A DNA stretch of 64,000 bases from Granulicella arctica. GTDB lineage: Bacteria > Acidobacteriota > Terriglobia > Terriglobales > Acidobacteriaceae. A program made the position numbers and the translations under genes. The stretch spans positions 806,001 to 870,000 of the forward strand of contig NZ_JACCCW010000002.1 of NCBI RefSeq assembly GCF_013410065.1, read 5' to 3'. Below are positions 1 through 64,000 of this stretch, piece after piece (position 1 is the stretch's first letter; each line of letters begins with the position of its first letter). The notes beneath the pieces were generated by a model. It saw only the letters and a program-made list of their open reading frames with translations. It made no database searches and was not told the origin of the DNA.

Positions 1-676
1 TCTGGCCGCTGAGGTAGGTGGCGTAGAGAAGAGAGCTTCCGTTGGAGGAGAAGGTTTCTACGAAGCCGTTCTGCGCGCTGCCATAGGCGGGGGCTTGCAC
101 AATGGCGGAGGGCGTAACGGGTAAGCCGCTACCGCCGGCGGCGGTGTAGATGAGGCCGGTGATGAAGACCGCGTCTGCGGTGGCGGCGATGGCGGCGGGC
201 GCGGTGCGGCTGCTGCCGCCGAAGGTGACGAAGTCGAGGTTGAGGCTGGGGTCGAACTTGGCGACGAAGGCGTTGACGGTGGTGTCTGTCCGGGCAGGGA
301 AGACCGAGCCTGAGGTTCCGGTGAGAGCGCCGGAGGTACTGGTTCCGGTGACGTAGACGTTGCCGGAGGGGTCGAGCGCCATGGCGAGGCCGACGTCACC
401 CGCAGCCCCGAACTGTGCCTGCGCGAGAACGTTGGTGGCGGTGGCGTCGGTCTTGAGCAGGCGGACGCCGTCCTTCTGGTCGAGCAGAAGATAGAGATTG
501 CCGGAGGTATCGACACGGACAGCGTTGAACTGGCCCTCGTGGGCTGCGGAGCGCAACCCTGCGAAGCTAAGTTGCTGTGGACCAGTGGGCTGCGCCGAAA
601 GCACAGGGGAGAGTGCGGCGATCAGACCCAGAATAAGGGCGACAAACGAGGTGCGAACATAAGATTTTTTCATCAT
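1..676 (-). CDS. Secreted beta-propeller/SBBP-like protein, C-terminus outside window
   Basis: The reverse strand is open from an ATG at 676-674 (or the adjacent ATG at 673) to the window edge, giving 225 residues with no stop. The N-terminus (MMKKSYVRTSFVALILGLIA, then an Ala/Ser-rich cleavage region) is a Sec signal peptide, so the protein should be exported. After it come repeated segments of the form 'DxSGNxYxxG' and 'AFVAKFDPSLNL', as in SBBP or NHL-type beta-propeller repeats that are common in large acidobacterial secreted proteins. No enzymatic motif is visible in the part present. The function is unknown, and the repeat-family label rests on pattern only. Position 677-809, before the next gene, holds its leader without a clear Shine-Dalgarno. 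Confidence 0.75.
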   Translation of the reverse strand, partial: MMKKSYVRTSFVALILGLIAALSPVLSAQPTGPQQLSFAGLRSAAHEGQFNAVRVDTSGNLYLLLDQKDGVRLLKTDATATNVLAQAQFGAAGDVGLAMALDPSGNVYVTGTSTSGALTGTSGSVFPARTDTTVNAFVAKFDPSLNLDFVTFGGSSRTAPAAIAATADAVFITGLIYTAAGGSGLPVTPSAIVQAPAYGSAQNGFVETFSSNGSSLLYATYLSGQ

Positions 677-809
677 GGGTAGTGGCCGCGGTGACTGCAC
701 AGGTTGCGGCCTGACCTTCAATATCCATGGAACTGCTGCTACTTAGTTGTCTTGATTTGAGACAGTGGTTGAGAAGTACTATATGTCCTGATTTAGGAAT
801 TTCAATAGA

Positions 810-1472
810 TTACTTTTGTGGTGCAGTTGGTTCGGGATGCAGCAATGAACCGAAGCCTCGAGCATACATCTCTTCGACAAACTGGGCGTGATCGGCATAC
901 TGGATAGCCTGCATGCCGAAGTTACGGGCGGCTTCGATGTTATCGGCACGGTCGTCGATGAAGAGAATTTTGTCCGGGGCGGTGGCGAGGCACTCGGCGG
1001 CGTGGAGATAGATTTCGGGCTCAGGTTTGGCGAGTTTGAGGGTATGGGACCAGGTGCTGTGGTGGAAGTTGGCGAGCCAGGCGAACTTCGCGAGGAGGCC
1101 AGAGGCCATTGCGTCGCCGATGTTCGAAAGGATGCCGGTGCGGATGCCGGCGCGCTGGAGTTGCTGTGCCCATTCGACCATGGGCAGGTTCAGGTCTCCC
1201 CATAGATCGACGTCGGCGGCGATGAGACCGGCGATCTGCGCGGCATCGAAGGTGGTGCCGTTGCCGCCGGCGATGAGTTGCCAGTAGGCTTCGCCGGTGT
1301 GCGTGCCGCGATCGTAAGGATGGCGATGCTTCCAATATTCGCGGTGCAGGCCATCTTCGTCGAAGCCGGTGATGGAGAGGATGCGTTCCCAGGCGGCGGC
1401 GTTTGGCGGGCCGGAGAGGACCATACCGTAGTCGAAGAGGACAGCTTCAATCTGCGTAGTGTTCTGTGTCAT
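810..1472 (-). CDS. HAD-superfamily hydrolase (HAD-IA type)
   Basis: This 220-residue protein has the four HAD motifs. They are nucleophile Asp14 in 'LFDYGMVL', Ser116 in 'ILSNIGD', Lys149 in 'LAKPEPEIY' and the acidic pair Asp173-Asp174 in 'FIDDRADN'. Members hydrolyse phosphate esters or haloacids in the cytoplasm. Position 16, where phosphatases carry the second Asp of DxD, is Gly. This is usual in the 'FDFGGVL' subgroup, and it makes the substrate hard to predict. The alpha-helical cap lies at about residues 20-90. It is divergently transcribed from the aminotransferase gene, with 46 bp between the two starts. Confidence 0.85.
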   Translation of the reverse strand: MTQNTTQIEAVLFDYGMVLSGPPNAAAWERILSITGFDEDGLHREYWKHRHPYDRGTHTGEAYWQLIAGGNGTTFDAAQIAGLIAADVDLWGDLNLPMVEWAQQLQRAGIRTGILSNIGDAMASGLLAKFAWLANFHHSTWSHTLKLAKPEPEIYLHAAECLATAPDKILFIDDRADNIEAARNFGMQAIQYADHAQFVEEMYARGFGSLLHPEPTAPQK

Positions 1473-1518
1473 TTGGATCGATTGTAAGGGAGCGATGCGC
1501 GGCGGGTAGCATGAAGGA

Positions 1519-2667
1519 ATGAAGAATCGATTTTCATCGCGAACGGGATGGGATGTAACGGAGAGCGCGTTCGCGGCGGTGGTGCGCGGGGCGCGGGCGT
1601 CTGGAAGGCTACTGGTGGACCTGACCGTCTCGAACCCTACGGCCTGCGGATTTGCGTATGACGCTGAGGCGATTCTGGCTCCGCTGTCTTCTTCGCCAGG
1701 AGCGATGCTCTATGATCCGGACCCGCGTGGGATACGCTCGGCTCGGGAGGCGGTGGCGGGGTACTACGCGGACCACGGTGCCGAGGTTGATCCGGATGCG
1801 TTGGTGCTTACGACGAGCACGAGCGAGGCGTATGGATACCTCTTCCGGCTGCTCTGCGATGCAGGGGATGAGGTACTGGTGGCGCAGCCGAGCTATCCGC
1901 TCTTCGACTTTCTGGCGGATCTCGAGGATGTGCGGCTAAGGGCCTATCCGTTGTTCTACGACTTCGGCTGGTGGATCGACTTTGCCGAGTTGGAGAGGCG
2001 GATCGGGCCGCGTACGAAGGCGATTCTGGTGGTTCATCCGAACAACCCTACTGGACATTGGACGGCTGCTGCGGAAAGAGTTCGGCTGCGGGAAATCTGT
2101 TCGAGACATGGGATGGCGCTGATTGTGGACGAGGTGTTTCTGGACTACCCACTGCGCGAGTCGGAGGACGCGGTGAGCTTCGCGGCCGGGGAGCAGGGGG
2201 TACTGACGTTTGTCCTGAGCGGGATGAGCAAGATCGCCGGGTTGCCGCAGATGAAGGCTGCGTGGGTGCTGACGCTGGGGCCGGAGGCGGAGCGACTGGA
2301 GGCTTTAGGTCGGCTGGAGGTGATCGCCGACACGTTTCTGTCGATGAATGCCCCGGTGCAGCTTGCATTGCCGGGGTGGCTGGTTGCTCGGAAGGGAATT
2401 CAGGGGCAGATACGCGAACGGACGCGAAGGAATCTAATGCTGATCGAGGCTTCGGAGGTGCCGGTGTTGCGGATGGAGGCGGGATGGAGCGCGGTGCTGC
2501 GGGTGCCGGGTGAAGCGGGGGAGTTAGTGCGGGAACAGGGGGTAGTGGTGCATCCGGGGGCGTTCTACGGGATGACGGAGGTCAACCGGATGATCATTAG
2601 TTTGCTCACGCCGGAGGCGGAGTTTGCTGAGGGAATGACCTTGCTTAAGGGGTGGCTGATTCATTAA
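1519..2667 (+). CDS. PLP-dependent aminotransferase, class I/II fold
   Basis: The 382-residue protein is a fold-type I aminotransferase. It shows the 'HPNNPTG' cofactor and substrate loop (about 173-179), Asp204 in 'IVDEVF', which holds the pyridine nitrogen, and the Schiff-base Lys238 in 'SGMSKIAGLPQ'. The usual 'SKxxxxPGxR' ending is altered to 'PQMK', as in some alanine or aromatic aminotransferase relatives. It should transfer an amino group between an amino acid and a 2-oxo acid in the cytosol, and the substrate cannot be assigned. A GAAGGA Shine-Dalgarno lies unusually close to the ATG. The length is normal for the family (about 380-400). Confidence 0.88.
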   Translation: MKNRFSSRTGWDVTESAFAAVVRGARASGRLLVDLTVSNPTACGFAYDAEAILAPLSSSPGAMLYDPDPRGIRSAREAVAGYYADHGAEVDPDALVLTTSTSEAYGYLFRLLCDAGDEVLVAQPSYPLFDFLADLEDVRLRAYPLFYDFGWWIDFAELERRIGPRTKAILVVHPNNPTGHWTAAAERVRLREICSRHGMALIVDEVFLDYPLRESEDAVSFAAGEQGVLTFVLSGMSKIAGLPQMKAAWVLTLGPEAERLEALGRLEVIADTFLSMNAPVQLALPGWLVARKGIQGQIRERTRRNLMLIEASEVPVLRMEAGWSAVLRVPGEAGELVREQGVVVHPGAFYGMTEVNRMIISLLTPEAEFAEGMTLLKGWLIH

Positions 2668-2724
2668 TAGTGCGTGTGGTTCGATTGAAGTTGTGGATTT
2701 ATTTAATCTAGTATCTCAATGATT

Positions 2725-3357
2725 CTATATGTCTTGTAGGTATGGATTGTTTTCGCGCTCGTAGCCAATGGTCGTGTTGCCGCCGTGTCCAGGGACGACG
2801 ATGGTGCTATCGGGCAGGGGCATCAGCTTGGCGTGGATCGAGTCGATGAGGGCGCGGGCGTTGCCTCCGGGGAGGTCGGTGCGCCCAACGGAGCCTGCAA
2901 AGAGGGTGTCGCCGGCCAGAAGCAGGTTTTGCTCCGGGAGATGAAGACAGACGCTACCCTCGGTATGACCAGGGGTGTGGAGGATGGTTCCGTTGATGCC
3001 GCTGATGGCGATTGTCTGGCCGTCGTGCAAGGAGTCGTCGGGCGGGGCGACCTCGGGGATAGGGATGTCGAGCCACCCTGCTTGCACGTCCATCATTTTG
3101 ACCAGTGGGAGGTCGAGCTGGTTGTAGAAGATGGGAGCGCCGGTAAGCCGCTTGAGCTGCTGAGCTCCGGCGATATGATCGATGTGGGCATGGGTAATGA
3201 CGATCTGCTTGACGGTGAGATTGTGCCGGGCAAGGACGCTCAGAATGCGGAGAATGTCGTCGCCTGGGTCGATGACCATGGCCTCGCCGGAGGTTTCGTC
3301 TCCAAGGATGGAGCAGTTGCACTGGAGCAGGCCGACGCGAAGGATCTCGTGAATCAT
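2725..3357 (-). CDS. Metallo-beta-lactamase-fold hydrolase (glyoxalase II-like)
   Basis: The 210-residue protein carries the binuclear zinc motif THAHIDH (His56, His58, Asp60, His61), followed by 'HTPGHTEGSV' and 'AGDTLFAGSVGR', the remaining metal ligands of the glyoxalase II branch. It is predicted to be a cytosolic thioester hydrolase, or hydroxyacylglutathione-hydrolase-like. The short form lacks the C-terminal glyoxalase II domain. The start at 3357 was chosen because 'MIHEILRVG' is the usual beginning of the fold, although the frame stays open 39 bases further upstream. It lies 69 bp downstream of secG on the same strand and may share its transcript. Confidence 0.88.
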   Translation of the reverse strand: MIHEILRVGLLQCNCSILGDETSGEAMVIDPGDDILRILSVLARHNLTVKQIVITHAHIDHIAGAQQLKRLTGAPIFYNQLDLPLVKMMDVQAGWLDIPIPEVAPPDDSLHDGQTIAISGINGTILHTPGHTEGSVCLHLPEQNLLLAGDTLFAGSVGRTDLPGGNARALIDSIHAKLMPLPDSTIVVPGHGGNTTIGYERENNPYLQDI

Positions 3358-3426
3358 GTCTCTATGATAGCGGGCGTAAAAAAGCGCAGACCACAATGGC
3401 CTGCGCTCATAACTTCGAATTCGAGG

Positions 3427-3720
3427 TTACTTCTTGGGAGCCGACTGGGTCGTCTGGGCTCCGGAGAGAACCGAGTGGTCATTGTTGTTGGCGCGCGAGA
3501 GCAGAATGGTAAGCCCGATCGAGACCACCATGAACAGGACGGCTGCCCAGGCTGTCATCTTGGTCAGGATGCTGGCTGCACCGCGGGGGCCAAAGGCGGT
3601 CTGTGAACCCTGGCCTCCAAAGGCACCGGCCAGGTCGGCTGACTTGCCCTGCTGGAGCAGAACGACGCCAATGAGGAAGAGGCAGACGATCACGTGGACA
3701 ACAACAAGCAGATAGATCAT
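3427..3720 (-). CDS. secG: Preprotein translocase subunit SecG
   Basis: This is a 97-residue small membrane protein with two hydrophobic helices (about 2-22 and 54-74). They are separated by the Gly-rich loop '[17 protein letters not shown]', the hallmark of SecG. It associates with SecYE at the inner membrane and stimulates SecA-driven export. The start at 3720 matches the normal N-terminus of the family ('[12 protein letters not shown]'). The frame is open upstream to 3891, but that stretch is a displaced tRNA-Leu segment and is not protein coding. The native promoter was probably altered when the neighbouring element inserted at the tRNA gene. Confidence 0.95.
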
Positions 3721-3759
3721 CGGTTGATTCTGGACCTTCTTGAAGCAAAATGTGTGGAT

Positions 3760-3812
3760 TGCTGCGGGGAGGGGAGTTGAACCCCTATGCCTTGCGGCGC
3801 TAGCACCACAAT
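3760..3812 (-). pseudogene. Displaced 3' half of tRNA-Leu (attachment-site scar)
   Basis: Bases 3777-3807 are identical over 31 bp to bases 9282-9312 of the intact tRNA-Leu, and the similarity continues with a few changes down to about 3762. The block runs from the 3' side of the anticodon loop through the variable arm and T-arm to the acceptor end. No 5' tRNA half exists beside it. The T-loop has one substitution, one acceptor base is lost, and CCA has become GCA, so it is a non-functional remnant. Identity starting at the anticodon loop and running to the tRNA 3' end is the standard footprint of tyrosine-recombinase integration. Confidence 0.75.
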
Positions 3813-3822
3813 CCAAAACTAA

Positions 3823-3839
3823 GTGTATCACTGTGTATC
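3823..3839. repeat. Short direct repeat GTGTATC x2 beside the tRNA scar
   Basis: GTGTATC occurs at 3823-3829 and 3833-3839 with a 3-bp spacer, just inside the island from the displaced tRNA end. It could be a pair of recombinase arm-type sites, but a 7-bp repeat can also arise by chance. Confidence 0.3.
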
Positions 3840-4010
3840 GTGCAGGCCAAAGGGGGTGGATTCTATTGAATGGATGGTATCGCCTCTCCATTGAACCTGT
3901 TTATTGGCGCCTGTGTCCTTCTCTCATGAGACTGGTAAGGGATGCTGGTATTTTTATGAGAGATTCTCAAGTGCTAATGTCCTGGGAAGATTTTCGAATT
4001 GGAATCTCCG

Positions 4011-6203
4011 ATGAAAAAGTCGAAATCGTATAACGCTTGCACCCGCATCGAGCTATTACCTCCCTCAGCCCCGGAGCACGATCCGACGATGGACGATGGG
4101 TTGATCGACGCCGACTTGTCTCGTCGCGGCTTCCTGCACAGCTTGGCCGCCCTGGCGCTGACGGCCTGTGGCGGCGTCACGTTCGCCTCGCAGCCCAAGG
4201 AGACGAGCGGTAACGTCTCCGGCCCGTTTACGCACCCTGGTTTGATGCATACTCGGGCCGATTTTGTCCGGATGACGCAGAAATGCGCTACCTCGCCCTG
4301 GGCCGGCAGCTGGAAGCTGCTAGTCGCCAACCCGAAGGTAACGCTTTCCTACAGCTCTGCCCCCGTGTCTGTTATTTATCGTGGCAACGACGTGGCCCAG
4401 AATTTTTCGAGGCTCTATAACGAGTGCGCCGCGATGTATGGTATGGCATTGCGATGGAAGATTACGGGCGACGCGGCATATGCCGCCAAGGCAACGAGCA
4501 TGCTCAACGGCTGGGTCTCCACCCTGACCTCAATCCAAGGCAGAGACCGTGCGCTGGTCTCTGGCCCCCAGGGCTTCGAGCTTGCCAATATCGCGGAGAT
4601 GCTGCGCGACTACCGCGGCTTTACTGACGGCAATTTAACCGCGGTGAAGAAGATGCTGCGAAACATCTTCTATCCGATCTCTCATGAGTTGCTGCGCAAC
4701 CACGGCGGTCGCTCCCCACTGCAAATTAATGCCAACTGGTATCTCTTCAACATGTCCGCGATCATGGCCATCGGCATTCTATGTGACGATCGGGCAATGT
4801 TTGACGAAGCCGTCGACTATTTCAAAACTGGCAATGGAAATGGCTCCATCAAGCGTGCCGCGTACTACATGCATCCGGGTTACCTGTGCCAATGGCAGGA
4901 ATCCGGACGCGACCAGGTCCACACCATGGACGGCATTGCTGCTATGGCTGCGCTGTGCGAAATGGCCTGGCATCAGGGCGTGGATCTTTACGGCTACGAC
5001 AACAACCGTTTCCTGGCTGGGGCGGAGTATTCAGCCAAGGCAAATGTCATCGCGTCAGGAACCACGTACTACAACGTTCCTTATGTGTCCTATCGGAACG
5101 GCGTCTATACCTGGGATACGTTCTCAACCATTAAGCAAGGCGATGCGACGCCGTGCTGGGCCATCATTTATAACCATTACGTCAACCGTAAAGGGCTCGC
5201 AGCGCCCTACTCGACCAAGAAAGCGCTCGCCATTCAACCCGAAGGGGGAGAGTGGGACTTTATTGGCTACGGGACCCTGGCCTACACGCTGGATGCGATT
5301 CCCACCGGCGCAGCACCGAGTGGACTTTCCGGTTACGTTAGCGCAGGCGCGGTCGTGTTGTCCTGGTGGGGCGGCGTCTATGCCACGGACTACACCGTCA
5401 AACGTTCCGCGGTGGCGGGCGGCCCCTATACCGCAGTGGCAAGCCGTATCACGGATTTACTCACCTACACCGATACCCCTCCATCCCCTGGCACCTGGTA
5501 TTACATCGTCACGGCTAACACCCGGCACAGTGAAAGCGTCCCGTCCAACGAGGTGGCGGTGTCGACGGGCATACAACTGCACACGCACCTGAAATTCGAC
5601 AACACGAGTAGCGAGAGCGTGGCAGACGCGAGCGGTAACGGTCATACGGGTACGCTCAATGGCGGTGCCACCTGTGTTGCTGACAGACAAGGCCATGCGC
5701 TTTCTCTGAATGGCAGCAACGGGTATGTTGACCTGCCCAGCCAACTCATGCACGACGTCGCGGACTTCACGGTTTCTGCCTGGGTGTTCTGGAACGCATC
5801 CAGGAACTGGGAGCGCATATTCGATTTTGGCGCAGGCCTCGACCGCTACCTGATGCTCACGCCGTGCGCGAGCAGTGGCGTGGTCCGCTTCTCCATGACC
5901 GTTACCGGAGCCAGTGGTGAGCGAGTCATCAACGGCCACGCTGCCCTTCCCACCGGGACCTGGGTCCACGTCGCCGTGACGCTGTCCGGCCGCGTGGGCA
6001 CCCTCTATGTGAATGGCGTCGCGGTGGGCTCCAATACCGACATGTTCCTCGCTCCGTTCCGGATTTGGGACTCGAACCAAAACTGGATTGGACGTTCGCA
6101 ATACAGCAGTAATCCTTACTTCAACGGCAAGATCGACGACTTCCGCATTTATCGCGGTGCCCTCAGTGCGGACGACGTAGCCTCGTTGGCGAAGGCACCG
6201 TAG
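4011..6203 (+). CDS. Tat-exported lipoprotein: alginate-lyase-like domain + FN3 + LamG/concanavalin domain
   Basis: The 730-residue protein begins with a Tat signal (SRRGFLHS at 37-44) that ends in the lipobox LTAC (Cys53), so it is probably a lipid-anchored periplasmic or surface protein. Residues of about 90-400 form an alpha/alpha-toroid alginate-lyase-like domain, recognisable from 'NANWYLFNMSAIMAIG' and 'CQWQESGRDQVHT'. A fibronectin type III module (about 432-520) and a C-terminal concanavalin-like LamG domain (about 525-728, 'WVHVAVTLSGRVGTLYVNG') follow; both are typical carbohydrate-binding accessories. It likely cleaves an acidic polysaccharide, but the exact substrate is unknown. 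ATG 4011 is preceded by GGAA at 6 nt; ATG 4089 is the alternative. It is the first cargo gene of the tRNA-Leu island. Confidence 0.82.
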   Translation: MKKSKSYNACTRIELLPPSAPEHDPTMDDGLIDADLSRRGFLHSLAALALTACGGVTFASQPKETSGNVSGPFTHPGLMHTRADFVRMTQKCATSPWAGSWKLLVANPKVTLSYSSAPVSVIYRGNDVAQNFSRLYNECAAMYGMALRWKITGDAAYAAKATSMLNGWVSTLTSIQGRDRALVSGPQGFELANIAEMLRDYRGFTDGNLTAVKKMLRNIFYPISHELLRNHGGRSPLQINANWYLFNMSAIMAIGILCDDRAMFDEAVDYFKTGNGNGSIKRAAYYMHPGYLCQWQESGRDQVHTMDGIAAMAALCEMAWHQGVDLYGYDNNRFLAGAEYSAKANVIASGTTYYNVPYVSYRNGVYTWDTFSTIKQGDATPCWAIIYNHYVNRKGLAAPYSTKKALAIQPEGGEWDFIGYGTLAYTLDAIPTGAAPSGLSGYVSAGAVVLSWWGGVYATDYTVKRSAVAGGPYTAVASRITDLLTYTDTPPSPGTWYYIVTANTRHSESVPSNEVAVSTGIQLHTHLKFDNTSSESVADASGNGHTGTLNGGATCVADRQGHALSLNGSNGYVDLPSQLMHDVADFTVSAWVFWNASRNWERIFDFGAGLDRYLMLTPCASSGVVRFSMTVTGASGERVINGHAALPTGTWVHVAVTLSGRVGTLYVNGVAVGSNTDMFLAPFRIWDSNQNWIGRSQYSSNPYFNGKIDDFRIYRGALSADDVASLAKAP

Positions 6204-6858
6204 GGCATGCTTGCCTTTGCGTGCAGCCGTCCATCGACCATATGACGCATGAGACGGAGGTGCTCAAGCGATGGAAGTTCGCAGAGGGGCTCTTCAATGC
6301 AATGGGACTGAAGAACCTGGAACCTGTAGTGGATGAGACCGACAAGATGGAGATGGCGGACATGGTGGGTATAATACCGGCACCGTGTCTGCGCTGAATC
6401 AAACGACCGACCGGTATGGGTATGATCAGAAGGTTCACCGCCAACATATACAGCAAGTTCAAGCGGCTTTTCCCGCCCCTCCTCGCGTCACACGGTGTCA
6501 TCTACTCCCGGAGCCACATCTCGCTTGAACTTGAGACGTGGGCCTTCGCATCGGAACACACCTCCGCTACGTCGGAAGAGACCGGTCCGCTCTTCCATGC
6601 ATGAGCAGCCGCGTATGTTGAATGAACATAGGCATCGGAGCATTCTCCTTATCGTTCCGCACCTGCCCGTAAAAAAACGGGGAAATCTATTGCTAAAACG
6701 TTTGACAAATGCAAATGGCTGCGAGTACTGTGGTGTCCGTTTCCAGGTCGTATCGATACCACCACCCCAATTGCCGGTGCCTCGACTGCCACAAACTACG
6801 GTCGAGGGTTCGGCCAAACGAGATGCAAACCATCGGAATCAAAGGAGCGGTACTCAAC
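6204..6858. other. 655-bp intergenic region inside the island, with degenerate coding traces
   Basis: No convincing gene is present. A forward frame that is open from before 6203 to the stop at 6395-6397 contains, from ATG 6242, a 51-residue peptide (MTHETEVLKRWKFAEGLFNA and onward). Its composition is protein-like and it may be the tail of a decayed gene; I do not recognise it. A small CCCGT/ACGGG hairpin with an A-rich loop lies at 6666-6681. The rest is the leader of the downstream GH12 gene. Confidence 0.4.
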
Positions 6859-7653
6859 GTGATCCAATGTTCACTGCGTTCTATTCTGGCGACCGCGTTC
6901 GTAGCGATTGTATGCCTCATCCAGCCAACCATTGCATCGGCAACATCCTGCTCACCCAGCGGCAGCTACTCTTTCATCTACCCCAGCGGCAGCGCTATCT
7001 ATGAGACTAACAATCCGTATGGAGACGAGGGCGACAGCACCACCGGAACATGCGTCGTCAACACCGCCGTCTATGCCGAGAGCAACCTTGCCTGGTACAC
7101 CCAGTGGAATCAGCCGACCGGGGAAACCTACAACGTATACTCCTACCCCGAAGCCATCTTTGACAACTCCTATTCCTACACCAACCTGCCTCGTACCCTC
7201 TCCTCCATCACCAGCATTCCGAGCACATGGAACTATGGTCTGAGCGCTTCAGACAGCACAGGCTATGACGTTGCGTACGATGTATGGGTCTATCCGACCT
7301 CCAGCGCCACGGGTACGCCTACGGCTGAGGTCATGATCTGGACTGCGGCCAACTTCGGGCAGGATGGCACGAATGTCGGCACCTACACAATCGATGGCAT
7401 TCCGTTCACGCTCTATCAGACTCTGCCAGCGGATTACTCGTGGACGACTCATCCTGTGTATTCCTTTGTGGCTCAGAACTCGGTGAGCTATATCTCGGGC
7501 GATCTCAAGCAGTTCCTTACGACGCTGACGAACAACGGGTATATCAGCACGAGTACATACCTGACCAGCATCGACGTCGGGGTTGAGGTGCGTGGAACTT
7601 CCGGTACCGGAAGTCTTTCCACTTACGACTACAGCGTATACGTCAACTACTAA
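6859..7653 (+). CDS. Secreted GH12 endo-beta-1,4-glucanase / xyloglucanase-like
   Basis: From GTG 6859 the product is 264 residues with a Sec signal peptide (cleavage after about residue 28, 'PTIASA'). The mature part has the GH12 jelly-roll signatures. They are 'YDVAYDVWV', the nucleophile region 'AEVMIW' (Glu157), 'GTYTIDGIPFTLYQ', 'GDLKQFLTTL' and the acid/base region 'VGVEVRGTSG' (Glu243). GH12 enzymes retain configuration and cut beta-1,4-glucan or xyloglucan outside the cell. The start is set by AAGGAG at 6842-6847, 11 nt upstream; ATG 6823 is in frame but has no ribosome site and would bury the signal peptide. A perfect hairpin follows at 7683. Confidence 0.8.
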   Translation: MIQCSLRSILATAFVAIVCLIQPTIASATSCSPSGSYSFIYPSGSAIYETNNPYGDEGDSTTGTCVVNTAVYAESNLAWYTQWNQPTGETYNVYSYPEAIFDNSYSYTNLPRTLSSITSIPSTWNYGLSASDSTGYDVAYDVWVYPTSSATGTPTAEVMIWTAANFGQDGTNVGTYTIDGIPFTLYQTLPADYSWTTHPVYSFVAQNSVSYISGDLKQFLTTLTNNGYISTSTYLTSIDVGVEVRGTSGTGSLSTYDYSVYVNY

Positions 7654-7682
7654 CGAACCAAATCACAGTGACGGACCTGGCT

Positions 7683-7718
7683 GCGGGTACCTCCGGCAAG
7701 TCGTGCGGAGGTACCCGC
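7683..7718. terminator. Perfect 13-bp hairpin downstream of the GH12 gene
   Basis: GCGGGTACCTCCG (7683-7695) pairs with CGGAGGTACCCGC (7706-7718) across a 10-nt loop. It begins 29 bp after the GH12 stop and probably terminates or stabilises its 3' end. There is no T-tract, so intrinsic termination is not certain. Confidence 0.55.
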
Positions 7719-7769
7719 CGTCGATGACTCATGCCTCCCAACTGTCGAACCTGAAGAGGAAAACACTGC

Positions 7770-8936
7770 ATGTGCCGCGGCAATTCTTTTCTGACCAGCG
7801 TGTACTCACGGCCCATTTTTTTTCTGATGTTTCTGCTCTGTCTCAAGACTGTAGAGGCTACCGCACAAAGCTCTCCAAACAACCCGAGCGTTGGCCGCTC
7901 CAGCAAGCCAGAGGGCGGCGCAGTTCGAGGCACGGTACTTGACGCCGATACACGTCGACCGCTTCGCTTTGCTCTTATCATGTTGGAGCGCAGACGAAAT
8001 CCGGCAAGTCCCGTTGACACGGGCCAGATAGCCATTGCAGGACGCGCCGACGCGAACGGGAACTTCTCTATCGCAGACGTCCCTCCCGGTGATTACTTCG
8101 CGTTGGCGATCTTCCAGGGCTACACGTCGGAACGCGATCGGCTGCAGGCTGCCGTCAATAGCGGCACCGATCCTGCTCAGTTATTCTCGCGCTTCCCTCT
8201 GCTCAGCGTTGTTTCAGGGGGGGTGAGCGAAACCATCCTGACGCTCGAGCACGGCTCCTCGCTCGCCGGCACTGCGCATTGGGATGACGGAAGTCCAGCA
8301 GTAAGCGTCGCGGTCAGCGCTATACCGGCAGCGCAGAAGAAACCGAAAGGTCTCCCTGCACCGCTCGACCAAATCGAGTTTCCCTTGGGCTCGGCTTCAC
8401 AGCCCATCACAGATGACCAGGGCAACTTCCGCATTCCCGGCCTTCCGCCCGGCGAGTATCTCGTTCAGGGAGCGCTTCAGGTAAGGTTCGACTCGCAGGG
8501 AAGAGGACATGCTCCATCGGACAGCATCTACATCAAGGCCTATGCGCCAGGCACGTTGAGCAAGCAGGATGCAAAGGTCTTCCATCTGATGACGGGCGAA
8601 TCACGTAGCGATGTGAATCTGGTGTTGAGTCTTGATGGAATGCGAAGTGTGACCGGACAGGTGGTCGGAGCCGGCGAGGGCACACCACCGGTTACAGCCG
8701 GGCAACTTACTCTGATCGACACTCAAAATCCCGAATTGGAGTATCGATCATCCTTGTCGACGCAAGGGGAATTTCGGTTCCCCGACGTCCCGTCAGGAAC
8801 CTATGACCTAAAGATAGAGGGCGCTCATAATGACGCCATGCAGTATGCGGAGTACGGCCAGTCCCTCATCGTTGGAAACAGCGACCTAACAGCGCTGCGA
8901 ATCATCTTGACGCCAAGAAGCCAATCCGCGCCATAA
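7770..8936 (+). CDS. Secreted carboxypeptidase-regulatory-like domain protein
   Basis: The 388-residue protein has a Sec-type signal sequence (hydrophobic core about 15-26, cut near 'ATAQSS'). It has at least three Greek-key carboxypeptidase-regulatory or SpaA-like repeats, each of the form 'GTVLDADTRRPL...GNFSIADVPPGDY' (about 50-115, 130-235 and 290-385). Such modules are non-catalytic beta-sandwiches common in acidobacterial exported proteins. No catalytic motif is seen, so the function is unknown. AGAGGA at 7755-7760 lies 9 nt before ATG 7770. It is the last cargo gene before the intact tRNA-Leu. Confidence 0.75.
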   Translation: MCRGNSFLTSVYSRPIFFLMFLLCLKTVEATAQSSPNNPSVGRSSKPEGGAVRGTVLDADTRRPLRFALIMLERRRNPASPVDTGQIAIAGRADANGNFSIADVPPGDYFALAIFQGYTSERDRLQAAVNSGTDPAQLFSRFPLLSVVSGGVSETILTLEHGSSLAGTAHWDDGSPAVSVAVSAIPAAQKKPKGLPAPLDQIEFPLGSASQPITDDQGNFRIPGLPPGEYLVQGALQVRFDSQGRGHAPSDSIYIKAYAPGTLSKQDAKVFHLMTGESRSDVNLVLSLDGMRSVTGQVVGAGEGTPPVTAGQLTLIDTQNPELEYRSSLSTQGEFRFPDVPSGTYDLKIEGAHNDAMQYAEYGQSLIVGNSDLTALRIILTPRSQSAP

Positions 8937-9205
8937 AGCTCCATTGACAATACTGCCATTGTCGACAACAAGCGTCCTGCTATACCTGGTGATCGTCAAG
9001 CCATAGCAGGACCTCAAGCGTGCTCCGTAGATGAAGCCAAATAGCGAGAAGATCAACTATCGAAAACGTGAACGAAAGGTACCGGCATTTTCTTTGGTCT
9101 GAGCCGTGTATTCAGCACCACTCGGGAAGCCGGTCTTGGTGATCCACGAGAGCAGTTGCCAATCCGAACTTTTCTATAACCGCTACAAAAACCGCTACGG
9201 TGACA
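8937..9205. other. Non-coding right end of the island with stem-loop and decayed reading frame
   Basis: A stem-loop GTCCTGCTAT (8974-8983) / ATAGCAGGAC (9003-9012), with a 19-nt loop, follows the preceding gene and may act as its terminator. On the reverse strand, about 9170 down to 9060 reads as a short protein-like tail (SSDWQLLSWITKTGFPSGAE and onward) that ends at a TAG but has no start. It may be the end of a lost gene of the element. I do not recognise it. Confidence 0.4.
9178..9198. repeat. Direct repeat AACCGCTAC x2, candidate recombinase arm sites
   Basis: AACCGCTAC occurs at 9178-9186 and 9190-9198 with a 3-bp spacer, 66 bp beyond the 3' end of the intact tRNA-Leu and inside the island. 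Paired short direct repeats at this place are typical of integrase arm-type binding sites. The interpretation is inferential. Confidence 0.4.
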
Positions 9206-9240
9206 CAAAAAGAAGGCCAGCCGGTTAGGGCTGGCCTTCT
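9206..9240 (-). terminator. Rho-independent terminator of tRNA-Leu
   Basis: On the reverse strand a perfect 12-bp stem (AGAAGGCCAGCC / GGCTGGCCTTCT, loop of 6) is followed by TTTTT. It lies 24 bp after the tRNA 3' end. Confidence 0.88.
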
Positions 9241-9263
9241 CGTAAGTATCTGATTCTTTGGAT

Positions 9264-9348
9264 TGGTGCGGAGGAGGGGACTTGAACCCCTATGCCTTGC
9301 GGCGCTAGCACCTCAAGCTAGTGCGTCTGCCAATTTCGCCACCTCCGC
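9264..9348 (-). tRNA. tRNA-Leu (anticodon GAG), CCA encoded
   Basis: The 85-nt sequence folds into a class II cloverleaf. The acceptor is GCGGAGG/CCTCCGC, the anticodon stem CTAGC/GCTAG surrounds loop TTGAGGT (anticodon GAG), and there is a short variable arm, a T-arm with GGTTCAAGTCC, discriminator A and an encoded CCA. It reads CUC and CUU leucine codons. Its 3' half is duplicated near secG at 3760-3812, so the gene was probably the attachment site of an integrative element that rebuilt it on entry. Confidence 0.96.
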
Positions 9349-9513
9349 ATTCTTTCTCAACTCCATCGGGGGACGGTGGTGAGTGATTCTTGCGGCGAGC
9401 AATCCGAAATACAGTGTAGCATCCGCCGAGGGTTATTTATGCACAGATTCTGGGGCACACCTGCTTTGGGGGGTATGAAGCGGGGCGGAAGAACTTCGCA
9501 TGGCGGTGATGGC

Positions 9514-10368
9514 GTGACATACTCACTACGAATGTCGGTTCTGGTCTTCACGCTGCTTGTCTTTATCGGCTCGTTCGTGGCTGGTCTGCTGGGAGCTCTA
9601 ACCGGGCTTGGTGGCGGGGTGGTGCTGGTCCCGCTGCTGACGCTGGTCTTTCATGTGGACCTGCGCTATGCCATCGGTGCATCGCTGATCTCGGTGATTG
9701 CGACCTCTTCGGGTGCGGCAGCAGCGTATGTCCGCGAAGGCTTCTCGAATGTGCGGATCGGGATGTTTCTCGAAGTGGCGACGACCTTTGGGGCTGTGTT
9801 TGGGGCGTTCCTCGCCACGAGGACGCCAACGCGGTGGCTCGCAATTGTCTTCGGAGTGGTGCTACTGTACTCGGCCTATCTCTCGTGGCGTCAGAAGGGG
9901 GATGCGCCGCCGGGTGGCCCGGTCAATCCATGGTCGGACCGGTTGCGGATGAGCGGATCGTTTCCTGTGAACGGCAAAGAGCAGTCATACACCGTGCACC
10001 ATATCTCCGGTGGCTTTGCGACGATGTTCGGCGCGGGAACGCTCTCCGGCCTTCTTGGGATCGGCTCGGGTGCGGTGAAGGTGCTGGCGATGGACAAGGT
10101 GATGCGCATCCCCTTTAAAGTATCGACGACGACAAGCAACTTTATGATCGGGGTGACCGCTGCGGCGAGCGCGGGAATCTATCTGCATCGTGGATATATC
10201 GACCCGGGCCTGGCGTTTCCGGTGATGCTTGGGGTGCTGGCGGGTTCGCTGTTGGGTGCAAAATTGCTGGCGAAGGCACGCGTCTCCATGTTGCGCACCG
10301 TATTTACCTGGGTCATCCTCGCGCTGGGTGTGGAGATGATCGTGAACGGATGGCTGGGGAAGGTATGA
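9514..10368 (+). CDS. Sulfite exporter TauE/SafE-family permease
   Basis: The 284-residue polytopic membrane protein has about eight helices. It contains two copies of the family motif, 'GALTGLGGGVVLVPLL' near the N-terminus and 'SGLLGIGSGAVKVLAMD' in the second half. The family moves sulfite, organosulfonates or other small anions across the inner membrane. GTG 9514 was chosen because it follows a weak GGTGATGGC. ATG 9532 ('MSVLVFTLLVFIG') is an equally plausible start, and the open frame further upstream runs into the tRNA leader. It overlaps the next gene by the 4-bp ATGA, so the two are translationally coupled. Confidence 0.85.
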   Translation: MTYSLRMSVLVFTLLVFIGSFVAGLLGALTGLGGGVVLVPLLTLVFHVDLRYAIGASLISVIATSSGAAAAYVREGFSNVRIGMFLEVATTFGAVFGAFLATRTPTRWLAIVFGVVLLYSAYLSWRQKGDAPPGGPVNPWSDRLRMSGSFPVNGKEQSYTVHHISGGFATMFGAGTLSGLLGIGSGAVKVLAMDKVMRIPFKVSTTTSNFMIGVTAAASAGIYLHRGYIDPGLAFPVMLGVLAGSLLGAKLLAKARVSMLRTVFTWVILALGVEMIVNGWLGKV

Positions 10369-10769
10369 GCCGAGAGGCTGCGAACGCGAGCAGGAGTTCC
10401 ACCTTCGATGACCAGAGGATGGAATCGATCATGGGGCGGCTGCTGCAGGTTGGCGTGCTGCTCTCGTCGGCGTGCGTGCTGGTGGGCGGCGTGTTGTATC
10501 TGCGAGCCCATGCTGGTGGAGTCGCGAACTATCGCGTGTTTGCGAGTGAGCCTGCCAATCTGCGCACGTTGAAAGGGTTGATGGTAAGCCTGTGCGCGGG
10601 ACGGCCATCGGCGATCATCCAGCTTGGAGTGCTTCTACTGATCGCGACGCCGATTGCGCGAGTAGTGTTCGCGGCGTTCTCTTTCGCGATGGAACGGGAT
10701 CGGCTCTACGTGGCGATCAGCCTGACGGTGCTTGCCGTGCTGATATTTGGACTGGTGCACAGCTCTTGA
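10365..10769 (+). CDS. DUF1634 membrane protein, partner of TauE/SafE
   Basis: The 134-residue protein has three predicted membrane helices (about 27-47, 80-100 and 110-130) and the pattern of DUF1634 proteins, which are regularly encoded right after TauE/SafE permeases. The ATG overlaps the TGA of the permease (ATGA at 10365-10368), so the two should be made in fixed proportion. It is presumably an accessory subunit of the permease. No biochemical function is known. Confidence 0.82.
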   Translation: MSREAANASRSSTFDDQRMESIMGRLLQVGVLLSSACVLVGGVLYLRAHAGGVANYRVFASEPANLRTLKGLMVSLCAGRPSAIIQLGVLLLIATPIARVVFAAFSFAMERDRLYVAISLTVLAVLIFGLVHSS

Positions 10770-10842
10770 TTGCAGGTGTTGAAAAGCGATCGGATATAAC
10801 AAAGGAAAGAGCAGACAAAACTTCTTTTGACTGGACCTTTGC

Positions 10843-11997
10843 ATGATGGATCGGCGCATCTTCTTGCGAAATGTGAATCTTGCGGCAGCTTCAGCCGCAC
10901 TAAGCGGATGTATGCGCAGGCCGGTGGGTGCGGCGCTCGGAGCCGGGATGCTGCCGGTGAATCTGCCGGAGACGGCATGCGGGCTGCCACCAGTACGGGT
11001 GAGCGCAGAGCGGGAGATAAGGACCGTGGTAGGGCTGCGGCCGTTCCGTCCGTCGGGGTTCCGCGTGGCGACCGAGATGGTGGGCGAGACGAAGGTCGTC
11101 CACAACTATGGACATGGCGGCGGAGGGATCACCCTGAGCTGGGGAACGTCGAAACTCGCCGCCGATCTTGGACTGCCGGGACACGTCGGGTCTGTAGCGG
11201 TGCTTGGTTCAGGAGCAGTCGGGCTGGCTACGGCACGACTCGTGCAGGAGGCCGGGTTCGACGTGACGATATACACGAAGGCGCTGCCGCCGGAGACGAC
11301 CTCGAACATCGCCGGTGGGCAGTGGTTCCCAGCGAGCGTGTATGACCCGGATAAGACGCTGACGCCGGAGTTCACGGAGCAGTTCAAGGCAGCGGCGCGA
11401 TATGGGTATCGGCGATACCAGATCATGACCGACCCGAAGTACGGGATTCGATGGATGCGGAACTATGTCCTGTCGGATACGCCGTGGCATTCGCCGCTGG
11501 AAGGCGGGCAGTTCGGGCTGATCCGGGACCTGCTGCCGGAGATCAAAGAGTTGCAGTCAGGCGAGCATCCGTTCGCGCAGAAGTATGTGCGACAGTACGA
11601 CGGAATGATTGTGGAGCCGCCGATCTATCTGCCCGCAATGCTTACAGACGTTCGAATTGCTGGCGGAAAGATTGTAGTGCGGGAGATCAAGTCGCTGGAC
11701 GAGGTGCAGATGCTGCCACAGAAGCTGATCTTCAATTGCACAGGCTTGGGAGCGAAGGCGCTGTTTGGAGATGAGGAGCTGACGCCGGTCCGCGGACAGT
11801 TGACCTTCCTGGTGCCGCAGCCGGAGGTGACCTATGCGACCTTGTACGAGAACACGTATATGTTCTCTCGGCGCGATGGGGTGCTACTAGGCGGAACGCA
11901 TGAGGAAGGAAGCTGGGATCTGACGCAAAATATCGAGACGAAAACAGCCATTCTGAAGAAGCAGGCAGAGTTGTTCGGTGGAATGCGTCGCTGTTAG
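10843..11997 (+). CDS. Circularly permuted D-amino-acid-oxidase-like flavoprotein (Tat lipoprotein)
   Basis: The 384-residue protein starts with a Tat signal (DRRIFLRN) and the lipobox LSGC (Cys23). Residues 61-105 ('VVGLRPFRPSGFR', then 'VVHNYGHGGGGITLSWG') match the C-terminal substrate and FAD segment of D-amino-acid oxidases. The FAD-binding Rossmann motif, normally N-terminal, comes only afterwards (GSGAVG, 122-127). The protein then ends shortly after 'LLGGTHEEGSWDL', where ordinary family members would continue into the segment found here at the front. All parts are present once, in permuted order, so it could be a functional periplasmic FAD oxidase of amino acids or similar amines. 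ATG 10843 or 10846 may be the start. Confidence 0.78.
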   Translation: MMDRRIFLRNVNLAAASAALSGCMRRPVGAALGAGMLPVNLPETACGLPPVRVSAEREIRTVVGLRPFRPSGFRVATEMVGETKVVHNYGHGGGGITLSWGTSKLAADLGLPGHVGSVAVLGSGAVGLATARLVQEAGFDVTIYTKALPPETTSNIAGGQWFPASVYDPDKTLTPEFTEQFKAAARYGYRRYQIMTDPKYGIRWMRNYVLSDTPWHSPLEGGQFGLIRDLLPEIKELQSGEHPFAQKYVRQYDGMIVEPPIYLPAMLTDVRIAGGKIVVREIKSLDEVQMLPQKLIFNCTGLGAKALFGDEELTPVRGQLTFLVPQPEVTYATLYENTYMFSRRDGVLLGGTHEEGSWDLTQNIETKTAILKKQAELFGGMRRC

Positions 11998-12003
11998 TAG
12001 GTC

Positions 12004-12735
12004 TTAAAAGTGCTGCGCGAGAGCGCCAAAGCTGGGAAGCTCGAGGAGCGTCTGGCCGACTGACGGTGCGTTGACGCTCTCGTGTTCAAGGACCCAGGTA
12101 AAGTCGTGTGGGATGAAGATCGCGTGCAGCCCGGCGGCGAGAGCGGGGTTGATGTCCGACTTGGGACTGTTGCCGATCATCCAGGTGGTAGCCGCATCGC
12201 AGGCGTGCTTTGCGGCGAGCGAGCGGTAGGCGTCGTCGTGCTTCTCGGGGAGCACTTCGACCTCGGAGAAGAAGGGCGCGAGGCCGGACCTCTGTAGCTT
12301 GTCTTGCTGCTCTTCGGGATTGCCCTTGGTGACGAGCAAAACGCGGTGGCGCGTGGAGAGATCGGCGAGCGTCTCCGCGACGCCCGGCAGCAGCTCGATC
12401 TCCTGCTCGGCGATGGACTGCGCGAAGCTATGGATGCGTCGTTGTTTCTCCTCCGTCAACGGAACGTCGGTGAGCTGCTCGAAGCAGAGTGTAAGGGAGC
12501 GGCGAAAGCTCGCAAGACCATAGCCGTGCGCGGCGATGGTCGCGCGCTCGGTGGCGTTCAGATGGCCGCGTACCTCCTCCGGCGTGTGAACGCGGTGGTC
12601 GAGATAGGAGATGAAGGCAGAGATCGCGCGCTCGAAGTAAATACTGTTCTCCCAGAGCGTATCGTCCGCGTCAATGAGGAGGGTCTGGCCGGCTGAATGG
12701 CGGGTGCTATGAGGCTGGGAGGTCACAAAACTCAT
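12004..12735 (-). CDS. HAD-superfamily hydrolase (YjjG/phosphatase-like)
   Basis: The 243-residue protein has HAD motif I with both aspartates ('LLIDADDTLWEN', nucleophile about residue 22), motif II 'VLLVTKGNPEEQ', the motif III Lys in the 'PEKHDDAY' region and motif IV 'IGNSPKSDINPALAAG'. This pattern fits a magnesium-dependent phosphatase of the nucleotidase/YjjG type in the cytosol. It converges on the amino-acid-oxidase-like gene, with only 6 bp between the two stops and no terminator visible between them. Confidence 0.85.
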   Translation of the reverse strand: MSFVTSQPHSTRHSAGQTLLIDADDTLWENSIYFERAISAFISYLDHRVHTPEEVRGHLNATERATIAAHGYGLASFRRSLTLCFEQLTDVPLTEEKQRRIHSFAQSIAEQEIELLPGVAETLADLSTRHRVLLVTKGNPEEQQDKLQRSGLAPFFSEVEVLPEKHDDAYRSLAAKHACDAATTWMIGNSPKSDINPALAAGLHAIFIPHDFTWVLEHESVNAPSVGQTLLELPSFGALAQHF

Positions 12736-12906
12736 TATAGGCGGAGCTCAGAGGAGATACGTAATTCGCTGCCACTTCACAATTGGTAGGACCTTTTCGG
12801 GGATTTATGTAGTCAACGGTATGTCTGGTGGTCTATAAATCTATCGAGAAATAATTTGATTTTTGCTTCGTCCGCTATCGAAAGGCCATACCAAATGGAG
12901 GGTTGC

Positions 12907-14262
12907 ATGAACGTGCAGGACAAGAACCGTAGAGAGTTTCTGAAAGTGGGCGGCGCAGCCTTGACGGTCGCGGCTGCCAGTTGGAGCGCCACCAGCTACG
13001 CAAGCATTGTAGGTGCGAATGACCGCGTGAAGGTCGGCGTAGTAGGATGCGGCGACCGCATGAAGCAGGCCCTGATTCCTTCTTTCCAGCAGCATGCGAA
13101 GGCGATGAACTTTGAGTTCGTCGCGGTATCGGATATTTGGAATCGCCGTCGCGACGAGGGCGCTGCGTTCATCCAGCAGATGACCGGTACACCCATCGCA
13201 TCGGTGCGCAACAACGACGAGCTGTATGCACGCAAGGATGTGGACGCAGTTCTGATTGCGACAGCCGACTTCCAACATGCTCAGCATGGCATCGAAGCTG
13301 TGAAGGCCGGGCGCGATGCCTACGTCGAGAAGCCTACCGCGCACAAGATGGAGGATGCCCGGAACTTTCTGGCAGCGGTGAAGCATACGGGAAAGATCGT
13401 GCAGGTGGGCACCCAGCGACGCAGCACGCCGAGTTATCAGAAGGCGTATGAGTACATCAAGTCGGGAAAGTTCGGCGACATCGTCATGGTTGAGATGACG
13501 TGGAACGTCAACCAGCCGGGGCGCTGGCGTCGTCCAGACGTAGTGCCGCTATTGAAGGAAGAGGACACGGATTGGAAGCGCTATCTCCTCAACTATCCGT
13601 ATGAGCCGTTCGATGCGCGGAAGTATCTTGAGTTCCGGCTGTTCTGGCCTTACTCCTCGGGCATCCCCGACCAATGGTTGGTGCACCAGATCGATACGGT
13701 GCACTGGTTCAGCGGCTATCCGCATCCGCGCAGCGTCGTCGCCAATGGCGGGAACTACCTATGGCATGACGGACGCAAGAATTGGGACACGATGACGGCG
13801 GTCTTCGACTACGGCCCGGAGGATGATCTGACGAAGGGATTCCAGGTGCAGTATTCGTCGCGCTTCACGAACTCTGCTGGCGGTGTGAAGGAGCTGTACT
13901 ACTCGAACGGCGGCATGCTCGATATGGACAAGCAACGCGTGACGCCGGAGGGTGGACTGACCGCGAGGTCGGCAGCGGAGATGAAGATGCAAGCGAATCT
14001 GCTGGAGAGCTTCTCGTTGAGCGACGATGTGCAGAAGGCTGAGACCTCCGCAAATACGGGAGCTGACCCGCAGACGTCGGCGAATATGTTGAACTGGATG
14101 GAGTGCGTTCGCTCGCGCAAGACGCCAAACGCCAGCATTGAGGCGGGCTACAGCCACTCCGTTGCGCTGTGCATGAACATTGCCGCGATCCAGACCGGAC
14201 AGAAGGTGACCTTCAACGACAAGACGCAGCAGGTGATGGTGGGAGGAAAGGTGTATGCGTAG
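12907..14262 (+). CDS. Tat-exported Gfo/Idh/MocA-family oxidoreductase
   Basis: The 451-residue protein has a Tat signal (NRREFLKVGG, 7-16) and then a Rossmann NAD(P)-binding domain with 'VGVVGCGDR' (43-51). The family's catalytic 'EKP' follows ('YVEKPTAHKM', about 140-150). The C-terminal alpha/beta domain has 'WLVHQIDTVHWF'. Members oxidise or rearrange sugars and cyclitols; the Tat signal implies cofactor loading in the cytoplasm before export. ATG 12907 follows GGAGGG at 12897-12902. The next gene overlaps it by 8 bp, so they form an operon. Confidence 0.88.
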   Translation: MNVQDKNRREFLKVGGAALTVAAASWSATSYASIVGANDRVKVGVVGCGDRMKQALIPSFQQHAKAMNFEFVAVSDIWNRRRDEGAAFIQQMTGTPIASVRNNDELYARKDVDAVLIATADFQHAQHGIEAVKAGRDAYVEKPTAHKMEDARNFLAAVKHTGKIVQVGTQRRSTPSYQKAYEYIKSGKFGDIVMVEMTWNVNQPGRWRRPDVVPLLKEEDTDWKRYLLNYPYEPFDARKYLEFRLFWPYSSGIPDQWLVHQIDTVHWFSGYPHPRSVVANGGNYLWHDGRKNWDTMTAVFDYGPEDDLTKGFQVQYSSRFTNSAGGVKELYYSNGGMLDMDKQRVTPEGGLTARSAAEMKMQANLLESFSLSDDVQKAETSANTGADPQTSANMLNWMECVRSRKTPNASIEAGYSHSVALCMNIAAIQTGQKVTFNDKTQQVMVGGKVYA

Positions 14263-15298
14263 GTTGCTCGTCTGCTGCTTGCTCCCAATGATGACACTGC
14301 AACTCAACGCACAACTGAAGGGCGATAAAGGGATCAAGGTGATGCCCGACGAGGCTCATCAGCGCGTCGATATCACCATCGACGGCGCGCCCTTTACATC
14401 CTATGTGTGGCCCGCGACGCTGAAGAAGCCGGTGCTCTATCCGCTGATTGCGCCGGGTGGCATCGAGGTGTCGCGTGGCTATCCGCTTGCTCCACGCGAA
14501 GGCGAGCGCACGGATCATCCACACCATGCGGGTATGTGGTTCAACTACGGCAACGTCAACAACTTCGACTTCTGGAACAACTCGGATGCGATCAAGGTGG
14601 AAGATCGCGGCAAGATGGGAACGATCCATCAGAAGCGAATTGTATCGACCAAGAGCGGGCGCGATCGTGGCGAGCTTGTCGTCGAGTCAGTCTGGACGAC
14701 CGGAGCCGGTCAGGACGTGCTCGCACAGACGACGCGTTATATCTTCTCGCGTCGTGCGAACGCGCGTGTGATCGACGAAATCGTCACGCTTCATGCGTTA
14801 CAGAAGGTCGTGTTCCACGACGATAAGGAAGGAATGCTCGGCATTCGTGTCGCGCACTTCCTCGAGTCGGCGAATGAGAAGGGTGGCACGTTTACCGATG
14901 CCAATGGTAGACCGACGGCCGTGCAGGCAAGCAATGTGCCGGGCGCAACCGGCGTCTATCTCACCAGTGAAGGTAAGCAAGGCGATGCAGCATGGAGCAC
15001 GCGAGGACGGTGGTGCATCCTCACCGGCACGACAGCGGACCATACTGTAACCATCGCAATCCTTGACCACCCGGAGAATCCAAACTACCCGACCTACTGG
15101 CACGCTCGCGGATACGGCCTCTTCGCTGCGAACCCGCTCGGCCAACACATCTTCGATCCCAAGGCCCCGGCGCTCAACTTTACGCTGGAGCAGGGAAAGG
15201 ATGTGATCTTCCGTCATCGCGTGATGCTGCTTAGCGGAGCTTCTACACCGGCAACAATGAATAAAGAAGCAGATAACTTCGCGACTGAATATCGCTAA
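14255..15298 (+). CDS. DUF6807 (PmoA-family) secreted protein
   Basis: The 347-residue protein has a short Sec signal (about 1-19) and the DUF6807 signature 'DHPHHAGMWFNYG' with several conserved histidines. It was often annotated 'PmoA family', although it has no clear tie to methane oxygenase. The domain resembles a galactose-mutarotase-like beta-sandwich in layout, but that is my inference. It overlaps the upstream Gfo/Idh/MocA gene by 8 bp. This pairing recurs in polysaccharide-degrading bacteria and suggests joint work on a sugar derivative in the periplasm. Confidence 0.75.
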   Translation: MRRLLVCCLLPMMTLQLNAQLKGDKGIKVMPDEAHQRVDITIDGAPFTSYVWPATLKKPVLYPLIAPGGIEVSRGYPLAPREGERTDHPHHAGMWFNYGNVNNFDFWNNSDAIKVEDRGKMGTIHQKRIVSTKSGRDRGELVVESVWTTGAGQDVLAQTTRYIFSRRANARVIDEIVTLHALQKVVFHDDKEGMLGIRVAHFLESANEKGGTFTDANGRPTAVQASNVPGATGVYLTSEGKQGDAAWSTRGRWCILTGTTADHTVTIAILDHPENPNYPTYWHARGYGLFAANPLGQHIFDPKAPALNFTLEQGKDVIFRHRVMLLSGASTPATMNKEADNFATEYR

Positions 15299-15314
15299 GC
15301 GTTGAGAGCAGAAG

Positions 15315-15357
15315 ACCAATGGCGGTAGAAGGAATGATCCCTTCTACCGCCATTGGT
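15315..15357. terminator. Bidirectional terminator between convergent genes
   Basis: A perfect 18-bp stem (15315-15332 with 15340-15357) with a 7-nt loop sits between the DUF6807 gene and the end of the TonB receptor gene. The T-run is poor on both sides. Confidence 0.8.
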
Positions 15358-15375
15358 TTCGCTATGAAGTGCTTA

Positions 15376-18300
15376 TTAGAAGATGATCTTCGCTCCGAAC
15401 TGCATCTGCCGTGGAGGATAGGCACCGTTGAGTCGCCCGAAGGAGGCACCAGCCGTTGCTGTCGTATTCAGAGCGCTGTAGTTGGTATGGTTCAGGACAT
15501 TGAAGGCATCGGCCTGTAGTTTGAACTGGACGCGTCCGCCAAGGCCAAAGATCTTGGACAAGGTCGTATCCGCCTGTTGCAGGCTTGGTAGAACAACGCT
15601 CCCCACGCCTGCCGATCCAAAGCTGCCATTCGGAGCTGCACTGAAGGCAGCCGGGTTGAGCCATTGCGCCTGATGGCTGGGAAGGATAAAGCGATTGCCC
15701 TTAGCGTAGATATTTCCGCCGAGGTAACTGGCCCGACGGCTGCCGGTCGAGGTATTGCCGGTGACAGTATAGAACGACCCACTCTGCACACGAATTACAG
15801 CGCTGATCTGTACTCCGCCGATGGTCTCGCGCATAAGGAGGTTATGGTCATGGAAGGTTGGCAAGGCCCACACCACGGTCGAGACGAAGGCATGTTTGCG
15901 GTCGATGTTGGTCTCTCCATAGTTGTAGTTAAGGTTCTGCCAGTTCTCCAGCGTGACGCCGTTACTTTGAGAATCTCCCAGAGCCTTGGCAAAGGTATAA
16001 CCGACAGTAAAGGTAACCTCGCCGGTGCGTTTGGAGAGGTAAGCTTGTAGGGCGTTGTAGTTGGAGTTAGAGTCGCTGCGTGCCTGAGTGATTGCTCCGA
16101 ATCCCTTGTAAGGGTTGAAGTAGTTTGAGCTGTAAGTCGGGTTAGCGGCGACCGAGGCAAGGTTCGGGAAGTTGATGTTGGGCTGCCGTATCTGATGATG
16201 TCCAACGTTGCCCACATATGTCGTCTCCAGCAACATGCCGTGCGGCAACTGCTGTTGCACGCCGAGGCTGAACTGGTCGATGTAAGGGTTCTTCATGTTG
16301 GAATCAATCGCGTTGATGCTTCCCTGAAGACTCTTGTTGTTTGCAGTGCCCGTACCGAGCGTGCTGAGATTACCGTTATCGAACTCGGAGATGGAGAGGA
16401 AGGGCTGGATGTTGACCTGGCTGAAGGTAATATTTCCCTCTGGCCGGTAGTAGAAGACGCCGAAACCTCCGCGGATGACTGTCTTATCGCTGGCGGAATA
16501 AGCGAATCCAAGACGTGGCCCAAAGGCACCATGAATCGTATACAGTCCACGCGGAGCACCGGTAGGAATGAGCGGGAAGGCAGCGGTATTGATGTTAGGA
16601 ACGCGTTTGAGCTGATCGGCAGGAACGCCGTCGCCGGCACGGACGAGACCGTCATAAGGATTGCCTGACCCGGGAACGACTGTTCCATTGGTGTTGACCG
16701 TAATAGCGGTGGCCGGGTTGTACACCGAGGGAACGAAGTTCGCCATGTTATTGCCCTGGGTGTAGAGAGGAAGGATGTCCTGAAAGCGAACACCGTACTC
16801 AAGGCTCAGTTTGCGATTAGCCTTCCAGGTGTCCTGCGCGAAGGCCTCGGGCTGGGTGAAGCGGAAGTGGCCGGTAGGATCGGCACTGGCTTCCTGATAG
16901 CTGGAGAAGTAGCCAAGCATGGCGTCAGCCAGAGCGTTTCCAGTGGTGTTCGGGTTGCCGGTCGCGTTGAAGTTGATCTGGCCGGTGTAGTAGGGGCGGC
17001 CGTTCTGGTCGATGCGGTCGCGGGCGACCATCGCTCCCACTTTGATGAGGTGATTGCCTTTGATGATCGTGACCGTGTCCGCGGCCTGTATATCGGTGGT
17101 GGGAGAGTTGAGTGCGAAGTTCGGCCCCTGTACGCCTGCGTATGGCGTACCGGAGAGGGTCATAGCCGGAATGCCGTTCGGATAAGTTCCACCGTTCGGG
17201 TAAAGGCGGTTGTACTGGAAGCCGAAGGTTGAGCGCTCCCAGTCAACCCCGACCGGAGGAATATGCTGCGAGGCATAGCTAAAGTTTGCCTGCGACTGGT
17301 TGATCATGGTCGGGCTGATCGTCCAGGTCTCTGCAAGAAGATAGCTTTGGCCGGGCCGGCTGCGCTGTGTGGGGGTCGTCGGCAGAATGCCGGTGTTCGA
17401 GAAGGTGCCGAACGGATCGATCAGAACATTATGGTCGCTGATCCAGCGGCCGTAGATGCTGTTCTTCTGATTAATACGAAAGTCGAGACGAACAATATCT
17501 TCTCGAAAATTGAGTGGATTAGCAGGAGCAACTACCAGGTTGTTCGACGCTCCAGTCACATCGGTATATTGACCCAGCTTGTTCTCGACACTGTATACAT
17601 CCGCGATGGCGGCTCCATCTGGAGTGATAAGAGACGCAATATTGTTGTTCGGGATCGGTGTCTTTGTCCCTGGGTAATAGAGTTGCGCCACACCCGCGAA
17701 GTTTCCCGCGAGCAGGGCGCTGCTGGGAGTCGTAAGCACGGTGGGCGACTGCTGTTGGCGTAACCGCTTCCACTCCTCGCCTCCGAAGAAGAAAAGCCTG
17801 TCCTTGATAATCGGACCGCCGACACCATAGCCGAAGTCATTGAAGACCAGTTTTGTTTTGGTGGCGGAGAAAAATGGCCGCGCATCAAAGATGTTGTTGC
17901 GGACGTATTCAAAGACTGAGCCGTGGAACTGGTTGGTGCCGCTCTTGGTGACAATGTTGAAGGCAGGGCCCGAGGTGCGTCCGTACTCAGCGGAAAAGTT
18001 AGAGGTCTCGATCTTGACCTCCTGGATGAAGTCTGCGCCGACGTTGTTCATCAGACTGCCGTTGCTGCCGGCCACCATGTTGAAGGCCCCATCGACCGTC
18101 AGGTTGCCGGAGTCGGCGCGATTGCCGTTGATGGCTTGGTTGTTCGAAGCAAGGCTTGTCGTGACGGAAAAGATATCGGGATTCGTGACCACAGCACCGG
18201 GAATGAGCGTCATGAGCTGCGTGTAGTTTCGACCATTCAACGCAAGGTTCTGCACCTGCTTGGTATCGATAACGTGAGCGAGCTCGCCGCTGGTCGTGTT

Positions 18301-18732
18301 GAGCGTCTCACCGGCAACCGCAGAGACCGTGACCGTGTCCGTGGTTGCACCAACCTGTAACTGAAAGTCGGCGGTTAAGTGAGCGTCCGCTATAATCGCA
18401 AGCCCTGAGCGTTTTTCACCGCGGAAGCCTGTCTTCGCAATCGCAATCGAGTAGTCGCCGATCGCAAGGTTAGTGGCTACATAAAAACCGCTGCTATCGC
18501 TGTCGACGGTTCGAGTCGTACCTGTGCCGACATTGGTGATGGTAATGCCCGCGCCGGGGATTGCACTGCCACTCGGGTCTGTGACGTTGCCTGCTATTTG
18601 CCCGAGGGATGTCTGAGCCTGTAGTGATTGGTTGAAGGTGAGCGCAACCAGGATGAGGAGACTGATACCAGCCACCCTCAAGAATTTGCGTAGCGTGCCT
18701 CGGGAGATTTGATTCAAGTGTTCGATGGTCAT
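15376..18732 (-). CDS. Oar-like TonB-dependent outer-membrane receptor
   Basis: The 1118-residue protein has a signal peptide (about 1-38, ending 'SLQA'). An N-terminal carboxypeptidase-regulatory domain follows ('IAGNVTDPSGSAIPGAGITI', about 45-125). The plug is next ('LNGRNYTQLMTLIPG', 'EVKIETSNFSAEYGRTSG'), and then a 22-strand-type barrel ending in a C-terminal Phe, as required for outer-membrane insertion. This is the expanded acidobacterial receptor family, probably taking up oligosaccharides. ATG 18732 was chosen because the signal peptide starts there; the open frame upstream runs into the preceding gene. It lies 37 bp after the DUF2264 gene on the same strand. Confidence 0.92.
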   Translation of the reverse strand: MTIEHLNQISRGTLRKFLRVAGISLLILVALTFNQSLQAQTSLGQIAGNVTDPSGSAIPGAGITITNVGTGTTRTVDSDSSGFYVATNLAIGDYSIAIAKTGFRGEKRSGLAIIADAHLTADFQLQVGATTDTVTVSAVAGETLNTTSGELAHVIDTKQVQNLALNGRNYTQLMTLIPGAVVTNPDIFSVTTSLASNNQAINGNRADSGNLTVDGAFNMVAGSNGSLMNNVGADFIQEVKIETSNFSAEYGRTSGPAFNIVTKSGTNQFHGSVFEYVRNNIFDARPFFSATKTKLVFNDFGYGVGGPIIKDRLFFFGGEEWKRLRQQQSPTVLTTPSSALLAGNFAGVAQLYYPGTKTPIPNNNIASLITPDGAAIADVYSVENKLGQYTDVTGASNNLVVAPANPLNFREDIVRLDFRINQKNSIYGRWISDHNVLIDPFGTFSNTGILPTTPTQRSRPGQSYLLAETWTISPTMINQSQANFSYASQHIPPVGVDWERSTFGFQYNRLYPNGGTYPNGIPAMTLSGTPYAGVQGPNFALNSPTTDIQAADTVTIIKGNHLIKVGAMVARDRIDQNGRPYYTGQINFNATGNPNTTGNALADAMLGYFSSYQEASADPTGHFRFTQPEAFAQDTWKANRKLSLEYGVRFQDILPLYTQGNNMANFVPSVYNPATAITVNTNGTVVPGSGNPYDGLVRAGDGVPADQLKRVPNINTAAFPLIPTGAPRGLYTIHGAFGPRLGFAYSASDKTVIRGGFGVFYYRPEGNITFSQVNIQPFLSISEFDNGNLSTLGTGTANNKSLQGSINAIDSNMKNPYIDQFSLGVQQQLPHGMLLETTYVGNVGHHQIRQPNINFPNLASVAANPTYSSNYFNPYKGFGAITQARSDSNSNYNALQAYLSKRTGEVTFTVGYTFAKALGDSQSNGVTLENWQNLNYNYGETNIDRKHAFVSTVVWALPTFHDHNLLMRETIGGVQISAVIRVQSGSFYTVTGNTSTGSRRASYLGGNIYAKGNRFILPSHQAQWLNPAAFSAAPNGSFGSAGVGSVVLPSLQQADTTLSKIFGLGGRVQFKLQADAFNVLNHTNYSALNTTATAGASFGRLNGAYPPRQMQFGAKIIF

Positions 18733-18769
18733 TTCGACTCTCTTTCTGTTTTTGTCGTGCTCTCGAGTG

Positions 18770-20044
18770 TTAGTCGTCGCGAGCATGATCCGCATGCGCG
18801 TCTTCGCCACTCCAGATCTTTTGCGATGTCCATCGCGCAGGCGGCGCCGACCAGAAGGGATCCGTAGGCGGAAGCCCCAGTGGAAGCCACGCCGCGCTGC
18901 ATAGATAGAGGCTCCCGGTGGAGATGTATGCTTCGCCCAGACTCGGCTGATGACCCGCAAGGCCAATCTGTAACCATCCATCCGCCGAGAATGTCCCTTG
19001 GGCTCCAAGGGTTCGTTGCATCACGGCTGTCAGTGCACAGCGAACCTGCGCAGGAGTTACATCATCGGGCAACATGCGGCGTCGGGAGACATCGGCCAGT
19101 AGATGAAATGCGCCGCAACGATAAGTAGTCGAGCGCCCGAGGACCGGATAACTTCCATCCGGATTAATGAGGCGCTCCTGCACGGCTGCATACCGCCGCG
19201 CCCTCTGATGGATCGCTTCGCGCTCCGCGGCCCATGTCGGAATCTCTGCGCCGAGTGTGTCCATCAACTGCAAAAGATAGGGCTGAATAACGAAGCTGTT
19301 GTAGAAGTCCCAGTGGAAGTGCGGCCCATCCCCATACGTCCCATCGCCGAGATACCAGCTTGCGTGCTCGCGCAGAGCATAGTCGACGCGCATGCGATCC
19401 CACGACTGGCCCATCAGCTTCAACGCAGCCTCGTTGATCGCAGCAAACAGTAGCCAGTTGTTGAATCCCGGCAGTATCGTTCGCTCCTTTAACAGTGCTT
19501 CGACGAGAAGCGTCTGTGTCTTCGCATCAAGCGCGTGCAGCAACTGCTTCGGCGCACGCAGCAGGGCCAGCGCGAGGAACGAAGAGTCCACCAGCGTCTG
19601 GCTGGAGTCGCCGAAGCGCATATGGTCGGGCGATGCTGGATCGACCGCCGATGCGATGCCTGCACGCGCCCAGTCACGATAGCGGTTGCGCAGCGATGTC
19701 TCTACTGGGTCTTCGTTCTCCGGTTCGAGTTCGAGCCACGGTGCAAGTCCAGCCAGCAATCGGCCAAGTGCTTCAAGGTGAGTCCCGATTGCGCGGCTCG
19801 CCTCCTGTCCGACCGCAGCTTCGACGGGCATCGTGCGACGGAGGCTTCGCTCGTTCAGAGCCTTCAGCACGGGTTCCGAGACGAGCTGCACCTGTTGCAG
19901 CCAATGTTTGCGGTCATCCAGTGCTGTCGCCTGAGCTGATTCGGCCGCCGCAACGCTGTCGCTCGTAAGTACTGTGGCAGCACCGGCAGCAACACTGCCC
20001 AGCAGAAAACGCCGCCGGTTTGGACCTTCCAATGCACCCATCAT
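18770..20044 (-). CDS. Tat-exported DUF2264 protein
   Basis: The 424-residue protein has a Tat signal (NRRRFLLGSVAAG near residues 9-21). An (alpha/alpha)-barrel-like DUF2264 domain follows, with conserved stretches such as 'FNNWLLFAAINEAAL', 'YGDGPHFHWDFYNSFVIQP' and 'GRSTTYRCGAFHLLA'. The family occurs next to pectin and rhamnogalacturonan enzymes, and a glycoside-processing role is inferred. The start at 20044 is favoured by GGAG 5 nt upstream; ATG 20068 is an in-frame alternative. It is divergent from the GH105 gene and co-directional with the TonB receptor. Confidence 0.8.
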   Translation of the reverse strand: MMGALEGPNRRRFLLGSVAAGAATVLTSDSVAAAESAQATALDDRKHWLQQVQLVSEPVLKALNERSLRRTMPVEAAVGQEASRAIGTHLEALGRLLAGLAPWLELEPENEDPVETSLRNRYRDWARAGIASAVDPASPDHMRFGDSSQTLVDSSFLALALLRAPKQLLHALDAKTQTLLVEALLKERTILPGFNNWLLFAAINEAALKLMGQSWDRMRVDYALREHASWYLGDGTYGDGPHFHWDFYNSFVIQPYLLQLMDTLGAEIPTWAAEREAIHQRARRYAAVQERLINPDGSYPVLGRSTTYRCGAFHLLADVSRRRMLPDDVTPAQVRCALTAVMQRTLGAQGTFSADGWLQIGLAGHQPSLGEAYISTGSLYLCSAAWLPLGLPPTDPFWSAPPARWTSQKIWSGEDAHADHARDD

Positions 20045-20235
20045 TACAGCTCCATCACTGTTAGGCATTTCGTTCGGAGTACACACTAAGTGGGACGGTT
20101 GAAGCCTGTCAACCTATTTAGCGGCTTGCCAGAGTCGGCTGCGAAAGGGCATGATGAACGAACCGTAGCAGCTCTCACAATGCAAGCAGAGGCAACGGCG
20201 AGCGCAGCAACTTATTCGGATGGAGAAGACACCGC

Positions 20236-21399
20236 ATGGCACATAGATCGCGCTGCATCGCACTGATGCTGCTGGCAGTATCACTTTCGACAGCATCGTA
20301 TACGCAGACTGCTGTAGCAGGGGAGCCGCCTGCTCCGCCCTCCGGCGATACGCCAGCCGATCCCGGACCACTCGCTACAAATCTCTCGGGCGATCTGCAC
20401 CCTGCGAGCGTCAAGGCCGCGATGAAGCGCGTCGCCGACTGGCAACTGGCACGAGTTGTCGATACTCCAAGCCAGGACTGGACCTTCGCGACACTCTACG
20501 CCGGCTTTATGTTGGCTTCCGCTACGCTCAAGGACAATCGCTATCGCGATGCTGTCCAACATGTCGCCGAACACTATGACTGGAAACTAGGCCCGCGACA
20601 GATTCATGCGGACGACCAGGCCATCGGACAGTCCTATCTCGCGCTCTATCAGTTGAAGCCCGAACCTATCCGCATCGCCGCGACCCGCGAACAGTTCGAT
20701 CGCATCATGCAGCTTCCCGATGATCCTGCCAAGTCCGTATGGTGGTGGTGCGATGCGCTCTTCATGGCGCCGCCCGTATGGGCCGGCCTCTCACACATCA
20801 CCGGCGATCCAAAGTACGACACCTACATGGCCCACGAGTGGCATATCACCGCAGACCTGCTGTGGGATAAAGACGAGCATCTCTTCTTCCGCGATGCAAC
20901 CTACTTTGATAAGCACGAGAAGAACGGCAAGAAGATCTTCTGGTCACGCGGAAACGGTTGGGTGATGGGCGGAATCGTCCGCGTCCTCGATGAACTTCCC
21001 GCGAACGATCCCCGACGCGCATACTACCTCGATAAGCTGAAAGAGATGTCCGTAAAGATCGCATCGCTTCAAAACGCAGACGGTCTATGGAGTCCCGGCC
21101 TTCTGGATGCGGCAGACTATCCGTTGCCGGAGAACTCCGGTTCCGCTTTCTTCGTGTACGCGCTTGCGTGGGGCATCAACCATCATGTGTTGGACGAGCA
21201 CCTCTATGGTCCCGTGGTCGCGAAAGCGTGGAAAGGCCTTGTCTCGCATATCTATGCGGATGGTCGCCTGGGTTGCATTCAACCCGTGGGTGCCGCTCCG
21301 GGAGCGTTTTCCGCAGGCACCAGCTATGTCTTCGGCACGGGCGCGTTTCTGATGGCAGGCTCCGAGGTAGTGAAACTACCGCACGCTATCACACGTTAG
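20236..21399 (+). CDS. GH105 unsaturated glucuronyl/galacturonyl (rhamnogalacturonyl) hydrolase
   Basis: The 387-residue protein has a Sec signal (about 1-28) and the (alpha/alpha)6 barrel of GH105. Signatures are 'DQAIGQSYLALY' (substrate Asp), 'VWWWCDALFMAPP' (catalytic Asp region), 'FWSRGNGWVMGG' and 'LQNADGLWSPGLLD'. The family hydrates the 4,5-double bond of unsaturated uronyl residues left by pectate or rhamnogalacturonan lyases. It is exported, so it probably acts in the periplasm. GGAG lies about 10 nt before ATG 20236. It shares the divergent promoter region 20045-20235 with the DUF2264/TonB operon. Confidence 0.88.
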   Translation: MAHRSRCIALMLLAVSLSTASYTQTAVAGEPPAPPSGDTPADPGPLATNLSGDLHPASVKAAMKRVADWQLARVVDTPSQDWTFATLYAGFMLASATLKDNRYRDAVQHVAEHYDWKLGPRQIHADDQAIGQSYLALYQLKPEPIRIAATREQFDRIMQLPDDPAKSVWWWCDALFMAPPVWAGLSHITGDPKYDTYMAHEWHITADLLWDKDEHLFFRDATYFDKHEKNGKKIFWSRGNGWVMGGIVRVLDELPANDPRRAYYLDKLKEMSVKIASLQNADGLWSPGLLDAADYPLPENSGSAFFVYALAWGINHHVLDEHLYGPVVAKAWKGLVSHIYADGRLGCIQPVGAAPGAFSAGTSYVFGTGAFLMAGSEVVKLPHAITR

Positions 21400-21456
21400 C
21401 CATTGCACTACAACAGTGAGGATGCAGGAATATGAAAAGTCTGCGACCATATTGCT

Positions 21457-23157
21457 ATGGTCGCAACTTCCGTCAATACCGCTCGTTATGGGCGATTTCT
21501 CCTTTTCATCGCCGGTCTCGGCGGACTGCTTTACGGTATCGATGTCGGCATTATCGCTGCGGCGCTGCTGTATTTAGGGAAGACCATCAACCTTTCCGTT
21601 CAGCAAACCTCTGTTCTGGTTGCGGCGGTTCTCGGCGGCGGCATGTTCTCTTCGCTGGTCGCGGGCGTGCTTGCCGACTGGATCGGCCGCAAAAAGATGA
21701 TGATCCTGAGCGGCCTGTTATTCGTCGTAAGCGTGGCGCTCATCGTGCTCTCCCACGGCTTCGTCCCCTTGTTCCTCGGGCGACTCCTACAGGGAATCAG
21801 TGCAGGCGTCATCGCCGTCGTGGTGCCACTCTATCTTGCAGAGTGCCTCGGCGCAGAGGTCCGTGGACGCGGCACAACCATCTTCCAGCTCATGCTCACC
21901 TTCGGCATCGTGATCGCCGCGCTTACCGGCTTCTATTACACCGGGCAGGCGGAGGCCGCTATCAAAGCCGCTGCCGGCAACGCTACACTGATTCACGCGG
22001 CACAGGACCACGCCTGGCGCGCCATGTTTCTTTCTGTCATTTATCCAGGACTGATCTTCTTTGGCGGCAGCTTTTTTCTGAGCGAAACCCCGCGTTGGCT
22101 CTTCCGCAAAGGAAAGAAAGCGGAGGCTCTGGCTTCCTTGCGACGCTCCACGCCGGAAGAACAGGCACAGTTGCAGATGCGCGAGATGGAAGCCCTCGCA
22201 TCCGATACAAAAGAGAAGGCAGCCTCGGGTGAACGCGGCTCGTTGCTCAAGCGCAAGTACGTCTTCCCCTTTGTACTCGCCTGTTTCATTCTTTCGTTCA
22301 ACCAGACGACCGGCATCAACTCGGTCCTCGGCTTCCTCGTCATTATCCTTAAACAGGCTGGCATGAGCGTGCAGCACGCTACGCAGGGCGATGTCGCGGT
22401 CAAGCTGCTGAACTTCATCATGACGCTGGCCGCAATTGGCTTCGTCGATAAGAAGGGGCGCCGCTTCCTGCTGCGCACAGGAACCGCGGGTATCGTCATC
22501 GCAATGCTCACAGGCTCCTTCCTCTTTTACCGCTTCGAGTCTAGCCGCATCGACGTCGCACCACGCGTACAGGCTGCGGTCCAGTCGAACGCTCTCAGCT
22601 TTCCTGTGAATGCAGCAACTCTTGGTCCAGCAATGGAAGGCCACGCCATGGCCCTCACCGTCGTCTACAACTCCGGTTCAAGCGATGGCGATATGGTTGA
22701 CACGGTACGCAACGACGACCCCAATCCAGTTGTCACCCTCGCCGCCACGAATGGCAAACCGCTCATCATTAAACAGGCAACCTATGCGCCGGTACCAGCC
22801 GAACAGACCGGCTGGCTCATCACCGCATGTCTTGGCCTCTTCATTGCCTCCTATGCCTTCGGCCCCGGCGTCGTCGTCTGGCTGGTACTCTCAGAGCTGA
22901 TGCCCACCCGTATCCGTTCAGTCGGCATGGGCATTGGCCTGCTGCTGAACCAGGGGGTTTCAACGCTTATCGCCGCAGTCTTTCTCCCTGTCGTCGGACG
23001 CTACGGTTACTATGCAATGTTTCTCTTCTGGGCGGTCTGCACTGCCATCTATTTCCTGACGGCCAGCTTCTTTCTGCCGGAGACGAAAGGGAAGACGCTC
23101 GAGGAGATTGAGGCTTTCTTCGACAGCAACGCCAGCAAATCACCGGAGCTTGCCTGA
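21457..23157 (+). CDS. MFS sugar-porter family transporter
   Basis: The 566-residue, 12-helix protein has the sugar-porter signatures 'DWIGRKKM' after helix 2, 'GRLLQGISAGVIAVVVPLY', 'PRWL', 'QTTGIN' and the C-terminal 'PETKGKTLEEIE'. It should be a proton-coupled sugar importer, here probably for the monosaccharides freed by GH105. An extra loop of about 90 residues (about 370-450) lies between helices 8 and 9-10 and is unusual. ATG 21457 has no Shine-Dalgarno. A well-placed AGGA and ATG at 21432 lie in another frame, and an in-frame stop at 21433 rules out an earlier start. Confidence 0.88.
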   Translation: MVATSVNTARYGRFLLFIAGLGGLLYGIDVGIIAAALLYLGKTINLSVQQTSVLVAAVLGGGMFSSLVAGVLADWIGRKKMMILSGLLFVVSVALIVLSHGFVPLFLGRLLQGISAGVIAVVVPLYLAECLGAEVRGRGTTIFQLMLTFGIVIAALTGFYYTGQAEAAIKAAAGNATLIHAAQDHAWRAMFLSVIYPGLIFFGGSFFLSETPRWLFRKGKKAEALASLRRSTPEEQAQLQMREMEALASDTKEKAASGERGSLLKRKYVFPFVLACFILSFNQTTGINSVLGFLVIILKQAGMSVQHATQGDVAVKLLNFIMTLAAIGFVDKKGRRFLLRTGTAGIVIAMLTGSFLFYRFESSRIDVAPRVQAAVQSNALSFPVNAATLGPAMEGHAMALTVVYNSGSSDGDMVDTVRNDDPNPVVTLAATNGKPLIIKQATYAPVPAEQTGWLITACLGLFIASYAFGPGVVVWLVLSELMPTRIRSVGMGIGLLLNQGVSTLIAAVFLPVVGRYGYYAMFLFWAVCTAIYFLTASFFLPETKGKTLEEIEAFFDSNASKSPELA

Positions 23158-23217
23158 TATTTGTTGTCCAAGCCGGTTTATGATCTTGATAACAAGCTGA
23201 TGGAACAGGAGTGTGTT

Positions 23218-24411
23218 GTGCTTACCGCGAACTATATCGAGCTCGAAGAGCAATTCGGCGCAAATAACTATCATCCCCTCGACGTGGTCATAGAACGGGG
23301 AAGTGGTGTCTGGGTCTACGACACAGACGGCAAGCGCTATCTCGACTGCCTCGCCGCTTACTCAGCCGTCAACCAGGGCCACTGCCATCCGAAGATTCTT
23401 CAGGCAATGCTCGATCAGGCGCACAAGGTCACGCTAACCTCGCGTGCCTTCCGCAACGAGCAGCTCCCGCTCTTCTACGAGCAGCTACACCAGCTCACCG
23501 GCTTCGAGATGGCGCTGCCCATGAACTCCGGCACCGAGGCCGTCGAGACCGCGCTCAAGACCGCACGCAAGTGGGGCTACCAGACGAAGGGCATCCCAGC
23601 CAATCAGGCGGAGATCATCGTCTGCGCGAACAACTTCCACGGGCGCTCCATCTCCATCGTTGGCTTCTCGACAGACGAGCAGTACCGCGCTGATTTCGGC
23701 CCCTTCGCACCCGGCTTCAAGGTCATTCCCTTTGGCGATGCCGGCGCCCTGCGCAAAGCCATCACACCCAACACCTGCGCCTTCCTCGTCGAACCCATCC
23801 AGGGCGAGGCCGGCGTCCTCATCCCGCCCGACGGCTATCTCAAAGAGGCGGCGGAGATCTGTCGCGAGAACAACGTGCTTCTCATGGCCGACGAGATCCA
23901 GTCCGGCCTCGGTCGCACCGGCAAGCTCTTCACCTATATGTACGACGGCATCACGCCTGACGTCCTCATCGTCGGCAAGGCGCTCGCCGGTGGCTACTAT
24001 CCCGTCTCCGCAGTGCTTTCGTCGCGTGCCATCCTCGGCCTCTTCCAGCCTGGCGACCACGGCAGCACCTTCGGCGGCAACCCGCTCGCCTGTGCCGTCG
24101 CCCGTGCCGCCCTGTCCGTATTGGTCGATGAAGATCTGGTCGAGCGCTCGGCCGAACTCGGTCCATTCTTCCTCGAACAGCTCCGCCAGATCGACAGCCC
24201 GCACATTGTCGAAATCCGTGGCCGTGGCCTCTGGATCGCCCTCGAACTGGACGTTGAAGCGCGCCCCTACTGCGAGGCCCTCATGACCGAAGGCGTCCTC
24301 TGCAAGGAGACGCACAGCAACGTCATCCGCCTCGCCCCGCCGCTCACCATCGAGCGCGAAGAGATCCTCTGGGCCACGGAGCGCATCAAGGCCGTCATCG
24401 AACGCCTCTAA
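23218..24411 (+). CDS. rocD: Ornithine--oxo-acid aminotransferase (RocD)
   Basis: The 397-residue class III aminotransferase converts ornithine and 2-oxoglutarate to glutamate semialdehyde and glutamate. It has '[20 protein letters not shown]' at the N-terminus (typical of RocD), '[20 protein letters not shown]', '[14 protein letters not shown]', '[15 protein letters not shown]' and the PLP lysine in '[15 protein letters not shown]'. GTG 23218 was chosen because AGGAG (23207-23211) lies 6 nt before it; ATG 23200 would add six residues without a ribosome site. It is followed after 22 bp by a FAD oxidase gene on the same strand. Confidence 0.93.
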
Positions 24412-24433
24412 CACTTTCGTAAAGGATGCCAGC

Positions 24434-25810
24434 ATGGTGCAGCGCCATTACGATGTTCATCGTGTGCGTGCTGAGTCCAGTACGCGCCTCACCGGCTGGG
24501 GCGCGAACATGCGCGTCGATTGCCATCTAACCGAACCCGGCTTCTCGTCGGACATCGCAGCACAGCTTGACCAGGCCGGTACCATTGCACGCGGCCTCGG
24601 ACGGAGCTACGGCGACTGTGCCATCAACGCCGGTGGCCAAGTGATCGGCATGACGCGTGCAGATCGCTGTCTCTGCTTCGACGAGCATACCGGCACGCTC
24701 ACCTGCGAGGCAGGCGTAAGCCTCGAGCGCATCATCCATGACTTCGCTCCGTGTGGCTGGTTCCCGATGATTACGCCGGGGACAAAGTTCGTGACTGTGG
24801 GCGGCTGCATCGCCAACGATATTCACGGCAAGGCCCACCATGCACAGGGCTGCTTCCTCAACTCCGTCGACTCCATGACCGTTCTGCTCGCCAGCGGCGA
24901 GGTCGTCGTGGCAAGCCGCAGTGTGAACCCGGACCTCTTCTGGGCGACCTTTGGCGGCATGGGCCTGCTCGGCGTCATCCTCACCGCGACCATTCGACTG
25001 CGCAAGATCGAGACGACCTACTTCCATCAACGATCGATCCGCGTGAACAATCTCGAAGAGATGCTGACCGCACTCGACGAACATGACGATACCTTCCCCT
25101 ATTCGGTAGCAACCCTCGACGTGCTCGCGACCGGTGCCCACCTTGGTCGAGGTGTCCTTACGCTCGGCGATCATGCGAGTCTGGATGATCTTCCATCTCA
25201 GCTCGCCGCCGATCCGCTACGGATCTCAGGCCCACCCAAGCTCACAGTACCCTTCGAGCTGCCCGAGTTCACGCTCAATCCACTCAGCATCCGGCTCGTA
25301 AACGCGGTCATCCAGCGTATTCAGGCCAGCGCAGCGCCCATCGGGCACTATGAGAGCTTCTTCTATCCGCTGGACAAAATCGCACGCTGGAACCGTGGCT
25401 ATGGATGTCGCGGCTTCACTCAGTATCAATTTGTCATCCCATTCACGGATGGCCCGAGCCGCATGCGCGAGATCCTGACTGCGATCCTCTCCTCAGGCGA
25501 GCTACCCTTTCTCAACGTCCTCAAACGCCTCGGGAAAGAGAGCGGTGGTGTGCTCTCCTTTCCGCAGGAGGGGTACACCTTTGCAATTGACTTTCCCATC
25601 CGCAGGAACACCGCGGCACTACTGCGGCGACTGGATGCGATGGTGCTCGATGCCGGCGGCCGCATCTACCTAGGCAAGGACTCCTACGTCGAAGCCTCAA
25701 CCTTTCGCACGATGTATCCGGCGCTTGATAACTGGCTCGCGACCAAGGCCAAATATGATCCCCACTGCGTCTTCACCTCGAATCTCGGACGGCGCGTGGG
25801 TCTCGTCTAG
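24434..25810 (+). CDS. DprE1-like FAD-binding oxidase
   Basis: The 458-residue protein has a PCMH-type FAD domain with 'RGLGRSYGDCAINAGG' (about 55-70), 'TPGTKFVTVGGCIANDIHGK' (about 117-136) and 'NPDLFWATFGGMGLLGVI'. A D-arabinono-lactone-oxidase-like C-terminal region follows. This is the pattern of DprE1, decaprenyl-phosphoryl-ribose 2'-oxidase, and related sugar or alcohol oxidases. The organism does not look like a mycolic-acid producer, so the true substrate may be another polyprenyl-linked or free sugar. AAGGA precedes ATG 24434 by 9 nt. It probably shares a transcript with rocD. Confidence 0.8.
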   Translation: MVQRHYDVHRVRAESSTRLTGWGANMRVDCHLTEPGFSSDIAAQLDQAGTIARGLGRSYGDCAINAGGQVIGMTRADRCLCFDEHTGTLTCEAGVSLERIIHDFAPCGWFPMITPGTKFVTVGGCIANDIHGKAHHAQGCFLNSVDSMTVLLASGEVVVASRSVNPDLFWATFGGMGLLGVILTATIRLRKIETTYFHQRSIRVNNLEEMLTALDEHDDTFPYSVATLDVLATGAHLGRGVLTLGDHASLDDLPSQLAADPLRISGPPKLTVPFELPEFTLNPLSIRLVNAVIQRIQASAAPIGHYESFFYPLDKIARWNRGYGCRGFTQYQFVIPFTDGPSRMREILTAILSSGELPFLNVLKRLGKESGGVLSFPQEGYTFAIDFPIRRNTAALLRRLDAMVLDAGGRIYLGKDSYVEASTFRTMYPALDNWLATKAKYDPHCVFTSNLGRRVGLV

Positions 25811-25939
25811 CTCCGCATCGAGCTATGATTCCAAGTCATTTCCGGTCGATGCAGAAAGCAAAATTTTGTGCTTATTTCAAATCGAGACCGTTCCTGAGTA
25901 GTAACCGGTCTTTTGCACAGACACCCCAACATCTAGTCG

Positions 25940-25968
25940 TTGACCTGACGTATGGCCCTTGCTATAGT
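25940..25968 (+). promoter_or_regulatory. Strong sigma70-type promoter of the riboswitch-nrdAB unit
   Basis: TTGACC (25940-25945) and TATAGT (25963-25968) are separated by exactly 17 bp. Transcription would start near 25975, immediately before the cobalamin riboswitch. Confidence 0.75.
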
Positions 25969-25980
25969 CATCTTACTTCA

Positions 25981-26140
25981 CGGTACCCGATCGAAGGATC
26001 GGGTTGAAAAGGGAATCCGGTGCAACTCCGGAACTGCCCCGCAGCGGTTAGCAGGAACGAACGCTCCAACCTCAGCACTGGTCCGGTCACGGACTGGGAA
26101 GCTGGAGCCAGTAGGCAGCCTGCAAGTCCGAAGACCTGCC
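25981..26140 (+). promoter_or_regulatory. Cobalamin (adenosylcobalamin) riboswitch upstream of nrdA
   Basis: The leader has the conserved core of cobalamin riboswitches in order. These are AAAGGGAATCCGGTGCAA with CTCCGG, 'CTGCCCCGCAGC', a GCACTG element near 26075, GGGAAG, and the B12 box GAAGACCTGCC ending at 26140. It should bind adenosylcobalamin and turn the downstream genes off. A likely expression platform follows: GGGGAGG (26166-26172) can pair with CCTCCCC (26238-26244), which lies between the AAGGA ribosome site and GTG 26245. Competing local pairing CCTCC/GGAGG at 26159-26172 offers the alternative state. The platform is inferred, but the aptamer is clear. Confidence 0.92.
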
Positions 26141-26244
26141 ATGAAGGAAATTCACACGCCTCCGAGGGGAGGGCCGGGTGATCGCTGCACGTGCCTTCGT
26201 CTCAAGCGATCCTCCGTCTCCGCTCGAAGCGAAAGGACCTCCCC

Positions 26245-28641
26245 GTGGCGACACTACAGACGACCCTCAATCAGCTCGATCCCAACTTTCCCCAGACCGA
26301 AGCGCCGCCCCAGATGCAGGTCCGCAAGCGCAGCGGAGAGTACGAGCCCGTCGACGTCAACAAGATCGTCCGCGCCGTCGAACGCTGCTGCCATGGCCTG
26401 GCCCACGTTGATGCCATCCGCGTCGCCAGCAAGACCATCGGAGGCCTCTTCGATGGAGCCAGCACACGCGAGCTCGACTCTATCTCCATCCAGACCGCCG
26501 CGTCGCTCATCGCCGAAGAGCCCGAGTACTCGCGCCTCGCCGCACGCCTTCTGCTCGCGACCATTGCGAAGGAAGTCGCCGGCCAGAACATCTACTCGTT
26601 CTCGCAGTCCATCGACGTTGGCCACCGCGAGGGCGTCGTCTCGAAGGATGCTGCGGATTTCGTCGCGGCCAACGCGCGCAAGCTCAACAGCGCCATCGAC
26701 GACCGCTTCTCCGACCGCTTCGAGTACTTCGGCCTGCGCACCGTCTACGACCGCTATCTGCTGAAGCACCCCATCACACGGCAGGTGATGGAGACTCCGC
26801 AGTACTTCTTCATGCGAGTCTCGGCCGGTTTATCCGTTCGCGTCAATGAGGCCGTCGACTTCTACAATCTTCTCGCCTCACACGACTACCTGCCCAGCTC
26901 GCCGACGCTCTTCAACAGCGGCACCAAGCATTCGCAGATGTCCTCCTGCTATCTGCTCGATTCGCCGCTCGACTCGCTCGATTCGATCTACGACGCGTAC
27001 AAGCAGATCGCGCTCCTCTCGAAGTTCTCGGGTGGCATCGGCCTTGCCTTCCACCGCGTACGCTCGGAGGGCTCGCTCATCCGTGCCACCAATGGCCTCT
27101 CGAACGGCATCGTCCCCTGGCTCCGCACGCTCGATGCCTCCGTCGCCGCCGTCAACCAGGGCGGCAAGCGCAAGGGTGCCTGCTGTGTCTATCTTGAGCC
27201 CTGGCACGCCGACATCGACAGCTTCCTCGAGATGCGTGACAACACCGGAGACGCCGCTCGCCGTACCTACAACCTCAACCTCGCCAACTGGATTCCCGAC
27301 CTCTTCATGCGCCGCTCGGACGAGGACGGCATCTGGTCGCTCTTCGACCCGAAGGATGTCCCTCATCTCACCGACCTCTACGGCGAGGCATTCGAGAAGG
27401 CATACGTCGAGGCCGAAGAGAAGAAGCTCTTCAGCCGCCAGGTCAAGGCGCGCGATCTCTACGCTCGCATGATGCGCACACTCGCCGAGACCGGCAACGG
27501 CTGGATGGTCTTCAAGGACGCCTGCAACATCAAGTGCAACCAGACCGGCCTGCCGGAGAACGTCGTCCACCTCTCGAACCTCTGCACCGAGATCACCGAG
27601 GTCACCTCAAACGCCGAAACCGCTGTCTGTAACCTCGGCTCGGTCAACCTCTCCCGCCATCTCACCGACGGTGTATTCGACTTCGAGAAGCTCGCTGCGA
27701 CCGTGCGTCACGCCGTACCCATGCTTGACCGCGTCATCGACATCAACTTCTACCCAGTCCCTCAGGCCGCCAGCTCGAACAGCCGCTGGCGCCCCGTTGG
27801 TCTTGGCCTCATGGGATTGCAGGACGTCTTCTTCCAGCTCCGCATCCCCTTCGACTCCGATGAAGCCCGCGCCCTCTCCGCCAGGATTCAGGAGGAGATC
27901 TACTTCCACGCCCTCTCTGCCTCAGCCGACCTCGCTGAGAAGCACGGCCCACATACAGCCTTCAAGGACACCAGAGCCGCGCAGGGCGAGTTCCAGTTCG
28001 ATCTCTGGGGCATCACCCCGAAGGACACCGCTCGCTGGGAGAAGCTGCGCGAGCGCATGAAGACCACCGGCCTGCGCAACTCGCTGCTGATCGCCATCGC
28101 GCCTACCGCGACCATCGCCTCCATCGTCGGCTGCTACGAGTGCATTGAGCCGCAGATCTCCAACATGTTCAAACGCGAGACCCTCTCGGGCGAGTTCATG
28201 CAGATCAACAAGTACCTCGTCAACGAGCTCAAGGCCCTCGGCATCTGGTCTGAGGCCATGCGGAACCGCATCAAGCTCGCGGAAGGCTCGATCCAAAAAA
28301 TCAGTGAGATCTCCGACGAAGTCAAAGCAATCTACCGCACCGTCTGGGAGGTCCCGATGAAGGGCCTCATCGATATGGCCGCCGACCGCGGAGCCTTCAT
28401 CGACCAGAGCCAGTCCCTCAACCTCTTCGCCGAGTCGCCCAACATCGGACGCCTCAGCTCCATGTACATGTACGCATGGAAGCGCGGCATCAAGACGACC
28501 TACTATCTGCGCTCACGCCCAGCGACGAGGATCGCCAAGACCACCGTCGCCGTCGGAAACCGCGAGCAGGCGCAGCCCACCGCGAGCGCCGCCGTAAGCT
28601 GCTCCCTCGACAACCCGGAATCCTGCGAAGCCTGCCAGTAA
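26245..28641 (+). CDS. nrdA: Class I ribonucleoside-diphosphate reductase, alpha subunit
   Basis: The 798-residue protein has an N-terminal ATP-cone (about 27-115, 'VRKRSGEYEPVDVNKIV'), so it should be allosterically controlled by ATP and dATP. Next come the barrel with 'GTKHSQMSSCYLL', the active-site region 'NLCTEITE', 'PTATIASIVGCYECIEPQ' and the C-terminal redox pair Cys-x-x-Cys ('ESCEACQ'). It reduces ribonucleotides together with NrdB. GTG 26245 was chosen because AAGGA lies 8 nt upstream; GTG 26191 is in frame without a ribosome site. It is preceded by a cobalamin riboswitch, which implies repression by B12 and suggests a B12-dependent class II enzyme elsewhere in the genome. Confidence 0.95.
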   Translation: MATLQTTLNQLDPNFPQTEAPPQMQVRKRSGEYEPVDVNKIVRAVERCCHGLAHVDAIRVASKTIGGLFDGASTRELDSISIQTAASLIAEEPEYSRLAARLLLATIAKEVAGQNIYSFSQSIDVGHREGVVSKDAADFVAANARKLNSAIDDRFSDRFEYFGLRTVYDRYLLKHPITRQVMETPQYFFMRVSAGLSVRVNEAVDFYNLLASHDYLPSSPTLFNSGTKHSQMSSCYLLDSPLDSLDSIYDAYKQIALLSKFSGGIGLAFHRVRSEGSLIRATNGLSNGIVPWLRTLDASVAAVNQGGKRKGACCVYLEPWHADIDSFLEMRDNTGDAARRTYNLNLANWIPDLFMRRSDEDGIWSLFDPKDVPHLTDLYGEAFEKAYVEAEEKKLFSRQVKARDLYARMMRTLAETGNGWMVFKDACNIKCNQTGLPENVVHLSNLCTEITEVTSNAETAVCNLGSVNLSRHLTDGVFDFEKLAATVRHAVPMLDRVIDINFYPVPQAASSNSRWRPVGLGLMGLQDVFFQLRIPFDSDEARALSARIQEEIYFHALSASADLAEKHGPHTAFKDTRAAQGEFQFDLWGITPKDTARWEKLRERMKTTGLRNSLLIAIAPTATIASIVGCYECIEPQISNMFKRETLSGEFMQINKYLVNELKALGIWSEAMRNRIKLAEGSIQKISEISDEVKAIYRTVWEVPMKGLIDMAADRGAFIDQSQSLNLFAESPNIGRLSSMYMYAWKRGIKTTYYLRSRPATRIAKTTVAVGNREQAQPTASAAVSCSLDNPESCEACQ

Positions 28642-28674
28642 AAGTCCTCTAGCAAATCTGTATCGGAGAAGATC

Positions 28675-29694
28675 ATGTCCACACACGCCCCAAGCTCCAT
28701 CCTCGACCCAGGCCTCTCGCTCACCCTGCGGCCCATGCGTTACCCCACGTTCTTCGAGATGTTCAAGGACGGCATTAAAAACACTTGGACGGTCGAAGAA
28801 GTTGACTTCTCGACCGATCTCGTCGATCTCCGCTCGCGCCTCACGCCCGCTGAGATCCACCTCATCCAGCGCCTCGTCGCCTTCTTCGCAACTGGCGACT
28901 CCATCGTCTCGAACAACCTCGTCCTCAACCTTTACAAGCACATCAACTCGCCCGAAGCACGGCTCTATCTCTCACGCCAGCTCTTCGAGGAGGCGGTTCA
29001 TGTCCAGTTCTATCTGACACTGCTCGACAACTACGTGCCTGACCCCGATGCTCGCGCCGCAGCCTTTGCCGCCGTCGAGAACATCCCATCGATCACCAAG
29101 AAGGCGAACTTCTGCATGAAGTGGATGGACTCCATCCAGCAGCTCGACGAGCTCCGCACGCCCGAGGAGCAGCGCCAGTTCGTCCTCAACCTCATCTGCT
29201 TCGCCGGTTGCATCGAGGGCCTCTTCTTCTTCGCCGCTTTCGCCTACGTCTATTTCCTGCGCTCACGCGGTCTGTTGAATGGTCTCGCAGCAGGCACCAA
29301 CTGGGTCTTCCGCGACGAGAGTGCTCACCTCGAGTTTGCCTTCGAGGTCGTCAGCGTCGTCCGCGGCTCGCACCCCGAACTCTTCGACGCGAAGATGGAA
29401 GCAGACGTCGTCGAGATGATGAAGGAGGCCGTCGAGTGCGAGGTTCAGTTCGCCGAAGACCTGCTCTCCGGTGGCGTCGCCGGCATGTCCGTCCGCGACA
29501 TGCGTCAGTACCTCGAGTTCGTCGCGGACTCTCGTGTCGTCCGCCTCGGCATGGAGCCCATCTTTGGCTCGAAAAACCCCTTCGGCTTTATGGAGCTTCA
29601 GGACGTGCAAGAGCTGACCAACTTCTTTGAACGGCGCGTATCCGCCTATCAGGTCGCCGTCGCCGGCGAGGTCGCCTTCCACGAAGACTTCTAA
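28675..29694 (+). CDS. nrdB: Class I ribonucleoside-diphosphate reductase, beta subunit
   Basis: The 339-residue diiron protein has the ligand set Asp75 ('FATGDSIV'), Glu106 and His109 ('EEAVHVQFY'), a Glu in 'CIEGLFFF' and the Glu/His of 'DESAHLEF'. Tyr113 sits seven residues after Glu106, where the radical tyrosine of class Ia is found, so a tyrosyl-radical enzyme is expected. It generates the radical for NrdA. GGAGAAG lies 4 nt before ATG 28675. It is 33 bp after nrdA in the same riboswitch-controlled operon, and a strong terminator follows. Confidence 0.95.
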   Translation: MSTHAPSSILDPGLSLTLRPMRYPTFFEMFKDGIKNTWTVEEVDFSTDLVDLRSRLTPAEIHLIQRLVAFFATGDSIVSNNLVLNLYKHINSPEARLYLSRQLFEEAVHVQFYLTLLDNYVPDPDARAAAFAAVENIPSITKKANFCMKWMDSIQQLDELRTPEEQRQFVLNLICFAGCIEGLFFFAAFAYVYFLRSRGLLNGLAAGTNWVFRDESAHLEFAFEVVSVVRGSHPELFDAKMEADVVEMMKEAVECEVQFAEDLLSGGVAGMSVRDMRQYLEFVADSRVVRLGMEPIFGSKNPFGFMELQDVQELTNFFERRVSAYQVAVAGEVAFHEDF

Positions 29695-29724
29695 GCGCTT
29701 ATCTAAGAAGGATTGTTTGGAAGT

Positions 29725-29742
29725 GCACGGCTTCAGCCGTGC
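29725..29742. repeat. REP-like palindrome with TTCA loop
   Basis: GCACGGC (29725-29731), loop TTCA, GCCGTGC (29736-29742). It shares its TTCA loop with the palindrome at 29863 and looks like a dispersed intergenic element. Confidence 0.6.
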
Positions 29743-29772
29743 CGCAAACAGCTACAAGCTTTATTGCAACTC

Positions 29773-29816
29773 GAGATGGCCCGTGATGCTCTCACATCGC
29801 GGGCCGTCTCGTTTTA
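29773..29816 (+). terminator. Rho-independent terminator of nrdAB
   Basis: A 16-bp stem with two G-U pairs (29773-29788 with 29795-29810) and a 6-nt loop is followed by GTTTTA. It is 78 bp after the nrdB stop. Confidence 0.85.
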
Positions 29817-29862
29817 GTCAGGATCGTTTAAGGAATCTCTGCACAAGGCTCTGCTTTGAAAG

Positions 29863-29915
29863 GGCGGGACTTCAGTCCCGCCATAAGTCCCGCCGTTGCA
29901 GCGCGGCTTTAGCCA
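29863..29915. repeat. REP-like palindrome cluster
   Basis: GGCGGGAC (29863-29870), loop TTCA, GTCCCGCC (29875-29882). A partial repeat, AAGTCCCGCC (29885-29894), and a weaker CGGC-TTTA-GCC palindrome near 29903-29913 follow. It resembles the dispersed intergenic palindromes of acidobacterial genomes. No REP-associated transposase is in the window. Confidence 0.6.
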
Positions 29916-29965
29916 CTGAGGGAAGGCTGGAGACTTCATCAGACATTCCTTAAGTTTGAAGCCGC

Positions 29966-32900
29966 TCAAGTCGCCTCGATCTCTCCATCCTTCTGGCTCT
30001 TCTCCGAATGCTTGGCCAGTGCCTTAAGCGTGTCCTTGCTGACCGGCTTCTCATGCAGCAGCAACTCTGCCGCACGCACACGCGGGTTCGCATGGAACCA
30101 GCGCTGCACGATGTTGTTGCGCAAAAGATTCAGCAGCGCAAGCAGGCTCATCCCCTGATGATGAGCCATCCATGATCGCACCAACTGCGGCTCCTTGCCA
30201 TCGATGTAGTCCGCCGCCTCATAGAATCCATACGCACCCACCCAGCCTAACGCCGCCATCTTGCGCAGGTTCGCCAGCGCGTCCTTGCGGAGCAGCGGCA
30301 GCGCAAGAAATGTCGAGTAGGGCGCAATGACCGGCCCATCCTCCGCGCCATACTTCAGCGCCAGCGCCGGAATCCCCCACGCCTGATAGCCGTACCGTCC
30401 CAACGAATCGGTCTTCGCAAAGCCAGACTCCGAGATGCCCCACGGAATATTGCCGCGCTTCAGAGAGCGCACATGGTCGCGTTGAATCCGCACAGCCGAT
30501 TCGAGCGACCGCGAGATTAGCGTGTTCGGAAACGTCTCCATCCACAGAGACGGCATCATGTATTCGAACATCGTGCCTGTCCACGAGAGCAGGGCCGCAC
30601 GGCCATTCACCAGCACATGCGACCGGTCCAACCTAAACCACGATAGCTGCGGAATATCCCCCTTCGCCACCGCAAGGAAGCTCGCAATCCGCGCCTCCGA
30701 CGACAGCAGGTCGTAGCACGCCGAATGGACCTCGCCCGTCGGCCCGTCGTACCCAATCGAGAGCAACTGCCGCGACTCCACGAACAGGAAGCCATACTCC
30801 ATGATGTCTGCAAAGTAGTAGGACCGCGCAGCGATCGCATCGAGATCCGCATGCAGCCGAGCAAGATTCTCCTTCGCCGATGCAAGTAGCGTGCGCACAT
30901 CGCGTACCTGTTCATGCAGCGGAGAATCGGCCGCCAGCGCCTTCTGCCCTTCCGCTAACCGCGCATCGAGCGACCCCGCATACTCCGCCGCATCGACCAG
31001 CGAAGGCACCTCATCGTCGCTGGCGTTCGGCACAATCAGCCGCGACGACTCGAACACAGCAGAGAACTGCGGCAGCAGCCACGGTGTGTAGCTATGAAGG
31101 AAACTTGTCAACGCCGCATGCCGCCGCGCAGCCTCTTGCTCGATCCAGTCATGGCTCTTATCCGAAGAGCGAACATGCTGTTCCAGTAACGCCTTCACAC
31201 GCGCCCGCATCTTCGTCGTGCTCGCATGATCCAAGTGCACAGGCTGCACTGCCGAAGATTTTCCCGCGGCCGTAGCCAACATCTGGTCGTACCCGCAGAA
31301 CGAATCTGCCGTCAAAATAGACCGCTTCAGCAGATCAAGCGCTCCAGTGTGCAGCGTATACAGCGCTGCCGCAAGGTTCCCACTATCCACAGCAGACACC
31401 GTGAACGGAGGCACCGCCTTCAACGTCTCGATGTCGTACCAGTTGTAGATATGCCCATGCTGCTTCTCGAGCTTGTCATAGGTATCGAGCGTGCCGAGTG
31501 ATGCCTCCGCAAACTCCGGCAGCGTAAGGAACCCAAACTCATACGCCGCCTGACGGGCATTGAACAGCATCCCAAGATTCGTCGGCGACAGCTTGCGCAC
31601 CTGGAACATACCTTTTTCTTCGACATTATCCGGAATCAGCCAATGGTTCTTCGCATCGCCGAACTCCGAGAAGTAGCGCCAGATCAACAACGCCTGCTGC
31701 CGCAGGAAGAATGCATCCGACGCAGAGAGCGGCCCCTCTTGCTTCCGCGGCAACGAGTCCAGCCATCGCACCAGCAGTGGAGCAATAGCCCACACCAGCA
31801 ACACCGGCGCAGCAGGGACAAGCGTCCGCAACACAGAATGGCGATGCGCAAGATATAGTCCACCAGCAATCAACGCCGCAACCACCGGCGACAGTTGCAG
31901 ATAAAGATCAAGCGAAGAGCGCGTCTTGCCCGACTCTGCCTGTGCCGCCGTCTCCCACTCCAACAACCGCTTGCCCGAAACGAACCGTCGCACCGTCGAC
32001 CGCGCAATCGCATCGATCGAAAGCAGCATCTGGTGCGGCAAAAACGCCAGGTTGATCAGCGAGAATCCCAGCGATCCCCACAGCGTCGATACGCCATCAT
32101 GAGCCGTTCCAAAGCTCAACTTCAGTAGCGCCCGCCCTATGTTGAAGCCGAACTGCACCAGGCTCGGCAGCAGCAACAACACCAGCACGGCGATCGTCCA
32201 GTAAAGCGCTCCGCCCGGCAGAAAGAACCACCCGAACACCAGCAGCAAAAACGTCACCGGCTCGACCAGCGACCGGCGCAGATTGTCGAAGATCTTCCAT
32301 CGCGAGATCGTGCTGATGGGATTCTGCACCAGCCTGCCCGACTCATCCGGTACGCGCCCGAAGAGCCATTGCGTAATCTGCCAGTCGCCACGCACCCACC
32401 GATGTTTACGCCGCGCATGCGCCGCATAGCGCGACGGATAATCGTCGATCACCTCGATATCCGTCACCAGTCCCGCCCGCACGTACGCGCCTTCGATCAG
32501 GTCGTGCGACAGCAGCGCATTCTTCGGAAAGCGGCGGTTCAGCACCTCATGCAATACGCTGACCTCATAGATCCCCTTGCCCGTAAAGATGCCTTCACCG
32601 AAGAGATCCTGGTACACATCCGACACCGCGCGCGTGTAGATATCGAAGCCCGTCTCACCAGAGTAGATCGCCGCCAATCGCGACCGCGACGCCGACGCTA
32701 CACTCACACCCACACGCGGCTGCAGAATGCCGTAGCCATGCGTCACCACACGCAGCTTCGGATCAATAATGCCCTGGTTCAGAGGATGCGCCAGCGTTCC
32801 AATCATCCGCGCCGCCGTACCCCGCGGCAACTGTGTATCGGAGTCCAGTGTAATCACATAGCGAATATCGTTCAGCACTTCGAGCGGCCCCGCCTTCACC

Positions 32901-34507
32901 GGAAAGCTGTCGAAGTCGCGCAGCAGCAGCTTGTTCAGATCAAGCAGCTTGCCTCGCTTGCGCTCCCATCCCATCCACACGCCCTGTCGCGCATTGAAGG
33001 CGCGATACCGATGCAGCAGCAAAAACGCACCGCCGCGCTGATGCCCATACTTCGCGTTCAACTCGTTCACACACTGCACTGCAAGCAACACCAGCGAATC
33101 CCGATCCTCTGGCGAAGGCTTGGAGCTGCTGTCCGGCAGATCGGTCAGCAGCCCGAAGTGCAGATTCGGGTCCTGATTCGACAGGTACCGCGCCTCCAGC
33201 TCTTCGAATAACTCGCGCACCTGTAATTCATTCAACAGAAGCGTCGGCACCACCACGAGCGTAGTTGCCTCTGCCGGAATCGTCTTCAAAAAATCAAGCT
33301 TAGGTAGCGCCTCCGCTTTGAAGAACGCTGACACACTGCTGTTCACGAGATCGACCGCGCCCTGCGTCGCTGGCAGCAGCGCCAGCAGCAGAGCAAAGAT
33401 CACCGGCCAGAATGCATGATGAGGCACCAGCGGTGCAATCAACGCGAAGATCAGGATGACCGACAGAACAAAAATTCCGAGGATGTATACGTCCTCATTG
33501 TTCTGACGAAGAAACGTTCGCATCCGTTCGACCGGCGGTGCGTGATAGCCGATTCGCTGCCGAAGTCGCGTCAGTCCCTCGGCAAGCAGATAGAAGCCGA
33601 TATGCTGCTGCCGCCAGTGTCGACGCGGATCTGGATCTTGAAACGCCCTCGCCGAGCGCGCCATCTCCAACGCGGCCTGTGCCGTCTCAACCTCGCTCAT
33701 ATCGGCATGCTGTGCCAGCTCGGAGACGCGCAGATAGTAGGTGTTCCGCGTCTCCTCCTCCATCGACGCGAACACGCCCGCCGGGTCTTCGCACAGGATC
33801 GCCTGATACGCAATCAATGGTTCAAGCACCTTGTTCCATTCGAACTGGTTCAGACGACGGAGACTGTGCAGCGGCGCGGAGAACGGCGATTGCTCGATCG
33901 GCGGCAGCTCTCCCGCTGCAAATGCGGCGTCCGCGCAGTCGAGAATAAATTCAAGCTGCGCCAGCTTCAACGCGACTGGCAGCACGCTGATCTCCTGCAA
34001 CAGCAACGGCTCGCTCACCTGCGCCCGCTGCACATACACAGTCAACGATTCGGGCGACCAGATGCCTTGCGCTGCTGCCAGGTATCCTTCAGCCACTCCG
34101 ATCACGCGCGGAATATCGCTCGTCACACTGGCGATGCGGATATGCGGCAGTCGCAACAACGTGCTGGTCGCGGCCTCTGCTGACACCAACACCGACTCCA
34201 GCATGCGCGTGCTCTCGAGCAGCTCCAACTGCGGCGTCAACTCCTTCAGCGATGCATTGCGACGGCAGACACGCAGCCGCAGCTCAAGTCGTTTCGCGAG
34301 ATCCTTCAACCGTTGCGGAAAGCTGGTGTCCTTGCTCGCTGGCGGCAGCATCTCCCACTGCTGGGTCAGCGTATCGGCATGCGTCCGCAGCTGCTCGTCA
34401 GAGACAGAGGGCTTCTCCGGCAGGCCAGTCGTAGGGATCTCAACCTGTAGTGGAGCGGGGTGCCCGGATATTTCGGTAGCCTCGGAGCCAGAGAACGAAG
34501 ATGCCAT
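29966..34507 (-). CDS. Beta-1,2-glucan synthase-like protein (GT84 + glycoamylase-like domain, no GH94)
   Basis: The 1513-residue protein has an N-terminal region with two membrane helices near 340-390. A GT84/GT2-type glycosyltransferase follows, with 'YVITLDSDTQLPRG' (DxD), 'LLSHDLIEGAYVRAGL' and 'HRWVRGDWQ', then several membrane helices. The C-terminal glycoamylase-like domain has 'GISESGFAKTDSLGRYGYQA' and 'SWMAHHQGMSLLAL'. This is the first half of the NdvB-type cyclic beta-1,2-glucan synthase, which makes periplasmic osmoregulatory glucan. The C-terminal GH94 phosphorylase part (full-length enzymes are about 2800 residues) is absent, and intergenic DNA follows. AAGGAAAGG precedes ATG 34507. 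Confidence 0.85.
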   Translation of the reverse strand: MASSFSGSEATEISGHPAPLQVEIPTTGLPEKPSVSDEQLRTHADTLTQQWEMLPPASKDTSFPQRLKDLAKRLELRLRVCRRNASLKELTPQLELLESTRMLESVLVSAEAATSTLLRLPHIRIASVTSDIPRVIGVAEGYLAAAQGIWSPESLTVYVQRAQVSEPLLLQEISVLPVALKLAQLEFILDCADAAFAAGELPPIEQSPFSAPLHSLRRLNQFEWNKVLEPLIAYQAILCEDPAGVFASMEEETRNTYYLRVSELAQHADMSEVETAQAALEMARSARAFQDPDPRRHWRQQHIGFYLLAEGLTRLRQRIGYHAPPVERMRTFLRQNNEDVYILGIFVLSVILIFALIAPLVPHHAFWPVIFALLLALLPATQGAVDLVNSSVSAFFKAEALPKLDFLKTIPAEATTLVVVPTLLLNELQVRELFEELEARYLSNQDPNLHFGLLTDLPDSSSKPSPEDRDSLVLLAVQCVNELNAKYGHQRGGAFLLLHRYRAFNARQGVWMGWERKRGKLLDLNKLLLRDFDSFPVKAGPLEVLNDIRYVITLDSDTQLPRGTAARMIGTLAHPLNQGIIDPKLRVVTHGYGILQPRVGVSVASASRSRLAAIYSGETGFDIYTRAVSDVYQDLFGEGIFTGKGIYEVSVLHEVLNRRFPKNALLSHDLIEGAYVRAGLVTDIEVIDDYPSRYAAHARRKHRWVRGDWQITQWLFGRVPDESGRLVQNPISTISRWKIFDNLRRSLVEPVTFLLLVFGWFFLPGGALYWTIAVLVLLLLPSLVQFGFNIGRALLKLSFGTAHDGVSTLWGSLGFSLINLAFLPHQMLLSIDAIARSTVRRFVSGKRLLEWETAAQAESGKTRSSLDLYLQLSPVVAALIAGGLYLAHRHSVLRTLVPAAPVLLVWAIAPLLVRWLDSLPRKQEGPLSASDAFFLRQQALLIWRYFSEFGDAKNHWLIPDNVEEKGMFQVRKLSPTNLGMLFNARQAAYEFGFLTLPEFAEASLGTLDTYDKLEKQHGHIYNWYDIETLKAVPPFTVSAVDSGNLAAALYTLHTGALDLLKRSILTADSFCGYDQMLATAAGKSSAVQPVHLDHASTTKMRARVKALLEQHVRSSDKSHDWIEQEAARRHAALTSFLHSYTPWLLPQFSAVFESSRLIVPNASDDEVPSLVDAAEYAGSLDARLAEGQKALAADSPLHEQVRDVRTLLASAKENLARLHADLDAIAARSYYFADIMEYGFLFVESRQLLSIGYDGPTGEVHSACYDLLSSEARIASFLAVAKGDIPQLSWFRLDRSHVLVNGRAALLSWTGTMFEYMMPSLWMETFPNTLISRSLESAVRIQRDHVRSLKRGNIPWGISESGFAKTDSLGRYGYQAWGIPALALKYGAEDGPVIAPYSTFLALPLLRKDALANLRKMAALGWVGAYGFYEAADYIDGKEPQLVRSWMAHHQGMSLLALLNLLRNNIVQRWFHANPRVRAAELLLHEKPVSKDTLKALAKHSEKSQKDGEIEAT

Positions 34508-34589
34508 GAACGCCTTTCCTTTGGAGCGTGACGATGAAAACGTTACCTGCTAGTCAAATGGCAGAAGGTTCCGCAGAGGAAGCCAAAGG

Positions 34590-36416
34590 CTAACGATAAC
34601 TCGCGGCCTGCATCTCGAACATCTCAGCATAGAGGCCGCCCTTTTCCATCAACTTCTGATGATTGCCCTCTTCGATCAAGCGGCCGCCCGAAAGCACGAC
34701 GATGCGGTCAGCCATCCTCACCGTAGAGAAGCGATGCGAGATCAGCAGCGCCATCTTGCCCTCGGTCAACTCGGCGAACCGCTCGAAGACCTCCAGCTCA
34801 CTGCGAGCATCAAGCGCCGCAGTAGGCTCATCGAGAATCAGCAAGTCCGCATCTCGAAGGTACGCCCTAGCCAAAGCAATCTTCTGCCACTCGCCACCCG
34901 AGAGTTCGACTCCGCCCTCGAACCGTCGCCCGAGCATCTGGTCGTAGCCGCCGCCTAGCTTCGCGACTACCGTATCAGCAAGGCTCTTATGCGCGGCGGA
35001 CTCGATATCCTCCTGCTGATGCTGACGATCCACGCGGCCCACGGCAATATTCTCCCGAGCTGTCATCTCGAAACGCATGAAGTCCTGAAAGATGACCCCG
35101 ATATGCCGGTGCAGATCTTCCAGCGAGTACTCGCGCAGGTCCACCCCATCCAGCAGGATCTGCCCCTCGGTCGGATCGTAGAGCCGCGTGATGAGCTTGA
35201 CGACTGTCGTCTTGCCCTGCCCGTTCTCGCCAATCAGCGCGATGCGCTCACCCGGATGCAGGTGAAAATTGAAGTTGTGCAGCACCGTCCGATTCGTTCC
35301 CGGATAGGTGAATGAGACGTTTTTGAACTCAAACCCCAGCTTGATCGGCTCAGGCGTGGACAGTCCATTCGGCTTCGAACGCACCAGCGGCTCCATCTCG
35401 AAGAACGCGAGCAAGTCGGTAAGAAAGAGCGCCTGATCCGCGATCCCCGAAGCCGTCGAGAAGACCTGCTGTAGATTCGAGCTCGCCTGCTGAATCGCGG
35501 CGGTCAGAAAAGTGAAATCCGCGAGATTGTAGCCGCCACGCAGCGTCCGCCAGATCACGTAAACGTATGCTCCGTAGTACCCAAGCGTCCCGATAATCCC
35601 CAATAAGCCGCCAACGATCAGCTTCGCCCGAGAAAGCGCAACATCTTCTACATAAATCTGATTGGCCAGCCTCTGGAAGCGTTCCGTAAAGAACTTGTTC
35701 AGGCCGAAGAGCTTGACCTCTTTCGCGCCCTCGCGGCTTCCAGCCATCTGCCGCAGATAATCCATCTGCCGCTTCGCCGTCGTCTGCCGAAAGTTCTTCG
35801 CATAACCCAGGAAGGCGTAGTGCGTCTCACCGAGGAACGACGGCAGCACCCCAAGCGCCAGTAGCAGCACCAGCCAGGGCGACGCCCACGCCAGTGCAGC
35901 GGAGAAGACCAACGTCGTAATAACCTGTTGAAAGAGCCGTCCCATCTGCTGGATCATTGCCAGCCGGTCCGTAGCCTGCACCCGCGCCCGTTCCAGCCGG
36001 TCATAGAAGATCGGATTCTCGTAGGTAGTCAGGTCGAGCCGCGCCGCCTGCTCCATCACCTTCACGCTCACGTGTTGGGTGTACCGATTTGCTAATAACG
36101 AATCGGTATAGTCGATCGCCCGCGTTAGCAGCCCCAGAACCACATTGAGCGAGACCTCGGCAATAACCAGCGACCAGAAATTAGCCGCAAGATGCTGGCC
36201 ACGGATTACATCCGCGATGTCCTGGATGATGAACGCCGCCACCTTGGCGATAGCGAAGGGCAGCACCGCGACGACGACGCGCAGCAGGAGCCCCCATGTC
36301 ACCACGCCCGGTCCGGACTCCCAGAGGATGTATAGGACCGGCGGCATATTCTTGAGCGCACGAACTCGCTCCCGCCATGGGCTCTCGTCTTTTACATTCG
36401 TTGTTGCATCGGTCAT
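34590..36416 (-). CDS. ABC exporter, fused membrane and ATP-binding domains
   Basis: The 608-residue protein has a six-helix ABC transmembrane domain (about 20-340) and an ATPase domain. The latter has Walker A 'GENGQGKTT', a Q-loop in 'IGVIFQDFMRF', signature 'LSGGEWQKIALARA', Walker B 'LLILDEPTAALD' and switch histidine 'LISHRFS'. The D-loop and nucleotide sites look intact. It works as a homodimer or with a paralogue in the inner membrane; the substrate is unknown. ATG 36416 was chosen as the normal exporter N-terminus; the frame is open to 36527 across the parS-like site, which argues against the longer form. It precedes the glucan synthase on the same strand by 82 bp, so glucan export is conceivable but unproven. 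Confidence 0.88.
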   Translation of the reverse strand: MTDATTNVKDESPWRERVRALKNMPPVLYILWESGPGVVTWGLLLRVVVAVLPFAIAKVAAFIIQDIADVIRGQHLAANFWSLVIAEVSLNVVLGLLTRAIDYTDSLLANRYTQHVSVKVMEQAARLDLTTYENPIFYDRLERARVQATDRLAMIQQMGRLFQQVITTLVFSAALAWASPWLVLLLALGVLPSFLGETHYAFLGYAKNFRQTTAKRQMDYLRQMAGSREGAKEVKLFGLNKFFTERFQRLANQIYVEDVALSRAKLIVGGLLGIIGTLGYYGAYVYVIWRTLRGGYNLADFTFLTAAIQQASSNLQQVFSTASGIADQALFLTDLLAFFEMEPLVRSKPNGLSTPEPIKLGFEFKNVSFTYPGTNRTVLHNFNFHLHPGERIALIGENGQGKTTVVKLITRLYDPTEGQILLDGVDLREYSLEDLHRHIGVIFQDFMRFEMTARENIAVGRVDRQHQQEDIESAAHKSLADTVVAKLGGGYDQMLGRRFEGGVELSGGEWQKIALARAYLRDADLLILDEPTAALDARSELEVFERFAELTEGKMALLISHRFSTVRMADRIVVLSGGRLIEEGNHQKLMEKGGLYAEMFEMQAASYR

Positions 36417-36502
36417 TCGGCCTGTCTGTTCATTCTGCAAGATTTGGTCGCTTGAAACTCTGATGCGCGTGACGACTCTGCTGTTGGACCGTGGAACACC
36501 GA

Positions 36503-36518
36503 TGTTCCACGTGGAACA
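36503..36518. other. parS-like ParB-binding palindrome, copy 1
   Basis: TGTTCCACGTGGAACA is a perfect 16-bp palindrome identical to the chromosomal parS site used in Pseudomonas and close to the general bacterial consensus. It lies between the divergent ABC exporter and M28 peptidase genes. A further half-site-like GTGGAACA sits at 36491-36498. Confidence 0.85.
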
Positions 36519-36602
36519 TTCTGACACCGGGTGAGCGAGTCGATTAGGATGAGCGTGGCTAGTTCAATTGAATCAGAAAAGAAGCAACGAGGAAAGAGAA
36601 CG

Positions 36603-38036
36603 ATGATGGCGATGGTCAGAGCTTCGAAGAGCCTGCTGGTGCAGGGCCTGGGACTACTTATGATGGCGCAAGTGGGCTCTGTTTCCGCACAGTCGGCGCA
36701 ATCAGCAGCCCCAAAGCCCTTCACCTGGACGGTGAAGCCGGAGTGGGTGTTGGCGCACGAGGAGTTTCTGGCAAGCGACGTGCTGGCCGGGCGGGGCAGC
36801 GCGAGCCGCGATGAAGAGCTGACGGCGACCTATGTCGCATCGCAGTTTCGAGGCTATGGACTGACCCCGGCTCCTGGAATGACGGGCTATATTCAGAGCG
36901 CCGACGTCGTCGCGCCGATATTGGATGGAAAGGCAGCGATCGGGGCCGGGAAGGTTGTACTGACGGAGGGACAGGATATGGATCTGCTCTTTTCATCAGG
37001 AATGGTAGTGGTAGGACCAATTCAGCGGGTAGTGGCCACGCAAGTGGGAAGTACAGCGGTCACAAAGGGAGCGGTCGTCTTAATTACAGATATGCCAAGG
37101 GACGGCGATACACGGAAGCTGTTCAGATCTCTGAGCAGATCTGGTGCCGGGATGGTGATCGTGCCTCGGAACAACTCGACGCAGAGGTTTTTCCAGAGGA
37201 TCGGGGGCAAGACGATGGTGCCGGTTCGGTTGAAGGACGACGAGGGAACATCGGAGCCGACGCTGGCGGCGATCAGCGAGGCTGCCGCAAAAAAGCTGGA
37301 CAGCGTTCACGATGGCGAGGCGGCTACGCTGATACTGCATGTCGAGACAAAGCCCCGGAAGACCTTCAACGCGATTGGCTTTCTCGCAGGCAGCGACCCC
37401 TCCAGCGGAACGATTCTGCTGTCTGCCCATCTGGACCACCTAGGCGTTGGCGCGCCGGTCAATGGCGATGCGATCTATAACGGTGCGAACGACGACGCCA
37501 GCGGAACGACAGCAGTGATGGAGCTGGCGCACGCGCTGACGGCCGGACCAAGGCCAAAGCGCAGCATTCTCTTTGTCTGCTACGGAAGCGAAGAGGCAGG
37601 GGAGCTGGGCTCGGAGTACTTTGGCAAGCACCCGCCGGTGCCGGTTAAGGATCTCGTGACGAATCTCGAGTTCGAGATGATCGGCAATCAGGACCCGAAG
37701 ATGCCGAAGGACACGCTGCTGCTAACGGGATGGGACCGGTCGAATCTAGGGCCAACATTGAAGGAGCATGGGGCAAAGCTGGGGCCGGACCCGTATCCGG
37801 AGGAGCATTTCTTCGAGCGGTCGGATAACTACCAGTTGGCTTTGGAAGGTGTCGTCGCGCATACCGCTGCGGGATGGGGTGTGCCACCGACCTACCACCA
37901 ACCAAATGACGATCTGGCGCATCTGGATGTGGAGTTTATGACGTCGGCGATCCAATCGCTCGTGCAGCCGATCGAGTGGCTGGCGACGAGTGATTTCAAG
38001 CCGGCTTGGTTACCGGGGCAACAGCCGAAGCGGTAG
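36603..38036 (+). CDS. Secreted M28-family metallopeptidase with PA-like insert
   Basis: The 477-residue protein has a Sec signal peptide (about 1-29) and a C-terminal M28 zinc peptidase domain. Ligands are His in 'LSAHLDHLGVG', Asp in 'NGANDDASGT', the catalytic Glu-Glu in 'CYGSEEAGELGS', an acidic residue in 'NLEFEMIG' (the usual Asp is Glu here) and His in 'PTYHQPNDD'. A protease-associated-like domain occupies about 100-235. It should remove N-terminal amino acids from peptides in the periplasm. ATG 36603 follows GAGG at about 10 nt; ATG 36549 is an in-frame alternative. Confidence 0.87.
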   Translation: MMAMVRASKSLLVQGLGLLMMAQVGSVSAQSAQSAAPKPFTWTVKPEWVLAHEEFLASDVLAGRGSASRDEELTATYVASQFRGYGLTPAPGMTGYIQSADVVAPILDGKAAIGAGKVVLTEGQDMDLLFSSGMVVVGPIQRVVATQVGSTAVTKGAVVLITDMPRDGDTRKLFRSLSRSGAGMVIVPRNNSTQRFFQRIGGKTMVPVRLKDDEGTSEPTLAAISEAAAKKLDSVHDGEAATLILHVETKPRKTFNAIGFLAGSDPSSGTILLSAHLDHLGVGAPVNGDAIYNGANDDASGTTAVMELAHALTAGPRPKRSILFVCYGSEEAGELGSEYFGKHPPVPVKDLVTNLEFEMIGNQDPKMPKDTLLLTGWDRSNLGPTLKEHGAKLGPDPYPEEHFFERSDNYQLALEGVVAHTAAGWGVPPTYHQPNDDLAHLDVEFMTSAIQSLVQPIEWLATSDFKPAWLPGQQPKR

Positions 38037-38057
38037 TTTGTTGGATGAAGAACAGGC

Positions 38058-38098
38058 AAGGACAAACGCAGGTCCTTCGGCTTCGCTCAGGATGACAG
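38058..38098. repeat. Dispersed intergenic repeat of the 'CHPERSEGP' kind
   Basis: AAGGACAAACGCAGGTCCTT is a partial palindrome followed by CGGCTTCGCTCAGGATGACA. When translated in reverse, this sequence yields the familiar spurious peptide 'VILSEAEGPAFV' seen in many acidobacterial and soil genomes. It is intergenic and not a gene. Confidence 0.65.
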
Positions 38099-38150
38099 TT
38101 TTTGTAAGTTTGAAAGAGAACGGTAACAGTAGCGGAAGGAAGAGGATGTT

Positions 38151-39605
38151 ATGGGGCAGGTAGAAGCGGCGATTGGATTTGCGCGGGAGAACAAGACGCG
38201 GTTTGTCGATGAGTTGAAGGCGCTCTTGCGGATTCCTTCGGTGTCGACGCTGCCGGAGCATGTGGATGATGTGCGGCAGGCGGCCGTCTTTTGTGCGACA
38301 GAACTGAAGCGGATCGGCATGGAGAATGTCCGGCTGATCGAGACCTCGGAGGAGGAGCGGATGATCGCTGCCAGCGAGGGTCCTGCGGTGCTGGTGCCAG
38401 GTCGGATCGGACATCCGCTGGTGTACGCGGAATGGCTGGGCGCGGCGCCTGCGGCAGATGGAACGCCGAAGCCAACGGTGCTCTGCTACGGACACTACGA
38501 TGTGCAACCGCCCGATCCGCTGGATGAGTGGAAGACGCCGCCATTCGAGCCAACGGAGCGAGACGGCAATCTGTATGCGCGCGGCGCAGTCGACGACAAG
38601 GGCCAGATGTGGATGCACGTAAAGGCACTGGAGTCCTTGTTTTCGGTGGGCGGCGGAGAACTGCCGGTGAATGTGCGGGTGATCCTCGAGGGCGAGGAGG
38701 AGGTTGGCGGGGAGGGAATCGCGAACTACCTGCGGGAGCACGGCGCGGCGCTCAAGGCGGATGTGGCGTTGGTGTCCGACACGGAGATGTTTGCGCCGGA
38801 GCTGCCGACCCTGTGCGTCGGGTTGCGCGGGATGATCTATACGGAGATCGAGGCTCGCGGAGCGCGGACGGATCTGCACTCGGGGATGTATGGCGGGGCG
38901 GCTCCAAACCCGTTTGTGGCTCTGGCGCAGGTGATTGCCAAGCTGAAGGACGAGGATGGGAAGATTTTGATCCCAGGCTTCTATGACAAGGTCCAAAAGC
39001 CGACGGCGGATGAGTTGAAGGCATGGGCAGCGCTGCCGTTCGACGAAGAGCACTACCGGGAGACCGAGGTGGGCTCAGTGGAGCTGACCGGCGAGCCGGG
39101 ATACAGCGTGATGGAGCGGACCTGGGCGAGGCCGACGCTCGATGTGCATGGCATGCCGGGAGGGTTTACGGGTGCTGGCGCAAAGACAGTGATCCCGGCA
39201 AAGGCGCTGGCGAAGGTGAGCCTGCGGCTGGTCCCCGACATGACACCGGCGGAGAGCTTCGCCCAGTACGAGGCGTTCGTCGAATCACTTTGCCCGAAGG
39301 GGATTGAGCTGGAGGTGCGGCTGATCCACGCAGGCGACCCGATTGTGGTGAGTACGGATAACGTCTATGTGAAGGCCGCGACGGACGCCATGCGGGAGGT
39401 CTTCGGCAAGGAGACGGTGTTCGTGCGCGGCGGCGGGTCAATCCCGGTTGTAGGCGACTTCGTGCGCAACCTCAAAGTGCCTACGGTGCTGATGGGGTTC
39501 GGGTTGCCGGACGACAATCTGCATGCGCCGAACGAGAAGTTCCACTTGGCGAACTTTCATCGGGGGATTGAGTCGATCGTGCGGTTTCTGGGTGGGCTGA
39601 GCTGA
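38151..39605 (+). CDS. M20-family metallodipeptidase
   Basis: The 484-residue protein has the M20 metal-binding set 'GHYDVQPPDPLDEW' (His, catalytic Asp), 'YARGAVDDKGQM' (bridging Asp), 'LEGEEEVGG' (catalytic Glu), 'LVSDTEMF' and a C-terminal His in 'HAPNEKFHLANF'. A dimerisation lid occupies the middle (about 215-370). It is predicted to be a cytosolic dipeptidase acting on peptides or modified dipeptides with two zinc or manganese ions. GGAAGAGG lies 6 nt before ATG 38151. Its TGA overlaps the mobA ATG by one base (TGATG). Confidence 0.9.
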   Translation: MGQVEAAIGFARENKTRFVDELKALLRIPSVSTLPEHVDDVRQAAVFCATELKRIGMENVRLIETSEEERMIAASEGPAVLVPGRIGHPLVYAEWLGAAPAADGTPKPTVLCYGHYDVQPPDPLDEWKTPPFEPTERDGNLYARGAVDDKGQMWMHVKALESLFSVGGGELPVNVRVILEGEEEVGGEGIANYLREHGAALKADVALVSDTEMFAPELPTLCVGLRGMIYTEIEARGARTDLHSGMYGGAAPNPFVALAQVIAKLKDEDGKILIPGFYDKVQKPTADELKAWAALPFDEEHYRETEVGSVELTGEPGYSVMERTWARPTLDVHGMPGGFTGAGAKTVIPAKALAKVSLRLVPDMTPAESFAQYEAFVESLCPKGIELEVRLIHAGDPIVVSTDNVYVKAATDAMREVFGKETVFVRGGGSIPVVGDFVRNLKVPTVLMGFGLPDDNLHAPNEKFHLANFHRGIESIVRFLGGLS

Positions 39606-40237
39606 TGGTGGCTGCCGAGGTCAGCGGATATGTGCTGGCCGGGGGAAAGAGCTCGCGGATGGGGCGGGACAAGGCTCTTCTGGAGCTGGCAGGGAGGCCG
39701 CTGGTGCAGCACGCGGCCGAGAAACTGCGGCTGGTATGCGCGGACGTGCATATTCTGAGCGGCAACGAGCAGCTAGCGGCGTTCGGGCCGCTGGTGGCGG
39801 ACGTGCATCCGGGGTGTGGGCCGCTGGGTGGGATCGAAGCGGCCCTGCTGCACTTGCGTTCGACGTGGAGTTTGATTCTGCCGGTGGATGTCCCGTTTGT
39901 GACTGCGGACTTTCTGGCGGGTTGGGTCGCGGAGATCGTCGCAACGAGCGCTGCGCGGGTGGCGATGTTTACGGTGGACGGACGGCCTCAGCCGACGCTT
40001 TGCCTCTTGCATCAAGAGGTGACGCCATTTGTCCAGCGTGCAGTGGAGCGGGGCGAGTTCAAACTGTTTCCGATGCTGGAGGAGGCGGGAAGAATGCTGG
40101 CAGAGGCTCAGAGCAAGCGCGCGGATGAGGTGTTTCTGAACCGTTCCTGGAACGATGGCTCGATGTTTGCCAACTTGAATACCCCGGAGGAGTTTGCCGA
40201 GGCCGAGAGACAGTGGGCGGCAGTCAATGCATCATAG
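39605..40237 (+). CDS. mobA: Molybdenum cofactor guanylyltransferase
   Basis: The 210-residue nucleotidyltransferase has the diagnostic N-terminal GTP loop 'LAGGKSSRMGRDKA' (about 11-24). 'DVHPGCGPLGGIEAAL' and the metal Asp in 'ILPVDVPFVT' follow, and the C-terminal 'FANLNTPEEFAEAE' is typical of MobA. It attaches GMP to molybdopterin to form the cofactor of DMSO-reductase-type enzymes. The start codon overlaps the stop of the M20 peptidase by one base. No other molybdenum gene is nearby. Confidence 0.92.
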   Translation: MVAAEVSGYVLAGGKSSRMGRDKALLELAGRPLVQHAAEKLRLVCADVHILSGNEQLAAFGPLVADVHPGCGPLGGIEAALLHLRSTWSLILPVDVPFVTADFLAGWVAEIVATSAARVAMFTVDGRPQPTLCLLHQEVTPFVQRAVERGEFKLFPMLEEAGRMLAEAQSKRADEVFLNRSWNDGSMFANLNTPEEFAEAERQWAAVNAS

Positions 40238-40259
40238 GATGGAAGTGTGAGGTCGGCGA

Positions 40260-41240
40260 ATGGCAGAGCAGGACGAGCGGAAACAGGAGATGCTGCACAA
40301 GCAGCGTGCCCCGGAAGAGGGAGAGCATAACCCGGAACCCGCAAGCACGATCGGTTCGGAGACGGACGAGCATTCGCCGCTGACGGAGGATGTGTCCGAG
40401 GACGTGGCTCCCATGATGGAGGAGTTCATGGAGCAGGCTGCGGCTCAAAACGAGGCCGCGGCGGACGATATTCCGGATGTGAAGAATAAGCCGGGGTCGT
40501 ATATCTCCTTCGAAAAGGTGTCGAAGGCGTTTGGCGACTTTGTGGTGCTCGAAGATGTGAGCTTCTGCGTGAATCCGGGAGAGACGCTGTGCATTCTCGG
40601 GCGAAGCGGCGTGGGTAAGTCCGTATCCTTACAGATGCTGCTGGGATTTCTGAAGCCGGATCGCGGGATGATTCGGGTGGCGGGAGAGGATATCTGCGGC
40701 TTCAACGAGCGGCAGTTGCAGACGATCCGGCGGAAGGTCACGATGGTCTTCCAGAACGGGGCTCTATTCGACTCGATTACAGTGGGAGAGAATGTGGCGT
40801 TTCCACTGCGGGAGCGAGGGGAGTTGGGCGAGGAGCAGATCTTTCAGGTGGTGAAGGGGTTGCTGGAGATGGTAGGGGTGGCAGGGATGGACAATCTGCT
40901 GCCATCGGACCTGTCGACAGGGATGAAGCGGTCGGTGGCCATTGCACGGGCGCTGGCGGCACAGCCGGAGGCGATCCTGTACGATGAGCCAACGACGATG
41001 GTCGATCCGCTGATGGGGCATCTTCTGGGCGACCTGATCGAACGTTTGAAGCAACAATTGCATCTCACCAGCATCGTAGTCACCCATGACATGCGGTTCG
41101 CAAAGAAACTGGCGGACCGGGTCGTTTTTCTCCATCAAGGGAAGGCGCACTTTTTCGGTACGATGGAAGAAATGGAACAAAGCGACGATGAGATACTGAA
41201 AGAGTTTTTAACACTGGACGAATTAGTGCTTCCGGCCTAA
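40260..41240 (+). CDS. MlaF-like ABC transporter ATP-binding protein with acidic N-terminal extension
   Basis: In this 326-residue protein the first 80 residues are acidic, low in hydrophobics and probably disordered. The ATPase domain follows, with Walker A 'GRSGVGKS', 'MVFQNGALFDSITVGEN' (typical of MlaF/Ttg2A), signature 'LSTGMKRSVAIARA' and Walker B 'ILYDEPTTMVDP'. The signature and D-loop regions deviate from the usual 'LSGGM' and 'TGLDP'. MlaF energises phospholipid movement between the membranes. No MlaE permease, MlaD or MlaB gene is beside it, so its partners must be encoded elsewhere. Confidence 0.83.
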   Translation: MAEQDERKQEMLHKQRAPEEGEHNPEPASTIGSETDEHSPLTEDVSEDVAPMMEEFMEQAAAQNEAAADDIPDVKNKPGSYISFEKVSKAFGDFVVLEDVSFCVNPGETLCILGRSGVGKSVSLQMLLGFLKPDRGMIRVAGEDICGFNERQLQTIRRKVTMVFQNGALFDSITVGENVAFPLRERGELGEEQIFQVVKGLLEMVGVAGMDNLLPSDLSTGMKRSVAIARALAAQPEAILYDEPTTMVDPLMGHLLGDLIERLKQQLHLTSIVVTHDMRFAKKLADRVVFLHQGKAHFFGTMEEMEQSDDEILKEFLTLDELVLPA

Positions 41241-41576
41241 ACTAATCCCCATCTCGGAAGTGACGTAAGTCTCATAGAATGAGCAGCGGAGTTTTCGTTT
41301 GGGTCAGACTAAAGTTGGGTCGAAGCGCACTCTAATTCCTAAATGAGATATAGTTCTCAACATATTTCCGAATCAAGTTACTAAAGTGTACGAGCGAATG
41401 GTTACTTGCCCAAGTATAACAATGAGAAGTTCCTGACTCTAAGTACTCTAATCATGTTTACTAACTTCCGTTGAGAAGGTGGGTTTGACGGATCAGACTC
41501 GACGATGAAGGCATGGGGAGATTTTGACGCCCTGCCGACAGCGCGATCCTGAAGATTTTTAGAAGAGGTTGGCACG
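41241..41576. other. 336-bp intergenic region, no feature recognised
   Basis: The stretch is more AT-rich than its surroundings and has stops in all frames. I see no riboswitch core, tRNA or convincing terminator. It presumably holds the promoter of the following glycosylphosphotransferase gene. Confidence 0.6.
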
Positions 41577-43091
41577 ATGGCGACACCGGATTACCTGCAA
41601 CAGGTCATTATCTCGGGCAGGAGAAGAACGGCGGGCGCCGCGAGTCGCGGCTCTGCGGTCTTTGGGATATTTCGGAGGCCGTCTGTTACAAGCCTGGTGT
41701 GGGCCTCTCTCGACCTGTTGACGGCCATGGTTGCCGGCATTGTGGCTATTCGAATACGGGTGATTCTGCCGGCGTATCTCGAAGGGATGAAGGTCGATCA
41801 TCCACTGGAGTGGAGCTCTCCCCGGATATTGATGTTGTACATGGCGTGGTATGCGCTGTGCCTGATCCTGTTCTCTCGTTCGTATGGATTGTATGGTCCG
41901 ATCCAAAACCGGGGCGGCCTGCATGAGCAGCGTATGACGCTGCAATCGGCGCTGGTGGCGGGGCTGCTGCTGTGCGGAACGCTCTACCTCTCGCGTGGAC
42001 TGGTAATGTCGCGCGCGGTGGTGATGATGATGGTGGTGCTGACGGCGGGGTTGCTCTGCGCACGCCGGGCCATTTGGCGGCGAATGGTGTATAGCCGCTA
42101 CAAGGAGGGGCTGGAGACGCGGAATGTCCTGATCGTCGGGGCGGGCCGGGTGGCTCATGCGCTGCGCAACCATCTCGAGTCGTTACAGCACATGGGCTTC
42201 CGGTTCAAGGGATTTGTCGCGCTGACAGAGCATGAGGCCGAGTCGGGCGATGCGGATGTGATCGGCGATGTCCGGAACTGCCTTTCACTGGCACGATCGC
42301 TCTTTGTCGACGAGATCTTTTTTTCGGTCCCGGCAGAGAAGAAGCTGGTCATCAATCTGGTCGAAGGAGCGCGGGCGGCGGGAATTGATGTGCGCGTGGT
42401 TCCGGATCTGTATGACGGGTTGGCCTGGAATGCACCGATCGAGTATATCGGCCAGTTTCCGACGATTCCGCTGCACCGCCGAGACTTCCCGCTGGGTGCG
42501 TTCCTGTTCAAGAGAGTGCTTGACCTAACCCTGTCGGGGATTGCTCTGGCTGTGGCCTCTCCGCTGCTCCTGGCGATCGCGATTGCGATCCGTATCGATT
42601 CTCCGGGTCCGATCTTCTATCGTGCGGCCCGAATCGGACGCAAGGGACGAACGTTTACCTGTTTCAAGTTCCGGACGATGGTGCCGGATGCAGATAGTTT
42701 GAAGGCCGATCTCGAGCATATGAACGAGCGCGAGGGCGTGCTGTTCAAGATTGCGGATGATCCCCGGGTGACGAAGGTTGGGCGGATTCTTCGGAAGTAC
42801 TCACTCGACGAATTGCCTCAGTTTTATAATGTGGTGCGGGGCGATATGAGTCTGGTGGGGCCGCGGCCCCCGATTGCGGCCGAGGTGGAGCAGTACGACC
42901 TGTCGCACCTGCGGCGGCTCGATGTGCTGCCGGGCATCACTGGCCTGTGGCAGGTGGAAGCACGGCAGGACCCTTCGTTCGACAGCTATATCTCGCTCGA
43001 TTCAGCCTACGTGGAGAATTGGACGGTGTGGCTCGACGTGAAGATTCTGGTGCGGACGATCGGCGTGGTCTTCAGCGGGACAGGCTCCTGA
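41577..43091 (+). CDS. Polyprenyl glycosylphosphotransferase (WbaP/EpsL-like)
   Basis: In this 504-residue protein four N-terminal membrane helices (about 35-160) are followed by a CoA-binding-like Rossmann region ('VLIVGAGRVAHAL', about 180-193). A fifth helix begins the bacterial sugar transferase domain (about 300-500), with 'DSPGPIFYRAARIGRKG', 'FKFRTM', 'KYSLDELPQFYNV', 'SLVGPRPP' and 'PGITGLWQV'. It transfers a hexose-1-phosphate to undecaprenyl phosphate and so starts exopolysaccharide synthesis at the inner membrane. No other polysaccharide synthesis genes are adjacent. The start at ATG 41577 fits the usual N-terminal length. Confidence 0.9.
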   Translation: MATPDYLQQVIISGRRRTAGAASRGSAVFGIFRRPSVTSLVWASLDLLTAMVAGIVAIRIRVILPAYLEGMKVDHPLEWSSPRILMLYMAWYALCLILFSRSYGLYGPIQNRGGLHEQRMTLQSALVAGLLLCGTLYLSRGLVMSRAVVMMMVVLTAGLLCARRAIWRRMVYSRYKEGLETRNVLIVGAGRVAHALRNHLESLQHMGFRFKGFVALTEHEAESGDADVIGDVRNCLSLARSLFVDEIFFSVPAEKKLVINLVEGARAAGIDVRVVPDLYDGLAWNAPIEYIGQFPTIPLHRRDFPLGAFLFKRVLDLTLSGIALAVASPLLLAIAIAIRIDSPGPIFYRAARIGRKGRTFTCFKFRTMVPDADSLKADLEHMNEREGVLFKIADDPRVTKVGRILRKYSLDELPQFYNVVRGDMSLVGPRPPIAAEVEQYDLSHLRRLDVLPGITGLWQVEARQDPSFDSYISLDSAYVENWTVWLDVKILVRTIGVVFSGTGS

Positions 43092-43117
43092 GCGGCCACA
43101 GGCGATAGACTGGAACT

Positions 43118-44776
43118 GTGAAGATTGCACTGGCCCAGATCAACCCCACGGTAGGGGACTTTAGCGGAAATACAGCGAAGATTCTTGACTATGCACTGCA
43201 AGCAGCCGAGGCTGGCGCAGAGCTTGCGGTCTTCCCCGAGCTTTCGGTGTGCGGCTACCCTCCTGCGGATTTCCTGGAGAAGGCTGCATTTCTGGCGCGT
43301 GCCGATCAAGCCGTCGCGGAGCTGGCGGCGTGGACCGCGACTCCAGGAGCAACGGCGATCCTGTGCGGGACGGTGATGCCTGCGAATTCGGCTGAAGGTA
43401 AGCATGTGCGGAATGTGGCGGTGCTGCTGCGCGGCGGTAAGGTGAGCTTCGTGCAGCAGAAGATGCTGCTGCCCTTCTATGACGTCTTCGATGAGCAACG
43501 GTACTTCGATCCGGCGGCGGAGCAGTCATTGACTTCAGTGGGAGAGCAAGCTCTGGCGATCACGATCTGCGAAGATGCGTGGAACGACAAAGGCTTCTGG
43601 GCGCGGCGCTTTTATCCGCTCGATCCGGTGGAGAAGCTGATGCAGCGGTGGAATTCGAGCTCTCCACGGGTCATCCTGAATATCTCGGCGTCGCCGTACT
43701 GGCAGTGCAAGCGGCAGGTGCGCGAGGAGATGCTGGCGGCGCTGGCGCAACGTCATGGCGCGATCGTGGCGATGGTCAATCAGGTCGGCGGAAACGACAG
43801 TTTGATCTTCGATGGATCGTCGCTGGTGATCGCTCCGGACGGACGTGTGATGGCGCGAGGCGCGTCGTTCGCGGAGGATCTGGTTTACTTCGATACGAAT
43901 GCGGCTTCTGGAGCGGCATCCGTCTTGGGCGATGAGATCGCCGCGACCTGGGACGCGCTGGTGCTGGGAACGCGCGACTACGTGCAGAAGTGTGGCTTCA
44001 GCAAGGCGTTGGTGGGATTGAGCGGCGGCATCGACTCGGCTCTGGTGGCGGCGATTGCCGTAGAGGCATTGGGCGCGGAGAATGTAATGGGCATCGGGAT
44101 GCCGAGCGAATACTCCTCCGATGGCTCGAAGGACGATGCGCACGCGCTGGCGGCGAACCTCGGCATCAGGCTGGAGATGCTGCCGATCCATGATGTGTTT
44201 GAACAGTATCAAACGACGCTCGAGCCGTTGTTTGCCGGAACGCCATTCGGGCTGGCCGAGGAGAATCTACAGTCGCGGATTCGCGGCGGGTTGCTGATGG
44301 CTCTGTCGAACAAGTTCGGCGCGCTTGTCCTGACGACGGGCAACAAGAGCGAGATGTCGACAGGCTACTGCACGCTGTACGGCGACATGGTCGGCGCGCT
44401 GGCGGTGATCGGCGATGTGATGAAGACGCGAGTATACAAGCTGAGCGAGTATGCGAATCGTGAACGCGAGGTGATTCCGCGGGCGACGATTGAGAAGCCG
44501 CCATCGGCCGAGCTGCGCCCGGGACAGATGGATACGGACTCGCTGCCGCCCTACGAGGTCCTGGACCCGATACTCGAGGCGTATGTGGAGCGGTATCTTT
44601 CAGCGGAGCAGATTGCCCGTGAGCGGGGTGTCGAGGTCGGGCTCGTACGTTCGGTGTTGAAGCTGGTCGAGCGGAGTGAGTACAAGCGGCAGCAGGCGGC
44701 TCCCGTGCTGAAGGTGACGCGAAAATCGTTCGGCATGGGCCGACGATTTCCTATTGCGGTGAAGGTTCAGGTCTAA
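43118..44776 (+). CDS. nadE: Glutamine-dependent NAD+ synthase
   Basis: The 552-residue protein has an N-terminal nitrilase-type glutaminase. Its triad is Glu41 in 'FPELSVCGYPP', Lys in 'VQQKMLLPFYDVFDE' and Cys in 'ITICEDAW'. The C-terminal synthetase domain has the ATP-pyrophosphatase loop 'GLSGGIDSALVA'. It amidates nicotinate adenine dinucleotide to NAD+ using glutamine-derived ammonia. Translation starts at GTG 43118 at the family's normal N-terminus ('MKIALAQINPTVGD'). The stop overlaps the next start by one base (TAATG). Confidence 0.95.
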   Translation: MKIALAQINPTVGDFSGNTAKILDYALQAAEAGAELAVFPELSVCGYPPADFLEKAAFLARADQAVAELAAWTATPGATAILCGTVMPANSAEGKHVRNVAVLLRGGKVSFVQQKMLLPFYDVFDEQRYFDPAAEQSLTSVGEQALAITICEDAWNDKGFWARRFYPLDPVEKLMQRWNSSSPRVILNISASPYWQCKRQVREEMLAALAQRHGAIVAMVNQVGGNDSLIFDGSSLVIAPDGRVMARGASFAEDLVYFDTNAASGAASVLGDEIAATWDALVLGTRDYVQKCGFSKALVGLSGGIDSALVAAIAVEALGAENVMGIGMPSEYSSDGSKDDAHALAANLGIRLEMLPIHDVFEQYQTTLEPLFAGTPFGLAEENLQSRIRGGLLMALSNKFGALVLTTGNKSEMSTGYCTLYGDMVGALAVIGDVMKTRVYKLSEYANREREVIPRATIEKPPSAELRPGQMDTDSLPPYEVLDPILEAYVERYLSAEQIARERGVEVGLVRSVLKLVERSEYKRQQAAPVLKVTRKSFGMGRRFPIAVKVQV

Positions 44777-45900
44777 TGAGTGCAGGTGAATACGGATTGG
44801 CTGTACGCGGAAAGCGGCAGCGGAAGGATGGTTTCTTGATAGTGAAGCAGGCAGTTTCGAGCGTGGTTCTGGCGGGATGCATCTTGGGTACGGGAATGAT
44901 GGCGGTCGCGCAGGCGGCGGCTGGAGCGAAACCGGCAGCGGCCCCTGCGGCTCCTCTACAGTTGCAGAAGCTGGACGATCAGAAGGCTCCGGTCGACCCG
45001 TTTCCGGCGGTCAATCCGAAGTACTTTACGGCGACCACCCCAACGGTGGACACGGTCAACAGCTTTCTGCGCGCGTTATGGGGTTATGACTCGAATCGCA
45101 CCTGGAGGGTCGCAGGAATCCAGACGACGGCTGCGCCGGGTGTGAGCAAGGTGACGGTGTTCGTCTCCGAGAAGGCAGCGAACGCCAAGGTCCAATCGAC
45201 GGCGTTCTATGTAATGCCGGACGGTAAGCACGCGATCGCGGATGGCGTGGTGAACTTTGGCGCGACGCCGTTTGCAGAGCTGCGGAAGACATTGCAGGAG
45301 CGGGCAGATGGCCCAACGCGTGGCTCGGCGAGTAAGGACCTGCTGCTGGTGGAGTTCTCCGACCTCCAGTGCCCGCATTGCAAAGAGGCGCAGGGCGTCA
45401 TGGATCAGCTCGTGAAGGACTTCCCGAACGCCCGCGTCGTGTATGAGAACTTCCCGCTGTCGTCGATCCATCCAGAGGCATATAAGGCTGCGGCGTATGG
45501 CGTGTGTGTCGCGAAGAAGAACAGCGATGCGTTCTTCACGTATGCGCAGGCAGTGTTCGACACGCAGGGAGCGCTGACCGCGGAGGACACCGACAAGACG
45601 CTGGCAGCGGCGGTAACCAAAGCAGGCCAGGACCCGGCAGCGGTTGCGACATGCGCGGCGACACAGGCAGCAAAGGATGAGTTGAACAAGCAGATCAAGC
45701 TGGGAGAAGACGCGGGCGTGGACCAGACCCCGCTCCTGGTGGTCAACGGCCACATCCTGCCGATCAATGCGATTCCGTATGAGACGCTGAAGCAGATTGT
45801 GGCGTTCCAGGCGGAGTTGGATGGTGTAGCCTCGGGTGCGGGTCCGGCTGGTAGTGCTTCTGCGCTACAGAAGCGCCCTGCGCCGAGCCTAAGCAAGTAG
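44776..45900 (+). CDS. DsbA/thioredoxin-fold periplasmic protein with CPHC motif
   Basis: The 374-residue protein has a hydrophobic signal segment (about 24-46) and a linker rich in Ala and Pro. An unassigned domain follows (about 75-175), then a thioredoxin-fold domain with 'VEFSDLQCPHCKEA' (active site Cys-Pro-His-Cys) and the cis-Pro loop 'GVDQTPLLVVNG'. It is likely to form or shuffle disulfides in exported proteins. The start at 44776 overlaps the nadE stop, which suggests coupling. GTG 44842 would give a shorter and more conventional signal peptide and cannot be excluded. Confidence 0.85.
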   Translation: MSAGEYGLAVRGKRQRKDGFLIVKQAVSSVVLAGCILGTGMMAVAQAAAGAKPAAAPAAPLQLQKLDDQKAPVDPFPAVNPKYFTATTPTVDTVNSFLRALWGYDSNRTWRVAGIQTTAAPGVSKVTVFVSEKAANAKVQSTAFYVMPDGKHAIADGVVNFGATPFAELRKTLQERADGPTRGSASKDLLLVEFSDLQCPHCKEAQGVMDQLVKDFPNARVVYENFPLSSIHPEAYKAAAYGVCVAKKNSDAFFTYAQAVFDTQGALTAEDTDKTLAAAVTKAGQDPAAVATCAATQAAKDELNKQIKLGEDAGVDQTPLLVVNGHILPINAIPYETLKQIVAFQAELDGVASGAGPAGSASALQKRPAPSLSK

Positions 45901-45919
45901 CTGGTGGCGGATGAAATGA

Positions 45920-45947
45920 AGGGGCGCATCGATGACGATGCGCCCCT
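45920..45947. terminator. Bidirectional terminator between convergent genes
   Basis: AGGGGCGCATCG (45920-45931), 4-nt loop, CGATGCGCCCCT (45936-45947): a perfect 12-bp stem between the DsbA-like gene and the end of the NCS2 permease gene. Confidence 0.85.
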
Positions 45948-45953
45948 CATCCT

Positions 45954-47285
45954 TTAACCGTGGGCGAGGTAGAGGAAGCGGAGCAGAAAGAGGAGAGCGA
46001 GAAGATAGAGCATCCAGTCCTGACGGCGAGCTTTACCGCCGAGAAGCTGGAGAGCAGCGTAGCTGGTGAGCCCGAAGCTGAGGCCGTCGGCGATAGACCA
46101 GGTGAGCGGAATGGTCGCGACCGTGAGGAAGGCGGGGATAGCGATGGACGGGACATCCCATTCGATCGTCCCGAGGCCGGTCATCATCAATCCGCCTACA
46201 AGAATCAGAGCTGGAGAGGTGGCGAAGACAGGAATGGCTCCGACGAGTGGGGCTACAAACAGTGCGGCGAGAAAGAGCAATCCTGTCACGATGGCGGTGA
46301 CGCCGGTGCGGCCTCCAGCGGCTACTCCGGTGGCGGACTCGACGTAGCTGGTGACGCTGCTGGTTCCGGCCAGCGAGCCGACGACGGTAGCAGCGGCATC
46401 AGCAAAGAAAATACGGTTGAGGCGGGGGATGGAGTGGTTTTCGTCGATGAGTCCGGCGCGCTGGGTGACTGCGACGAGCGTGCCGATGTTGTCGAAGAGA
46501 TCGACGAAGAGGAAGACGAAGACGATCTCGAAGCCGCCAATATGGAGTGCTCCGGAGATGTCGAGATGAAGGGCGGTGGCACGGATGGCGGTAAGGGAAA
46601 ACGGAGCCGGAGCCCAGTGAACCTGGTGCACAAGGACGCCGAGAAGCATCGTCCCCAGGACACCGATGAGCATCGAAGCCCGAACGCGCAACACCTGAAG
46701 CGTAGCGATGAGGAGCAAGCCAAAGAGAGCAAGAGCAGTCTGCGGAGCGCGGACGTTACCGAGCGTGACGAGGGTAGCGGCGTTGGGAACGATGATGCCC
46801 GCGTTACGGAATCCGATGAAGGCAATGAAGAGGCCGATGCCTCCACCGACAGCCGCGTGGAGTTGGTGCGGGATGGCAGAGACGAGCCGCTGGCGGATGC
46901 CGCTAAAGGTCAGCAGAAGAAAAATGACGCCCGAGAGGAAGACGGCGCCAAGCGCGGCCTGCCAGGGGATGCCCATTTTTTTGACGACGGTGTAGGTGAA
47001 ATAAGCGTTGAGCCCCATGCCAGGTGCGAGGGCAAGGGGATAGTTGGCGAGCGCTCCCATGAGAATGGAGCCAAAGCCCGCGCAGAGGCAGGTGGCAGCG
47101 GTGACAGCAGCGATCGGCATGCCGGTTTGCGACAGGATGGCGGGGTTCACGAAGATGATGTAGGCCATCGTGATGAAGGTGGTGAGGCCTGCCAGGGTCT
47201 CGGTACGCCAGTTGGTGCGGAGCGCGGCAAAGCGGAAGTATCGTTCGAGACGGGTGCGTAAGGGCAACGGGTCTTTCCTTTTCAC
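45954..47285 (-). CDS. NCS2/AzgA-family purine permease
   Basis: The 443-residue membrane protein has 12-14 helices. It has 'TETLAGLTTFITMAYIIFVNPAIL' at the N-terminus, 'GMGLNAYFTYTVV', 'FVFLFVDLFDNIGTLVAV' and 'GTSSVTSYVESATGVAAGGRTG', all diagnostic of the AzgA (adenine, guanine, hypoxanthine) branch of NCS2. It should import purine bases with protons. GTG 47285 has no ribosome site. TTG 47264, preceded by AAGGAAAG, gives a start seven residues shorter and is a real alternative. It is divergent from the cupin gene. Confidence 0.9.
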   Translation of the reverse strand: MKRKDPLPLRTRLERYFRFAALRTNWRTETLAGLTTFITMAYIIFVNPAILSQTGMPIAAVTAATCLCAGFGSILMGALANYPLALAPGMGLNAYFTYTVVKKMGIPWQAALGAVFLSGVIFLLLTFSGIRQRLVSAIPHQLHAAVGGGIGLFIAFIGFRNAGIIVPNAATLVTLGNVRAPQTALALFGLLLIATLQVLRVRASMLIGVLGTMLLGVLVHQVHWAPAPFSLTAIRATALHLDISGALHIGGFEIVFVFLFVDLFDNIGTLVAVTQRAGLIDENHSIPRLNRIFFADAAATVVGSLAGTSSVTSYVESATGVAAGGRTGVTAIVTGLLFLAALFVAPLVGAIPVFATSPALILVGGLMMTGLGTIEWDVPSIAIPAFLTVATIPLTWSIADGLSFGLTSYAALQLLGGKARRQDWMLYLLALLFLLRFLYLAHG

Positions 47286-47334
47286 GTTAGGTTAACAATG
47301 GACGGTAAGCTACAGCATAGCTGAGAGGAAAGCG

Positions 47335-47841
47335 ATGACCGCAGACGAAGTGAAGAAGTTACTGGGGCTGGTGCCACATCCGCGCGAGGGTGGATGGTTT
47401 GTGCGGACATATGAGGCCACAGAAACGATAGCCGCGTCGGGATTTTCCAATGAGCGATACGCAGGAGCGCGGCGGACGGGAACGGCGATCTATTACCTGC
47501 TGGAGCCGGGAACGTTCAGCGAGATGCATCGGCTGAAGAGCGATGAGGTATTTCATTTCTATCTGGGCGATGCCGTGGAGATGCTGCAACTACTGTCGGA
47601 CGGGAGCGGTCGGGTAGTCGTGATCGGGAACGATCTAGCGTTGGGTGAACGGCCGCAGGTAGTGGTGGAGCGAAGTGTATGGCAGGGGTCGCGATTGCGG
47701 GCCGGTGGAAGCTGGGCGCTGATGGGGTGTACGGTGAGCCCAGGGTTCGAGTTCGAGGACTATGCCGAAGGAAGCCGAGAAAAACTTTGTGCCGAGTGGC
47801 CGGAGTTTGCGGAGATGATCGCGGGACTGACTCGGAGATAG
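47335..47841 (+). CDS. DUF985-family cupin protein
   Basis: The 168-residue protein has a single cupin barrel of the DUF985 (cupin_5) family, seen from 'LGLVPHPREGGWFVRTYEA', 'TAIYYLLEPGTFSEMHRLKSDEVFHFYLGD' and 'GCTVSPGFEFEDY'. It has a short metal-type motif (His in 'EMHRL', Glu and His in 'DEVFHFY'). The enzymatic role is unknown. GAGAGGAAAG lies a few bases before ATG 47335. Confidence 0.87.
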   Translation: MTADEVKKLLGLVPHPREGGWFVRTYEATETIAASGFSNERYAGARRTGTAIYYLLEPGTFSEMHRLKSDEVFHFYLGDAVEMLQLLSDGSGRVVVIGNDLALGERPQVVVERSVWQGSRLRAGGSWALMGCTVSPGFEFEDYAEGSREKLCAEWPEFAEMIAGLTRR

Positions 47842-47918
47842 AGCAGCCGTGTTGCTTGTCTGCAAAATCAACCGAAAGTTGGTTGCGCCCTCTACCCACG
47901 TGCCGATAGGTTTTCGGC

Positions 47919-48983
47919 ATGGCGATTCCCACCGAACCAATTGGCAGTATTCCTCGCCCTCAAGCCTTGCTTGAAGCGATCGTAGCGTTTCAGGCAGGCA
48001 AGGTCGCACAAGACGTGCTCGATCAGGCGTCGAGCGAAGCGCTTCGCGACACGATTACGCGACTCGAAGCAACCGGTTCGCCGGTCCTGACCGATGGCGA
48101 GCAGACGAAGCCCAGCTTCGCGACGTATCCGCTGACCGGCATCGAAAATCTTGCCGCGGACGGCGTCGTCATCCCGTTTGCAGATGGTCACACGCGTCAG
48201 TTGCCTCGATTGACCGGTGGGCCGTTTCGCTATGGGGTACATGCCGACAGCTACCTGAAGGCTGCACGATCCTATACACAGCGTCCAGTAAAGCAGGCTG
48301 TCATCTCCGCATCAGCACTCAGCCTGCTCTATCCGGCGCAGGAGCTGCCGGGGTATTCGCGGGAGGCATTCACCGCTGATCTCCTCAACGAAGCCGAGGC
48401 CGATATTCGGGGCGCACTCGATGCTGGCGCGGCAACGGTGCAGATTGACTTTACCGAGGGGCGTCTCTCGCTAAAGCTCGATCCATCCGGGAACCTGTTG
48501 CGTAGCTTCGTTGCGCTCAACAATCAGGTGCTGGATCGGTTCAATGCGGACGAGCGCCGCAGGATCGGCGTGCATGTCTGCCCGGGCGGCGATCACGACT
48601 CCACGCACAGTGCAGACGTGGACTATGCCGGTCTGCTGCCCGAGTTGTTTCAATTGAACGTTGGGAAATTCTATCTCCAGATGGCCAGCGAGCCGAACAG
48701 GAAGCACGTCTTGCAACGCGTCGGCCAGCTTACGAAGCCGGAGCATCTGGTGTTCATCGGAGTCATCGATCCCATTAACTCAGTCGTTGAGACGGCGGAT
48801 CAGGTCTACGACCGCGTGCTGGAAGCAGCATCTTTCCTGCCTGCCGGACAACTCGGAACTACCGATGACTGTGGCTTTGCACCCTTTGCCGATGACACAT
48901 CCACTGCGCGAGAGACAGCCTTCCAAAAGATTCGTGCGCGTGTTGAAGGCACAGAACGTGCCGCTCAAGAGCTGGGCTACTGA
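47919..48983 (+). CDS. MetE C-terminal-domain-like (cobalamin-independent methionine synthase family) protein
   Basis: The 354-residue protein corresponds only to the catalytic barrel of MetE. 'EPIGSIPRP' opens it, and the zinc ligands appear as His-x-Cys in 'IGVHVCPGGDHDS' and a further Cys in 'TTDDCGFAPF'. 'DFTEGRLSLKL' replaces the usual 'QIDEPAL' region. Such short MetE-like proteins lack the N-terminal folate domain of full-length MetE (about 750 residues) and may use another methyl or thiol substrate. ATG 47919 gives the expected N-terminus. No SAM or cobalamin riboswitch precedes it. Confidence 0.82.
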   Translation: MAIPTEPIGSIPRPQALLEAIVAFQAGKVAQDVLDQASSEALRDTITRLEATGSPVLTDGEQTKPSFATYPLTGIENLAADGVVIPFADGHTRQLPRLTGGPFRYGVHADSYLKAARSYTQRPVKQAVISASALSLLYPAQELPGYSREAFTADLLNEAEADIRGALDAGAATVQIDFTEGRLSLKLDPSGNLLRSFVALNNQVLDRFNADERRRIGVHVCPGGDHDSTHSADVDYAGLLPELFQLNVGKFYLQMASEPNRKHVLQRVGQLTKPEHLVFIGVIDPINSVVETADQVYDRVLEAASFLPAGQLGTTDDCGFAPFADDTSTARETAFQKIRARVEGTERAAQELGY

Positions 48984-49004
48984 GCGGCACGTTCGAGTGA
49001 GAGA

Positions 49005-50576
49005 TTAACCCTTCATCTTGGTGGCAATGCGCGCGATGGCATGGTGAGCGGATAGGATTGCCCCCTCCTGCCAACCGACCAGGTGTGAGAGATAGTCTCC
49101 GGCAAGGTAGGTCTGCCCCTGGGGCTTTTCAAGCTGGGCGTAGGCGGATTCAGTGCCAGCAAGATGATTGTTGGCGAAGCAGCCAAGCGAATAGGGAATC
49201 CGGGTCCAGTCGACGTAGATAGGTTTGGTGAGCTGGCTGGACTTGCCGGGGTGCAGAGTCTCGACGGCGTTGCGAGATGCGGCGAGCTTGGCTTCAGTGG
49301 AGGGAAGCGAGCCAAACGGGGTGGTTTTTCCAGTGAAAGGGTTACGCTCACCGCCGAAACCCGCGACGAGAACGCCGGTCGGCGAGAAGAGCTTGTGGGT
49401 GGGGTACCACACCAGATCGACCGGGCTTTCCTTAAGGAAGGAGATGCCGCCGTAGATATTGTTGTCCTTCTCCCAGAAGCGGGGCGACTCCCATGCGATC
49501 TTATACAGCTCAGCCATGGGTATGCCACTGAAAGCCTTTTTGGTCTCGGCAGAGAAGTTGTTCTTTGTCTTGTCGAGGACAGAGATGGGCATGGTGCAGA
49601 TGCAGAAGTCGGCAGCAAGAGTTTGCGGAGCGCCAGACTTCGTGTAGACGATGGTGACGCCGGTGTCCGAGGTCGTGATCTCAGTGACGGGACAGTCATA
49701 AAGGATCATGTCGGCCGGGAGTGCACGAGCAAAGCCATAGCCGATGCGATCCATGCCGCCAATGGGTTGGAACATGGTGGGCTGCCAGTCGATCTGGTCC
49801 TCGTAGAGCTCTCCCGTGGAGAAGTCGGCGGCGAGCAGCTCAGAGAGCTTGAGTGGCTTATGCAGAACTTCTTTTGCAGGCCCCGCGCCTCGTGGGGTCG
49901 TAAAGCCGGCGCGCGTGGTGCCCGTGTACTTGCCGTTGGCATCGAGATCTCCGAAGTTCTTCAGGAAGTCGGAGAGTCGAGTTAGATCTTCCTTGGAGAG
50001 CTCGTCGTCGAGAGTGTGCTTATGAATGGCTTTGCTGAGGAGCTCGGCGAGATAGCCGTGCGTGTCGTAGACGACCTGCCTCTGCTCGACAGCCTTGCCG
50101 CCATTGAGCGCAGGCGATTGCATAAGAGCGGAGCGCGAGGCGTTGACCTCAACCTCAAGCGGCACGCCGAGCTCATGGCAGTAGTTGAGCAGATGTTTGT
50201 GGATGGAAGGAATACGCGCGGGACCAGCGTTGAGGTAGCCGTCGCCTTCCCAGCTACACTCCTGCACCGTGCCGTCAGTGAACTCCACCTTCGTGCCGTT
50301 GCGAACCGACCAGCTGCGGCCGCCGGGGCGGTTCCGGGCCTCAAGAATCGTACAGTCGAAGCCCGCCTTGCGCAGCTCATACGCGGAGGTAAGACCGGCG
50401 ATACCAGCGCCGAGAATGACAACCTTTTTTCCCTTGCCGAAGTCTGCGGGGAGCTGCGGAAGCGACGATACACCGACAGCAGGCATGAGACCGAGAGCTT
50501 GCATGGTCGAGAAGGCAGCAGCGTATCCGCCCGCCTGGGCGATGCGCTGGATAAAAACACGACGGGTGAGGCTCAT
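49005..50576 (-). CDS. Tat-exported flavin monoamine oxidase-like protein
   Basis: The 523-residue protein has a Tat signal (LTRRVFIQR, 3-11), then the FAD dinucleotide fold 'VVILGAGIAGLTSAYELRKAG' and 'EARNRPGGRSWSVRNG'. The amine-oxidase C-terminal FAD segment 'TYLAGDYLSHLVGWQEGAILS' closes the fold. It should oxidise amines or amino acids in the periplasm with release of peroxide. The start at 50576 was chosen from GGAG 9 nt upstream and the signal peptide; the frame is open to 50714. It is convergent with the MetE-like gene. Confidence 0.88.
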   Translation of the reverse strand: MSLTRRVFIQRIAQAGGYAAAFSTMQALGLMPAVGVSSLPQLPADFGKGKKVVILGAGIAGLTSAYELRKAGFDCTILEARNRPGGRSWSVRNGTKVEFTDGTVQECSWEGDGYLNAGPARIPSIHKHLLNYCHELGVPLEVEVNASRSALMQSPALNGGKAVEQRQVVYDTHGYLAELLSKAIHKHTLDDELSKEDLTRLSDFLKNFGDLDANGKYTGTTRAGFTTPRGAGPAKEVLHKPLKLSELLAADFSTGELYEDQIDWQPTMFQPIGGMDRIGYGFARALPADMILYDCPVTEITTSDTGVTIVYTKSGAPQTLAADFCICTMPISVLDKTKNNFSAETKKAFSGIPMAELYKIAWESPRFWEKDNNIYGGISFLKESPVDLVWYPTHKLFSPTGVLVAGFGGERNPFTGKTTPFGSLPSTEAKLAASRNAVETLHPGKSSQLTKPIYVDWTRIPYSLGCFANNHLAGTESAYAQLEKPQGQTYLAGDYLSHLVGWQEGAILSAHHAIARIATKMKG

Positions 50577-50728
50577 GTTACTGGGCTCCGTGCAGTTAAA
50601 TTTGGGGGTAACTTCACCAGTCTGTAACAGTCGGTGCCACTTTGCAAGCGGAAAGCAGGAAGGGTCGGTATGCGTCGTCGCCATACACCTGCATGATGAA
50701 TCGCCGCCGCTCATGGCATCCTTAAGGT

Positions 50729-51742
50729 ATGACGATGTTGCAGCGGGCGCGCAAGGCCGGGAGCAAGTTCTTGAACCCGGTGGATGTCGTAGTCGGTGGG
50801 TTGCGGATGATGGTCAAGGTCCTTCCGCTCTATCTGTCGAACAAGGAAGAGAGAGTCCCGGCGATACCCCTCGGGCCGTTCACCACAGACGCAACCCTCT
50901 ATCAGACTCCAACCGAGAGTGGTCTTCGTGTGACCTGGATGGGGCATTCGTCGCTGCTGTTGGAGATCGACGACGTGCGCGTGCTGATCGATCCCGTCTG
51001 GGACCAACGCGCCTCCCCCATCCGGTGGATGGGACCGAAGCGTTTTTTCCCCGCTCCCTTGCGTCTGGAGGACCTCCCAAAGATCGACATCGTGCTGATC
51101 TCGCACGATCACTACGATCATCTCGGCAAAAGCACCATCCAACGGCTGGCACGGCTTGGTCCGATCGCGGACGCACGGTGGGTTACTTCGCTCAATGTAG
51201 GCCGGTTGCTCCGCGCGTTTGGTGTCGCCGCGAACCGCCTCACGGAGTTGGACTGGACCGAGAGCGTAACGGTCGCAGGCTGCCAGGTGACGGCGTTGCC
51301 AGCCCGCCACTTCTCCGGACGCAGCCTCTCCAACCGCTTCGAGACGCTCTGGTCGTCCTTCGTCCTAAAAGGAGCAAAACATACCGTGTACTACGGCGCC
51401 GACTCCGGCTGGTGGGACGGATTCGCCGAGATCGGGCGGACATATGGGCCGTTCGACCTGACGATGCTGGAGATTGGCGCCTATAACGATCTCTGGAAGG
51501 ACATTCACCTGGGGCCGGACGGCGCAGTCAAAGTATTTGAGGCTCTGGGCGGACACGGGCTGTTTCTACCGATCCACTGGGGCCTGTTTGACCTCGCCCT
51601 GCACGCCTGGAGACAGCCTATTGAGCGAGTCTTCGAGCTGGCGGATGAGCGCGGAATCCCACTGTGGACGCCCGAGCCGGGAAGACCGACGGAGGTCGTC
51701 CGTGGAACGCCGCTCCGCTCGGAATGGTGGCGAAAACGTTGA
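50729..51742 (+). CDS. NAPE-PLD-like metallo-beta-lactamase-fold hydrolase
   Basis: The 337-residue protein belongs to the NAPE-PLD/UlaG-type branch of the fold. It has 'TWMGHSSLLLEIDDVRVLIDP' at the start of the domain, the zinc motif 'SHDHYDHLG' (His, His, Asp, His), 'ARHFSGRS', 'GADSGWW' and 'LPIHWGLFDL'. Relatives cleave phosphodiesters, including N-acylphosphatidylethanolamine. No signal peptide is seen, so it is probably cytosolic or membrane associated. AAGG precedes ATG 50729. It is divergent from the amine oxidase gene. Confidence 0.88.
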   Translation: MTMLQRARKAGSKFLNPVDVVVGGLRMMVKVLPLYLSNKEERVPAIPLGPFTTDATLYQTPTESGLRVTWMGHSSLLLEIDDVRVLIDPVWDQRASPIRWMGPKRFFPAPLRLEDLPKIDIVLISHDHYDHLGKSTIQRLARLGPIADARWVTSLNVGRLLRAFGVAANRLTELDWTESVTVAGCQVTALPARHFSGRSLSNRFETLWSSFVLKGAKHTVYYGADSGWWDGFAEIGRTYGPFDLTMLEIGAYNDLWKDIHLGPDGAVKVFEALGGHGLFLPIHWGLFDLALHAWRQPIERVFELADERGIPLWTPEPGRPTEVVRGTPLRSEWWRKR

Positions 51743-51835
51743 AGCCAGAGTTATCAGGTTGCTGTTAACGCAGGAGATAAGTCTTGCCAGCCTCCGAAAA
51801 AGAGGGTACAAAGAGGGTGTTGCAGGAGGGCTCCG

Positions 51836-52093
51836 ATGGCTGGCTTAGCACAGATAGCGACGCGCGAGGTGATGGATATCCGGCAGGCGTCGGACTATCT
51901 CGGCATCAGTGGAGACACGCTGTACCGATACGCGTCCGAGGGCTTCATCCCCGCATTCAAGCTGGGCAACCGCTGGCGCTTCCGCAAAAGCCTGCTGGAC
52001 TCCTGGATGGATGAGAAGAGCGGCGTGAAGACTCCGGCAACTCCAATCACCGTGGTGCCCAAGCAAAAAAAACCAGTAGCCCGGGCACGATAG
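51836..52093 (+). CDS. Small HTH DNA-binding protein (MerR/excisionase type)
   Basis: The 85-residue protein has a winged-helix excisionase-family domain (about 9-60, 'VMDIRQASDYLGISGDTLYR' and 'KLGNRWRFRKSLLDSWM') and a basic tail. Such proteins bind DNA, and many are transcription factors that have nothing to do with phages. GGAGGG lies a few bases before ATG 51836. No integrase is nearby, so a regulatory role is more likely than excision. Its target is unknown. Confidence 0.87.
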   Translation: MAGLAQIATREVMDIRQASDYLGISGDTLYRYASEGFIPAFKLGNRWRFRKSLLDSWMDEKSGVKTPATPITVVPKQKKPVARAR

Positions 52094-52094
52094 A

Positions 52095-52601
52095 GTGTCC
52101 GTCGAAAAATCGCAAGCTTCACGAGCGCTGCCTGCGGTACTGTCTCTGCACTGGGGATGGCTTTTAATCGCGACCATAGTAGAGCAAGCTTTATGGGGCC
52201 ATTTCCATCGAGAGCCTTGGTCCCTGTTTAACGTGGTCGACGCCTGGTCTTTTATACAGGCAGGCTGGCTCCGAAGTGTTGATAAGCGGAGTACGGCGCT
52301 TTATTGGTATATCGGTGCGTCTTTGATGGCGTTCCTAATCTGGGCTTTTACTCGTGGTGGAAAGCTATCATCTGCGGTGGACGCAGGGGTTTCTATTGCA
52401 TTTTTTGGGATTGTGTTTGCAGGCGTTTTTGTTTTTCGCAGAGATATGCAGCGTTACTTCAATGAGAAGGACAACGTGGGGCTACACCTGAGCCCGTGGA
52501 TGACGCTCTTCTTCAGCACGCTTTATTTTCAATATCATTTTCACGATATTGCCCAATTCAAGAGTCGGCATCCGGAGATTTCTACGCTGGCTGAAGAGTA
52601 A
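52095..52601 (+). CDS. Hypothetical membrane protein
   Basis: The 168-residue protein has about four hydrophobic helices (about 15-33, 72-90, 98-118 and 128-145) and a His-rich stretch near the C-terminus ('YQYHFHD'). I do not recognise the family. GTG 52095 starts one base after the stop of the HTH gene, so the two are probably translated together. Its 3' end overlaps the convergent metallophosphoesterase gene by 20 bp. Confidence 0.7.
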   Translation: MSVEKSQASRALPAVLSLHWGWLLIATIVEQALWGHFHREPWSLFNVVDAWSFIQAGWLRSVDKRSTALYWYIGASLMAFLIWAFTRGGKLSSAVDAGVSIAFFGIVFAGVFVFRRDMQRYFNEKDNVGLHLSPWMTLFFSTLYFQYHFHDIAQFKSRHPEISTLAEE

Positions 52602-53481
52602 ACAGCGTGATCTCAGGCGGACAGTTGAACCGGAACGGCAGTCCGACCGTCCCAAGACCGCGGTTAACGTAGAGCTGCATCTGGTTGAAGTGAAAAAGCC
52701 CCTCAACATACTTCTTACCCATAGGCGGCAGCACCATAGGCCCTAGGAAGGGAAGTCGCACCTGTCCTCCATGGGAGTGGCCGGAGAGCATCACATCGAC
52801 CAGAGGGCCACGTGGATGGCGGATAACCTCATCGGCATAGTCAGGCTCGTGGCACATCAGCACCACCGGCCCATCCGGGTCTCGCGGCACGGCAAGGTCA
52901 AGGATAGGATTGCTTGTGCCTGCATCATCAAGCCCACAGAGCCAGAATCGCTGTCCATTCCGCTCGATCGGAACATGCTGATTGACCAATACCGGAAGCC
53001 CACTCTCGCTAAGCGTCCGGACGACGAAAGGCGAACCGATATTGGCATCATGGTTGCCAAGAACGGCATAGCGCAGGGGACATACAAGCTTTTTCAACAG
53101 CTCCGCGCAACGCTCAATGGCCCGAAGCGAAAAGGCATGCGACAACGGTCCATACGAAGCGAAGTCGCCGGTCAGCAGGACAAGATCCGGTGCAAGTTTG
53201 TTGAGCCGATGGATCGCAATGCGAAGGAAAGTCGACTCAGTAAACTCTTCGAGATGGATGTCGCTGATCTGGGCGATGCGGAAGCCGTGAAATGCCTCGG
53301 GTAGCCTAGCAATATTCAGGGTGCGATGCGTAAATTCGATCTCGTGGCGAGCGATCAATCCGGCATCGATGCTGAGCCCGGCAGCAATGGCGCCGGCACC
53401 GGCTAAAAAGTCGCGTCGGCTGATGCGTGACGTCAACCGTTGCTGCGTGCGCGACGGCTGATCGTGGAGAATACCGCTCAT
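52582..53481 (-). CDS. Tat-exported metallophosphoesterase (YkuE-like)
   Basis: The 299-residue protein has a Tat signal (ISRRDFLAGAGAIAAG, about 20-35). The calcineurin-like metal motifs come in order: 'ISDIHLEE', 'LLTGDFASYG', 'VLGNHDANIG', 'LMCHEPDY' and 'LSGHSHGGQVRLP'. It resembles YkuE-type phosphoesterases, which act on the outer face of the cytoplasmic membrane; the substrate is undefined. It is divergent from the M24 peptidase gene and convergent, with a 20-bp overlap, with the preceding membrane protein. Confidence 0.9.
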   Translation of the reverse strand: MSGILHDQPSRTQQRLTSRISRRDFLAGAGAIAAGLSIDAGLIARHEIEFTHRTLNIARLPEAFHGFRIAQISDIHLEEFTESTFLRIAIHRLNKLAPDLVLLTGDFASYGPLSHAFSLRAIERCAELLKKLVCPLRYAVLGNHDANIGSPFVVRTLSESGLPVLVNQHVPIERNGQRFWLCGLDDAGTSNPILDLAVPRDPDGPVVLMCHEPDYADEVIRHPRGPLVDVMLSGHSHGGQVRLPFLGPMVLPPMGKKYVEGLFHFNQMQLYVNRGLGTVGLPFRFNCPPEITLFTLQPA

Positions 53482-53531
53482 ACGACATGATACCGGGTGA
53501 AGATGAGCTCGTGTTGGGTAGAATTCAAGAG

Positions 53532-54617
53532 ATGACTTTAGGCAATAGGAAGAAGAACGCGGTGAAGGCTGCCACCGCTGCGAAGGTAGACGCTCTGCTG
53601 GTCACCCATCTGCCCGATGTGCGCTATGTATCCGGCTTCACAGGATCAAATGCAGCGCTCGTCCTGACCGGGAACCGTGCCGTCCTCTTTACAGATGGGC
53701 GCTATACCGCGCAGGCAAAGGCCGAGGCAGCAGGAACCCGCGTCGTAATCGAAAAGAAACCCGCCGTAACAGCAGCCTGCGAGTGGATCGAGCGCGCCGG
53801 TATCCAGCGCTGCGGCTTCGATGCAGCCCATACGACCGTCGCTGCTCTTGAGGCGATGCGAAAGGCAGTCACCTCCAAGGTGCGGCGAAGCCTCTTCCAT
53901 CCAGTGGGGGCGCTGGTTGCGGCTCTGCGCGAGGTCAAGGACGCGGATGAGATCAGCCGCATGCGTGTCGCGGCTGCGCTTGGATGCAGCCTCTTCGACC
54001 AGATGCTGAGCATCATCGAGCCCGGTATGACAGAGATTGCAGTCGCGGCCGAGCTCGAGCATCAGGCTCGTCTGGCTGGGGCCGAGGGGATGTCGTTCGA
54101 CACAATCGTCGCGAGCGGAGAGCGGTCTGCCCTGCCGCATGGTCACGCAACGACAGCAAAGCTACCCCGGCAGGGATTTGTGACCCTCGACTTCGGTGTT
54201 ATTCTCGACGGGTACTGTAGTGACATGACGCGCACCGTTCACATGGGTAATGCCTTACCGGGTGAGCACGAAGCGTATGATGCGGTGCTGGAAGCGCAGG
54301 AGGCAGCAGTTGCGGTGGTTGCTCCTGGTGTGACGGCAGGCGATGTGGATGAGGCGGCACGAAGTGTCCTGCGAAGGGCAAAGCTCGACCGGTTCTTTAC
54401 TCATTCCACGGGCCATGGCGTGGGTCTTGAGATTCACGAGGGGCCCAGGCTTGCGGCGAAGCAGACACAGCCGCTGGCCGAAGGCATGGTCATCACCATC
54501 GAACCGGGTATTTATATCCCGGGTCGATTTGGATTGCGAATTGAGGATATGGTTTTAGTGACGGCCACGGGCGGCGAGGTTCTTACGCCAAGTCCCAAGG
54601 CATGGATTCAGTTGTAG
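53532..54617 (+). CDS. M24-family Xaa-Pro aminopeptidase
   Basis: The 361-residue protein has a creatinase-like N-terminal domain ('LLVTHLPDVRYVSGFTGSNA') and a pita-bread catalytic domain. The metal ligands are Asp in 'LDFGVILDGYCSDMTRT' (two), His in 'HSTGHGVGLEIHE', and Glu in 'TIEPGIYIPG' and 'RIEDMV'. It removes N-terminal residues that precede proline, in the cytosol, with manganese or cobalt. ATG 53532 was chosen because the family N-terminus begins there; ATG 53487 is an in-frame alternative. It leads a run of six co-directional genes with accBC and thiE. Confidence 0.9.
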   Translation: MTLGNRKKNAVKAATAAKVDALLVTHLPDVRYVSGFTGSNAALVLTGNRAVLFTDGRYTAQAKAEAAGTRVVIEKKPAVTAACEWIERAGIQRCGFDAAHTTVAALEAMRKAVTSKVRRSLFHPVGALVAALREVKDADEISRMRVAAALGCSLFDQMLSIIEPGMTEIAVAAELEHQARLAGAEGMSFDTIVASGERSALPHGHATTAKLPRQGFVTLDFGVILDGYCSDMTRTVHMGNALPGEHEAYDAVLEAQEAAVAVVAPGVTAGDVDEAARSVLRRAKLDRFFTHSTGHGVGLEIHEGPRLAAKQTQPLAEGMVITIEPGIYIPGRFGLRIEDMVLVTATGGEVLTPSPKAWIQL

Positions 54618-54676
54618 TGGAGACCGAACGAGTGCCGCCTGACGGCACGGGAAGAGATGGGATGGACGGGAATAAC

Positions 54677-55144
<468 letters not shown>

Positions 55145-55231
55145 TCATCGAGCTTCGCAAAAGAACAAAGCGGCGGATCCGCATACTCCGCTGCTCGCCA
55201 GGAACGGGAATGATGGAAGGTTTCGGTATTC

Positions 55232-56587
55232 ATGTTTCGTAAGGTATTGATTGCCAATCGCGGGGAGATTGCACTGCGCGTCATCAGCGCGTGCAAGGAG
55301 ATGGGGATTCGCACGGTCGCCGTGTACAGCGAGGCCGACCGCAACTCGCTGCACGTCCGCTTCGCCGATGAGGCGATCTGCATCGGCCCGCCTCGCTCGA
55401 GCGAGAGCTATCTCAACGTCCCCGCCGTTATCTCCGCAGCGGAGATCGCCGATGTCGACGCGATCCACCCCGGCTACGGCCTGCTGAGCGAAAACGCGAA
55501 CTTCGCCGAGGTCTGCCGCGCCTCCAACATTAAATTCATCGGGCCTCCTCCGGAGGTCACGCGCATGATGGGCGAAAAGTCCACCGCGCGCCAGACGATG
55601 AAGAAGGCCAAGGTGCCGATCTTGCCCGGCTCAGACGGCGTGATCGAGAGCGAGGGCGAGGCCCTCGATTGGGCAAAGAGCGTCGGCTATCCGGTCATCC
55701 TCAAGGCCGTCGCCGGTGGCGGCGGACGCGGCATGCGCATCTGCCGCAACGCCGCCGAACTGCCCGGCCTCTACCAACAGGCGTCGCAGGAAGCTGCCAA
55801 CGCCTTCGGCAACGGCGACCTCTACATGGAGAAGTTCATCGAGCGCCCGCGCCACATCGAGTTTCAGGTGCTAGCCGACGAGCACGGCAACGTCATGAGT
55901 CTCGGCGAACGCGAATGCTCCATCCAGCGCCGCCACCAGAAGCTCATCGAAGAGGCTCCAAGCCTTCAGGTCACCCCCAAGCTCCGCGAAGAGCTTGGCA
56001 AGACCATCCAGCGCTCCTTGAAGGACATCGGCTACTGGAACGCCGGCACCATCGAGTTCCTGATGGACGAGGACGGCAAGATCTACTTCATCGAGATGAA
56101 CACCCGCATTCAGGTGGAGCATTGTGTCACCGAAATGGTTACAGGGATCGATCTCGTTAAAGCACAGCTCCGCATCGCCGCTGGCGAGAAGCTCTCCGAT
56201 ATCGTAACCAAGCCGGTCACAATTAACGGCCACGCTATCGAGTGCCGCATCAACGCCGAGCACCCGGAGAAATTCACTCCCAGCGCAGGAAAGATCACGG
56301 CCTACAACATCCCCGGCGGCAACGGCGTCCGCGTCGATACAGCCCAGTACGCGGAGGGCGTCGTCCCGCCGTACTACGACTCGCTGATCGCGAAGCTCAT
56401 CTGCCACGGCAAGGATCGCGAAGAGGCCATGAACAAGATGCAGCGCGCTCTAAGCCAGTTTGTCGTGCAGGGTATCCATACGACGATTCCGTTGCACCAG
56501 AAGATCTTCGCCGATGAAGAGTTCCGTTCGGGCAAATTCGATACGAAGTTCATGGAGCGATTCTTCGAGCGGCAGGGGCAGAGCTAG
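55232..56587 (+). CDS. accC: Biotin carboxylase subunit of acetyl-CoA carboxylase
   Basis: The 451-residue ATP-grasp enzyme is of standard length. It begins '[18 protein letters not shown]' and has the flexible glycine loop '[16 protein letters not shown]'. '[13 protein letters not shown]' and '[16 protein letters not shown]' follow, as do the catalytic '[17 protein letters not shown]' and the C-terminal biotin-carboxylase domain. It carboxylates the biotin on AccB. It starts 87 bp after accB in the usual accB-accC order. The carboxyltransferase genes accA and accD are not in the window. Confidence 0.97.
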
Positions 56588-56589
56588 GC

Positions 56590-57228
56590 TTGTTCAGCGC
56601 GGCGCGGTTCCCCGTGTTGTATCCGATATTGGACGCCGGGCTGTTAGAAGCACGCGGCGTCGCACTGACGCACTATGTCGAGGCAATGCACGCCGCTGGA
56701 GTAACCCTGCTACAGTATCGCGATAAGGCCGCCGGGCCGCAAGCAGTACTGCGCAATGCCGCTGCGATTCGTGAAGCCCTGAATGGTGCGAACTGCCGAT
56801 TGATCCTCAACGACCGCTCCGACCTCGCCGTCCTCGCAGGCTGGGACGGCGTTCACGTCGGTCAGGGCGATCTCCCAACCGAGGACGCCCGCCGCGTCGT
56901 AGGCACAACCCGCTGGGTCGGCGTCTCAACCCACACCGACGAGCAGGTACGCCTCGCAAACACCAGCACCGCCGACTACATCGCCATAGGCCCAGTCTTC
57001 GCAACCGGCACCAAGCTCGACGCCGAGCCGGTCGTCGGCCTCGAAGGAGTGCGCCGCGCCCGTGCTTTGACGGCTCGGCCCCTCGTCGCAATCGGTGGCA
57101 TTACCCGTGAAAACGCCCGGAGCGTGATCGAGGCCGGAGCGGACTCCGTCGCGGTAATCAGCGCGTTGTTTATATCCGGGGAGCCGATCGAAAAGGTAGC
57201 AAGAGACTTTCTCCAAATTTTACGGTAG
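56590..57228 (+). CDS. thiE: Thiamine-phosphate synthase
   Basis: The 212-residue TIM-barrel protein has 'LLQYRDKAAGPQ', 'LILNDRSDLAVLAGWDGVHVGQGDLP', 'VGVSTHTDEQV', 'YIAIGPVFATGTK' and 'VAIGGITRENARSVIEAGADSVAVISAL', the full set of ThiE phosphate- and pyrimidine-binding loops. It joins HMP pyrophosphate and thiazole phosphate. The start is probably TTG 56590, two bases after the accC stop; GTG 56611 is possible. There is no TPP riboswitch in front of it, so expression should follow the acc operon. Confidence 0.93.
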   Translation: MFSAARFPVLYPILDAGLLEARGVALTHYVEAMHAAGVTLLQYRDKAAGPQAVLRNAAAIREALNGANCRLILNDRSDLAVLAGWDGVHVGQGDLPTEDARRVVGTTRWVGVSTHTDEQVRLANTSTADYIAIGPVFATGTKLDAEPVVGLEGVRRARALTARPLVAIGGITRENARSVIEAGADSVAVISALFISGEPIEKVARDFLQILR

Positions 57229-57240
57229 GTTTGACGATAC

Positions 57241-58800
57241 GTGAATCCTTCAAGACCAGAGAGCAAAGCGGCAGCGCCACAGTTCGTGCAGGAGATGGGG
57301 CTGTTTTCAGCGACGGCCATCGTCATGGGCTCGATGATCGGGTCAGGCATCTTCATCGTCTCGGCCGATATGTCCCGAGCGGTCGGTTCTCCCGCACTCC
57401 TCATCGCAGCGTGGCTCGTCACCGCCGTCATGACGATCATCGGCGCGCTCAGCTACGGCGAACTTGCCGCAATGATGCCCAAAGCAGGTGGCCAGTACGT
57501 CTATCTGCGTGAGGCTCTCGGCCCACTCTGGGGATTCCTGTACGGCTGGACCCTCTTCCTCGTCATCCAGACCGGTACGATTGCGGCCGTCGGCGTCGCC
57601 TTCGGAAAATTTCTCGGCGTCTTCTTCCCCAGCGTCTCCGCGCAACGATGGCTCTGGCATATCGGACACGTTCCGCCATGGCACGTCGGCCCGATGGTGC
57701 TCGGAAACATGGACCTCGGCCTGAATACAGCCAATCTCGCAGCCATCGTCGTCATCACCCTGTTGACGATCCTCAATACGCTGGGCGTGAAGTTCGGCTC
57801 GCTGGTGCAAAACATCTTCACCTCTGCAAAGGTGCTGGCGCTCGCCGCAGTGGTACTGGTCGGTGTCTTCGCGAAGAATGCGGCTGCGGTGATCGCAAAC
57901 TTCGGAGCAGGATGGCACGCATTCTGGGCCGGTGCCGAGTGGCATACGCTCCACGCGGTGCAAGTCGGTGTCGGTGGCCCAACGGCATACGTAGGCATGC
58001 TGACAATCGTCGCCGTCGTCCAGGTCGGCTCGCTCTTCTCCTCCGATGCATGGAACAACGTAACCTTTACCGCGGGCGAGATTCGCAACCCGAAGCGCAA
58101 CCTGCCCTTGTCGCTGGCCATTGGCACCGGGGTCGTGCTGCTGCTCTATGTCCTCTGCAACTTCGTCTATCTCAGCGTGCTACCGATGTCGGGCGATCCT
58201 GCCGCGGCGACCATCGCAGGGCGGGGAATTCAATTCGCCGCGCAGGACCGGGTTGCAACGGCGGTGATGGAGCAAGCCTTTAGCGGCGTTGGCGCGAAGC
58301 TGATGGCGGCGGCCATCCTGCTATCCACCTTCGGCTGCGTCAACGGGATGCTGCTGGCCGGTGCTCGCGTGTACTATGCGATGAGCCGCGACGGGCTGTT
58401 CTTCAAGTCAGTGGGCAAGTTGAGCGAGCGCTCGAAGACACCGGTAAACTCGCTTTGGGTGCAATGGGCGTGGACGTGTCTGTTATGCCTCTCGGGAAGT
58501 TATGGGCAGTTGCTGGACTACGTGATCTTCGCCGTGCTGATCTTTTATATCTTGACGATTACGGGACTGTTTGTGTTGCGTCGGACACAGCCTGATGCTC
58601 CCAGGCCCTACAAGGCATTCGGATATCCGGTACTGCCGGCGTTGTATATCGTGATGGCAACGTGGATTTGTGTTGTACTCTTGCGTTACAAACCTCAATA
58701 CACCTGGCCGGGCCTGATCATCGTTTTGCTTGGAGTGCCCGTATATCTGCTGTGGTCAAAGAGGTTAGGCGCAGGTAAAGTTTCAGTTCAAGAGAATTAA
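57241..58800 (+). CDS. APC-family amino acid permease (LAT-like)
   Basis: The 519-residue protein has about 12-13 helices. The substrate-site loop of helix 1 is 'VMGSMIGSGIFIVSADMSR', followed by 'YGELAAMMPKAGGQYVYLRE', and helix 6 carries 'SDAWNNVTFTAGEIRNPKRN'. This pattern belongs to the amino acid/polyamine/organocation transporters near the LAT exchangers. It starts at GTG 57241, 12 bp after thiE. The exact amino acid is unknown. A second, different APC permease follows after 25 bp. Confidence 0.88.
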   Translation: MNPSRPESKAAAPQFVQEMGLFSATAIVMGSMIGSGIFIVSADMSRAVGSPALLIAAWLVTAVMTIIGALSYGELAAMMPKAGGQYVYLREALGPLWGFLYGWTLFLVIQTGTIAAVGVAFGKFLGVFFPSVSAQRWLWHIGHVPPWHVGPMVLGNMDLGLNTANLAAIVVITLLTILNTLGVKFGSLVQNIFTSAKVLALAAVVLVGVFAKNAAAVIANFGAGWHAFWAGAEWHTLHAVQVGVGGPTAYVGMLTIVAVVQVGSLFSSDAWNNVTFTAGEIRNPKRNLPLSLAIGTGVVLLLYVLCNFVYLSVLPMSGDPAAATIAGRGIQFAAQDRVATAVMEQAFSGVGAKLMAAAILLSTFGCVNGMLLAGARVYYAMSRDGLFFKSVGKLSERSKTPVNSLWVQWAWTCLLCLSGSYGQLLDYVIFAVLIFYILTITGLFVLRRTQPDAPRPYKAFGYPVLPALYIVMATWICVVLLRYKPQYTWPGLIIVLLGVPVYLLWSKRLGAGKVSVQEN

Positions 58801-58825
58801 GAAAAGTAGGGAGATAAGAGCGCGC

Positions 58826-60424
58826 ATGGGAAATCTGTTTGCCAAAAAGTCACTGAACGACATGACGGCCGAGGCCAATGAAAAAGGCGCTGGGACGCTC
58901 GAACGAGTGCTCGGTCCGGTACAGTTGACGATGCTTGGCATCGGCGCGGTTATCGGCGCGGGCATCTTTGTTCTTAGCGGCCTTGGTGCGAAGACAGCAG
59001 GGCCGGCTCTTATGTTGTCCTTCGTCCTCAGCGGCCTTGGCTGCGCGTTCGCGGGTCTTTGCTACGCGGAGTTCGCGGCAATGATTCCGCTCGCCGGTAG
59101 CGCCTACACCTATGCGTACGCAACGCTCGGCGAGCTGATCGCCTGGATCATCGGCTGGGACCTTACGCTCGAATACGCGATGGGTGCAAGCACCGTAAGC
59201 TCCGGATGGTCGAATAATTTCGTAGAGGTGCTGAATATCTTCCACCTGAAGTTCCCGTTATGGCTGGCCTACGACCATTGGACGGGGCTGCGGCAGGCGA
59301 CTGACACGGTTGCGCGGAAGATGGTGTTGGCAGCACACCCCGGCATGGTTCCCGGAACGGGAGCCTTCAGCGATGCGATGGACGCTCTTAAGGCCGCGCA
59401 TCCGGCTGCGCTGACCACCCAGGCCCACGCTCTACTCAACGCGCCGCATCTGTTTGGGATGGAGATCGGCATCAATGTTCCGGCCTTCCTGATTGCGCTG
59501 GTCATTACGGTGATTCTTGTCATCGGCATTCAGGAGAGCGCGAAGTTCAACGGGGCCATCGTCACGACGAAAATTGCCATCGTCCTCTTCGTCCTTGGCT
59601 TTGGATCGCACTATGTGACCAAGGGCAACTGGGGGACCGACTGGCATACCTTCGCACCCTTCGGTGTTGGCGGCATCGGTCTCGCCGCCGGGCTGGTTTT
59701 CTTCTCCTACATCGGCTTTGACGCCGTCTCGACGACAGCGCAGGAAGCCAAGAACCCGCAGCGCGATCTTCCTATTGGCATCATTGTGTCGTTGACGATC
59801 TGTACGCTGCTCTATATCGGCGTGGCCGCCGTACTCACCGGCATGGTGCCGTGGCGCGAGGTCAACATCGAAGCGCCGATCTCTCGCGCCTTCCTCGACC
59901 ACAACCTTGCCTGGGCCTCGAACATTATTACCATAGGCGCGCTCGCCGGGCTCACCAGCGTCATGCTGGTCATGCTTCTCGGTCAGAGCCGCGTACTCTA
60001 TGCGATGGCGCACGACGGCCTGCTGCCACGCAAGTTCTTCGGCGACATTCACCCCAGGTTTCGCACGCCCTGGAAAGGAACGATCCTCGCAGGCGCCCTG
60101 GCTGCGGTCGTCGGCAGCATCACTCCTATCGATGACATCGGCAAGATGGTGAACATCGGCACGCTGCTCGCCTTCGTCATCGTCTGCATCGCCATCATTG
60201 TGTTGCGCAAGACGGACCCGGATCGTGCACGGCCATTCAAAACTCCGTTTGTCCCGCTGGTGCCCATCCTTGGCATCTTCTTCAACGGCTATATGATGTA
60301 CAAGCTCGGGGTATGGAACTGGGTGCGGCTGGTGGTCTGGCTGATCATTGGGCTGGTGGTCTACTTTACCTACAGCCGGAAGCACAGCAAGCTGCAACAG
60401 AGCCTCGAAGCTGAAGGCAAATAG
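58826..60424 (+). CDS. APC-family cationic amino acid transporter-like permease
   Basis: The 532-residue protein is of the CAT/YfnA type. It has 'LGIGAVIGAGIFVLSGLGAKTAGPALML' in helix 1, 'YAEFAAMIPLAGSAYTYAYATLGELIAWIIGWDL', 'FFSYIGFDAVSTTAQEAKNPQRDLPIG' in helix 6 and 'GQSRVLYAMAHDGLLP'. A loop insertion at about 150-210 is longer than in most members. It probably takes up basic or broad-range amino acids. GGAGATAAG precedes ATG 58826, and a clean terminator follows at 60449. Confidence 0.9.
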   Translation: MGNLFAKKSLNDMTAEANEKGAGTLERVLGPVQLTMLGIGAVIGAGIFVLSGLGAKTAGPALMLSFVLSGLGCAFAGLCYAEFAAMIPLAGSAYTYAYATLGELIAWIIGWDLTLEYAMGASTVSSGWSNNFVEVLNIFHLKFPLWLAYDHWTGLRQATDTVARKMVLAAHPGMVPGTGAFSDAMDALKAAHPAALTTQAHALLNAPHLFGMEIGINVPAFLIALVITVILVIGIQESAKFNGAIVTTKIAIVLFVLGFGSHYVTKGNWGTDWHTFAPFGVGGIGLAAGLVFFSYIGFDAVSTTAQEAKNPQRDLPIGIIVSLTICTLLYIGVAAVLTGMVPWREVNIEAPISRAFLDHNLAWASNIITIGALAGLTSVMLVMLLGQSRVLYAMAHDGLLPRKFFGDIHPRFRTPWKGTILAGALAAVVGSITPIDDIGKMVNIGTLLAFVIVCIAIIVLRKTDPDRARPFKTPFVPLVPILGIFFNGYMMYKLGVWNWVRLVVWLIIGLVVYFTYSRKHSKLQQSLEAEGK

Positions 60425-60448
60425 GCTCCTGAAAATAATCCTTAATGA

Positions 60449-60477
60449 AAAAGGCACCCCTTCTGCGGGTGCCTTTT
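60449..60477 (+). terminator. Rho-independent terminator after the APC permease run
   Basis: AAAAGGCACCC (60449-60459), 7-nt loop, GGGTGCCTTTT (60467-60477): an 11-bp stem ending in a T-run. Confidence 0.92.
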
Positions 60478-60487
60478 GTCAATCCCC

Positions 60488-60555
60488 AAAAGTGAAATAA
60501 AACCACTGAAAATGCCATAAAACCGGCTCAAAAGCAGCCGCAAAACAGCTGCAAA
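60488..60555. other. Phased A-tracts, predicted intrinsically curved DNA
   Basis: Six AAAA runs (60488, 60499, 60509, 60519, 60530 and 60542) and an AAA run (60553) follow each other at 10-12 bp, about one helical turn. In-phase A-tracts bend DNA in one direction. The block ends 22 bp before the first of two parS-like palindromes. Confidence 0.75.
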
Positions 60556-60576
60556 GAGACCTCTTTTAGCCAGAAA

Positions 60577-60592
60577 TGTTCCACGTGGAACA
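60577..60592. other. parS-like ParB-binding palindrome, copy 2
   Basis: A perfect TGTTCCACGTGGAACA, identical to the site at 36503 and 32 bp (about three helical turns) from the next copy. It is intergenic. Confidence 0.88.
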
Positions 60593-60608
60593 CCGAAACG
60601 GGCCAAAA

Positions 60609-60624
60609 TGTTCCACGTGGAACA
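60609..60624. other. parS-like ParB-binding palindrome, copy 3
   Basis: A perfect TGTTCCACGTGGAACA, separated by 16 bp from copy 2. It lies about 95 bp beyond the stop of the convergent large secreted-protein gene. Confidence 0.88.
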
Positions 60625-60720
60625 TTCTTGAGAGCGATCGGAGAGTACTTTTTGGCCTCATAGAGAGGTTCAGAAGTGCTGCTCTAATTGCAATACAAAA
60701 ATAATTTCTATAGAGATTCT

Positions 60721-63336
60721 CTATTCCTCGCTTGGTGGAGCGGCCGGAGCCGTGGTCGAAGGTGTCGCTGCTGCGGGATCGGCCGGTGCCGGTGGTGGCG
60801 TGATCTTTTCAGAGGTGATGGGCAGCTTGACGAGGTTGACGCCATCTGGGTCGTCGCGGAGGCGGATGTAGAAGGTGCCGCCGACAGGGTGAGGCATGGG
60901 GATTGATGTGCCGACGAAGCCTTCGGGGACATCGGTCGGGTTGGTGAAGGCTACATCGGTGGAGATGCTGTCGAGCAGGAAGAGATTGTTGCCAGCCAGG
61001 GTGCAGGGCTTGCCGGGATCGGCGAAGCAGTGCAGGGTGGTGAGGGCAGGCAGGCGTACCAGGGTAGCCAGAGGCAGCCAGTCGCCGTCTACGCCGTCGG
61101 GGGAGACGGGACGCAGGCGCAGGGGGCCAAAGGCGGATGTGCCGAAGGTCTTGAGCGGGTCGAGCGTCGCGAGGAGGGTGTGCGGGTTTTGCAGGACAAG
61201 GGTTCCGGAGGCGACAGAGAGCGTGGAGTGGAGGCTCTCGTCGGCGTTCGCAATCTCGATCTGGCCGGTGCGGGGGAAGTTAGCTGCGGACTTGAGGGAG
61301 AACGTGATCTGCTGATCGACCGGCAAGTCGTCCCGATTGACGAGCTGTATGGGAGACTTCGGGGCGGCTGCGATGTTCTTGTTGAGCAGGGTGACGGTGG
61401 GCCGGGAAGGCGCTATGGTAACGGGGAGCGTAAGGGTGCGGCCATCTTTGAGGGTGATGCTTGCGGTGAGCTTGTCGCCGGGCTTTAGCTTCGGTGCGGG
61501 GCTTCCGGCGGGAAGCTGGAGCTGAAGCGCGGTAGTACCAGAGTCGGATGCGCTCTCGGGAGAGGGCGCGTCTGGAGCCGGGGTGAAGGTCAGCTTATCG
61601 AGCGTAAGTGCTTTGACCTGGTTGAGACTGACGCCGGTGAGGGTCGCAGAGGTGTCTCCGGCGTGGATCTGGAGGTCGGTAAGCTTTGCGGGCTCGGTGA
61701 AGCTTTCCGTCGAGACGGTGGCTGGAGTGGGATCGCCATACTGCTTGACGGAGAGATGCAGAGCGCCGGGGTCGGTGGATTTGAGGGCCAGGGTGGCTTC
61801 GACGTGCTCGGACTTGTCGGCGTCCTTCCACTTGACCTCGGCGTCCTTGCCGGATGTTCCATCCAGCGTGATGGTGTTGATGCAGGCGGTGCCGGTAGAG
61901 GAGAGATCGAGGTGGTTTTCGCGTCCGATGATGAGGTTGTCGGTGGTGGTGATCTTCCAATCCTTGCCGGGGGTGTTCTGGAGGCGCAGCGTGGGTCCGG
62001 TGAAGGGATCGAAGCCCCAGAAACCGCTGACGGTGCCGATAATTTCGTTCGATCCGGGCGGAATCACGGGAACGGGCGGCGGGTTTACGGCGGTAGGAGC
62101 GGGTGCTGGGGGCGTCGCAGACGCCGTTGGGTTGGCAGCGGCGTCGGGCAGAGCGTGGCGAGCGGGGTCGTGCGCGATGATCAGGCCACCCTGGAAGGCA
62201 TCGGGGGTGAGGGACAGATCGGCTTTGGGGTCGGCACCCTGGATGTGGAGCACGAGGTCGTGGGCGAAGGCGGTTGAGAAGACGAGGGGTGCGCCTTCCA
62301 CGGGAAGGACGACGGAGGGCTTGAGGAGGCAGGTGACAAACTTTGGATCAGCCGGACGAAGCGGCGGCAGCACCGCGGCCTGGATAGCAGGCAGACCGAT
62401 GACGATGACGGACTTGGGGTTGTGGAAGGAGGGGGGTGTGTTGAGGCGGAGCTTCAGGTCTGCCGCTTCAGGGAAGGCGATTGCAGGGATGTACTGATAC
62501 TGAGCGGTGTGTAGGGTGCTGGTGAGACGGACGAGATCGACGATGGCACCGACGTAGGCGCTATAGACGCCTGCGCCGAAGGCTTGCGTATAGCTGGCCT
62601 GGTTGATGAGGTCGGAGCCGGGGCCGTTGGCGATGGTTGCCGCTAGCGTCTGGCCGTGGCCGTCGTCGAGCAGGGTCTGGTTGCCGGTCTGGGTGAGGCA
62701 GGTGTACTGCATGTCGACGGCCTGCTTGAAGCAGTCCGGATTGGGCTTGAGGTTGAGGGTGCGGGCGAGGAGGGTGGAATGCTCGGAGAGCGCCTTCGGG
62801 TCCGAGGGCGGCACCTGCTTCATGAGGGCGAGGTATCGTTCGATGCGGCCCTGCTCGAAGCCGGCCTCAGCGAGGTCCTGCGAGGCACGGACGAAGATGC
62901 CGGGGCGTCCTTTGACGGCGGAGCGAAGGGTGCTGAAGTCGCCGCCGGTCTCCGGGGCGAGAAAGATGATGGCCTGCTGGGCCTCAGCCGGAACTGTGAC
63001 GAAGATTCCTTCTTCGCGTACTTTTTTGTTCCAGGTTTCTGCGCGGGTGAACCAATCGTCGGGGGGAGGGTTGGTGGTGCCGCGGAGAAAGGCGACGATC
63101 AGAAGATACTTGGCAGACTGGGTCGGTGGGAGGTCGGGATGAATCCAGATCTTGTCGCCGGGTTGGAGGTTGGGGACGGAGTCGATGTTGAGGGTCTTGC
63201 CGCTGCGGGTAACGCGGACCTCTACCTTTGGACCAGTCAGGTCGAAACGCGCCGGATCGGCAAGTGATGGAAGCGAGGCGAGGAAGAGCAGAGAAAACGT
63301 TGCAAGGTGAAGCAGGTGGCGACCCAGAATAGCCAT
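60721..63336 (-). CDS. Large secreted protein of unknown function
   Basis: The 871-residue protein has a clear Sec signal peptide (about 1-26, ending 'SLADPA'). The rest is rich in beta-type segments and proline, with several Ig-like stretches ('LQPGDKIWIHPDLPPTQSAK', 'LKPGDKLTASITLKDGRTLTL') and Pro/Ala/Thr-rich linkers near 385-415 and at the C-terminus (about 850-871). Three or more cysteines in the middle may form disulfides. I recognise no catalytic motif or named domain. It is likely periplasmic or surface exposed. It lies 44 bp after the ABC ATPase gene on the same strand and may be co-transcribed. Confidence 0.75.
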   Translation of the reverse strand: MAILGRHLLHLATFSLLFLASLPSLADPARFDLTGPKVEVRVTRSGKTLNIDSVPNLQPGDKIWIHPDLPPTQSAKYLLIVAFLRGTTNPPPDDWFTRAETWNKKVREEGIFVTVPAEAQQAIIFLAPETGGDFSTLRSAVKGRPGIFVRASQDLAEAGFEQGRIERYLALMKQVPPSDPKALSEHSTLLARTLNLKPNPDCFKQAVDMQYTCLTQTGNQTLLDDGHGQTLAATIANGPGSDLINQASYTQAFGAGVYSAYVGAIVDLVRLTSTLHTAQYQYIPAIAFPEAADLKLRLNTPPSFHNPKSVIVIGLPAIQAAVLPPLRPADPKFVTCLLKPSVVLPVEGAPLVFSTAFAHDLVLHIQGADPKADLSLTPDAFQGGLIIAHDPARHALPDAAANPTASATPPAPAPTAVNPPPVPVIPPGSNEIIGTVSGFWGFDPFTGPTLRLQNTPGKDWKITTTDNLIIGRENHLDLSSTGTACINTITLDGTSGKDAEVKWKDADKSEHVEATLALKSTDPGALHLSVKQYGDPTPATVSTESFTEPAKLTDLQIHAGDTSATLTGVSLNQVKALTLDKLTFTPAPDAPSPESASDSGTTALQLQLPAGSPAPKLKPGDKLTASITLKDGRTLTLPVTIAPSRPTVTLLNKNIAAAPKSPIQLVNRDDLPVDQQITFSLKSAANFPRTGQIEIANADESLHSTLSVASGTLVLQNPHTLLATLDPLKTFGTSAFGPLRLRPVSPDGVDGDWLPLATLVRLPALTTLHCFADPGKPCTLAGNNLFLLDSISTDVAFTNPTDVPEGFVGTSIPMPHPVGGTFYIRLRDDPDGVNLVKLPITSEKITPPPAPADPAAATPSTTAPAAPPSEE

Positions 63337-63380
63337 ACTCTCATCTTAGACGGCTAAGGTCTCGCTGGGGTTGCGACGGG

Positions 63381-64000
63381 CTAATTCTGCTTGCTCTTAG
63401 TGTGTTTATCCGAGTCCTGCTTGTTCAGCATGCGTGAGGAGACGTGATCGCTCGCGATGACGCCGTCGCGGATGGTGACGACGCGATGGGCGTATTCGGC
63501 GATGTCAGGCTCGTGGGTGACGAGGACGATGGTGTTTCCCTTGGCGTGCAGATCGTCGAAGAGAGCCATGATCTCATCGCCGGTTTTGGAGTCGAGGTTA
63601 CCGGTCGGCTCGTCGGCGAGGATGATGGAGGGGCGGTTGACGAGGGCGCGGGCGATGGCGACACGTTGGCGCTGGCCGCCCGAAAGCTCGTTGGGCTTGT
63701 GCATCATGCGGGAGCCGAGATTGACCGACTCAAGGACGTCCTTGGCGCGGGCGATGCGCTCTGCGGCGGGGGTGCCGTTGTAGATAAGCGGCAGCTCGAC
63801 GTTGTGGAGCGAGGTGGCGCGAGCGAGCAGGTTGAAGGTCTGGAAGACGAAGCCGATCTCTTTATTGCGGATGCGGGCGAGCTGGTCGTCGTTGAGCTGG
63901 GAGACGTCGTGGCCGTTGAGCCAGTACTTACCCTGCGATGGGGAGTCCAGACAGCCGATGAGGTTCATCAGAGTGGACTTGCCGGAGCCGGAGGGTCCCA
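63381..64000 (-). CDS. MacB/LolD-type ABC transporter ATP-binding protein, N-terminus outside window
   Basis: The 206 visible residues include Walker A '[11 protein letters not shown]' right at the window edge, the Q-loop in '[15 protein letters not shown]', signature '[15 protein letters not shown]', Walker B '[13 protein letters not shown]' and the switch His in 'LVTHEPDIA'. The sequence matches the MacB/LolD family, which drives lipoprotein release or efflux from the periplasmic side. The permease partner should lie upstream, beyond 64000. The C-terminal tail (about 20 residues, Lys/Asp/Ser-rich) is longer than usual. Confidence 0.92.

What the first reader, a model, noticed from the sequence alone, without database searches (positions are those of the whole stretch)
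10843..11997. D-amino-acid-oxidase-like flavoprotein with circularly permuted domain order
The segment that normally closes this fold (VGLRPxRP, then HNYGHGGxGxTxxWG) is at residues 61-105, before the FAD Rossmann motif at 122-127. The protein ends where that segment would usually follow. Nothing is duplicated and nothing is missing, so this is a permutation and not a fusion or truncation. A Tat signal with lipobox precedes it, so the permuted form may be tied to export or membrane anchoring.
Basis: partly seen in the sequence, partly recalled or inferred. Interest (0 to 1): 0.7.

Follow-up and report, generated by a model that had tools for sequence, protein, structure and literature searches.

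The report
Circularly permuted D-amino-acid-oxidase-like flavoprotein
This gene encodes a D-amino-acid-oxidase-like enzyme whose tail segment has moved to the front of the chain, a rearrangement shared by a large bacterial family that looks as if it arose once; many, but not all, members carry a signal for export from the cytoplasm.

The parts
10843..11997 (+). Whole ORF, permuted DAO-like flavoprotein, 384 aa plus stop
   Evidence: full-length relatives up to 83% identical apart from the window's own entry
10843..10911 (+). Tat-type signal peptide with lipobox; RR at residues 4-5, LSGC at 20-23
   Evidence: sequence; Gly22 and Cys23 invariant in 24 rows; R4 and R5 at least 90% conserved in 115 rows
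10999..11178 (+). Displaced segment ('cap', residues about 53-112), C-terminal in normal DAOs: three strands and a helix
   Evidence: residues 45-108 match 6rkf 267-332; strands 58-68, 74-80, 83-89 and helix 99-110 in the model
11038..11040 (+). Arg66, aligned with human DAAO Arg283 (substrate-carboxylate role recalled)
   Evidence: Arg in 46 of 46 permuted and 20 of 20 bacterial normal-order rows, and in 115 of 115 rows of A2
11101..11127 (+). HNYGHGGGG loop (residues 87-95), normally near the C-terminus
   Evidence: residues aligned with human H307, Y309, G310, H311, G312, G313, G315 invariant in 46 of 46 permuted and 20 of 20 normal-order rows
11173..11190 (+). Short join (residues about 111-116) between the cap helix and the first Rossmann strand, where the old C- and N-termini are fused
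   Evidence: distance from cap-profile end to core-profile start is 9-11 in 104 of 120 permuted proteins
11191..11982 (+). Core (residues 117-380): FAD Rossmann unit and substrate domain
11206..11223 (+). GSGAVG FAD fingerprint (residues 122-127)
   Evidence: G122, G124, G127 invariant in 115 rows
11857..11859 (+). Tyr339, aligned with human DAAO Tyr228
   Evidence: Tyr in 34 of 46 permuted and 19 of 20 normal-order bacterial rows; also paired
11932..11979 (+). Last helix (364-379); the new C-terminus lies where the cap would follow in normal DAOs
   Evidence: model; end of the core alignments

Best explanation
A natural circular permutant, homologous to the D-amino-acid oxidase (DAO) family. 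The C-terminal strand-strand-strand-helix cap, with the substrate Arg and the YGHGGxG loop, stands as a unit at the N-terminus and is joined by a short linker to the first strand of the FAD Rossmann unit; the new ends lie in the loop between the last core helix and the first cap strand. Shown: swapped order, confident model with the DAO core fold, conserved motifs, one branch between the two orders. Inferred: the cap packs in its usual place, so it works like a DAO: a D-amino acid passes hydride to FAD, the imino acid hydrolyses, and reduced FAD is reoxidised by O2 or a membrane acceptor. In this protein the Tat signal and lipobox should send the folded enzyme to the cell envelope as a lipoprotein, where D-amino acids from wall turnover or the surroundings are plausible substrates. 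The permutation appears to predate the export signal.
Against: No non-sequential superposition was possible and the structure tool gives no residue-pair error, so the cap's packing is inferred. Human Gln53 is Phe162 here; for Tyr224 the multiple alignment finds no partner, while the pairwise one pairs it with Tyr335, a residue that is Tyr in only 19 of 115 wider rows; substrate range may differ. Glycine oxidases can share the same motifs (PMC9844085, first part of section 5). No activity data. With only 24 close sequences the model failed, pLDDT 34.7.
Confidence: 0.9

Rival explanations
1. Assembly or sequencing rearrangement at this locus that moved a gene piece.
Against: The order is seen in 120 distinct proteins from fetched loci, in the 120 closest listed proteins, one of them the window's own, and in 118 of 120 distant ones, from several phyla.
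Confidence: 0.01
2. Not a permutation: an N-terminal piece that resembles the DAO cap, with the true C-terminal cap lost, so that the protein is a fusion plus truncation and perhaps not an active oxidase.
For: Pfam DAO's best stretch leaves out the N-terminal piece; the aligner used is sequential, so the cap was not placed by superposition.
Against: The N-terminal piece matches the DAO cap itself (i-E 1e-8 to 6rkf; DadA profile 352-398), has its Arg and YGHGGxG loop and a strand-strand-strand-helix pattern, and is kept in every permuted protein that I classified.
Confidence: 0.04
3. The permuted order is real but ancestral, and the normal order derives from it.
For: The trees hold no glycine oxidase or other outgroup and are unrooted.
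Against: In the solved glycine oxidases, sarcosine oxidases and the FAD part of MnmC, the model's 113-380 aligns with the front part of the FAD unit, so the Rossmann-first order is the general one; eukaryotic DAAO and DASPO have it too.
Confidence: 0.04
4. The permutation was selected for export: it freed a surface N-terminus for a Tat lipoprotein signal.
For: Tat-like pattern in 116 of 120 permuted proteins from the loci, none in 7 and 120 normal-order ones.
Against: A permuted, mostly signal-less set exists (96 of 120 listed) and forms a 100/100 clade with one Tat-bearing lineage inside; fewest-changes places Tat gains after the permutation. One DNA locus of it, L147, has six codons between the upstream stop and its Met, so no room for a signal.
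Confidence: 0.2

Closest known systems
D-aspartate oxidase / D-amino-acid oxidase (solved: 6rkf, 1kif, 2du8)
   Same: Fold of residues 113-380, FAD fingerprint, Arg aligned with Arg283, YGHGGxG loop
   Different: Cap precedes the Rossmann unit; N-terminal Tat lipoprotein signal; Phe at the Gln53 position; the Tyr224 position is uncertain
Bacterial normal-order DAAO-like proteins (e.g. Chloracidobacterium P0123, Rubrobacter P0182; bacterial DAAOs of PMC9844085)
   Same: GxGxxG, RP and YGHGGxG motifs; Tyr aligned with human Tyr228 common
   Different: Order core-cap, mostly 309-335 aa (longest of the 120 listed is 362), no Tat motif in 120 of 120
Glycine oxidase ThiO
   Different: Rossmann-first order; 55.4 bits against a cut-off of 250.8
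Natural circular permutants in general (class recalled)
   Same: Old termini joined by a short linker, new termini between two secondary-structure elements
   Different: My paper searches turned up none in the DAO family

Membership tests
D-amino-acid oxidase (bacterial DAAO as described in PMC9844085) | GxGxxG FAD fingerprint at the N-terminus | tested here: not met
   The motif is present but at residues 122-127, after the cap; hence filed as a permuted relative that probably works like a DAO, not as an ordinary member
D-amino-acid oxidase (bacterial DAAO as described in PMC9844085) | GxRPxR with the carboxylate-binding Arg | tested here: met
   GLRPFR at 64-69; Arg66 aligned with human Arg283, Arg in 46 of 46 permuted rows
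D-amino-acid oxidase (bacterial DAAO as described in PMC9844085) | YGHGGxG motif | tested here: met
   Residues 89-95; checked positions invariant
D-amino-acid oxidase (bacterial DAAO as described in PMC9844085) | DAO fold of the core | tested here: met
D-amino-acid oxidase (bacterial DAAO as described in PMC9844085) | Oxidase activity on D-amino acids | not testable with these tools
   No enzymology
Circular permutant of DAO | Same pieces in rotated order with nothing lost or doubled | tested here: met
Circular permutant of DAO | Moved piece in the canonical place in three dimensions | tested here: inconclusive
   Confident model, but only a sequential aligner was available; Foldseek 'pdb' was busy
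Glycine oxidase ThiO (TIGR02352) | NCBIfam curated cut-off | tested here: not met
   55.4 bits against 250.8
Tat lipoprotein | Twin Arg, hydrophobic stretch, lipobox Cys | tested here: met
   By motif only: RR 4-5, Cys23; export itself not tested

The most novel reading that the evidence does not exclude
The permuted DAO-like proteins are a distinct ancient enzyme line, split into cytoplasmic and envelope-anchored branches, in which rotating the chain put a free N-terminus at the cap and so allowed a Tat lipid anchor; the envelope branch is a respiratory-chain-linked D-amino-acid dehydrogenase rather than a peroxide-producing oxidase.
Probability: 0.15. Interest if true: 0.7.

Novelty: new variant of a known kind. 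Interest (0 to 1): 0.55.

Why it matters
It would be a clean, widespread natural circular permutation of a textbook flavoenzyme fold, apparently fixed once and kept across several bacterial phyla. Both chain orders exist among close homologues with the main active-site motifs intact, so the effect of chain order on folding, FAD loading and export can be tested directly. It also shows a gap in annotation: Pfam and automatic names call these DAO without noticing that the cap lies in front, and a rule that expects GxGxxG at the N-terminus would miss them.

Tried and rejected
AlphaFold2 on 24 close sequences failed (pLDDT 34.7); the deeper alignment A2 worked. A search for a conserved gene neighbourhood over 80 loci (the window counted twice, as W and L001) gave none family-wide: the window's TauE (PF01925) and DUF1634 genes upstream and the Gfo/Idh/MocA gene downstream have no match at 1e-20 in the relatives' stretches, and the HAD gene matches only in L002-L004. 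An intermediate with duplicated cap was sought and not found in 150 loci. A short doubled sequence at the two ends (both hold a Cys near the break) was considered and dropped by eye: the tail seems to end where the head begins (printout). No solved chain with the permuted order is among the 50 entries shown; Foldseek itself could not be run.

Papers. Ten searches turned up no description of a permuted DAO. Most listings were seen as titles and abstract starts only. Opened: PMC9844085 (outline, term search, first of three parts of section 5); passages only: PMC12502724, PMC2916828 (its 'permuted' concerns monoamine oxidase and electron transfer flavoprotein), PMC7503967, PMC13359353 and PMC8366655 (in each the permutation mentioned is not of DAO). 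The library lacks most subscription journals.

Limits of the counts. The protein lists are the best 120 of 7794, 7376 and 2774 hits. One search kept 80 of 575 relatives. 'Distinct' means a different 180-residue core stretch. The cap and core profiles were built from 115 ORFs of the same loci. For the tree four permuted proteins (L045, L059, L146, L147) were left out and rows thinned at 62% (permuted) or 58% (normal) identity, 245 to 68; new rows were thinned at 68%, the normal rows were cut from 22 to 13, L146 and L147 were added (L146 without a signal label), and the 46 earlier permuted rows were labelled Tat as a group, including L019, which failed my hydrophobicity cut-off although it has RR. 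L148 and P0242 are the same protein, so the Tat group inside the signal-less clade is one lineage. The 6rkf and other PDB rows lack their ends because they came from printed alignments. Tat and lipobox counts are pattern matches, not a trained predictor; the two patterns used differ. Human DAAO residue roles are recalled.

Full report
Observation. The ORF 10843-11997 (+) encodes 384 aa. Pfam's best DAO stretch is 118-378. phmmer against solved chains gives two stretches in swapped order for 6rkf (117-374 to 14-267; 45-108 to 267-332) and likewise for the two other chains whose alignments were printed, 8hy5 and 6kbp. The pieces abut in the solved chain at residue 267, so the rotation looks complete, with no visible loss or doubling. 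The NCBIfam DadA model also has its best stretch at query 62-109, near its own C-terminal end.

Not an artefact. The protein database lists 120 close relatives at 76-100% identity, one of them (P0002) the window's own protein; all 120 have the permuted order when cap and core profiles are run separately. The genome collection gave 80 loci from records titled as Acidobacteria, alpha- and gammaproteobacteria, Verrucomicrobia, Gemmatimonadetes and others. Over 150 loci, 139 ORFs are permuted and 11 normal, that is 120 and 7 distinct; one further short ORF matched the core only, and none had two caps. The profiles were built from 115 ORFs of these same loci, mostly permuted, but they recognise both orders.

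Distribution. In the Acidobacteriota sample 35 of 297 genomes match at E 1e-8; reading the rows, I count 26 permuted, 7 normal and 2 undecided. Pseudomonadota: 18 of 349, all colinear with the permuted query. Verrucomicrobiota: 2 of 145. The window's own genome holds one match. In a second Pseudomonadota search with the signal-less P0312, 12 of 388 genomes match at E 1e-30, 11 of them already found.

Active site. In a multiple alignment in normal order, human Arg283 corresponds to Arg66 (Arg in 46 of 46 permuted and 20 of 20 bacterial normal rows), and the seven positions of the HNYGHGGxG loop I compared (H307, Y309-G313, G315) are invariant in both. Tyr228 corresponds to Tyr339 (Tyr in 34 of 46 and 19 of 20). 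Gln53 is Phe162, and Tyr224 has no partner in the query; the pairwise alignment instead pairs Tyr224 with Tyr335, which is Tyr in only 19 of 115 wider rows. Tyr331 and Arg343 are each kept in 114 of 115 rows; their roles are unknown to me. PMC9844085 (first part of section 5) states that only the GxGxxG fingerprint and the Arg-Pro pair stay conserved across DAAOs, that the Tyr does not, that bacterial ones share GxRPxR and YGHGGxG, and that glycine oxidases can share these. So family-level chemistry is a fair inference; the substrate is open.

Origin. A tree of 46 permuted and 22 normal-order proteins needs one change of order, on a branch with 100/99 support; a wider tree of 86 rows (73 permuted, 13 normal) agrees. 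The trees hold no outgroup. Glycine oxidases, sarcosine oxidases and the FAD part of MnmC align Rossmann-first with the model's core, so the normal order is the likely ancestral state.

Export. A pattern of twin Arg plus a hydrophobic stretch is met by 116 of 120 permuted proteins from the loci (8 of 120 after shuffling), with a strict lipobox in 65 and a relaxed one in 83. Normal-order proteins: 0 of 7 and 0 of 120 with another pattern. A search from the divergent L148 found a further clade: 118 of 120 permuted, of which 96 lack a signal-like start, 19 have a Tat-like and 3 another hydrophobic start. In one search this clade is 100/100 and includes one Tat-bearing lineage (L148, identical to P0242, named Bradyrhizobium diazoefficiens); two changes of Tat state suffice.

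Mechanism, marked. Shown: chain order, modelled fold of the core, conservation. Inferred: cap in canonical position; FAD-dependent oxidation of a D-amino acid; Tat export and lipidation at Cys23 in the query's clade; use of wall-derived or environmental D-amino acids. Not known: electron acceptor, substrate, benefit of the permutation.

Context. No neighbour is shared family-wide. In 10 of the 80 loci compared, nine of them titled as Sphingomonadales genera or families, the gene follows a gene with the Proteasome family (PF00227) and, in nine, precedes an AAA ATPase gene; I recognise these as hslV and hslU from memory, and only one of each was scanned with Pfam. This is noted but unexplained.

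Noticed in passing
L012, L014, L023, L029, L031, L033, L035, L046, L053, L070: The permuted DAO gene lies downstream of an hslV-like gene in these 10 loci and upstream of an hslU-like gene in 9 of them (not L023), same strand, mostly adjacent, as if inserted in the hslVU operon. Gene names recalled; Pfam gives Proteasome and AAA for one of each.
   Followed up: partly
L035 and L037: Records titled Verrucomicrobiaceae UBA2429 and Sphingomonadales UBA2369 appear to carry the same DAO gene: L037 fell out as a duplicate and both rows look alike. One title is probably wrong; L035 has the sphingomonad hslVU context.
   Followed up: no
G041, G253, G277: Some Acidobacteriota genomes hold 3-4 matches to the permuted query.
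   Followed up: no
P0327: A 545-aa permuted protein with about 200 extra N-terminal residues that begin with a hydrophobic, signal-like start; fusion or gene-calling error not resolved.
   Followed up: no
window 9376-10769: TauE/SafE-type gene followed by a DUF1634 gene, ending 73 bases before the DAO gene; no match to either in the relatives' stretches.
   Followed up: partly
L146 (G527): Permuted DAO match with an in-frame TAG and almost nothing upstream of the cap in the remaining open frame; perhaps decaying or a sequencing error.
   Followed up: no
window residues Tyr331 and Arg343 of the ORF (11833-11835, 11869-11871): Each conserved in 114 of 115 rows of the permuted alignment; no role assigned.
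   Followed up: no
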